Under the pieces are notes generated by a model. It made no database searches. It saw only the letters and a list, made by a program, of their open reading frames with translations, and had not been told where the DNA came from. A stretch of 33,657 nt of DNA, taken from IMG/VR virus record IMGVR_UViG_3300047325_000036, positions 1 to 33,657 of that record; one strand, 5' to 3'. Position 1 is the stretch's first letter. The number at the start of each line of letters is the position of its first letter. This document shows positions 1 to 33,657 of this stretch, in pieces. A program made the position numbers and the translations under genes. Source of the DNA: a virus.

Positions 1-512
1 AGGTGCATCGCATCGGAGTCATCCGCGATGCGGGCCTGACAGAGCACATCAAGCGCTCATCCACCATCGCCAGCAATCGGCACCGAGCCCAGAAGCGTCT
101 GGGTCATGACGTCCACGCCATTCCGGGTGCGCCCAGGCCCAAGCCCGCACCTAAGCCAAAGAAGGCGCCGGCCGCCCCGAAGCCAGAGCCCTCCATCCTC
201 TTCAAGGTCGGACAATATGGCCACCTGCCTGTGATGGATGCGGTGATGCCGATCGACGCGGCGCCAGTGTCCTTTCTCCTGCGCGGTCCCTGCCAATGTT
301 CTTGGTCCATAGGTCCAGCCGACCAGCCTGAAACCGCCGAAAGCCTTGTCTGCGGCGCTCGGGCAGAGGAGGGGCGACCGTACTGCTCCACCCATACCCT
401 GAGAGCCCAGCGCCCTGGCGGCAAGCCCTTCCGCGCCACTGACGAATTCCTCGACCAGTTGGACAAGGCTCTGATGCGCGCCAACGCCCTCAAGATGCGG
501 AGCGCCGCGTAA
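1..512 (+). CDS. GcrA-like cell-cycle regulator homologue, 5' partial
   Basis: Reading in frame from base 3 gives 169 residues. The first codons spell V-H-R-I-G-V, which matches the end of the recognition helix in GcrA proteins (AVIGKVHRLG), and the preceding bases 'ag' could complete a Lys codon. The GTG at base 3 is therefore probably an internal Val and the HTH start lies outside the window. A Pro/Lys/Ala-rich linker (about residues 40-65) leads to a C-terminal Cys/His cluster (C97, C99, W101, C117-G, YC-S-T-H at 127-131) in the layout of the GcrA C-terminal domain. In Caulobacter GcrA that domain binds the primary sigma factor and the N-terminus binds DNA. The stop TAA overlaps the ATG of the next gene by one base, indicating translational coupling. 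The residues between the HTH end and the linker are unlike the second copy. Confidence 0.7.
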   Translation, partial: VHRIGVIRDAGLTEHIKRSSTIASNRHRAQKRLGHDVHAIPGAPRPKPAPKPKKAPAAPKPEPSILFKVGQYGHLPVMDAVMPIDAAPVSFLLRGPCQCSWSIGPADQPETAESLVCGARAEEGRPYCSTHTLRAQRPGGKPFRATDEFLDQLDKALMRANALKMRSAA

Positions 513-1120
513 TGCCCAGCCCTAATCCGCTCACACCCAACCCCGGCTGGACTGACGCTCGTGTCGGCGAACTCAAGCGCCGATGGATAGCTGGAGAGTC
601 GGCCTCCTTCATCGCCAAGGCCCTGGGCGGCGTCTCGCGATGCGCCGTCATCGCCAAGGTCTACCGCCTGGGCATGACGTCAGATTACCGTGCGCCAGTC
701 AGCGCGCCAGGAACGAGAGAGCGGGCGCTGATCTGCCAGCTAGAGGCCAAACCCCCGGCTGACCGGACGCCTAAGCCCACACCAAAGACCAGTAAGGTTA
801 CCGCTCCGCACACCAGTCTGATGCCGGTTTCAGTGCGTGTTTCGAGCGATGGACGTCGGCTTTATCAGCTACCGCCATCCGTTGCACTGCCACAGACCCC
901 ACCGTCAAACACAGGCCTCGGAAAGCCCTGGCTTGAGCGTGAACCCGGCGAATGCAACTGGCCCGTCAGTGGAGAGGGCGCAGACACCCGATACTGCTGC
1001 CAACCGATCCTAAAGGGAAGCTGGTGCAAATCGCATCATAAAAGTGGCCACCAGCCCGCGACAGGCTGGTTCTCCGACAAGGCCATCGCCAAGGTCGTCC
1101 AGAAGGCGAGCGCGGCATGA
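512..1120 (+). CDS. GcrA family transcriptional regulator (second copy)
   Basis: This 202-aa protein has the N-terminal GcrA helix-turn-helix (about residues 12-55): W-T-D-A-R-V, then LKRRW, the ASFIAKALGGVSR stretch and AVIAKVYRLG. This aligns well with the GcrA signature. A long Pro/Thr/Lys linker without obvious fold spans about 65-138. The C-terminus (140-185) carries C148-N-W-P, the Y-C-C-Q pair at 161-164 and W-C-K-S-H-H at 171-176, matching the sigma-interacting GcrA domain and possibly binding zinc. Known GcrA proteins act with sigma-70 at promoters containing methylated GANTC sites. Here it sits directly after another GcrA-like gene and upstream of a DNA methyltransferase. The start overlaps the upstream stop (taATG), and the end overlaps the next start (ATGA). 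The linker is longer than in chromosomal GcrA. Family assignment is firm; the phage role is inferred. Confidence 0.88.
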   Translation: MPSPNPLTPNPGWTDARVGELKRRWIAGESASFIAKALGGVSRCAVIAKVYRLGMTSDYRAPVSAPGTRERALICQLEAKPPADRTPKPTPKTSKVTAPHTSLMPVSVRVSSDGRRLYQLPPSVALPQTPPSNTGLGKPWLEREPGECNWPVSGEGADTRYCCQPILKGSWCKSHHKSGHQPATGWFSDKAIAKVVQKASAA

Positions 1121-1302
1121 ACGCCCGGCCCCAATACGCCTCAGCCGATGGCGACGACCTCGAGCGCCTCGAAGCCCGTGCTCGCCAGAAGGTCCGCGAA
1201 TACGCCGACGCTGCTGGAGATCACAAGGCCATCACCCTCATCGTCTCGTTGCTGAGAACCTACCAGACCCGAGAGACCCAACGCATGAGGTCTCGCAGAT
1301 GA
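1117..1302 (+). CDS. Small hypothetical protein in the regulator operon
   Basis: A 61-aa charged protein whose ATG overlaps the stop of the GcrA-like gene (ATGA at 1117-1120) and whose stop overlaps the next start at 1299-1302. It is rich in Asp, Glu and Arg, with a predicted amphipathic helix around residues 13-50 (DDLERLEARARQKVREYAD) and an Arg-rich end. I do not recognise the family. Its coupling on both sides argues that it is translated. It could be a small DNA- or protein-binding accessory of the regulators beside it, but nothing in the sequence proves this. Confidence 0.6.
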   Translation: MNARPQYASADGDDLERLEARARQKVREYADAAGDHKAITLIVSLLRTYQTRETQRMRSRR

Positions 1303-1661
1303 CCGAAGACGTCTGGATCGATGGCCGCGTCTTTCGCGTGCAAGGTGAAGTCGCCGCTCACGTCAAATTCCTGTCCGATCTGAACAGCCGCTTTGCGAGC
1401 CAACTCGCGGCAAGGGCTGAGCAGGTAGGCCGTATGCAGGCCCGTCTTGACGCCCACAAGGTCACCCGATGGACCCCGGCGCTCAAGGAGGCCGTTATCT
1501 ATCGCGCCCGGCTTGGCGAGGTCGAGCGCCGCGCCGTTATGATCGCCTTCGACCTATCCAGTGAAGAACTGGATGCATGGGAATCCGCCTTAGAGGCGCG
1601 TGGTCCTAGAGGTCTATCGACCGCTTCCCTGACATTTCATCGGGGAGGGCGGACAATATGA
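1299..1661 (+). CDS. SciP-like (DUF1153 family) HTH protein with extra N-terminal segment
   Basis: A 120-aa protein. Residues about 57-112 match the DUF1153/SciP helix-turn-helix pattern: RWTP at 57-60, a K-x-A-V helix, a turn, then LSSEELDAWESALEARG and G-L. Caulobacter SciP is a small protein that binds the cell-cycle regulator CtrA and represses its targets. Here the N-terminal 55 residues differ: a short beta-like start (VWIDGRVFRV) and a helix with coiled-coil character (about 20-52), which could dimerise the protein. The start at 1299 was chosen because it overlaps the upstream stop as ATGA; an open frame further upstream lies inside the GcrA gene and has no coding logic. The stop overlaps the methyltransferase start. 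The Arg residues of the SciP DNA-binding arm are not conserved in an obvious way, so binding specificity is unknown. Confidence 0.65.
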   Translation: MTEDVWIDGRVFRVQGEVAAHVKFLSDLNSRFASQLAARAEQVGRMQARLDAHKVTRWTPALKEAVIYRARLGEVERRAVMIAFDLSSEELDAWESALEARGPRGLSTASLTFHRGGRTI

Positions 1662-2428
1662 GCCGTTTCCGTCGTGAAGTCATCGGCAACGCAACGCTCT
1701 ATCTCGCCGACTGCCGGGAAATTCTGCCCACACTCTCGGATGTCGATGTTGTCGTCACCGACGCGCCGTACTTGGTCACTTCTGGTGGCTTTGGAGCGCT
1801 TGAAGGCGGCTTTGGCGGCTGGATCAAAGATGCCTACGATAACAAGGGCGCCATCGTCGACTGCGATCTTGATTGGGCCGATTGGCTTCCGCTTATCCCG
1901 CCAGTGTTGGCGGCTAACGCCCAAGTCTACCTCTTTTCCAATGACCGCAACCTGCAGGCCGCGCGCGGTGCGGCGGAAGCGGCTGGTCTGATCTTCCACC
2001 GTCTTTTGGTTTGGGACAAGCGCGCCGCGCTCCCGAACCGCTGGTATCAGCAAACCTGCGAGTTCGTCCTCTTCATGCGGAAGGGGAAGGCCTTTATGAT
2101 CAACAACCCGTCGTCGAAATCGCTTCAATCCATCTTCCAGCGCGACGAGACTGCGCACCCGACCGAAAAGCCCGTGGGGCTTTGCCAGCTCTATATCGAG
2201 AACTCCACCAAGCGCGACGGTCTGGTCCTGGATCCATTCTGCGGATCAGGCACGACCGGCGTAGCGGCCCTTCGCGCCGGTCGTCGGTTCATCGGCATTG
2301 AGAAGACCGATCAGTGGTTTGACGTCGCATGTAAACGCCTGGAATCGGCGCTAGCGACCCCGACCATGTTCGACAAAATCGACCAACTAACAGAGCAATC
2401 GAACCTGTTTGAAGGTGATGCGGCATGA
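1658..2428 (+). CDS. Orphan DNA N6-adenine/N4-cytosine methyltransferase (beta class)
   Basis: A 256-aa SAM-dependent DNA methyltransferase. The catalytic motif IV lies near the N-terminus (TDAPY, residues 34-38) and the SAM-binding motif I near the C-terminus (DPFCGSGTTG, 192-201), with HPTEKP (167-172) just before. This motif order defines the beta class, to which CcrM and Dam-like phage enzymes of the 'LTSGG' type belong. It lacks the C-terminal extension of CcrM, so it is not a CcrM orthologue and its target site cannot be read from sequence. Motif IV has Ala where the consensus is D-P-P-Y, an unusual change next to the catalytic pocket. No restriction endonuclease is adjacent, which suggests a solitary modifier: anti-restriction, or altering sites read by GcrA. 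Start and stop overlap neighbours by four bases. Confidence 0.9.
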   Translation: MSRFRREVIGNATLYLADCREILPTLSDVDVVVTDAPYLVTSGGFGALEGGFGGWIKDAYDNKGAIVDCDLDWADWLPLIPPVLAANAQVYLFSNDRNLQAARGAAEAAGLIFHRLLVWDKRAALPNRWYQQTCEFVLFMRKGKAFMINNPSSKSLQSIFQRDETAHPTEKPVGLCQLYIENSTKRDGLVLDPFCGSGTTGVAALRAGRRFIGIEKTDQWFDVACKRLESALATPTMFDKIDQLTEQSNLFEGDAA

Positions 2429-2751
2429 CCCCTCAAACAGCCTACACCCTAGGCGCTATAGCCAGCATAGCCCCAACAACCCTGCTGATCTGGGCTGCGC
2501 ATGATGTGTTCCGACTGCTCCGCGAGCATCGCAAAAACCGCCTCAGAGCCGATGCCGAACGCGCTGCGATGCGCGAAGGACTTCGCCGCGAATGGCTCAT
2601 TGTCGAAGCCGAACACCTTGAGCGTCAGCGTCAGGAGCTAGCTGCAGAGCTCTCCGCTGCCCCTGCCAATCAAGCCCGAGCAGCCATCAAACCCGCATTG
2701 ACCGAAGCCACTCATAAGGCCCTTCGGATGGCGACGGGGAGGGGTGCTTGA
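2425..2751 (+). CDS. Hypothetical protein with N-terminal membrane helix and coiled coil
   Basis: A 108-aa protein whose start overlaps the methyltransferase stop (ATGA). Residues about 8-28 form one hydrophobic segment (LGAIASIAPTTLLIWAA), followed by a strongly charged Arg/Glu helix (about 30-80) that reads as a coiled coil and a short Ala-rich tail. The pattern suggests a single-pass inner-membrane protein with a cytoplasmic helical domain. I do not recognise a family. The GGGGAGGGG near its end provides the ribosome-binding site for the helicase gene. Confidence 0.6.
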   Translation: MTPQTAYTLGAIASIAPTTLLIWAAHDVFRLLREHRKNRLRADAERAAMREGLRREWLIVEAEHLERQRQELAAELSAAPANQARAAIKPALTEATHKALRMATGRGA

Positions 2752-4250
2752 GCTTCGCCCCCGTCATTGCGCCGACAGTGGACCCAAAGCCTCCCGGCCC
2801 TCCGCACAATATCGAAGCCGAGCAGGCCCTCCTGGGCTGCGTCTTGTTCGACAATGGCGCTCTTGAGAGGCTGGGCGACTGGCTTAAGCCAACCCACTTC
2901 TATGAGCCGTTTCATTCACGCCTGTTCGCAGAGATCCAAAAGCGCGTTCAGAAGGGCCAGCTTGCGGAGCCGATCGTTCTTATTGAGCGGTTTGGGCGAG
3001 ATGATGCCTTCGCCGAACTGGGCGGCGTCCAGTATCTAGCGGACCTGGTCGATCGCGCGCCGCCGCCCGCTGGGGTTCGAGATTATGCACGCACCGTCCG
3101 GGATTTGGCGACGCGTCGAGAACTCATCCGGATTGGCGGCGATATCGCCACTGTCGCGACCGATCCAAAAGCCGACGCCTCCCCCAACGAACAAATCGAG
3201 GCGGCTGAGACGATGCTCTACGATCTCGCCGAGCATGGCTCTGCGGGAAGTGGCTTCACAGCCTTCGATGCGGTTCTCGCAAAATCTCTTGAGTCCACCG
3301 CTGCGGCCTTCAGCCGGGACGGCAAGCTCGCCGGCCTGTCCACGGGCCTGGCCGACCTCGACCAGAAGCTAGGCGGACTGCATCCGTCCGATCTGTTGAT
3401 CATCGCTGCCCGCCCATCGATGGGTAAGAGTGGATTGGCCAGCAATATCGCCTTTCATGTGGCGAGAAACTACGCGTTCGAGCTTCAGCCTGATGGTTCC
3501 CGAAAGACAGTATCGGGCGGTGCGGTCGCCTTCTTCTCTCTCGAAATGTCGGACGAGCAGCTCGGCAATCGCATCCTGGCCGAAGTGTCTGGCGTCTCGT
3601 CCGACAAGATGCGCAAGGGCCAGATCACCGCGCATGACTATGGCATGATCCGCGATGCGGCGTTCGAGATCCAATCCTCGCCGCTCTACATCGATGACAC
3701 CGGCGGCCTGTCTATCGGACAACTGGCGGCCCGCGCACGGCGCATGAAGCGCACCACAGGCCTTGACCTCATCGTCGTGGACTATCTGCAGCTCGTCACC
3801 ACGGGCCACGCCAGCAAGTCCGAGAACCGCGTGCAAGAGGTGACCATGATCACCCAAGGCCTCAAGGCCCTCGCAAAAGAACTGGGCGTTCCCGTCATCG
3901 CCCTATCTCAGTTAAGCCGACAGGTTGAGCAGCGCGAGGACAAGCGGCCTCAGCTCTCGGACCTGCGGGAATCCGGATCGATCGAGCAAGACGCCGACGT
4001 GGTCATGTTCATCTATCGAGAGGAATATTACCTGAGCCGCGAAGAGCCTCGCGAAGGGTCGGACGCCCACCATGAGTGGACGGCCAAGATGGATGAGGCC
4101 CGCGGTAAAGCCGAACTCATCATTGGTAAGCAGCGCCACGGGCCGATTGGCACGGTCAAACTGCACTTCAACGAAGACCTGACCAAGTTCGGCAACCTCG
4201 CAAGAGAGGGTCATTTGGCCGGCCGCACACCGTATCGGAGAGAGGACTGA
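2748..4250 (+). CDS. dnaB: Replicative DNA helicase, DnaB family
   Basis: A 500-aa hexameric 5'-3' helicase that unwinds DNA at the phage replication fork. The N-terminal DnaB domain begins NIEAEQALLGC (residues 21-31). The RecA-like domain carries Walker A (ARPSMGKSG, 221-229), the FFSLEMS motif (262-268), Walker B (LIVVDYLQL, 341-349), and the SQLSRQVEQR and SDLRESGSIEQDAD motifs typical of DnaB. Length is normal for the family. The start is a TTG overlapping the previous stop (TTGA) behind a GGGGAGGGG ribosome-binding sequence. The next gene starts on the last base of the stop. Similarity in layout to alphaproteobacterial DnaB suggests capture from a host. It would work with the loader-like protein that follows. 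Confidence 0.95.
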   Translation: MSFAPVIAPTVDPKPPGPPHNIEAEQALLGCVLFDNGALERLGDWLKPTHFYEPFHSRLFAEIQKRVQKGQLAEPIVLIERFGRDDAFAELGGVQYLADLVDRAPPPAGVRDYARTVRDLATRRELIRIGGDIATVATDPKADASPNEQIEAAETMLYDLAEHGSAGSGFTAFDAVLAKSLESTAAAFSRDGKLAGLSTGLADLDQKLGGLHPSDLLIIAARPSMGKSGLASNIAFHVARNYAFELQPDGSRKTVSGGAVAFFSLEMSDEQLGNRILAEVSGVSSDKMRKGQITAHDYGMIRDAAFEIQSSPLYIDDTGGLSIGQLAARARRMKRTTGLDLIVVDYLQLVTTGHASKSENRVQEVTMITQGLKALAKELGVPVIALSQLSRQVEQREDKRPQLSDLRESGSIEQDADVVMFIYREEYYLSREEPREGSDAHHEWTAKMDEARGKAELIIGKQRHGPIGTVKLHFNEDLTKFGNLAREGHLAGRTPYRRED

Positions 4251-5176
4251 TGGGTCGGATTAGATCAGTGCACCCGAGCCTTTTCACCGATGAAGCTTGG
4301 GTCGCTTGCTCGCCGTTTGCTCGATTGCTCTACATCGGATTGTGGACTGACGCCGACGATCAGGGGGTTTTCGAATGGAAACCTACCCAGATCAAAATGC
4401 GATTGTTCCCCGGCGACGATGGGATTGCCATGATTTCGCTGTTGTCAGAACTGGCGGCGGCGGAGCTGATCGCATCGTTTGAACACGATGGCCGGAAGTA
4501 CGGAGCGATCAAAACTTTTCAGAAATTTCAACGCCCTAAGAAGCCAAACGCACTTCATCCGCTTCCTATGGAATGGCGCAAATATGTGTGCGCCAAGGAA
4601 CCCCAACAGGAAACTGAGGGGGAAACGGTTCCGAACCTGGGGGGAACCGTTTTGGGATGGAGGATGGAGGATGGAGAGGAGGGGGAAGAAGAACCCCCCA
4701 ACCCCCCGAGGGGGGAGGCGGAATTCAAACTCGCTTTGTTGGCCTATCCATCGATTGGCCTGGAGAACGTCGGCGAGGCCACCATGTTCGCCGCCTGGGT
4801 TGCCGAGCTAGAAAATGTCTCGCCCGTAGGCCTCTTGGCAGCGGTTCGGTCATTCGCCGCTGGCGAGTACGCCAAGACCGGCGGTCGGCCCAAGCGGTTC
4901 GACCGCTGGCTGGCTAGCGGCGCCTACGCCCGCCACATTCCACAATCCCGCGCTGGCCCAGCATGGACTGGGCCGCCCGAAGTTCGTGAAGCCCTCGCAG
5001 CCGAGCCTCGTGGCGAAGGCTGGGCCAGGACTTGGTTGGACCGTTGTCTGTGGCGAGACCTTCCCGACCGCGCCGTTGTCACCACAAGCCCAACCACGGC
5101 TGACCGACTGCGCCGAGAGGCTGGGGAAGTCTTCGAGCGATTGGGTGTCGCTGTCGTGCTTGAGGCTGTCGCATGA
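4250..5176 (+). CDS. Phage replication initiator / helicase-loader-like protein
   Basis: A 308-aa protein. Its N-terminal ~100 residues (IRSVHPSLFTDEAW, then ARLLYIGLWTDADDQG, KMRLFPGD, KTFQKFQRPKKPN) match a widespread phage family found next to helicase genes, with a winged-helix-like feel. An acidic, low-complexity linker (about residues 120-155, EDGEEGEEEPPNPP) separates it from a helical C-terminal domain (about 156-230) resembling the helicase-interacting part of replisome organisers. A last segment of about 75 residues is unassigned. Position right after dnaB, with a one-base overlap, supports a role in origin recognition or helicase loading. The DNA of the linker is unusually repeat-rich. 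Family recognition is good; biochemical function is inferred. Confidence 0.72.
   Translation: MGRIRSVHPSLFTDEAWVACSPFARLLYIGLWTDADDQGVFEWKPTQIKMRLFPGDDGIAMISLLSELAAAELIASFEHDGRKYGAIKTFQKFQRPKKPNALHPLPMEWRKYVCAKEPQQETEGETVPNLGGTVLGWRMEDGEEGEEEPPNPPRGEAEFKLALLAYPSIGLENVGEATMFAAWVAELENVSPVGLLAAVRSFAAGEYAKTGGRPKRFDRWLASGAYARHIPQSRAGPAWTGPPEVREALAAEPRGEGWARTWLDRCLWRDLPDRAVVTTSPTTADRLRREAGEVFERLGVAVVLEAVA
4618..4720 (+). repeat. Repeat-rich, candidate replication origin inside the initiator gene
   Basis: This stretch holds a perfect 10-base inverted repeat (AAACGGTTCC at 4623-4632 and GGAACCGTTT at 4643-4652, 10-base loop), three tandem GGATGGA-type units (about 4655-4677), a polypurine tract to 4692, two C6 runs (4694-4699, 4702-4707) and a G6 run (4710-4715) that can pair with either. 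It encodes the low-complexity linker of the replication protein. In lambdoid phages the origin iterons lie in the middle of gene O, between its DNA-binding and helicase-binding domains, so an origin is a reasonable guess. No AT-rich unwinding element is evident. Confidence 0.4.
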
Positions 5177-5370
5177 GAGGCTTCCTATCCGAGGACGTCC
5201 AGAAGTCCGACCTCGTCGACATCACCGCCGAACTACGCCGTGAAACCGAGAAGGCCTGGCTGGTCTTCGACGGCTCCAAGGAGGTCTGGCTTCCGAAGTC
5301 CCAGGTCGAGCGGGAGCGGAACGTGTTCACGATGCCGAGTTGGCTGGCTGGCGAGAAGGGGCTGAACTGA
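5173..5370 (+). CDS. Small hypothetical phage protein
   Basis: A 65-aa protein starting at an ATGA overlap with the initiator gene. It contains TAELRRETEKAWLVFDG and KEVWLPKSQVE, a pattern I have seen in small phage proteins of replication or recombination regions, where the beta-rich core reads 'KAxLVxDGxxExWLPKSQ'. No catalytic motif is visible. The function is unknown. The stop overlaps the following ATG by one base. Confidence 0.65.
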   Translation: MRGFLSEDVQKSDLVDITAELRRETEKAWLVFDGSKEVWLPKSQVERERNVFTMPSWLAGEKGLN

Positions 5371-5528
5371 TGAGCCCCGACGAAATCGCCACGCTTCTCG
5401 AATCCATCGCGGACAGGATTGAGCTAGCCGTTTTCGATCCGTCCACCCACGTGCCTGTCAGCGGCGAAAAGATCGCCTTCACCACTGCAGCGGTGCTGCG
5501 GGAAGTTGCTGGGGAGGTCGCCGCATGA
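5370..5528 (+). CDS. Small hypothetical protein
   Basis: A 52-aa protein with the start chosen at the tgATG junction at 5370; an in-frame upstream start at 5340 would overlap the previous gene by 30 bases and is less likely. It is mostly helical (SPDEIATLLESIADRIE, then AAVLREVAGEVAA) with a central beta-like stretch. No recognised family. Its end overlaps the next start as ATGA, and a GGGGAGG sequence near its end can serve as that gene's ribosome-binding site. Confidence 0.55.
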   Translation: MSPDEIATLLESIADRIELAVFDPSTHVPVSGEKIAFTTAAVLREVAGEVAA

Positions 5529-6277
5529 ACCACCTCTCTCCGTCCAATTTCCAGTTTAGGGGGCAAGCCTTGAACCAGCTTTCACCGTCCACACCGGTCC
5601 AGTTTCACAAGGGGCAATCGATGTCGAAGAAGCCAATCTACAAGCCGGTCGATCCCGCCGTGGTTGCCCTGAGCGAGGCGGAGAAGCGGGGCGACCCGGC
5701 GAAATGGGGCGTCAACGAGGATAACCTGCGCCTGGCCGCGAACAGCGAAGTGACAGTCGAAGGCGAGACGCGCACCAACGTCAAGCGGGCTATGCGCTGG
5801 GATGTCTTTGCGATGATGTTGAGCCGCAAGGCTATCACCCGGGCAGCGCATGATGCTATTCGGCGCCTGCAGCGAGACTTGGCCATCCTCCACCGAACGC
5901 AAGGGGCCAGCGACGCCATTCGCACCATCGGATCTATCGCCCCCGACCCAGGCGGAATGAGCGTCACGCGTATCGAGGCTGGCGAACGCATCCGCTATGC
6001 CATCGCTCGGCTCCCGACTTGGCAGGCCAGGATGCTGATTGAGCTGGCGGGTGTGGAGGCTGTGGATGGTCGATCTCTCGCCGATCCGCTTGTGTGTCTC
6101 CACACCGACGGCCCAACGATCATCCGCAGCAGCGAGCCGAACTGGCAAAAGATCGTTCGCCGACACACGGGCGAGATAAACCGACTTCGTATGGCGGATC
6201 GCCTACGTGAAGCCGCCGAGGCCCTGGCCTCCACCTATGTGGAAATCGACAATGAGCCACGAAGGGCAATGGCTTGA
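5525..6277 (+). CDS. Hypothetical helical protein, end of replication operon
   Basis: A 250-aa protein of unknown function. Two starts are credible: ATG at 5525 (ATGA overlap, GGGGAGG seven bases upstream) and ATG at 5621 (AAGGGG upstream, protein beginning MSKKPIYKPVDP). The first 32 residues are Gln/Ser/Pro-rich and may not be part of the folded protein. The rest is helical and basic, with stretches such as VKRAMRWDVFAMMLSRKAITRAAHDAIRRL split by turns and a C-terminal helix RLRMADRLREAAEAL. It may bind nucleic acid, but I see no diagnostic motif. It is the last gene before a terminator. Confidence 0.6.
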   Translation: MNHLSPSNFQFRGQALNQLSPSTPVQFHKGQSMSKKPIYKPVDPAVVALSEAEKRGDPAKWGVNEDNLRLAANSEVTVEGETRTNVKRAMRWDVFAMMLSRKAITRAAHDAIRRLQRDLAILHRTQGASDAIRTIGSIAPDPGGMSVTRIEAGERIRYAIARLPTWQARMLIELAGVEAVDGRSLADPLVCLHTDGPTIIRSSEPNWQKIVRRHTGEINRLRMADRLREAAEALASTYVEIDNEPRRAMA

Positions 6278-6326
6278 CGTGACTGACAAGCTGGAGTAGT
6301 AGGCATTATCGCATAAGCGCGTCCGA

Positions 6327-6359
6327 GGCCCTGGCTAACCGCTAGGGCCTTTGTCGTTT
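6327..6359 (+). terminator. Rho-independent terminator closing the early operon
   Basis: A nine-pair stem GGCCCTGGC / GCTAGGGCC (one G-T pair) with loop TAACC spans 6327-6349. It is followed by TTTGTCGTTT. It lies 50 bases after the last early gene and before the packaging genes, so it plausibly separates early and late transcription units. Confidence 0.75.
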
Positions 6360-6382
6360 CAGACAGTCAGGAGAGTGCGCTC

Positions 6383-6496
6383 ATGCCGACTTCTGAAGCC
6401 GAAGCCAAGCGGATCGAATGGCTTGCTGAACATCCTGGCGAGCCATTCCCGGATGACGAGAGCGAAGCGCCTGAGCAAGAGCAAGATCCCGAATGA
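6383..6496 (+). CDS. Very small acidic hypothetical protein
   Basis: A 37-aa gene (MPTSEAEAKRIEWLAEHPGE and an acidic Pro/Glu/Asp tail). It has an AGGAGA ribosome-binding sequence about ten bases upstream and overlaps the next gene start as ATGA, which supports real translation. It is strongly acidic. It is the first gene after the early terminator. Function unknown. Confidence 0.5.
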   Translation: MPTSEAEAKRIEWLAEHPGEPFPDDESEAPEQEQDPE

Positions 6497-6765
6497 CCAG
6501 ACCCGCGCCGCAACTCGTAACTGAGACCCAGGCCCCCGCACCGTGGTTTCTCGCCACCGCGATGCTCGTCGGAGCTAATGGCAAGCACACCGCGATTTCC
6601 TCGGTCACCCCCGGCGAAGACATCCGGCAGGTCCGATCCGACTTCATCGACCACCTGCTCGGAAACCACGCTCAGCAAGGTTGGGCCATCCTTGAAGTCA
6701 ACGTCACCCCCCTTGATGGGCTGGTGATCACGCGGGCTGAGGCGTCAGCCGCGACACAGGACTGA
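6493..6765 (+). CDS. Hypothetical protein preceding terminase
   Basis: A 90-aa protein starting at an ATGA overlap. It has a mixed alpha/beta look (FLATAMLVGANGKHTAISSV, then a helix DFIDHLLGNHAQQGW and strands AILEVNVTPLDGLVIT). No recognised motif. It lies eleven bases upstream of the small terminase gene, so it may be co-transcribed with packaging genes. Confidence 0.55.
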   Translation: MTRPAPQLVTETQAPAPWFLATAMLVGANGKHTAISSVTPGEDIRQVRSDFIDHLLGNHAQQGWAILEVNVTPLDGLVITRAEASAATQD

Positions 6766-6775
6766 TCGAAGCGAT

Positions 6776-7222
6776 ATGGCCGACGACATCGAGAAGCACG
6801 CAGGGGGGCGCCCGAGTAAGTACGAAGAACGCTTCTGCGACCTGCTGATCGCCGATATGGCCGAGGGCTTCAGCGTCAGCGCATTCGCCGGCTCGATTGG
6901 CGTATGCCGCGCCACGATCAACGTGTGGGCGAAAGAACACCCAGAGTTTTTAGAAGCGCTCTCGTGCGGCAAGGCCAAACGCCTCCGTTTCTGGGAGCAA
7001 ACCGCGATCAGCGTCGCGGCCAAAGGCACTGGCGGCCCTGGTGCCGCCAGTGTCATCACCTTTGGCCTCAAGAACATGGGTGACGACGAATGGACCGACA
7101 CAACCAAGCATGATGTCGGCGGGAAAGTCGCGCACGAACACGTCTTCCGACTGGAGTTCGTAGATGGGCTCCCTGGCGGAGACGAGGGTCCAGATCCCGA
7201 AGGCGTTCCAGTTCCTCTATAG
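6776..7222 (+). CDS. terS: Terminase small subunit
   Basis: A 148-aa protein expected to bind the packaging site and recruit the large terminase. The N-terminus has the common small-terminase start GGRPSKY (about residues 10-16) followed by a helix-turn-helix (about 28-52: MAEGFSVSAFAGSIGVCRATINVWAKEHPEF, with the turn at GSIGVC). The middle is helical and the last 40 residues are Gly/Asp/Pro-rich. It overlaps the large-subunit start by 59 bases, in another frame, a normal arrangement for terminase pairs. Confidence 0.85.
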   Translation: MADDIEKHAGGRPSKYEERFCDLLIADMAEGFSVSAFAGSIGVCRATINVWAKEHPEFLEALSCGKAKRLRFWEQTAISVAAKGTGGPGAASVITFGLKNMGDDEWTDTTKHDVGGKVAHEHVFRLEFVDGLPGGDEGPDPEGVPVPL

Positions 7223-8360
7223 CGGCTCAGCCCGCATTCGAGCGGCCTACGGCGGTCGCGGTTCCGGCAAGTCTCACGCCTTCGCTCAGGCTCTCATCCT
7301 GAAGGCCGCGCAGAGCCCGAAGCGCATCCTCTGCGCTCGCGAAATCCAGCTTTCGATCAAGGAGTCGGTCAAGAAACTCCTGGACGACAAGATCGAGGCG
7401 CTCGGATTGAACGGCTCGTTCACGTCGACTGACACCGAGATCCGCGGCGCCAACGGATCGCACTTCCTGTTCGCCGGCCTGCGCACTGACCCGCAGAAAA
7501 TCAAGTCGATGGAGGGCATCGACATATGCTGGGTCGAAGAGGCCAGCACGGTATCCCAGACCAGCCTAGATCTGCTGTTGCCGACGATCCGTCAGCCAGG
7601 GTCAGAAATCTGGATGACCTGGAACCCCGGACGCCCGACCGATCCGGTCGACGTCATGCTGCGCGCTGATGATCTGCCCGCGAATTGGCGCGTAAAACGT
7701 GTCAACTGGTACGACAATCCGTGGTTTCCGGCCGTCCTGCGCGACGACATGGATCGCGACCGGCGCCGCGACAAAGACAAGTACGCCCACGTTTGGCTAG
7801 GGGGCTACAAGCGCCGATCGGCGGCGAACGTGTTCTCAAATTGGACCGTGGAGACGTTCAAAACGCCTCCGGATATGCGGTTCTATTACGGGGCAGACTG
7901 GGGCTTCTCGGTCGATCCAACGGTCCTGATCCGCTGCTTCCTGGTCGGCCGAACACTCTACGTCGACCACGAGGTCCATAAGGTCGGGTGTGAGATCGAA
8001 GATACGCCAGCCCTGTTCGACCATGTGCCGGGCTCGCGTGACTGGCAGGTGAGGGCTGACAGCGCTCGACCAGAGACCATCAGCTACATGCAGCGGAATG
8101 GGTTTCCGAAGCTGGTCCCCGCGACCAAGGGACCAGGTTCAGTCGAAGACGGGATTGAGTTCCTCAAGTCCTGCGACATCGTCGTCCATCCGGACTGTGT
8201 GCACACGATCGATGAGCTCAGCCTCTACTCCTACAAGACGGACAAACTCACCGACGAGGTTCTGCCTGTGCTTGAGGACAAGAAGAACCACGTCATCGAC
8301 GCCCTCCGCTATGCGCTAGAGAACGCTCGCCCGCACGGCCATCAGTTCGCCTTCGCCTAG
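7164..8360 (+). CDS. terL: Terminase large subunit (packaging ATPase and nuclease)
   Basis: A 398-aa motor protein that pumps DNA into the prohead and cuts it. The ATPase half shows Walker A (GGRGSGKS, residues 30-37), Walker B with the catalytic acid (DICWVEEAS, 120-128) and the coupling motif region TWNPGRPTDP (151-160). The RNase H-like nuclease half has acidic residues in GADWGFS (D244), RADSARPE (D298) and HVIDALRYA (D378). This is the PBSX/terminase_3-like architecture, and the length is typical. The start at 7164 lies within the small terminase gene, and no later ATG would keep the full ATPase domain. Confidence 0.95.
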   Translation: MGSLAETRVQIPKAFQFLYSGSARIRAAYGGRGSGKSHAFAQALILKAAQSPKRILCAREIQLSIKESVKKLLDDKIEALGLNGSFTSTDTEIRGANGSHFLFAGLRTDPQKIKSMEGIDICWVEEASTVSQTSLDLLLPTIRQPGSEIWMTWNPGRPTDPVDVMLRADDLPANWRVKRVNWYDNPWFPAVLRDDMDRDRRRDKDKYAHVWLGGYKRRSAANVFSNWTVETFKTPPDMRFYYGADWGFSVDPTVLIRCFLVGRTLYVDHEVHKVGCEIEDTPALFDHVPGSRDWQVRADSARPETISYMQRNGFPKLVPATKGPGSVEDGIEFLKSCDIVVHPDCVHTIDELSLYSYKTDKLTDEVLPVLEDKKNHVIDALRYALENARPHGHQFAFA

Positions 8361-8364
8361 CCGC

Positions 8365-9714
8365 ATGGCCATAAAACAGTTTCTCGACGTTCTCTGGAAT
8401 GGTCGACGCCCCAAGCAGCCTGAACGCGACACGATCCCATTCCCGAACCTGATCCAGATCGGTCAGCAGCGGGTCGGCCAGCGGATCCTGTGGAAGCCGA
8501 TACCGAAGAACCTGCGCTATTTCGCGCGCACACCCTACGCGCGCCGCGCCATCAACGCGATCAAGAACCCGATCGCGATGCTGGAGTGGGAAATCGTGCC
8601 GATGCCCGGCGTCAAGACGTCGCCAGAGCTTGAGCGCCAGATCGAAGTCGCCAATCGCTGCCTGGAATCGCCAAACCAAGACGACGACTTCCGCTCGTTC
8701 CGTGAGCAGGTGATCGAAGACATCCTTGTCGGCGCTGGCGCAATCGAGAAGCAGCCCAGCGGTGATGCGCTGCGCCCGCTCTGGATGTGGCCCGTCGATG
8801 GGCTGTCGATCCAGATGTACCCCGGCTGGGGCGGCGGAAAGAACGAAGCGCGGTACTGCCAATCGGTTGGGTACGGATCCTACACCGGCGGCGGCCCCAC
8901 CGTGATGCTGCGTGACGACGAGCTGATCTATCTGCGGCCCAACCCGTCGACGGCGACGCCGTTCGGCTTCGGCCCGCTCGAGGTCGCGTTCAACACCATT
9001 AGCCGCCAACTCGGCGTCGCTGACTTTTCCGGCAACGTCGCGTCAAACGCTCGCCCATCCATCCTTTTGGATATGGGTAAGGGCGCAGATGCGCAGGCCC
9101 TGGCGGCGTTTCGGTCCTATTGGCAAACGGACATCGAGGGGCAGGGGAAGGTCCCGATCGTCGCCACGGATGGCGGGGAGGTGCAAAAGCTCTACCCCGA
9201 CGGCGATGACGCGCTGTTCCTGAAGTACCAGGAGTTCCTGAAGGTCGAGCTGGCGACGGCTTTCGATCTGTCGCCCCAGAATCTAGGCGTTGAGCGCGAC
9301 GTCAACCGAAACACCAGTGAGGTGGCGGCCGAGCGCGACCGCGACCAAGCCATCAAGCCATGGGCCATCCTGTTCGCAGCGCACATCACCCGCGGCGCGC
9401 TGCACCGTGGCCTCGGCTTCTACCAGTTGATGCTTCGCTTCCCTGGCCTCGACCCCTCGGACGAAGACGTCAACAGCCAGGTCTTCGAGCGCGAGTTTCG
9501 CAGCAACGCTATCACGCCAGACGAATACCGCGAGAAGCGCGGCATGGCGCCGATGGACGGCGACTGGGGCGACAAGACCTGGGCCGATGTCCAGATCGCC
9601 ATGGCCGCCGCGCGCAGCGCCGCCACCGTCCTCGACCCCGACATCGACAGCCAAACCCCCACTGACCAAAAGCGCGCCAAGCCGGCCGCGACCACGAAAG
9701 GCGCTTCCAAATGA
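8365..9714 (+). CDS. Portal protein
   Basis: A 449-aa protein forming the dodecameric portal at the head vertex through which DNA passes. Segments typical of HK97/SPP1-type portals are present: the basic start, RRAINAIKNPIAMLEWEIVP (about 60-79), the FREQVIEDILVGAGAIEK helix-strand region, LPxxL-type strand motifs, and a C-terminal AIKPWAILFAAHITRGALHRG stretch followed by NAITPDEYREKRGMAPMDG, common at portal ends. A Lys/Ala/Thr-rich tail ends the protein. It starts five bases after the large terminase stop. Its stop overlaps the next gene as ATGA. Confidence 0.9.
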   Translation: MAIKQFLDVLWNGRRPKQPERDTIPFPNLIQIGQQRVGQRILWKPIPKNLRYFARTPYARRAINAIKNPIAMLEWEIVPMPGVKTSPELERQIEVANRCLESPNQDDDFRSFREQVIEDILVGAGAIEKQPSGDALRPLWMWPVDGLSIQMYPGWGGGKNEARYCQSVGYGSYTGGGPTVMLRDDELIYLRPNPSTATPFGFGPLEVAFNTISRQLGVADFSGNVASNARPSILLDMGKGADAQALAAFRSYWQTDIEGQGKVPIVATDGGEVQKLYPDGDDALFLKYQEFLKVELATAFDLSPQNLGVERDVNRNTSEVAAERDRDQAIKPWAILFAAHITRGALHRGLGFYQLMLRFPGLDPSDEDVNSQVFEREFRSNAITPDEYREKRGMAPMDGDWGDKTWADVQIAMAAARSAATVLDPDIDSQTPTDQKRAKPAATTKGASK

Positions 9715-10508
9715 GCTTCGACCTTCACACCATCCGCGCCGGCGCAGGTTCGATCCTGAGCCGGCTGGATGCGCTCGGCATGATCCTGTTGCCACAGCAA
9801 GCCTATCCGGCTGGCAACGGTGACCCGTCCGCCATCGCCGCGGGAACGCCTGGCGCAGGTTACGCCACCATCCCGACCGTCGCTTTCGCGAACGCAGGCT
9901 CGGGGTCCGGCGCTACCGCAACCGCGCTCATGGGTGTGGTTGCGAACCCGACCATCGCTGCCGCGGGTTCTGGTGGCACAAACGGCGCCGTCACCCTGAC
10001 CGGCACGACCGGCACCGGCACCAAGTTCCAGATCACCGGGACCATCGCCGGGAATGTCTTGACCGCCATCACCGGCATCACTGTCGCTGGCTCCTACTCC
10101 GCGATGCCTTCCAGCTTAGCGGCTGAGCCGGTCACTGGCGGCGGCCTCACCGGGTGCACCGTCAACCTGTCCGCCGCCATGGGCGTCGTCGGCTACACCG
10201 TCTCGTCGGGGTCTTCGAACCACCAGTACGCGAAGAGCACGACCGCGACGCTGAGCGGCGGCACGCCGACCATCCCGGCCGTTCCGGGCGCCGTCACGGT
10301 CAACACCGTGGCCGGGCAGGGCTCGACCATCGTCGTGAGCGGGATCAGCCTGCCGGCCAAATACGGCATCTTCCCCGGCGACATCGGCCAGGCGGGCGAT
10401 GTCTACATCACCAATCGCACCCAAACCGGCTTCACCATCAACGTCGCGCCCGGCTCAAGCAGCCAGTCGCTCGCGGCTGGCGCGGTCGACCTCGTCATCT
10501 TCTACTAG
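9711..10508 (+). CDS. Gly/Ala/Thr-rich structural protein, decoration-like
   Basis: A 265-aa protein of low-complexity beta type. Residues about 48-77 (GAGYATIPTVAFANAGSGSG) and 126-167 (AGSYSAMPSSLAAEPVTGGG and following) are two versions of a glycine-rich 'GSGYT-x-P-V' beta unit. A similar unit is inserted in the sheath protein at 17132-17344. The C-terminal third (VPGAVTVNTVAGQGSTIVVSG) resembles another beta-sandwich. Lying between portal and protease, it could be a head decoration or head fibre component. No signal peptide is seen. Only the structural class can be judged. Confidence 0.6.
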   Translation: MSFDLHTIRAGAGSILSRLDALGMILLPQQAYPAGNGDPSAIAAGTPGAGYATIPTVAFANAGSGSGATATALMGVVANPTIAAAGSGGTNGAVTLTGTTGTGTKFQITGTIAGNVLTAITGITVAGSYSAMPSSLAAEPVTGGGLTGCTVNLSAAMGVVGYTVSSGSSNHQYAKSTTATLSGGTPTIPAVPGAVTVNTVAGQGSTIVVSGISLPAKYGIFPGDIGQAGDVYITNRTQTGFTINVAPGSSSQSLAAGAVDLVIFY

Positions 10509-10518
10509 GAGCCCCCGC

Positions 10519-10863
10519 ATGGCCGAGAAGACTGAGGCGGCTGAGAAGCCGGCCGCCGACATTGAGGTGATCGACACCAAGCTCGACGAGGCGTCCGGCT
10601 CTGTCGGCGCCGCGCCCGTCGAAGCGGAGCCCGAGGTCGTCGAGGATGCTGCTCTTGAGGCCGCCGAGGGCGATCTCGAAGACATCGACCACGAACACGA
10701 CCCCGGCTCTGTCGGCGCCGCGCCGCCGCGCCCGCACGAGATGATCGTCTCGCAACTGCGCATCCGGTTCGAGGAACTGATCAATTTCGTGCGCGACCTC
10801 GAAGGCGAACTCGACGGCGATCTCGGCGACCTTCTGACCTTCATGCGGTCAAAGATCAAATAG
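10519..10863 (+). CDS. Acidic hypothetical head-region protein
   Basis: A 114-aa protein, preceded by AGGAG seven bases upstream. The first ~70 residues are disordered-looking and acidic (Glu, Asp, Ala), with the short motif GSVGAAP repeated twice (about residues 27-33 and 63-69). The last ~40 residues form a helical region (MIVSQLRIRFEELINFVRDL) and an acidic tail. It may be an internal head or assembly protein, but its function is not recognised. An upstream in-frame ATG at 10399 falls inside the previous gene and gives a Ser/Arg-rich shadow, so it was not used. Confidence 0.55.
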   Translation: MAEKTEAAEKPAADIEVIDTKLDEASGSVGAAPVEAEPEVVEDAALEAAEGDLEDIDHEHDPGSVGAAPPRPHEMIVSQLRIRFEELINFVRDLEGELDGDLGDLLTFMRSKIK

Positions 10864-10872
10864 GGAATCAGC

Positions 10873-11082
10873 ATGACAACCAAGACCGATCTCGGGTCTC
10901 TGACCCTCACCAACAGCGAGGCCATTGCCTGCCAGGGCAAGGCCGTCAACGCCCCGATGCTGCTGATCGCCGCCAGGGAGAGCGCGCAGGAGCTCGCCAA
11001 CCTGCTCGGGGAACTGATCAAGGTTCTTCCGGCCGGATCGAACGCCACCGCACTGGCCGCGATCCGCAGCGCCTTGCTCTGA
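10873..11082 (+). CDS. Small hypothetical head-region protein
   Basis: A 69-aa protein beginning nine bases after the previous stop, with TAGGGAA upstream as a weak ribosome-binding site. The sequence is mainly helical (MLLIAARESAQELANLLGEL, then ALAAIRSALL). No family is recognised; its place between the acidic protein and the protease suggests a head-related role. Confidence 0.55.
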   Translation: MTTKTDLGSLTLTNSEAIACQGKAVNAPMLLIAARESAQELANLLGELIKVLPAGSNATALAAIRSALL

Positions 11083-11095
11083 CGGAGCCTGGACC

Positions 11096-12502
11096 ATGGC
11101 CCTCAGCAAGGTGGAGCGCGACGCGCTGCCCGACAGCGATTTCGCGGTCCCCAGCAAGCGGGCTCTTCCGATCCACGATTTCAGGCACGTCCGTCTGGCG
11201 TGGTCACAGCTCTCGCGTACCGAAGGCCTGAGCGGGGACGAGCGCAAAGAGGCCAGGGCGCGTATCCTCGAGCGTGCCAAGACACTCGGGATGGATACGT
11301 CCGACTGGGACACCATCAAGGCGATGCGCTTCGAGCTCGCCAGCCTCTCGGCAATGTCGCTCGACATGCCGGACGTCGCCGATCACCCGAACAAGATGCC
11401 CTTCAGCGGCATCCTGACACGGCTCGACCAACCCTCCGACGCTGCGCCGCATGGCTCCAGCGGCAAGCGGGTCATGCTCACCAAGGCCTGCGCAGAAAAG
11501 GCGCTGGGCTCGCTGTTGGGCATGGCTGTGGACTTTACGCCCGACTTCGATGGCCACGACCCCGTTCGCAAGATCGGAATCTTCACGGCCGCCACTATCG
11601 AAGGCGATGCCCTTCACGTCGAGGGCTTTATCTACGCAGCAGATTTCCCCGAGGAAGCTGCCCGCATCAAGACCGACAAGGACAAGCTCGGCTTCAGCTT
11701 CGAAGCCCAGCAAATCCACGTCGAGAGCCTCGATACGGACCCCTTGGTCATCGTCGACTGCGTGTTCACCGGCGCCGCGATCCTGCTGAAGGACAAGGCC
11801 GCCTACATGACCACCTCACTCGCGGCTTCGGCCGCCGGAGACATCGAAATGACGAAGGAAGAACTCGAAGCGATCCTCGCCGCCGCCCTCAAGCCGGTAA
11901 CGGACGAGATCGCCACGATCAAGGCCAGCCAAGTCGAACTGGGCAGCAAGATCGAAGCCGGCAAGGAACTGCACGCCAAGGTCGCGCCGTTCGCTGACAA
12001 GCTGCGCTCCTGCGCCGCTGGCATGTCCGCCGCTGGCATCGGCGTTCATCAGACCCGCGGCCACGTCGCCATCCTGAACCGGATGGCCGACAACATGGAA
12101 GCCGAGGCGATGGGCGGCTCGCTGCCGCATATCTATCGCGATCACGACTACGCGGGCGGCAGCTACTACGCCGGCGCGGATACCCGCGTCGATGCGCCCG
12201 CTGGCGGTGCGGTCGTGACGGAAACCGCCGCGGAAAAGGCTCTTAAGGCCGAGGTCGCCAGCCTGACGACCAAGTTCAATGACCTCCAGGCCAGCCGCGC
12301 GGACACCGCCACGCAGCCGGAACGCAAGACCATCCCGCCGCAAATCGCGAGCCTGCTGGCCAAGGCCGGCTCTGCTCCCGGCGACGACGGCAAGGTCAGC
12401 GTCGCCAAGCTCGACGAAGCCCTATCGGCCGCCAACGTCGACACGCGCCAGCGCATTGCCATCAAGCGAGGCCTGGAACGCGACGGCCTCCTGGCCGCCT
12501 AA
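11096..12502 (+). CDS. Capsid maturation protease fused to scaffold-like region
   Basis: A 468-aa protein. Residues 1-70 look like a DUF6582-type helical domain (LSKVERDALPDSDFAVP and HDFRHVRLAWSQL). Residues about 100-235 look like a prohead protease: an open beta region, FDGHDPVRKIG with a candidate catalytic His at 154, and LGFSFEA with a candidate Ser at 201. The C-terminal half is helical (coiled-coil segments about 250-290 and 380-400) and ends before the major capsid gene, as scaffolds do. In many phages the protease processes scaffold and capsid during maturation. The catalytic pair is my reading of the pattern, not proof. The gene precedes the major capsid gene with AAGGAGA between them. 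Confidence 0.72.
   Translation: MALSKVERDALPDSDFAVPSKRALPIHDFRHVRLAWSQLSRTEGLSGDERKEARARILERAKTLGMDTSDWDTIKAMRFELASLSAMSLDMPDVADHPNKMPFSGILTRLDQPSDAAPHGSSGKRVMLTKACAEKALGSLLGMAVDFTPDFDGHDPVRKIGIFTAATIEGDALHVEGFIYAADFPEEAARIKTDKDKLGFSFEAQQIHVESLDTDPLVIVDCVFTGAAILLKDKAAYMTTSLAASAAGDIEMTKEELEAILAAALKPVTDEIATIKASQVELGSKIEAGKELHAKVAPFADKLRSCAAGMSAAGIGVHQTRGHVAILNRMADNMEAEAMGGSLPHIYRDHDYAGGSYYAGADTRVDAPAGGAVVTETAAEKALKAEVASLTTKFNDLQASRADTATQPERKTIPPQIASLLAKAGSAPGDDGKVSVAKLDEALSAANVDTRQRIAIKRGLERDGLLAA
11849..12502 (+). CDS. Possible nested scaffold protein (internal start)
   Basis: An in-frame ATG at 11849 (protein MTKEELEAILAAALKPVTDE...) begins the helical half of the protease gene, eight bases after GGAG at 11837-11840. 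Translation would give a 217-aa scaffold sharing its C-terminus with the protease, the arrangement known for lambda C/Nu3. Residues preceding this start (AASAAGD) look like a linker. Evidence is only the start context and domain boundary. Confidence 0.38.
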   Translation: MTKEELEAILAAALKPVTDEIATIKASQVELGSKIEAGKELHAKVAPFADKLRSCAAGMSAAGIGVHQTRGHVAILNRMADNMEAEAMGGSLPHIYRDHDYAGGSYYAGADTRVDAPAGGAVVTETAAEKALKAEVASLTTKFNDLQASRADTATQPERKTIPPQIASLLAKAGSAPGDDGKVSVAKLDEALSAANVDTRQRIAIKRGLERDGLLAA

Positions 12503-12532
12503 CCCAACCCCACATCGGTCAAGGAGACCAAT

Positions 12533-13603
12533 ATGTCCGAGAAAACCGTCGTGGGCTTTGCGGCCAGCGACACCAAGATCGGGAACCTGCAACTGGCGAG
12601 CATCATGGCCGCCGTCCAGGCCCCCAACATGCGCGCCGCGGCCGACTACCTCGGCAACGGCGCTATCGAAGTGAACATGTACGAGACCGAGATCGCGGAC
12701 ATCGTGCGTCGGGAGAGCGTCGCCCTCCAGCGCATCGACAACGTCCCGGCCAACGGTCACCCGCACCGCTTCTTCGACCAGTCGGCCATCGCGACGGGCT
12801 CGTTCACTGACCCGCGCAACATCGCGCCGAGCCCGACCGGCCCGACGCGCACGGAAGACGCGGTCTACATCAAGGCCATCACCGCGCAGACCAACTTCGG
12901 CCTGTTCGACGTGGATGTGACCCGGATGCAGGGCCAGTTCGCCTATCTGGAAGCCAAGGATATCGAAGACATCACCTCCGGGTGTACCGTCTGCGCCGCC
13001 TCGGCCCTCTGGAACGGCACGGCCACCTCGATCGGCGACTCGACCACGCAGTCCTACTGCGGCCTGCTGACCCAGATCACCAACCAGTACACCATCGGTC
13101 TGGGCGCCTCGATCATCGACGGTCTGAAGTCGAAGGTCGCGGCCATGGTCGCCAACCCGACCAAGAAGGTGAAGCCGAGCGCGATCTACCTGAACCCGAT
13201 CGCGGCCGACCTCATCGACCAGGAAGCCAAGGCGGCGCACATTTCCCTCAAGGAAGTGACCGTTGCCGGCGTCGTGGTTTCGGCGCTCCAGACGCAGGCG
13301 GGCCTGCTGCCACTCGTGTCGGAGCCCTACATCCCCGCCGACTCCACTGGACAGTTCGGCTTCAGCGCCCCCGGCGCGGGCAACTCGAACTACTTCGCGG
13401 CCATACTGGACGAGAAGATGATCGAGATGCCGCACGTCACCGGCGGCGACGGCAACCTCAAGCCCCGCATCTTCCAACTCGGCCTGCTGTCTGGGCTGCA
13501 AGGGCAGTACGTGGGCGTTTGGTTTAACAGCGTTGTTGCAAAATTGCCGGCATACGGCCACGCAATCGTCGCCATCGTGCGCCCGACCGTCACGCCGATC
13601 TAA
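12533..13603 (+). CDS. Major capsid protein, HK97-like
   Basis: A 356-aa protein following AAGGAGA at a good distance, as expected for the most abundant virion protein. The order of the gene after the protease/scaffold gene, its length, and the patterns of an HK97 fold (helical start; VALQRIDNVPANGHPHRFFD; TRTEDAVYIKAITAQTNFG; the P-domain-like KPSAIYLNPIAADLIDQEAKAA; and LPLVSEPYIP) support the call. Codon choice is strongly C-ending, consistent with high expression. It is followed by a hairpin, then the connector genes. Confidence 0.88.
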   Translation: MSEKTVVGFAASDTKIGNLQLASIMAAVQAPNMRAAADYLGNGAIEVNMYETEIADIVRRESVALQRIDNVPANGHPHRFFDQSAIATGSFTDPRNIAPSPTGPTRTEDAVYIKAITAQTNFGLFDVDVTRMQGQFAYLEAKDIEDITSGCTVCAASALWNGTATSIGDSTTQSYCGLLTQITNQYTIGLGASIIDGLKSKVAAMVANPTKKVKPSAIYLNPIAADLIDQEAKAAHISLKEVTVAGVVVSALQTQAGLLPLVSEPYIPADSTGQFGFSAPGAGNSNYFAAILDEKMIEMPHVTGGDGNLKPRIFQLGLLSGLQGQYVGVWFNSVVAKLPAYGHAIVAIVRPTVTPI

Positions 13604-13630
13604 GCCTACCTGTCATCGTGACCTAGCAGC

Positions 13631-13654
13631 GGGCGTGTCCTAACCGGCACGCCC
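13631..13654 (+). terminator. Stem-loop after the major capsid gene
   Basis: GGGCGTGtCC and GGCACGCCC form a nine-pair stem with one bulged T and loop TAA-CC. Only a short TTT follows several bases later (13661-13663), so it may be a weak terminator, an attenuator, or an mRNA-stabilising hairpin behind the highly expressed capsid gene. Confidence 0.5.
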
Positions 13655-13675
13655 ACTGCGTTTGGAGCCGCCGCC

Positions 13676-13921
13676 ATGAAAGTCTACTACGCCGGATCGA
13701 ACCCCTTCGCGAACCACGGCGCCCTGGTGTGCCCGGCCGCTGATCCACTCGGGATCAAGATGGGAGTCTGTGCCGATTGGCTGGACGAGAAGGGCGAGCC
13801 GAAAGGCCTCCACGTCCATTTCGTCAACGGTGTCGCAGAGGTGCCGGACGAGCTCGGAAAATATCTCTGCGCGACCAAGATGGCGAAGCGCACACGCCTG
13901 CTGATGCCCCGCGCGGCCTGA
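13676..13921 (+). CDS. Small hypothetical head-completion-region protein
   Basis: An 81-aa protein (MKVYYAGSNPFANHGALVC and LHVHFVNGVAEVPDELGKYL). It has an alternating strand pattern and a basic C-terminus (KMAKRTRLLMPRAA). It starts after a GGAG-containing leader and ends two bases before the next gene's GTG. Similar small proteins occur in this position in other phages, between capsid and connector, but I cannot assign a function. Confidence 0.6.
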   Translation: MKVYYAGSNPFANHGALVCPAADPLGIKMGVCADWLDEKGEPKGLHVHFVNGVAEVPDELGKYLCATKMAKRTRLLMPRAA

Positions 13922-13922
13922 C

Positions 13923-14837
13923 GTGTCCGTCTACCTGACCGGCGCCGACTTGGAGACTTACGGCGTCCCGGGCGTCACACCGGCGCAGATCCTTCAGGCG
14001 AGCGCCCTAGTCGACGCCTATCTGAAGCGTCCCGAGGGCATCGCCTTCTCCACCGATTATCTCGGGCAGCCATGCTACATGGCTGGGCTACAACCGCAGC
14101 AGATCTTCACCCTATCGTCGCCGGTCTCGCCGGGCGTCAACGTCCCGGCGACGATCACAGGCGGCATGATCGGCAACGACCTGATCGGCGAAGTGCTGAT
14201 CGCCGATCGCGCCACGACGGCCAACACCGAAGCCCTGGTCGTCACCGGGATCGGCACGCCAGGGTCGGGCCAGGTCACGATCGGCAACGTCACAAAGGCT
14301 CACGCCAGCGGCGTTCTACTTGAGACAGGCCTGACGCTCGTGGAAGAGCGCCCGATGCCGTCGAAGCGTAACGTCACGCGCGTCTCCAAATTTCCGCTCG
14401 TCCGGGTGATCTCTGGGATTGGCCGCTACGCCTACGGGCGTCGCTCCGACCAAGTCGCCGGCCTCTACAACGACACCAATCTCCTGGCCGCGCTGCAGAC
14501 CTTCGGCGGCCCACCGGCATGGGTGCCGTTCGATATCAGCCAGGTCTCGATAAGCGCCACGACCGGCGAGGTCTGGGTGCCGGCCGGCCTGATGCTGGCC
14601 TACTATTCAGATGTGCGCCTCGGTTTCGTCGCCGGCTTTTCGTCTGCCAATCTGCCGCCCGCCATCAAGTCAGCCGTCGCTGCGATCTGCACCGCTCTGG
14701 CGACCTATCCCGAGATGAGCGGCAACATGAAGAAGCTCCAGGCGGGCGACACCGCCATGGAGCGCTTCGCCAACACGATGATCGATGCCGACATCAAGCA
14801 GATGATCGATCAATACCGCGCCAAGCTGCTGTTCTGA
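13923..14837 (+). CDS. Head-tail connector / head-completion protein
   Basis: A 304-aa protein starting at GTG. The N-terminus (GVTPAQILQASALVDAYLKRPEG) and the C-terminal helical region (AIKSAVAAICTALATYPEMS ... MIDADIKQMIDQYRAKLLF) resemble the helical bundle of head-tail connector proteins of the gp6 type. Between them is a beta domain (about residues 75-140) rich in Gly/Thr/Val. These adaptors sit below the portal and prepare the head for tail attachment. Position right after the head genes agrees. The exact family name is uncertain. Confidence 0.65.
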   Translation: MSVYLTGADLETYGVPGVTPAQILQASALVDAYLKRPEGIAFSTDYLGQPCYMAGLQPQQIFTLSSPVSPGVNVPATITGGMIGNDLIGEVLIADRATTANTEALVVTGIGTPGSGQVTIGNVTKAHASGVLLETGLTLVEERPMPSKRNVTRVSKFPLVRVISGIGRYAYGRRSDQVAGLYNDTNLLAALQTFGGPPAWVPFDISQVSISATTGEVWVPAGLMLAYYSDVRLGFVAGFSSANLPPAIKSAVAAICTALATYPEMSGNMKKLQAGDTAMERFANTMIDADIKQMIDQYRAKLLF

Positions 14838-14847
14838 CGGAGCCGAC

Positions 14848-15255
14848 ATGAAAACCGTTATGGCTCTCGGCGCGCTGATCGCCGCTCTATTGGTTGGTCC
14901 GGCCTTCGCTGCCCCGCCTCCGGCGGCAATTGCCAACGCTAGTGGCGTCGCCGTTCCGGTCGATCCAACGACCCCCGTTGGCCTGAGCTACAAGAACATC
15001 ACGTCCGCCACGACGACGACCGTGATCACCGGCGCCGGCTGGCTGCATGGCATCTCGATCAACACCCTGGTAGCCTCGGCCACGATCACGATCTACGACA
15101 ACACCGCCGCCTCTGGCACGAAGATCGGGACCATCACGCTTCCATCGACCATCACGGGCGCAGCGCCTTTCAGCGTGCTCTACGACGTCGCCTTCACAAA
15201 CGGCCTGACGGTCGTCACCTCGGGCGCCACGGACATCACTGTCAGCGCGCGTTGA
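14848..15255 (+). CDS. Secreted-type beta-sandwich structural protein
   Basis: A 135-aa protein with a clear Sec signal peptide: Lys2, hydrophobic core ALGALIAALLVG, and an AFA cleavage site near residue 21. The mature part is beta-rich (SATITIYDNTAASGTKIGTI, then ITGAAPFSVLYDVAFTNGLT and a TSGATDITVS end), a pattern common in small phage structural proteins in the head-completion region, which usually lack a leader. A GGAGC sequence lies upstream. The leader implies periplasmic or surface export, unusual for a gene located between connector and neck genes. The stop overlaps the next ATG by one base. Role unknown; a virion decoration or exported factor is possible. Confidence 0.68.
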   Translation: MKTVMALGALIAALLVGPAFAAPPPAAIANASGVAVPVDPTTPVGLSYKNITSATTTTVITGAGWLHGISINTLVASATITIYDNTAASGTKIGTITLPSTITGAAPFSVLYDVAFTNGLTVVTSGATDITVSAR

Positions 15256-15608
15256 TGGGCTCGTTTCTCTATCCGCGCTCCGCCACGATCTCCCGGCCGG
15301 CGCCGGGCCAAACTGCGGGCGGCTTGCAAGGCTATGGTGGTCGCACAGAGGCCGCCGAGACGATCATTGCTGAAGGCGTGCCATGCTCAGTGCAAGCCCG
15401 GCGTGAGGGCACGCGCAACCCGCCTGGACTGCCTGCTGACGGCAATAAGGCCAGCTGGCGGATCATGACGCCGCTGGGCGCTGTGGCCGACGGCTTCGTC
15501 TGCGACAACGACGTCTTCACCGACGACCTGGGGCGCCGCTACGGCGTCCTGGCCGACTATACCAACAGCCTGGGCGGCTGCTTCTACTGCGAGCGGCTAG
15601 AGCCCTGA
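15255..15608 (+). CDS. Head-tail joining (head-closure) protein-like
   Basis: A 117-aa protein starting at ATG 15255, which overlaps the previous TGA. The pattern ISRPAPGQTAGGLQGYGG, then AETIIAEGVPCSVQARREG and DVFTDDLGRRYGVLADYTN with an ERLEP end belongs to a family of short beta-barrel-like head-closure or neck proteins found before tail completion genes. It would close the portal channel or join the tail. A TTG three bases upstream is in frame but offers no advantage. Confidence 0.62.
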   Translation: MGSFLYPRSATISRPAPGQTAGGLQGYGGRTEAAETIIAEGVPCSVQARREGTRNPPGLPADGNKASWRIMTPLGAVADGFVCDNDVFTDDLGRRYGVLADYTNSLGGCFYCERLEP

Positions 15609-16471
15609 TGAGCGACATCACCGATGTTGCGAACACCCTCTGCGAGATGATCGTCGCGATCGTCTATCCGAACGGCGTAAATGCCCCGCCGGTGCTCAAT
15701 GCGCCGGTCAAGGTCTACCCAGGCTGGCCCGATCCAAACACGCTGCAGGGCGATCTCGCCACGATCGGCAATCCAGGCCAGCCGAGCGCCCTGCATATCT
15801 CGGTGTTCACGACACCGGCCGAGCGCAACACGACGCGCTACCAGCCCAAAGAAGCGCTGATCAGCTTCAATGACGCGACCTACACCCTGGCCAAGACCGG
15901 ACAGGTGATCACCGTGGGTGGTTCGGCCCCGGCGACGTTCTTCGCGCAGAACATCGCGGTCTTCGTCAATGGGCTGCCCTATGTCACGGGCGCTACGGCC
16001 GGGCAGACGCCGGCGCAGATCGCCGCGGCGCTGCAAGCCCTGATCGTGGCCAAAGTTCCGGGCGCAACGGTGTCTGGATCGACTATCACATTGCCGGCCG
16101 GCGCCCGCATCGGGCCGCTGCGTGTCGGAGGTTCAGGCACCACAGCCAAGGAAGTTCGGCGCACCGAGAAGCTGTTCCAGATCGGCCTTTGGGCCGATAG
16201 CCCGGCCAACCGCGCTGCGATGGCCAGCCTAATTGATCCGGTTCTGTCTGACACACCGTTCATCGCCCTGCCAGACGGCTACGCCGCGCGGCTTCGCTAC
16301 AAGTCGACCGTCGACAACGACCTCGACCAGAAGCAGGGCATTTATCGCCGAGACCTCTTCTACACCGTCGAATTCGCCACTACGCGCGCGCAATCCGCGT
16401 ACCAGGCCGTCGTCATCGAAACCAACCTCGATGACGAGTTCGGCGACGTCATCGAGACCTCCTACAGCTGA
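15608..16471 (+). CDS. Neck / tail-terminator-like protein with inserted domain
   Basis: A 287-aa protein that overlaps the previous stop by one base (tgATG). The N-terminal part (MIVAIVYPNGVNAPPVLNAP and VKVYPGWPDP) and C-terminal part (LIDPVLSDTPFIALPDGYAA, RLRY, DLFYTVEFATT) together resemble a tail terminator or tail completion domain. A middle domain (about residues 95-185) with FVNGLPYVTGATAGQTPAQIA and ALQALIVAK looks inserted and resembles a unit in the sheath (WANLVAAINNG region). It sits between head closure and sheath genes, where the tail terminator is expected. Confidence 0.58.
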   Translation: MSDITDVANTLCEMIVAIVYPNGVNAPPVLNAPVKVYPGWPDPNTLQGDLATIGNPGQPSALHISVFTTPAERNTTRYQPKEALISFNDATYTLAKTGQVITVGGSAPATFFAQNIAVFVNGLPYVTGATAGQTPAQIAAALQALIVAKVPGATVSGSTITLPAGARIGPLRVGGSGTTAKEVRRTEKLFQIGLWADSPANRAAMASLIDPVLSDTPFIALPDGYAARLRYKSTVDNDLDQKQGIYRRDLFYTVEFATTRAQSAYQAVVIETNLDDEFGDVIETSYS

Positions 16472-16478
16472 GGCGCCC

Positions 16479-16745
16479 ATGTTCCATCTGATCGTCACCC
16501 AGCAATTCGGGCCGCACGCCATTGGCGACGTGATCACCGATCCGGACGAGGTGGAGCGGCTGAAGGCGTCTTCCCAGGTTGTGCGGATCGCGGCCACTGA
16601 GGTTCACAAGCCAGCGGAGCCGGTTGCGCAGGTCGTCGTCCAACCGGTCACGCAAGCCGTCCCAGTCCCGGCGCCGGTTGTACCGATCAAACCGCCCGAA
16701 CCAGAACCCGTCGCTGACAAGCCGGCGGAACCCGCCGCGGGCTGA
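16479..16745 (+). CDS. Small hypothetical protein with Pro/Val-rich tail
   Basis: An 88-aa protein. The first ~40 residues (FHLIVTQQFGPHAIGDVITD, PDEVERLKAS) form a small alpha/beta unit seen in short phage proteins before sheath genes. The remaining half is a disordered Pro/Val/Ala/Glu repeat-like tail (PVAQVVVQPVTQAVPVPAPV). The start at 16479 was chosen because upstream in-frame sequence is a shadow of the preceding gene. A terminator follows. Function unknown. Confidence 0.58.
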   Translation: MFHLIVTQQFGPHAIGDVITDPDEVERLKASSQVVRIAATEVHKPAEPVAQVVVQPVTQAVPVPAPVVPIKPPEPEPVADKPAEPAAG

Positions 16746-16768
16746 GCCCACCAACCCATCCAGCCAAG

Positions 16769-16793
16769 AGCCGCCTTCGGGCGGCTTTTTCTT
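16769..16793 (+). terminator. Strong Rho-independent terminator before the sheath gene
   Basis: A perfect seven-pair stem AGCCGCC / GGCGGCT with a TTCG tetraloop (16776-16779) is followed by TTTTTCTT. The stable UUCG loop and T tract make it one of the clearest signals in the window. It separates head/neck from tail transcription, so a promoter or read-through must serve the sheath gene only 12 bases later. Confidence 0.9.
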
Positions 16794-16804
16794 GAGGATC
16801 ACCG

Positions 16805-18541
16805 ATGACCCAGATCAACATTCCGGTGAACCCGGCCATTCCCGACGCCTATATCGAGATCATCCCGCCGAGCGTCGCGCTCGTCCAAGGCGTTCCGACC
16901 AATATGGTCGCCGTCGTCGGCACCGCGACGTGGGGGCCGGTGAACTCGCCCACCCCGCTGAGCCAGAACAACTACGCGTTCAACTTCGGTGCGATCCAGC
17001 CGCGCACCTACGACATGGGCACGCAGATCACCTGCGCCTCACTGGCCGGCGCGACCAACTTCATGGGCGTGCGGGTCACTGACGGCACTGACGTGGCGGC
17101 GACAGCGATTCTGGGCCTCAAGACGGCGACGTCGGCTGTTGTCGTCGGCGGGTCTGGCTACACGACCTCTAGCGTCGTCACGCTGAGCAACGGCGCCGTG
17201 ATCAATGTCACCGCTGTCACCAGCGGTGCGATCACCGCCTTCACTGAAGCGTCGCCACCAACCTCGTCCGTCACCGGCACTGGCGCGGTCACCGCTGTGT
17301 CGGCCACAGGCGGCGGCACGGGCGCGACCTTCACCTACACCTACGCCAACGGCGCGACCATCGCCTCGAAGTACACTGGCAGCGGTGCGAACGGCGACAC
17401 GGTGGCGATTTCCACTGGCTCTGCGGCGTCGACCAACAAGGTCACCGTGACGCGTAGCGGCCGCACGCCGGAAGTCTTCGACAACATCCCCGGCACGGGC
17501 GCGACGTTCTGGGCCAACCTCGTCGCGGCGATCAACAACGGCCAGACCGGCCTGCGCGGCGCGTCGGGCATGATCGTCGCCACCCTCGGGGCATCGACCG
17601 CTTCGCCAGTCGCCTCATCGGTGACCCTGGCGGGCGGTGTCGACGGCGTCACCACGATCACCTCGGCCGTGCTCGTCGGCCAGGACACCGGCACGCGCAC
17701 CGGCATGTATGCCCTCCGCGGCACCGGCCCTGGCCTGCTCGTCCTGGCTGACTGCGCCGACTACACCACACTGCCGGCGCAGACGTCCTTCTGCCTGTCG
17801 GAAGGCTTCTACGGCATCGGCGTTGGTCCGTCGGGCGAGTACACCAACCTGGTGACCGTCGCCGCGAACAAGGCGGCGGCCGGTATCGACACCTACGCCA
17901 TGAAGGTCCTGGTCGGTGACTTTGCCTACTTCCTTGATGTCGCCAACGGTGGCGCGGCCCGCATGGTCTCTCCGCAGGGCTTCGCCGCGGGGCAGGAGGC
18001 CAGCCTGCTTCCCTTCCAGTCTGGCCTGAACAAGCCCATCGCGGGCATCGTCGGGACGCAGAAGAGCTACGCCAAGCAGGTCTACGCCGAAGCCGATCTG
18101 CAGGTCATCGGCCAGGCCGGGCTCGACATCATCGCCAACCCGAACCCAGGCGGCAATTACTTCGGTCTGCGCTTCGGCAAGAACGCCTCATCGAGCGCGG
18201 CGATCAACGGCGACAACTACAGCCGCATGATCCCGTACCTGGCCTACTCGCTTAAGACGGTGACCGGGCAGTTCGTCGGTGAGGTCATCACAGCCGACCA
18301 GGCCGCCGACGCCGTGGCCTGCGTGACCACCTTCCTCGCGGGCCTGGCCAACGCCAATCCGCCCTGGATCAGCAACCCGCAGGGCACCCAACCCTTCTCG
18401 GTGGCGATCGACCTGTCGCGCGCCTCGGGCGGCTACGAAATCATGAACGTCAACGTTCAGCTCGGCCCGATCGTCTTCCTGTTCGTGCTGAACCTGCAGG
18501 CCGGCCAGACGGTCAGCATCGCCGCTGTCCCGAACCTGTAA
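16805..18541 (+). CDS. Contractile tail sheath protein
   Basis: A 578-aa sheath subunit that contracts to drive the tube through the cell envelope. The C-terminal half carries sheath signatures: IAGIVGTQKSYAKQVYAEAD, GQAGLDIIANPNPGG followed by the F-G-L-R-F-G motif, NGDNYSRMIPYLAYSL and a beta-rich end. The N-terminal part starts with strands (IPDAYIEIIPPSV and MVAVVGTATWGPVN), also typical. A Gly/Thr/Ser-rich beta unit interrupts the fold at about residues 110-180 (17132-17344). This unit resembles the repeat in the 9711-10508 protein. It assigns the phage to myovirus morphology. The gene follows a terminator by 12 bases. Confidence 0.93.
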   Translation: MTQINIPVNPAIPDAYIEIIPPSVALVQGVPTNMVAVVGTATWGPVNSPTPLSQNNYAFNFGAIQPRTYDMGTQITCASLAGATNFMGVRVTDGTDVAATAILGLKTATSAVVVGGSGYTTSSVVTLSNGAVINVTAVTSGAITAFTEASPPTSSVTGTGAVTAVSATGGGTGATFTYTYANGATIASKYTGSGANGDTVAISTGSAASTNKVTVTRSGRTPEVFDNIPGTGATFWANLVAAINNGQTGLRGASGMIVATLGASTASPVASSVTLAGGVDGVTTITSAVLVGQDTGTRTGMYALRGTGPGLLVLADCADYTTLPAQTSFCLSEGFYGIGVGPSGEYTNLVTVAANKAAAGIDTYAMKVLVGDFAYFLDVANGGAARMVSPQGFAAGQEASLLPFQSGLNKPIAGIVGTQKSYAKQVYAEADLQVIGQAGLDIIANPNPGGNYFGLRFGKNASSSAAINGDNYSRMIPYLAYSLKTVTGQFVGEVITADQAADAVACVTTFLAGLANANPPWISNPQGTQPFSVAIDLSRASGGYEIMNVNVQLGPIVFLFVLNLQAGQTVSIAAVPNL

Positions 18542-18566
18542 TCGCCCCCGCTAGGAGAAGCGCCAC

Positions 18567-19016
18567 ATGCCCGCTCAACAAGCGTTCAATATCGGCCGTG
18601 ACGGCGCGACGCTCAATATCGTCGCCAACGGCTCGCCTCTAAAGCCGACGATCCTGACGAACTTCGAAAGCTCGCAGGAATCGACGAACCTGAAGTCTCG
18701 GCCGCTCAATGGGCCGCCGATCTTCCAGGAAGTCCCTGATGGCTGGAAGGGCAGCTTCGACGTCGACCGCGGCGACAGCACGCTGGACGATTATTTCGCT
18801 CAGTTCGAAGCCGGCTTCTACGCCGGTGAGGACGTCACGGTGATCTCGATCCTGCACACCATTGCCGCCCCTGCGGTTGGCGCCGTCGGCGCCCTGTCGC
18901 AGTACCTCTACAGCGGCGTCGTCCTGAAGCTGGAGAACGCCGGCTCATACAAAGGCGACGCGAAAGTCGAGCAAAAGGTCAGCTTCATGGCCTCCACACG
19001 AACTAAGGTCGCCTGA
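18567..19016 (+). CDS. Tail tube protein
   Basis: A 149-aa inner tube subunit located right after the sheath, the usual order. The sequence FNIGRDGATLNIV, the SRPLNGPPIFQEVPDGWKG stretch, DRGDSTLDDYFAQFEAGFYA and the C-terminal KLENAGSYKGDAKVEQKVSF match a tail-tube family found in proteobacterial myophages. AGGAGA lies upstream at good spacing. The tube forms the DNA channel and sets up the tail with the tape measure. Confidence 0.88.
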   Translation: MPAQQAFNIGRDGATLNIVANGSPLKPTILTNFESSQESTNLKSRPLNGPPIFQEVPDGWKGSFDVDRGDSTLDDYFAQFEAGFYAGEDVTVISILHTIAAPAVGAVGALSQYLYSGVVLKLENAGSYKGDAKVEQKVSFMASTRTKVA

Positions 19017-19018
19017 TC

Positions 19019-19432
19019 ATGTCCGACGAAGCCGCCTCGTCTGATAAACCTGCAAAAGCCCCGAAAGTCACCGTGCGCGACACGCCGGCGCCCGCCGCCA
19101 AGCCAATCGCCGACAAAAACGGCGTCACGGTCCAAGACGAGTTGGGTCGCAGCATCAAGATCAAAAAGCTGTCTGCACTGATGCGCTACGACCTGGCCAA
19201 GGTGATCGGCGGTGACCATCAAGCCAACCTCGGCGTGATGGGGCCGGCTGCGATGGCCTATTCCGTTACTGAGATCGACGGCATCCCGGTATTCGCGCCG
19301 ACGACTGAAGACGAGCTGCGGGTGATCATCCAGAGGTTGGATGATGAAGGCCTTGCGGCTGTCATCCAGGGCTATGCTGATGCGGGTTGGCTGGGCTCGG
19401 TGATCGATGAGGCGGCGCTAAAAAACTCGTAA
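19019..19432 (+). CDS. Tail assembly chaperone, short form
   Basis: A 137-aa protein, the zero-frame product (gpG-type). An Ala/Lys/Pro-rich start (about 1-35) leads to a helical domain (SIKIKKLSALMRYDLAKVIG; DELRVIIQRLDDEGLAAVIQ). It sits between tube and tape measure, where phages place the tail assembly chaperones that bind the tape measure during tail polymerisation. It ends in the AAAAAAC run, where a -1 shift gives a longer form (see the slippery-site entry). Confidence 0.82.
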   Translation: MSDEAASSDKPAKAPKVTVRDTPAPAAKPIADKNGVTVQDELGRSIKIKKLSALMRYDLAKVIGGDHQANLGVMGPAAMAYSVTEIDGIPVFAPTTEDELRVIIQRLDDEGLAAVIQGYADAGWLGSVIDEAALKNS

Positions 19433-19614
19433 GCGACCCTGATTTTCGCGAGGCGGTCATGTTGATCCGGCTCGCGAGAGGTGGGGTCGCTGAGGAACGC
19501 GCGTTTTCCATGCGCCGGGACGAGCGGTTGGCCTGGATCATCGCGCTGGGCGAACTTGAGGGTGGCGACTGGGATTGGTCTCGAATGAACTGGAGGCCTC
19601 CGTCCACATCATGA
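19019..19614 (+). CDS. Tail assembly chaperone, -1 frameshift fusion (gpGT-type)
   Basis: A -1 shift at 19420-19426 joins 136 zero-frame residues to 62 more, giving about 198 aa. The extension reads LVSDPDFREAVMLIRLARGG, then a helical stretch (RDERLAWIIALGELEGG) and a Trp-rich end (DWDWSRMNWRPP). This looks like real protein, and its TGA at 19612-19614 overlaps the next gene's ATG at 19611 as ATGA. The gpG/gpGT arrangement by -1 slippage is well known in tailed phages. The extension would contact the tape measure or tail subunits, while the short form regulates stoichiometry. Confidence 0.8.
19420..19426 (+). promoter_or_regulatory. Programmed -1 ribosomal slippery site A_AAA_AAC
   Basis: In the zero frame the codons are CTA AAA AAC TCG TAA. 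The heptamer A_AAA_AAC allows both tRNAs to slip back one base, and the zero-frame stop TAA follows one codon later (19430-19432). The -1 frame is then open to 19614. An evident downstream stimulatory structure was not confirmed, though the following sequence is GC-rich with CTCGCGAG-like complementarity. Confidence 0.82.
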
Positions 19615-20105
19615 AGCACCTCAACAGTTTCGCCGAATTGGCCACCGAATTTGTCGAGGTCAAGGTCGGCCTCTATGAGGCGCTGCATCACGGCTTGGAG
19701 CGGGTGGCGCTCAAAATCCAGAAGACTGCCGTTGCTGAAATCGGCCACTATCAGGCCGCGGCCGGCCCGTTTCCCGAGTGGCCGCTCTTGGCCGATAGCA
19801 CAGAGAACCAGAAGGCGAGGGATGGCTATCCCGCCGATGCGCCGTTGCTGGCCACTGGCGACATGCAAGACAGCATTGAACATCAGGTCGAGGGCCTAGA
19901 GGCCAACATTGGCACCAATGACGAAAAGGCCGTCTACCACGAGTTCGGCACCGATAGGATGCCTGCGCGGCCGTTCATGGGGCCTGCCGCCTTCAACAAC
20001 AAAGAGCCCATTAGGCAGTTGATTGGCGCGGCCGTGGTCGCTGGCTTTGTGGGCGACGAGCAGATCCACAACGCTCTAGGCTACGACTTCGAGACGACTG
20101 ACTAG
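19611..20105 (+). CDS. HK97 gp10-like tail/neck completion protein
   Basis: A 164-aa protein. The C-terminal motif YHEFGTDRMPARPFMGPAAF (about residues 107-126) is the hallmark of HK97 gp10/virion-morphogenesis proteins that complete the neck or tail. A helical start (EFVEVKVGLYEALHHGLERV) and the middle GPFPEWPLLADST stretch agree. The start at 19611 was chosen for its ATGA overlap with the frameshift product; a TTG at 19575 is in frame but lies within that gene. Placement between the chaperone and tape measure is unusual, as this protein usually sits with head-tail connector genes. The stop shares CTAG with the minus-strand gene. Confidence 0.75.
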   Translation: MKHLNSFAELATEFVEVKVGLYEALHHGLERVALKIQKTAVAEIGHYQAAAGPFPEWPLLADSTENQKARDGYPADAPLLATGDMQDSIEHQVEGLEANIGTNDEKAVYHEFGTDRMPARPFMGPAAFNNKEPIRQLIGAAVVAGFVGDEQIHNALGYDFETTD

Positions 20106-20368
20106 CCAGCGACGATGTGGAACATCGCCACCAGTACTATCCAGAGCAGCCCCAGAGCGCCCAGCCCAACCACAATGCACAGGAAACACGCGATCAGCAG
20201 TGGGATGATCGCTAGGCCAGCAAAGAGGCTCTGGGCGACCGAGAACTCGCGGGGGGCTTCGCGCGGCGTCGTGTAGCGCCGAGGCGCCTCATCCACGACC
20301 ATTTCGATAACCGCGTCTCGCCCGTGAAGGTCGCGCAATCCCCGCTCGAAGACTGTTCTGTGTGCCAT
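20102..20368 (-). CDS. Small two-helix membrane protein on the opposite strand
   Basis: An 88-aa protein, the only likely minus-strand gene. It fills the otherwise empty 310-base gap between two tail genes. Residues 1-45 are polar and charged (FERGLRDLHGRDAVIEMVVD and PRRYTTPREAPRE). Residues about 47-86 are strongly hydrophobic (SLFAGLAIIPLLIACFLC and VVGLGALGLLWIVLVAMF), enough for two membrane helices in a hairpin. The ATG at 20368 is preferred over an upstream TTG at 20389. No clear ribosome-binding sequence is visible. It could be a 'moron' gene such as a superinfection-exclusion or holin-like protein; no family is recognised. Confidence 0.55.
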   Translation of the reverse strand: MAHRTVFERGLRDLHGRDAVIEMVVDEAPRRYTTPREAPREFSVAQSLFAGLAIIPLLIACFLCIVVGLGALGLLWIVLVAMFHIVAG

Positions 20369-20415
20369 GGGCAGCGACGGTAGACCCAAACCGCCAAGAC
20401 TGAAAGGAGAGACCC

Positions 20416-22839
20416 GTGGACGCTTATGAAGTCGGCGTGCGCGTGTCGCTCACGGACGGTGTTTCTGCCGGCTTGATGAGGCTGATCGGCCGGTTCAAAA
20501 GCGCCGAGCTCGGCGCGGCTGGCCTGCAAAAGGAGCTGCGCGGCATCCAGACCACGATGATCGCCGGCGCGGCCATGACGGCCGTCGGCATCGGCATGGT
20601 GGCGATGTTCAAACCCGCCATTGAGCAGGCTAAGAAGTTTCAGGTCGAGACGGCCAAGTTCCGGCAGTTCGGTCTTGGCGATGTCATGACCGAGCAGGCC
20701 GTCAAGTTCGCCAAGGCCTCCAATCAGATCGGCACCTCGAACGTCGAGATGTTCCGGCTGATCAATGAGAGCCAGGGCATCTTCAAGGATTCGGGCATGA
20801 GCAGCCCGGCGGACCAGTTTCGCGGCGCCCAATTGGCCGCGCCGATGCTGGCGCGTATGCGCTTTATCGAAAAGGCGCTCGGCGGTCGGGAGAACTCGGC
20901 GGCAGACGACCGTTCGTTCCTGCGTGTCGTCGAAATGCTCGGCGGCGTGCGTAATCCCGAGACGTTCAACTCGATCGCCGATCGCGTCTTCAAACTGCAG
21001 ATGTCGTCTGGCGGCACGGTCAACAGCGAGCTCCTGAGGCAGTTCATCGCCACCGGCGGCAATGCCGTCAAAACGATGACCGGAAATGCCCTGTACGGCG
21101 AGAGCGAGCCGCTACTGGCGGAGCTAAAGAGCAGGGCCGGCACCGGCCTTGCTACCGCCTTCGCGTCGATGAGCGGCATCCTTAAGCCGTCACAGCAGCG
21201 CCTCGATGCAATCGAGGAATTCGGCCTTTGGGATCGCAGCAAATATCAGCGGAACGGTCTCGGCGGCCTGAAGCATATGAACGGCATGCCGATGTTGGAT
21301 CAAGCCGCCTTTCAGGCCGATCCATACCAATGGTACGAGAAATACGTCCGGTCGAAGTACGACGCGAAGGGCTTCACGCAAGCCCAGCGAGACTTCGAGA
21401 ACAGCATGCTGTTTGGCCGCACGGGCGGCGCGCTCTTCTCTCTGGTCGATCGCCAATGGCAGAACCCGGATGGCTCGCCCGGCGTCATGCAGAAGGCCGC
21501 GATCGCCCAGAACAAGGCGCTCGGCATCGACCAGATGTCGAAGATTGCGGGGGGCACCCTTGCCGGGCAGCAGATCGATATGGGCGCGAAGTTCCGCAGC
21601 CTGCTTGAGAAGACTGGCGAGGTGGCGCTGCCCATCGCTGTCAAGGTGCTTGAGGCGTTGCTGCCGGTCCTCACCAGCATCTCGAACTTCGCGACATCTC
21701 ACCCCAACATGTTCGGCTTCATCATCGACGGAATCATCGGTCTCGGTGCGGTGCTCACGGTGACCGGCGTCGCGACGCTGCTCGCAGGCTTCGGCCGAGC
21801 GGTTGGTTTGGCCTTCAAGATATTCACGCCCTTGGCCCGGTCGCTATCGGTCTGGAATGACCTGGGTGTCGCAGCTGCCAGACTGCCACTCATTGGGGAC
21901 GCTCTATCAGGCATCATGCTGACCGTCGGTACGCTGACGCTGCCGGAGTGGGGCACGATCGCCGCGGTTGCCGCAGGCATCCTGGTTGCCGGCAAGGGCC
22001 TCGTCGAGTTCGTCAAGCATTGGGACACGTCGAAATCGGCGCTGACCAATCTCAAGAGCGAGTGGTCGACCTTCGTTGGCTGGGCGTCTGATCTGGTCAG
22101 GAACCACACGACCGGCAAAATCGGTCCAGTGGGGACGGCCGCGGCCGGCGCGGTCTATGGCTCCATGGGCTATGCCTTCTCGGGCACTAAGCTGAATGCG
22201 CTGCTCTACCAATGGCGTATGGACTTCGAGAAGGCCTTCATGGCGCAGATGCGCCCGTCCATAGCGGCCATGACCAAGATTTGGGATGGTTTGAAGTCCG
22301 CCTTCAACGCGTTGGTCGGCTGGTTCAGCGACAAGATCAAATGGTTGCGGTCGCTTCTTCCCAAGTCGCTCGCAGCGACGCCGAAGCCAACCGTGACCGC
22401 GCCTAAGGCGCACACAGGCCTCACGCCCTGGACGGCGAAGGATTGGGGAAACACGCTTGGCTTCTACGCCAACAAGTTGTTTGCCGGGAATTCGACCGTC
22501 CAGACAGCCAGCGCCGTGATGTCCGCGCTCAACAAGGGCACGTCGGCCAGCGCCCACCAAGCAGCGACCCTAGCGACGGCGCACGGCAAACTGGCCGGTT
22601 CGGAAGATCACCTGTCAAAGGCGATTGACGGCCTTTCGAGCCGTATCGCAGCGATTGGTATGCCGCCGAAAGCTGGTCAATCGACAGAGGTGCACACCAC
22701 GGTTCACCTTGACGGGCACAAAATAGCCAAGGTGGTCTCGAAGCACCAAGCCACCGGCTTGTCAGGTCCGCGCGCTGGCACAGCTCGCTTCGACCCGAAC
22801 ACCGGCCTAGCAGCTTCTGGCGCGGGCTACGGACATTGA
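20416..22839 (+). CDS. Tail tape measure protein
   Basis: An 807-aa protein that sets tail length and is ejected with DNA. It starts at GTG behind AAGGAGA. It is the longest complete gene here and lies after the chaperone genes. The N-terminus is helical (RLIGRFKSAELGAAGLQKEL; hydrophobic MIAGAAMTAVGIGMVAMF at about 48-65). Hydrophobic segments occur at about 440-475 (FIIDGIIGLGAVLTVTGVAT) and 495-535 (IMLTVGTLTLPEWGTIAAVA), as in tape measures that enter the inner membrane. The end is a Gly/His-rich tail (VHTTVHLDGHKIAKVVSKHQ). By the usual rule of roughly 0.15 nm per residue, the tail would be about 120 nm long, an estimate only. Confidence 0.9.
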   Translation: MDAYEVGVRVSLTDGVSAGLMRLIGRFKSAELGAAGLQKELRGIQTTMIAGAAMTAVGIGMVAMFKPAIEQAKKFQVETAKFRQFGLGDVMTEQAVKFAKASNQIGTSNVEMFRLINESQGIFKDSGMSSPADQFRGAQLAAPMLARMRFIEKALGGRENSAADDRSFLRVVEMLGGVRNPETFNSIADRVFKLQMSSGGTVNSELLRQFIATGGNAVKTMTGNALYGESEPLLAELKSRAGTGLATAFASMSGILKPSQQRLDAIEEFGLWDRSKYQRNGLGGLKHMNGMPMLDQAAFQADPYQWYEKYVRSKYDAKGFTQAQRDFENSMLFGRTGGALFSLVDRQWQNPDGSPGVMQKAAIAQNKALGIDQMSKIAGGTLAGQQIDMGAKFRSLLEKTGEVALPIAVKVLEALLPVLTSISNFATSHPNMFGFIIDGIIGLGAVLTVTGVATLLAGFGRAVGLAFKIFTPLARSLSVWNDLGVAAARLPLIGDALSGIMLTVGTLTLPEWGTIAAVAAGILVAGKGLVEFVKHWDTSKSALTNLKSEWSTFVGWASDLVRNHTTGKIGPVGTAAAGAVYGSMGYAFSGTKLNALLYQWRMDFEKAFMAQMRPSIAAMTKIWDGLKSAFNALVGWFSDKIKWLRSLLPKSLAATPKPTVTAPKAHTGLTPWTAKDWGNTLGFYANKLFAGNSTVQTASAVMSALNKGTSASAHQAATLATAHGKLAGSEDHLSKAIDGLSSRIAAIGMPPKAGQSTEVHTTVHLDGHKIAKVVSKHQATGLSGPRAGTARFDPNTGLAASGAGYGH

Positions 22840-23771
22840 CCCAGGTCACCGTAACCCTTGGCGGATTCGTGTTCGCGGACTTCGAGGTCCCAGACAAGAT
22901 ACCGGCCGGCGGCGAGCAGATGCTCGCTATCCACAAGCTGATCGGCGGCCAGCGGGTCGTCGACAGTCTTGGCCGTGACGACCTGGCCTTGGAGTGGTCC
23001 GGTCGCTTCGTCGGGACGAATGCGCTGAGCCGTGCCCAGCAGCTCGACGCGATGCGGGTGGCAGGGGCGGCCATCGATCTGACTTGGTCGGAACTGTCCT
23101 ACAGCGTGGTCATCAAGCGCTTCGTCTTCGACTTCGAAGCCGACTACCTGATCCCGTATTCGATCACCTGCGAGGTGGTCTCTGATACGGCCAACCCGAG
23201 CGGCGACGGCTCCGGTGACAGCCTAGATGATCAGATGTCGGACGATATGGGCACGGCGTCAGACTTGGGCGACAGCATCGGTGACGCGACGCTCAGCGGT
23301 CAGTTGTCAGACCTGTCGGACGCGATCTCGACCGTGTCCAGCTTTACGAACGCACCGTCGGCTTTGATCGCGACCGTCCTAGCGCCGTTGGGCGCCGCGC
23401 AAACCCAGGTCAGTAGCCTCATCTCGACGGCCGAGGCGGTGACGTCCAGCGATCTTGGCGCCGCACCCTCGACCATTGCGGCCAATCTGCTTAGCCAATC
23501 CACTGCGGCGTCAGCGCTGCCCGACCTCTACGCGTGCGGGTCGGTGCTGAGCCGCATGGCGTCGAACATTGGCGCGGCAGGCCTGTCCGGGGCATCCCAG
23601 ACCATGGTCGGGGGCGACCTCTCCTTCGTCGCCGCGCAAGTCTATGGCGACGCCACCGGCTGGACAGCCATCGCGCGCGCCAACGGCCTGACCGACCCGG
23701 TGCTTGAGGGCATCAACACGATCACCGTGCCGCCGGTCTCCGATGGCGCTGATGGCGTGCTGATCCAGTGA
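22836..23771 (+). CDS. Baseplate hub-region protein with C-terminal LysM-like domain
   Basis: A 311-aa protein starting at TTG, overlapping the tape measure stop as TTGA. The N-terminal ~115 residues form a beta-rich unit (VTVTLGGFVFADFEVPDKIP, then LEWSGRFVG and VVIKRFVFDFEADYLIPYSI) typical of proteins between tape measure and hub. A Ser/Ala-rich middle follows. Residues about 256-299 read as a LysM fold: G-G-D-L-S-F-V-A, QVYGDATGWTAIARANGLTD and INTITVPP. In P2/Mu-like and PBSX systems such proteins link tube and hub, and LysM may touch peptidoglycan. Confidence 0.78.
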   Translation: MTQVTVTLGGFVFADFEVPDKIPAGGEQMLAIHKLIGGQRVVDSLGRDDLALEWSGRFVGTNALSRAQQLDAMRVAGAAIDLTWSELSYSVVIKRFVFDFEADYLIPYSITCEVVSDTANPSGDGSGDSLDDQMSDDMGTASDLGDSIGDATLSGQLSDLSDAISTVSSFTNAPSALIATVLAPLGAAQTQVSSLISTAEAVTSSDLGAAPSTIAANLLSQSTAASALPDLYACGSVLSRMASNIGAAGLSGASQTMVGGDLSFVAAQVYGDATGWTAIARANGLTDPVLEGINTITVPPVSDGADGVLIQ

Positions 23772-24859
23772 CGAGCACCAACACCGTTCCGGTCGTCTCA
23801 GCGTTGAGGCAACCGAGAACGATCGTCCAGGCCAATGGATCGGTCATCACCGGCGTCAAAAGCTGGGAGATCGAGGAGACAAACTTCCACGATCCCAGCA
23901 CTTTCCGGGTGTGTTTTGCCATTGGCGCCCTGCCGACGGCCAACGACGTGGACTGGTGGTCGACGCAGGACGATTTGACGATCGAGATTTTCCAGGGTGA
24001 GCCGTCCGACCCGACCGACTACTCGTCCAGCGACCTGACCAGCATCTTCACTGGCCGCGTTGATCAGCTGACGCCGCACTGGAAAGCGGGTGAACTGGAT
24101 ATCAGCGGGCGCGACCTGTCGTCACTTCTGGCGGACGTGAAGTCGGCGGCCAAGTACGTCAACATGACCGCCTCTGCGGTCGCCACGCAGCTCGCCGGAA
24201 CCGCTGGGCTGACCCCGGTTGTGACCTCGACGTCGACCAAGGTCGGCAAATACTACCAGATCGACCACGTCGACCTTCACGACGAGCGCACGCAATGGGA
24301 CGTGCTGACGTGGCTCGCCCGCGAAGAGCAGTTCGTCGTCTACGTGAAGGGCAAGGAGTTGCATTTCGAGCCGGCGCCGAGCGCCAGCCAGACGCCGTAT
24401 CTGATCCAGTACACGCCGGGGACGGACGATGGGCCAGCGCAGGGCAACTTCACCGACCTGTCAACCACGCGCGAACTGACGTTGGCCAAAGACATCAAAG
24501 TCACGGTCAAGTCGTGGAACGCAAAGAAGAAAACGGGATATTCGAAGTCGGCCGGCGGCGGGGGGTCGGGCGCTCAGGAGTACAGCTACACCATAGCTGG
24601 CCTTGACCCGGACCAAGCGCAGGCCCGGGCGACACAGATCCTGGCCGAGCTCTCCAAGCACGAGATGAAACTCAGATTCGAGGGGCCGGCTGACGAGACG
24701 CTGGCGATGACCGATGTGATCCAGCTCTCTGGCACCGGGACCGCCTTCGATCAGATCTACTATCCGAACACCATCAGCCGCAGCTTCGACGCCGAAGAAG
24801 GCTTTCGCTGGACGGTAGAAGCGAAAAACAAGTCCACCACCTCTGAGCCGGCGTTATGA
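23768..24859 (+). CDS. Baseplate hub protein, gpD/gp27-like (late control D family)
   Basis: A 363-aa hub protein that forms the platform for the tail spike. It begins at GTG in a GTGA overlap. Residues about 20-120 form the first beta domain (VITGVKSWEIEETNF; IEIFQGEPSDPTDY; SIFTGRVDQLTP; LDISGRDLSSLLADVKS). The central part (DERTQWDVLTWLAREEQFVV and KGKELHFEPAP) matches the gpD pattern. The C-terminus shows a Gly-rich loop then YSYTIAGLDPDQAQARATQI and EGPADETLAMTDVIQLSGTG. It precedes gpV by four overlapping bases, the usual order. Confidence 0.85.
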   Translation: MTSTNTVPVVSALRQPRTIVQANGSVITGVKSWEIEETNFHDPSTFRVCFAIGALPTANDVDWWSTQDDLTIEIFQGEPSDPTDYSSSDLTSIFTGRVDQLTPHWKAGELDISGRDLSSLLADVKSAAKYVNMTASAVATQLAGTAGLTPVVTSTSTKVGKYYQIDHVDLHDERTQWDVLTWLAREEQFVVYVKGKELHFEPAPSASQTPYLIQYTPGTDDGPAQGNFTDLSTTRELTLAKDIKVTVKSWNAKKKTGYSKSAGGGGSGAQEYSYTIAGLDPDQAQARATQILAELSKHEMKLRFEGPADETLAMTDVIQLSGTGTAFDQIYYPNTISRSFDAEEGFRWTVEAKNKSTTSEPAL

Positions 24860-25452
24860 GTGGTATGTCAGCGCTGAAAAGCGCCCATGCCCAGCTGGCG
24901 CAGATGGTGGCTGCGGGGCTGGCGGTGACGCGGCTCGGCACCGTCACCTCGTATGACCCGGCGACCTACTCGGCAAAGGTGATGATCCAGCCGAACGCCA
25001 CGGAGACCGGCTGGCTACCAATCGCGTCGGCGTGGGTCGGCAATCAGTGGGGCATGTACTGCCCGCCATCGCAGGGCGACCAGGTCAAGGTCGTCTTCCA
25101 GGAGGCCGATAGCCTCGTCGGCATCATCGACGGCTGCCTCTACAGCGACGTCGATCAGCCCCTGAGCGTCAATTCGGGCGAGTTCTGGCTGGTCCATCAG
25201 ACTGGCGCCTTCATCAAACTGACGAACGACGGCAAGCTTTCGATGCAAGACGCCGCGGCTTCGAGCCTGGTGTTCAACAACGACGGCACGGTCACACTGA
25301 CGGCGACGACCTTCAATATCGACGCCGACGTCAACATCACGGGCACGACCACGGGCTCGGACGACGGCGTCTTCAACAGCATCAGCGTCGATAATCACAC
25401 GCACGGCGGCGTCGAGCCGGGCGATGGCGACACGGACCCGCCAAACGGCTGA
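24856..25452 (+). CDS. Baseplate spike protein, gpV family
   Basis: A 198-aa membrane-piercing spike. The N-terminal OB-like part (LGTVTSYDPATYSAKVMIQP; GWLPIASAWVGNQWG; PPSQGDQVKVVFQEAD) is the gpV/Gp45 barrel. A repetitive beta stretch (about 105-180: SLVFNNDGTVTLTATTFNID and VNITGTTTG) forms the triple-stranded helix. The end has HTHGG at 181-185, the metal-binding HxH motif of spike apices that hold an iron ion, followed by EPGDGDTDPP. It overlaps gpD by four bases and ends 15 bases before the next gene, which has a very strong GGAGGTGA. Confidence 0.88.
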   Translation: MSGMSALKSAHAQLAQMVAAGLAVTRLGTVTSYDPATYSAKVMIQPNATETGWLPIASAWVGNQWGMYCPPSQGDQVKVVFQEADSLVGIIDGCLYSDVDQPLSVNSGEFWLVHQTGAFIKLTNDGKLSMQDAAASSLVFNNDGTVTLTATTFNIDADVNITGTTTGSDDGVFNSISVDNHTHGGVEPGDGDTDPPNG

Positions 25453-25467
25453 CGGAGGTGAGGGCGC

Positions 25468-25842
25468 ATGTCGCAACTGCTCGACGTCGGTCATGTCTTT
25501 GGCTCCGACTTGCAACTGAGCAACACGGGCGATCTGGCCAGGGTCTCGGCAGTGACGCGCAGCACCCAGCGCATCCTGCGGCGGCTCCTGACCAACTTGG
25601 CCGAGTACATCTTCCACTTGGCCTACGGCGCCAGCGTTCCGAAGTACGTCGGCGCGATCCTCAACCTCGCCGAGATCAAGGCCAACATCATCGGTCAGAT
25701 GAAGCTCGAGCAGTCGGTGATCCAAAACCCGACGCCGACTGTGACCCTGACGCCGATCGCCAACGGCGTCTCGGTTTACGTCAGCTACCTCGTCGCGCCC
25801 GATCGCCAGCCTGCAGCTCTCTCATTTGACGTGAACATCTAA
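25468..25842 (+). CDS. Baseplate wedge protein, gp25/GPW-like
   Basis: A 124-aa protein placed between spike and gpJ, as gpW of P2 and gp25-like wedge proteins are. The sequence DLQLSNTGDLARVSAVTRST, then QRILRRLLTNLAEYIFHLAY and GASVPKYVG agrees with the family (the helix after 'xxT' and a G-x-x-P turn). A GGAGGTGA ribosome-binding sequence is immediately upstream. Its stop overlaps the next ATG by one base (taATG). The protein holds the baseplate to the sheath. Confidence 0.8.
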   Translation: MSQLLDVGHVFGSDLQLSNTGDLARVSAVTRSTQRILRRLLTNLAEYIFHLAYGASVPKYVGAILNLAEIKANIIGQMKLEQSVIQNPTPTVTLTPIANGVSVYVSYLVAPDRQPAALSFDVNI

Positions 25843-26975
25843 TGGCGCAGCTTCCGACGCAGACCTTCACCGCCCTGGTCCGCGGCCAGGTCGCGGCGAT
25901 CCAGGGCGCGGCCTCCGGACTGATCGACTTCACCATCGGCTCGATCCTTCGGGCGGTCGTGGAATCGGTCTCGCAGGTCGTGCTCTGGCTCCAGGGCCTG
26001 ATCATCCAGCTGCTGACCGTCACCCGGCTGGCGACCTCGACCGGCACAGACGTCGATACCTGGGGGACGGACTTCGATCTGCCGCGCCTGCCGGCGGCCA
26101 CGGCGACGACCGAGGAGACCTTTGGGCGCTTCAGCGCCACGCAACAGGCCGTCGTGCCGATCGGATCCAGCGTCGAGACCGCTGACGGCTCGCAGCAGTA
26201 CGTCGTCATCATCGACTACACCAACCGGGCCTACAGCAATCCGCTGGGCGGCTACGTCCTGCCGATCGGGACACTGAGCATCAACTGCCCTGTGCAGGCG
26301 TCAGTCGCCGGCTCGGGTGGCAACTGTGTGCCTGGCGCGATCAACACCATCACCTCGTCGATCCCGGGCGTGGACTTCTGCACCAACGCTGCAGCGGTCG
26401 AAAACGGCCAGGATGCCGAGACTGACGCGGCCTACAAGATTCGCTTCATCGCCTGGATCAACAGCCTGTCGCGAGCCGTGAAGGCTGCGATCAATCTGGC
26501 GGTCATCTCGACGCAGTTGAACGTGACGTGCTCGCTCGTCGAGAACATGGCGTACAACGGCAACCCACAGCCCGGGTTCTTTTATGTCGTCGCCAACGAC
26601 GGCACCGGAAACCCGCCACAGTCGCTACTGAACGCGATCGGGCAGGCTGTCGAATCCGTCCGCGGTTTCACGATCACCTACGCGATCTTCCCGCCGGTGA
26701 TCATCCCGGCCACGGTCAGCATGTCGATCACGGTTGGGATCGGTTTCGACGTCACCACAACGATCACAGCGGTTGAGAACGCGATCAGCGTCTACATGGC
26801 GCAATTGAACCTTGGGCAGGCAATGCCTTGGTCTCGGTTGGCCCAACTCGCCTATGACGCCAGCCCTGGTGTCCTGGATGTGCTGAACATCCGTCTCAAC
26901 GGTGCTCAGGCCGATATCGCGCCCACCAATCAGCAAGTGATCGAACTGACTTCGATCTCGGTCGTATCGACATGA
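25842..26975 (+). CDS. Baseplate wedge protein, gpJ family
   Basis: A 377-aa baseplate J-like protein. The N-terminal helical segment (IDFTIGSILRAVVESVSQVV) and STGTDVDTWGTDFDLPRLPA match the opening of Mu gp47/P2 gpJ proteins. A central motif region follows (GQDAETDAAYKIRFIAWINS, then LSRAVKAAINLAV). The C-terminus has the VENAISVYMAQLNLGQAMPW and ASPGVLDVLNIRLNG patterns. It forms the wedge that triggers contraction. It begins on the stop of the gp25-like gene and overlaps gpI by four bases (ATGA). Confidence 0.88.
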   Translation: MAQLPTQTFTALVRGQVAAIQGAASGLIDFTIGSILRAVVESVSQVVLWLQGLIIQLLTVTRLATSTGTDVDTWGTDFDLPRLPAATATTEETFGRFSATQQAVVPIGSSVETADGSQQYVVIIDYTNRAYSNPLGGYVLPIGTLSINCPVQASVAGSGGNCVPGAINTITSSIPGVDFCTNAAAVENGQDAETDAAYKIRFIAWINSLSRAVKAAINLAVISTQLNVTCSLVENMAYNGNPQPGFFYVVANDGTGNPPQSLLNAIGQAVESVRGFTITYAIFPPVIIPATVSMSITVGIGFDVTTTITAVENAISVYMAQLNLGQAMPWSRLAQLAYDASPGVLDVLNIRLNGAQADIAPTNQQVIELTSISVVST

Positions 26976-27727
26976 CGGGCGACCAAACGGACGTCTTCAA
27001 ACGGCTGAAGTCCTATCTGCCGCCCTGGTTCGGCGCCGGGCCGACGCCGGTCCTGGACAGCCTGATCGGCGGCATCGCCTGGGCCTTGGCCGGGGTCTAC
27101 GCCTTCTACGCCTACGCCAAGCTTCAGACGCGCATCCGGACGGCGACTGGCTTTTGGCTCGACATGATCGCGGCCGACTACTTCGGCACCGCGATCGTGC
27201 GCAAGCCGGGCCAGCTGGACCCATCGTTTCGGGCCTACATCATCGCCAACCTGCTGCGTCCGAGGGCGACGCGGCCGTCTATGCAGTCCTTGCTGCTGGC
27301 CATCACCGGACAAGAGCCGATCTTGTTCGAGCCAAACCGACCCTATGACACGGGTGCGTTCCACTCACCGACCTCGGTGGGCTATTTTCGGGAGGCGCGC
27401 TACGGCTCGCTAGCCGTTCCGTTCACCGCGATGATCACCGCCTACCGACCGCTCGCAGAGGGCGGACTGGCCGGCGCGGGCTTCTACAACGCCCCGAGGA
27501 CGACGGCATTCCACAACCCTTTGTCGCCTTCGTATTTCAACGACTTGTCGCTCGACACCGTCTTTGTCGATGACGCCGACATCTACGCCGCCATCGAGGC
27601 CAACAAGGTCGCCGGCACCATCTGCTGGGTCGCGCTAACCGCGCCGCCGGCGCCGCCCCCGACCCTGGTCGGTGGCCAGCTTGATTTCTCGGACGCCAAC
27701 AACAGCGCGCTCCTGGCCACGGTCTGA
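26972..27727 (+). CDS. Baseplate/tail protein, gpI-like
   Basis: A 251-aa protein after gpJ, where P2-like phages place gpI, which joins wedge and fibres. It starts with FKRLKSYLPPWFG and TPVLDSLIGGIAWALAGVYA, followed by RTATGFWLDMIAADYFG and FRAYIIANLLRPRATRPSMQ: the pattern of this family (helical N-terminus, then 'D-x-x-G' turn). The C-terminal ~140 residues are less conserved, with SPSYFNDLSLDTVFVDDAD and a Pro-rich stretch. Function follows from order and pattern; I rate it fairly certain. Confidence 0.72.
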   Translation: MTGDQTDVFKRLKSYLPPWFGAGPTPVLDSLIGGIAWALAGVYAFYAYAKLQTRIRTATGFWLDMIAADYFGTAIVRKPGQLDPSFRAYIIANLLRPRATRPSMQSLLLAITGQEPILFEPNRPYDTGAFHSPTSVGYFREARYGSLAVPFTAMITAYRPLAEGGLAGAGFYNAPRTTAFHNPLSPSYFNDLSLDTVFVDDADIYAAIEANKVAGTICWVALTAPPAPPPTLVGGQLDFSDANNSALLATV

Positions 27728-27759
27728 CCGCGCGTCCGTCTACTGCTCAAGGATAGTCC

Positions 27760-29793
27760 ATGGACCGACCGTTCGCCTATATCGGCGCGAGCATCTATGA
27801 GTGGCAGACGTCCGCTGGGGCGCAAGCCGCCATGGTGGGCTTGGGCAAACTTGCGCAAGCGGCGCTGGGCCCGTCGACGCAGGTCAATGGCCTGCCGTGC
27901 ACACCGACGTCGCCCGCCTCACTGCAAGTGCAAGTCGGCCCAGGCGAGATCTATCAAATCGCCCCCCTCGAAGCGACGGCGTTCGGCACGCTGCCGGCCG
28001 ACCTATCCGACACGCTGATCAAGCAGGGCGTCAACCTTCCAACGACACTGCTGGTCTGCGCGCCGCCGGCAACGGCTGGCCAGTCGATCAACTACCTGAT
28101 CGAGGCCCAGTATCAGGACGAGGACGTCTCGATCGACCCGACCACGGGCAATCAGAACATCGTCCTAGCCTTCTACAACGCCAGCAATCCGACGGTGCCG
28201 TGGAGCGGCCCCAACAACACCGGGCAGACCTCCAACACATTCCGCAAGGGCATCGTCGCCCTGCAGGCCAAGGCCGGCACCGCAGCGACCACAGGTTCTC
28301 AGGTCACACCGACGGCCGACGCCGGCTGGGTCGGGCTCTACGTCGTCACCGTGGCGAACGGCCAAACCACGATCGGCTCCGGCAACATCGCCCTTGCGGG
28401 TGGTGCGCCGTTCATCACCGAAAACCTGCCGGTCAAGATCAGCCAGGCGACCGGCGACGCACGGTATATGCAGATCGGCAGCGGGCAGGGCGGCGCGGCG
28501 AATTACTGTGTCGCCTCCGGCGGCCCCAACGCCTTCACCGCGGCGCTCTCGCCGGTTCCCTCGGCCCTGACAGAGGGCATGCGGGTCTGGGTGCTCTTTC
28601 CGAGCACGAACACCGCGGCCGGCCCGACGCTGAACCTGAACGCGACGGGCGTCGCCGAAATCTTCGAAGCCGATGGTTTGACGCCCGTCCCGATCGGCCA
28701 ACTGCCGCTCAACGCCGAACTGCTCTATCACGCGGCCGGTGGCGGCTCATGGGCGCTTCTGAGCGCTGCGCCGGTCACCGGGGCTGTCTCCAGCTTCAAC
28801 ACCCGCGCCGGCGCCGTCACACTGACCTCTGGCGATGTCACGACCGCCCTTGGCTTTACACCGCTGGATCGGGCCGGATCCGCCGCCGCCACGGCCAAGA
28901 TCACCTTCTTCACTTCGACGACCGCGTCGGCAGCGATCAATATCCCGCAAGGCGCTGTGCCTGGAACACCGGTCAACGGCGACCTCTGGACGACTTCGTC
29001 TGGCGTCTTCGCGCGCATCGCCGGCACCACCCAACAGCTCGCCACGACCACGGGCGCGGTTTCATCGTTCAACACGCGCACTGGCGCGGTGACGCTGAGC
29101 GGTTCGGACGTCAGCACGGCGCTCGGCTTTACCCCGCTCAGCCCCGCCGGCGGCGCGGCAGCTACGATGACTGGCGTCTTCAACACGGTCGCTTCGGCGG
29201 TTGGTGGGGCTGGCCTGAACATCCCGCCTGGAACGGCCCCGACAACCCCGAACAACGGCGACTTCTGGTCGACGTCGAGCGGCTTCTTCGGGCGGGTTGC
29301 GGGCGGCACGGTGCAGTTCCTCACCTCGGCCGGAACCACGACCGTTGGCGACTTCGCCGTGTGGAACAACACGACCGGGACGGCCCTGAAGGACGTCTCG
29401 GCGGCCACGGCCGCTCAGGTTTGCGCGGGTAACGACAACGGCTCACCGCTGACGTCCAACAGCCTGGCGCTGGCCGGCGCCGAGCTCGTCCTGACGGATG
29501 GGGCGACCGTCACCTGGAACATGGCGCAAGGCTTCAACGCCAACCTCACCCTTGGCGGCAACCGCACCATCACGGCTCCGACCAACCCCATTGCTGGCCG
29601 CACCTACTTCCTGCGCATCATCCAGCCGGCCAGCGGCGGTCCCTTCGCCCCTGTTCTGCCGGTGAACTTTAACTTCATGGGCGCCGGAAACCCGACCTTC
29701 AGCACCACACCGAACAAGTTCGACGCCATCGCGCTCTATTGCTACGACGCCGTGACCCCGAACTTCGTCGCCTCGTTCATCCGAGGCACCTGA
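27760..29793 (+). CDS. Tail fibre protein with tandem shaft repeats
   Basis: A 677-aa protein that follows gpI and precedes the SPRY protein. An N-terminal attachment-type domain (about 1-230) includes SLQVQVGPGEIYQIAPLEAT and IDPTTGNQNIVLAFYNASNP. A linker contains GDARYMQIGSGQGG. Two tandem repeats (about residues 341-527) start with GAVSSFNTR-[AT]-GAVTL and contain ALGFTPL and NGD-[LF]-W-[TS]-TSSG, a standard fibre-shaft repeat. The end (VTWNMAQGFNANLTLGGNRT, ITAPTNPIAG, YFLRIIQPASGG) resembles the beta-rich tip seen at fibre ends. An AAGGAT sequence lies upstream. It probably carries host specificity or holds the receptor-binding partner. Confidence 0.82.
   Translation: MDRPFAYIGASIYEWQTSAGAQAAMVGLGKLAQAALGPSTQVNGLPCTPTSPASLQVQVGPGEIYQIAPLEATAFGTLPADLSDTLIKQGVNLPTTLLVCAPPATAGQSINYLIEAQYQDEDVSIDPTTGNQNIVLAFYNASNPTVPWSGPNNTGQTSNTFRKGIVALQAKAGTAATTGSQVTPTADAGWVGLYVVTVANGQTTIGSGNIALAGGAPFITENLPVKISQATGDARYMQIGSGQGGAANYCVASGGPNAFTAALSPVPSALTEGMRVWVLFPSTNTAAGPTLNLNATGVAEIFEADGLTPVPIGQLPLNAELLYHAAGGGSWALLSAAPVTGAVSSFNTRAGAVTLTSGDVTTALGFTPLDRAGSAAATAKITFFTSTTASAAINIPQGAVPGTPVNGDLWTTSSGVFARIAGTTQQLATTTGAVSSFNTRTGAVTLSGSDVSTALGFTPLSPAGGAAATMTGVFNTVASAVGGAGLNIPPGTAPTTPNNGDFWSTSSGFFGRVAGGTVQFLTSAGTTTVGDFAVWNNTTGTALKDVSAATAAQVCAGNDNGSPLTSNSLALAGAELVLTDGATVTWNMAQGFNANLTLGGNRTITAPTNPIAGRTYFLRIIQPASGGPFAPVLPVNFNFMGAGNPTFSTTPNKFDAIALYCYDAVTPNFVASFIRGT
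28780..29340 (+). repeat. Two tandem ~91-codon repeats in the tail fibre gene
   Basis: Unit one spans 28780-29052 and unit two about 29053-29340. Both begin with the codons for GAVSSFNTR and share ALGFTPL and the NGD-W-TSSG segment, with about half the remaining residues different. The units probably arose by duplication and then diverged. They would lengthen the fibre shaft. Confidence 0.75.
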
Positions 29794-30485
29794 TGTCGAT
29801 GTTTCCCTTTCCGAGCGCCATGCTGCTCGGAGGCCAGCCGCTCGTCACGGCCTGGAACGCATCAAACCCACAGGGCTACGCGACGGTCAGCGGCGCTATC
29901 GCGACGGCCACCTATGTCAACCCGTCGTCTTCCTCCACCGGCCAGATGGCGTCCGCGACGATCGGAACGCGCCGCAAGTCGAGCGGCAAGTGGTATTTCG
30001 AGGTCACGCTGGCTGGAGCAGCGGCGACCGCCGTTGGCCAGCAAGTCGGCATCCAGCCACAGATCAACACCAATGCCAGCGACATCTATCACGTCGGGGG
30101 CATTGGAGCCGGCATCGGCATCGGCAGTCAGATTAACGCCGCCCCAGCTTCTGGGCAGGTGCTTTGCGACGACCTCAATTATAACTTCAACGGGTTCCCG
30201 CGTTTTTCTTCCGGTAGCACTATCTCTGTCGCCGTTGACCTTGATAACTTGCTGATATGGTTCGGCGTCAATGGCCAGTTCTATGGTTGGAACCCGTTTG
30301 CCTACGGGCGCCCGGCGGGTGATCCGACCTCAGGAACCTACGGCATCACGATCCCGCCAGCGTCCTACTACCCGGCCTATCAGAGCGTGGCCCAGGGCAC
30401 CGGCACCTACAGCCAGACCGCGACCCTGAACACGAAGGGCGGCTTCAAATACACGCCGCCGCCAGGCTTCGCCCCCTGGGGCTAA
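29793..30485 (+). CDS. SPRY-domain tail-associated protein
   Basis: A 230-aa protein starting at ATG 29793, overlapping the fibre stop by one base. Residues about 60-228 match a SPRY (B30.2-like) fold: SSGKWYFEVTLAG (63-75), VGIQPQ, GIGIGSQIN, VAVDLDNLLIWFGVNGQFYG (146-165), YYPAYQS and GGFKYTPPPGFAPW (216-229). SPRY domains bind proteins through surface loops and are best known in eukaryotes, though bacterial and phage versions exist. Next to the fibre, it may be an accessory receptor-binding or host-protein-binding factor. No signal peptide is visible. Confidence 0.72.
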   Translation: MSMFPFPSAMLLGGQPLVTAWNASNPQGYATVSGAIATATYVNPSSSSTGQMASATIGTRRKSSGKWYFEVTLAGAAATAVGQQVGIQPQINTNASDIYHVGGIGAGIGIGSQINAAPASGQVLCDDLNYNFNGFPRFSSGSTISVAVDLDNLLIWFGVNGQFYGWNPFAYGRPAGDPTSGTYGITIPPASYYPAYQSVAQGTGTYSQTATLNTKGGFKYTPPPGFAPWG

Positions 30486-30517
30486 GGCCCGCTGCCTGCT
30501 GCAATTCGGAGAACCAC

Positions 30518-31057
30518 ATGCGCGCACGCCTGTTGCTGGCCGCCCTCTGGGTTGCCTGCCTCTTCTCTGCGTCTGGCGCCCTGGCGCAGGACTATGTCGT
30601 CAAAGACGGCAATGGCTCGCCCCAGGTCATGTGCTCGGTCATCGTCGGCGGCGTCCAGTATCCGTGCCACCTGAGTTATTTCCTCCACTCAGGAAGCCCT
30701 GTCGCCGGCGCCGCCGATGCGTCGGGCAATCAAAATGTGAACGTGCTGACCGTCCCGCCCCCGGTGGCCCTGACGACGACGAACGTCTCATCGACCATCA
30801 CCAGCGGCGGCTCGTTCCAGTCGGTGATCGCAGCGCTCAACACGCGCGCGGGTTGTCTGATTGAGAACCCGACGACCGCGACCGAGCCGCTCTACGTCTA
30901 CTTCGGCGCCAACAGCTCGGCGACGGCGGCCACTTCGATTTCCTTGGCCCCAGGCGGGGTTACCAGCTGCGCGTCAGGTTCCGGCGGCGTTCTGACCGAC
31001 AATGTGTCGCTCGAAGCCGCAACGACCGGCCATGCCTTTGTGGCGATGAAACAATGA
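30518..31057 (+). CDS. Exported Cys-containing protein next to the tail fibre
   Basis: A 179-aa protein with a classical Sec signal peptide: Arg2/Arg4, hydrophobic LLLAALWVACLFSA, and cleavage after ALA (about residue 23). The mature part has Cys in QVMCSVIVGG, QYPCHLSY, RAGCLIEN and TSCASGSGG, which could form disulfides in the periplasm. C-terminal ~100 residues are beta-like (PLYVYFGANSSATAATSISL). A CGGAGAA sequence lies upstream. It overlaps the next gene as ATGA. An exported protein here could act in adhesion, fibre assembly or modification of the host envelope. Family not recognised. Confidence 0.7.
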   Translation: MRARLLLAALWVACLFSASGALAQDYVVKDGNGSPQVMCSVIVGGVQYPCHLSYFLHSGSPVAGAADASGNQNVNVLTVPPPVALTTTNVSSTITSGGSFQSVIAALNTRAGCLIENPTTATEPLYVYFGANSSATAATSISLAPGGVTSCASGSGGVLTDNVSLEAATTGHAFVAMKQ

Positions 31058-33657
31058 TCCGGCTCATTCGCGCTGCGGCGCTCGCCGCACTCCTCCTCGG
31101 CGGTCCAGTCGCCGCTCAGACCGTAACGCCGGGTGGCGGCGGGTCGAGCATCGCCACGCCCGTGAGCGTGCCCAATGGCGGTTCTGGCGCAGCCACGCTG
31201 ACGAGCCACGCCGCGGTGCTTGGGCAGGGCACGTCCGCTGTTCACTTTGCCGCCCCTGGCGCGTCGGGCACCGTCCTGACAAGCAACGGGACGACATCGG
31301 ACCCGACTTTCCAGGCCGTCAGTGGGGTCGGGACCGTGACGTCCGTGACTTGCGGAACCGGCTTGACGGGCGGCGCCATCACGTCCTCTGGGACATGCGC
31401 TCTTTCGGCTCCCGTTTCGGTCGCGTTGGGGGGCACGAATGCCACTTCGGCCAGCGGCACCGCGCTCGACAACATCACCGGCTTTAGTTCCACTGGCTTC
31501 ATCAATCGGACCGGGGCAGGGACTTACACCTTCTCGTCAGTCCCGACGATCACCTCGACGCCGGTCGCCAATGATTGCGCGTCCTGGGCGTCGCCGTCGG
31601 CGGTGCAGGACTCGGGCGCGCCTTGCGGCACCGGCACAGTCACCAGCGTTGGCCTCTCGCTGCCCTCGATGTTCAGCGTCTCAGGCTCGCCGATTGCGGG
31701 TAGCGGCACGCTGACTGCGAGCCTGGCCTCGCAAGCCATGGGCGCGGTCTTGATCGGCCCCACGTCGGGCTCAGCGGCGCCGACGTTCCGAGCTCTGCAG
31801 GGCGCCGACCTCCCGCAGCCGACATCCTCGACGCTGGGCGGCGTCGAAAGCCTCGCCTCGACATCGCATCAGTGGATCAACTCGATCTCCACGACCGGTG
31901 TGCCGACGTCTTCTCAGCCCAACGTCTCCGACCTCGCGGGCGGTGTCACCGGCCCCTATACGGGAGAGGTCTCACAGCCGTTGCCGCCGGCAGGTGATCC
32001 GCCATGCCTGAACATCTTTCGGTATCTGAACTCGACGCAGGTCAGCGCCGTCAAGGGGTTTACGGCTACGACCGCGACTGTGGATTTCGCCACGATTCTG
32101 CCCAGAGCGATCAGCGCGATAACCTACGCCAGCGCCAACGGAAACGCCGGCCCCGAGATTTGTTTGCCGCCGGGTCTATACCCGTTCAGCGCGACTCTGG
32201 ATATCCAGACGCAAGTAACCATTAGGGGATCCGGTGGCGGCGGGGGGCTGGCGGGGACCGCGTTCGGCACCGAACTGCTATTCCCGGCCAACACCCCCGG
32301 TATCATTCTCGATCAGTACGGGACCACGGCCTGCGCGGCTTCATCTTCGACAACGACAGCGGCCGGCACGGTTATCGAAAACCTTGCGGTCGTAGGGAGC
32401 GGGACCAGTACGTCTAACCACGGTATTCACATGTGCGTCCGCGCCAAGCTGCGCGACGTCAATCTTCTGAACTTTTCAGGCTATCAGGTATGGGTCGACG
32501 GGACCAACGGAAATGCCAATGAAGTCGACATAGATACGCTAAATTGCCAAAGCCCAACCAGCCTGTGGTGTCTTTATATCCAAGGAGGTAACGCAAACGC
32601 CGGCAACTACACCGGTATTGGGGTTCTTACGTCCGGCGGCGGCGGGATTGCTGATCGAAGTTTCTTGGGAAGCAACCTATCGGCTGTACACATAGACCAG
32701 GACGACTTGTTAAATGAGGGTTCCGTTACTTACGGCGGCAATGTTTATGCCCTGATTAATTATACACCCGGCATCGGCGCGAGTACGACGCCCGGCACAA
32801 ACAACGCAATTTGGTACAACGAAGGCGTGGGAAGCGGGCCGCCCGCCTGGAGCGGTTCCGGCACCTACATTGTTTCGGCGCCGATATTCGGGGATCAAGC
32901 CAACGCTCGAAGTGTTTGGACTGATCCTTATGTCGAGACAGGCTATCCCATCAGCCACGTATCGCCACCAGGGATTGTGATTGGTGGCAACATTCAAACT
33001 GCGTTCACCAGCTACACGCCGTTCATCTACTCGGCGTCTGGCGTTGGAGGCTTTATCGCCAGCCCGAACGGCATGGGCGGCTTTCAGTATCTCACCAGTG
33101 GCGACCTTCGCGGAACCTTCGCTGACAGCTATGCGGGATACGACGGTATGCACGTCAATAACCAAGCGGGCCTAGGGTTTCAAATCTCACCAGACCTCGG
33201 CGTCAGTGATCCATACGATGTAGCCCTGTGGTGGAGCAGCACCGGGATTTCCGCCGTCGCAACGGGCCAGTTTACTGCTCTGACCTTCGGCCGCACGAGT
33301 GCCTTCCCCTATGCCTTCACCGCCAGCAACTTCGCCATCGGAGACGGTGGGAATAACCCATATAACGGGAATGCGCGAGGTATCAGAAACGGTACGGCGA
33401 GCCCGACAAGCACGGGCGATGCGGTTGGCGAGATCGTGTTCAACCGTACTCCCGCCACCGGTCAGCCCATATGCTGGATGGAGACGACACAAGGATCGCC
33501 TGATACATGGGCCGCTTGCCCGCCCCTTGGCGCTACAGCCGTCCTCAGCGGCACGTCCGCTTCACTTGGCGGCAGTTCTCTAGCAGCTGGAGCCTGCTCC
33601 ACCACGACAGTCTCAATCACCGGCCTGACGACATCCATGGCGATTGAGGCGACGCCA
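31054..33657 (+). CDS. Tailspike-like beta-helix protein with signal peptide, 3' partial
   Basis: An open frame of 868 codons with no stop before the window end. The start is ATG 31054 in an ATGA overlap. It opens with a signal peptide (MIRLIRAAALAALLLGGPVA, cleavage near AQ). Residues about 25-300 contain fibre-like repeats (GTVTSVTCGTGLTGG; GTVTSVGLSLPSMFSVSG; LPQPTSSTLGGVES). From about residue 365, EICLPPGLYPFSATLDIQTQ, VTIRGSGG, TVIENLAVVG and KLRDVNLLNFSGYQVWVDG give the pattern of a pectate-lyase-like right-handed beta-helix, the fold of many capsule-degrading spikes. The end (AAGACSTTTVSITGLTTSMA) is the start of a C-terminal domain common in fibre proteins. At least 13 Cys occur. Catalytic residues are not evident. 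Confidence 0.78.
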   Translation, partial: MIRLIRAAALAALLLGGPVAAQTVTPGGGGSSIATPVSVPNGGSGAATLTSHAAVLGQGTSAVHFAAPGASGTVLTSNGTTSDPTFQAVSGVGTVTSVTCGTGLTGGAITSSGTCALSAPVSVALGGTNATSASGTALDNITGFSSTGFINRTGAGTYTFSSVPTITSTPVANDCASWASPSAVQDSGAPCGTGTVTSVGLSLPSMFSVSGSPIAGSGTLTASLASQAMGAVLIGPTSGSAAPTFRALQGADLPQPTSSTLGGVESLASTSHQWINSISTTGVPTSSQPNVSDLAGGVTGPYTGEVSQPLPPAGDPPCLNIFRYLNSTQVSAVKGFTATTATVDFATILPRAISAITYASANGNAGPEICLPPGLYPFSATLDIQTQVTIRGSGGGGGLAGTAFGTELLFPANTPGIILDQYGTTACAASSSTTTAAGTVIENLAVVGSGTSTSNHGIHMCVRAKLRDVNLLNFSGYQVWVDGTNGNANEVDIDTLNCQSPTSLWCLYIQGGNANAGNYTGIGVLTSGGGGIADRSFLGSNLSAVHIDQDDLLNEGSVTYGGNVYALINYTPGIGASTTPGTNNAIWYNEGVGSGPPAWSGSGTYIVSAPIFGDQANARSVWTDPYVETGYPISHVSPPGIVIGGNIQTAFTSYTPFIYSASGVGGFIASPNGMGGFQYLTSGDLRGTFADSYAGYDGMHVNNQAGLGFQISPDLGVSDPYDVALWWSSTGISAVATGQFTALTFGRTSAFPYAFTASNFAIGDGGNNPYNGNARGIRNGTASPTSTGDAVGEIVFNRTPATGQPICWMETTQGSPDTWAACPPLGATAVLSGTSASLGGSSLAAGACSTTTVSITGLTTSMAIEATP

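Follow-up and report, generated by a model that had tools for sequence, protein, structure and literature searches.

Morphogenesis of tailed phages is generally taken to be cytoplasmic. Why, then, would two adjoining genes at a phage fiber locus encode proteins that begin with apparent secretion leaders and contain many cysteines? The question was raised by the 3' end of the window, a stretch of 33,657 bases that is itself a complete linear IMG/VR record, and the relevant features are collected in Table 1. The original prediction described two coupled genes with signal peptides, and this description holds: ORF1 and ORF2 overlap by 4 nt (ATGA), and both start with predicted Sec/signal peptidase I leaders. 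The label "fiber locus" also stands, because the pair comes after genes for baseplate J, a gpI-like protein, a fiber-like protein and a SPRY-like protein.

Table 1. Features of the window that bear on predicted export (positions are those of the window)
Feature	Position	Strand	Description
Third leader-bearing gene	14848-15255	+	135 aa; predicted leader MKTVMALGALIAALLVGPAFA, followed by APPP; ahead of the tail genes
Baseplate J	25842-26975		Upstream of the ORF1/ORF2 pair
gpI-like gene	26972-27727		Upstream of the ORF1/ORF2 pair
Leaderless fiber-like protein	27760-29793	+	Upstream context of ORF1/ORF2
Leaderless SPRY-like small protein	29793-30485	+	Weak Pfam SPRY match; phrog_19943 virion structural protein, 1.6e-7
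ORF1	30518-31057	+	179 aa small protein with leader; SD-like GGAGA close 5' of the ATG
ORF1 Sec/SPase I leader	30518-30586	+	MRARLLLAALWVACLFSASGALA; predicted cut between GALA and QDYVV; rule-based test plus n/h/c anatomy
ORF1 C-terminal beta (jelly-roll type) domain	30749-31054	+	Linked to phrog_22789; alignments A3/A4
ORF1 Cys113 and Cys151 pair	30854-30970	+	Invariant with leader, absent without leader
ORF2	31054->33657	+	Tail-fiber-like, leader-bearing; at least 868 aa (868 codons visible), truncated by the contig edge
ORF2 Sec/SPase I leader	31054-31116	+	MIRLIRAAALAALLLGGPVAA; predicted cut between PVAA and QTVTP; rule-based test
Mature ORF2 N-terminus QTVTPG	31117-31134	+	Q[ST][IVL] at +1 recurs in fibers after ORF1-type genes
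ORF2 close-set Cys pairs 100/115 and 175/191	31351-31626	+

Are the N-terminal segments functional leaders? Both have a basic n-region, an uncharged h-region and an AxA-type site, and reading of the two sequences revealed neither a lipobox nor a twin-arginine motif. Leaders were detected with a home-made rule-based test, which 0.3% of shuffled N-termini pass; among plausible genes of the window only ORF1, ORF2 and the gene at 14848-15255 did so, along with one antisense ORF. Because the test fails to flag E. coli PhoA and responds to N-terminal transmembrane helices and lipoproteins as well, the argument rests on the conservation of leaders in relatives.

For ORF1, a search with the C-terminal domain brought up relatives in IMG/VR, plus others from two metagenome-assembled genomes. 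The domain was modeled with high confidence (AF2 pLDDT about 95), and its link to phrog_22789 is indirect: the profile matches the window ORF1 weakly (E 0.041), the relative L074 at 3e-11 and the phage phiM5 member at 5e-43, so that ORF1 is tied to the family via L074 and alignment A4. ORF1 had no match in INPHARED, and an NCBIfam search gave none either; among bacterial genomes the domain occurred in only two, both among the 385 examined for the class and among the 398 examined for the phylum. An attempt to name the family by fold (Foldseek/VIA) was abandoned, since the arrangement is a generic jelly-roll/cupin one and the scores are too middling, as illustrated by Ena pili 7a02 (E 1.8e-3, Z 8.5, rmsd 5.5 over 99 residues) and the PM2 spike P1 (Z 9.1, rmsd 2.3 over 80 residues).

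A leader is present in 17 of the 23 aligned family members, the window counted among the 17. Relatives with leaders are L002-L004, L042-L055, L077 and L079. Three of these (L043, L046 and L052) have near-identical C-terminal domains behind dissimilar leaders, and it is therefore the function of the leader that has been kept, not its sequence. Both Cys residues of the C-terminal pair occur in all 17 leader-bearing members, and the pair is absent from all six leaderless ones (table 17/0/0/6, Fisher 1e-5), a distribution that corresponds to a single change on the tree. The leaderless relatives are L074, L078, L092 and the proteins of Ochrobactrum phage ZX86 (L087), Rhizobium phage LG08 (L088) and Sinorhizobium phage phiM5 (L089). 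The last of these, Sm_phiM5_13, follows the major capsid gene and precedes one for an SGNH hydrolase; it is annotated in its record as "detected in phage particle proteome". It shares the beta domain of ORF1 and phrog_22789 but has neither leader nor Cys pair. This bears on an objection that the original prediction raised against itself, namely that leaderless homologs might behave in the same way. The objection applies only in part: leaderless relatives occur, among them the phiM5 protein with its virion record, but the Cys pair is missing from them and they are therefore not equivalent to the leader-bearing proteins.

A second, unrelated beta-domain family, to which the product of 14848-15255 belongs, has a similar distribution. 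Here a Cys pair (LHxxC ... CxxYDV) is found in five of six leader-bearing members and in none of 15 leaderless ones (table 5/1/0/15, Fisher 3e-4), with three to four changes on a weakly supported tree; the leader of one member, L105, was accepted by eye, outside the rule-based test. The exception is the window's own protein, which has a leader and no Cys.

Perhaps the hydrophobic N-terminal segments are simply uncleaved tethers or assembly elements, or chance features. The rule-based predictor does respond to transmembrane segments, and yet this reading, which we consider quite improbable, does not account for the AxA sites, the conservation that follows the predicted cut, the unlike leaders on like domains, the restriction of Cys pairs to leader-bearing members, or the low pass rate of shuffled N-termini. 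The n/h/c anatomy of ORF1 and ORF2 and the retention of a leader in diverged relatives instead point to probable substrates of Sec and signal peptidase I.

ORF2 itself is harder to classify. It contains fiber-type repeats that are common to annotated tail fibers, both leader-bearing and leaderless; however, it has no match in Pfam or PHROG, and sequence comparison with the PDB gave chance matches only. The name "spike" used in the original prediction is thus not established: neither Pfam nor PDB yielded a beta-helix or pectate-lyase domain in ORF2, and the structure model is unusable (AF2 pLDDT 30.6). A strict HMM of the fiber repeat recovered too few members; Blast with ORF2 led to many leader-bearing fibers among the fetched loci. 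Most leader-bearing genes of the ORF1 type precede, and often overlap, a fiber gene with a leader of its own, and the mature form of these fibers mostly begins with Q[ST][IVL]. The genomic setting of the ORF1-type genes varies, from a position after baseplate genes in the window to one directly after the terminase gene in L004.

A further group of leader-bearing fibers was collected by searching for the BcepC6B-type mature N-terminus, which gave 170 loci, of which 80 were fetched and 71 were distinct. A leader precedes the mature motif [AT]TLxP[IV]QLLNP in 71 of these 71; the motif is present by construction, having been the query, but the leader ahead of it is not. Except in one locus, where the predicted cut is shifted, the leader ends at the motif or only a few residues away. 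Leader-bearing fiber genes occur in the cultured phages BcepC6B (gp19), PBR31 (orf035), Shewanella phage QDWS and Bradyrhizobium phage ppBdUSDA122-1. The records of BcepC6B, PBR31 and ppBdUSDA122-1 annotate them as "tail fiber" or "structural", in one case as "hypothetical", and do not mention leaders; the leaders are of the same kind as that of ORF2, whereas the fiber sequences are unlike it. In ppBdUSDA122-1 two consecutive genes of the fiber locus are leader-bearing (L061:1377-5458), and the second encodes 18 Cys. Some loci (L043:5367-5828, L053:7493-7966 and L035:12210-12698) have a further small leader-bearing protein with four Cys 3' of the leader-bearing fiber, so that cassettes for three predicted exported proteins exist.

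How do these proteins compare with conventional fibers? Their C-terminal, distal regions are homologous to tail fibers of phrog_863, 454, 6202 and 11393 and to gp49 of the Kp2/KP34 type; the leaderless fiber of phage Kp2 shares this C-terminus. The difference lies at the N-terminus, where these conventional fibers have a virion-anchor domain and no leader, and the leader-bearing class has a Sec leader and a short conserved peptide in its place. One exception is a collar-type tail fiber (L047:4980-5717) in which the leader is placed ahead of an otherwise ordinary N-terminus. In ORF2 no virion-anchor domain was recognized, and the leader and the short QTVTP peptide occupy that position; the missing match is compatible with an anchor domain being there.

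The argument from cysteines needs to be restated. The counts given in the original prediction, four after the leader in ORF1 and 13 in ORF2, are correct: ORF1 has Cys14 within the leader and Cys39, 50, 113 and 151 after it, and all of those in ORF2 follow the leader (residues 100, 115, 175, 191, 318, 370, 427, 461, 498, 506, 807, 822 and 848). Export and disulfides, which that prediction set against cytoplasmic assembly, are well supported by conserved leaders and co-varying Cys pairs, but the sheer number of cysteines is no argument. Leaderless tailspikes encoded just upstream of leader-bearing fibers are richer in Cys (median 1.52 per 100 aa in 30 spikes, versus 1.08 in the leader-bearing fibers), and the virion of Agrobacterium phage Milano contains a disulfide network among its structural proteins (PMC10491603). 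Because the leaderless neighbors have more, Cys number is not diagnostic, and Cys abundance was rejected as evidence of export, even though within the ORF2-like set leader-bearing members have more Cys per 100 aa than leaderless ones (1.17 versus 0.19).

The discriminating feature in these sequences is Cys pairing, in the form of even counts and co-varying pairs. Of the 52 sequence clusters of mature leader-bearing fibers, 44 have an even number of Cys (p 4e-7), or 38 of 46 when zeros are excluded; the corresponding figure for the leaderless upstream spikes is 12 of 30. Paired cysteines in these fibers, and co-varying ones in the ORF1 and 14848 families, thus suggest disulfides. The visible count in ORF2 is odd, but the gene is truncated and Cys848 lies beside the contig edge; on one reading, the twelve Cys that precede it make up six consecutive pairs, which leaves Cys848 alone. 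Relatives of the ORF2 C-terminus, sought as a source of the Cys848 partner, were not found.

Disulfides could also form in ordinary cytoplasmic fibers after their release from the cell, as is possibly the case in Milano, in which event export would be irrelevant. The many disulfides of Milano virions and the Cys-rich leaderless spikes described here fit such a scheme. However, it leaves the leaders unexplained, as well as the loss of exactly the paired Cys in leaderless relatives, and we judge it very improbable. The Milano bonds are mostly inter-subunit bonds of the capsid, neck, collar and sheath, and the paper mentions no signal peptide (PMC10491603).

The simplest account of the leaders, the conservation that begins at +1 and the Cys pairing is periplasmic export, cleavage and oxidative folding, and for this part of the pathway our confidence is high. 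ORF1 and ORF2 would be receptor-binding or decoration appendages of a tailed phage with a Gram-negative, probably alphaproteobacterial, host. Both would be exported by Sec before lysis, and cleavage by signal peptidase I would leave a mature fiber that starts with a conserved short peptide (QTVTP). Folding, oligomerization and formation of intrachain disulfides would take place in the periplasm. Lysis would bring the exported proteins together with virions built in the cytoplasm, on which they would dock via the mature N-terminal peptide, the ORF1 jelly-roll protein, or both.

That complete chain, through attachment at lysis, we put at even odds. Attachment is suggested by C-termini of the fiber type and by conservation at the mature N-terminus, as well as by the many leader-bearing fibers encoded directly 3' of a tailspike gene (gap 0-15 nt), the phiM5 proteome note and the collar-type fiber L047. 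On the other side, fibers with the QLLNP motif are often found not next to a spike but at the end of a prophage, behind the lysis genes, a placement that would suit a secreted accessory protein as well; the 14848 protein and several leader-bearing fibers are Cys-free; and the co-variation in the ORF1 family reflects one change on the tree. We found no proteomics placing any leader-bearing member in a virion.

The main rival is that the proteins are exported and never enter the virion, acting late in infection as soluble or outer-surface adhesins or depolymerases that block receptors (for superinfection exclusion, or to shield progeny from debris) or loosen capsule or EPS for release. In the comparison with KP34-type fibers the leader does replace the virion-anchor part of a protein that otherwise matches distal tail-fiber regions, many of the genes come after the lysis genes where a prophage ends, with an O-acyltransferase on the opposite strand next to them, and some leader-bearing proteins carry pectate-lyase or beta-helix domains. 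Considering, however, that conservation of the mature N-terminus starts at +1, as a docking peptide would require, that so many of the genes adjoin a tailspike gene, that an ORF1-domain relative is recorded in phiM5 virions, and that L047 retains an ordinary fiber N-terminus behind its leader, we find this role rather unlikely.

The prophage-end genes raise the related idea of lysogenic conversion, with an adhesin or enzyme expressed from the prophage on the lysogen surface. Several related loci are prophage-like and lie beside acyltransferases; in L127, L145, L148, L164 and L186 the leader-bearing fibers at prophage ends adjoin opposite-strand acyltransferase-like genes, as in serotype conversion. 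The lom gene of phage lambda, which is leader-bearing and located in the tail-fiber locus between spike and fiber genes, provides a precedent (PMC12309495), although Lom is an outer-membrane beta-barrel expressed in lysogeny and not a fiber. The window pair, by contrast, is collinear with the tail genes, ORF2 overlaps ORF1, and no autotransporter or lipobox anchor was seen, which makes conversion improbable here, if slightly less so than an uncleaved or chance hydrophobic segment. Exported roles outside the virion are, taken together, possible at appreciably less than even confidence, and the remaining probability goes to no export or to irrelevant export.

Coat proteins of filamentous phages are inserted into the membrane and extruded by phages that are neither lytic nor tailed. 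They are virion proteins made with Sec leaders, as exemplified by G3p of M13 (PMC8310372), and have such leaders in common with the class described here. For tailed-phage fibers, we found no account of Sec leaders in the openly searchable literature, which makes the absence weak evidence; the combination of leader and fiber appears to have gone unremarked.

The leader arrangement and paired Cys recur in many other viral sequences, and this suggests a hitherto overlooked group of tailed phages in which part of the fibers is made outside the cytoplasm. Tentatively, and with somewhat less than even confidence, we propose that a large class of tailed phages uses two-compartment assembly, in which head and tail would be built in the cytoplasm, disulfide-bonded fibers and decoration proteins in the periplasm, and the two joined only at lysis via an N-terminal docking peptide made by signal peptidase. 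If the fibers are indeed periplasmic, attachment would require Sec, signal peptidase and the disulfide-forming enzymes of the host, disulfides could stabilize receptor-binding proteins, and progeny would be fiberless until lysis, which could prevent premature binding to receptors or debris.

The leader and the mature motif also provide a simple sequence rule with which metagenomes can be screened for receptor-binding proteins and depolymerases that have been overlooked. Some of these are mis-annotated in their records. In Shewanella phage QDWS (L058:4947-7010, OK094664.1), an opposite-strand ORF of 194 aa covers the first part of the leader-bearing fiber gene, for which a later start is used. 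The QDWS record and that of "Hujiaoplasma phage zrk29-1" (OP650936.1) are both 47,902 long and give identical matches; possibly they are one sequence with conflicting hosts.
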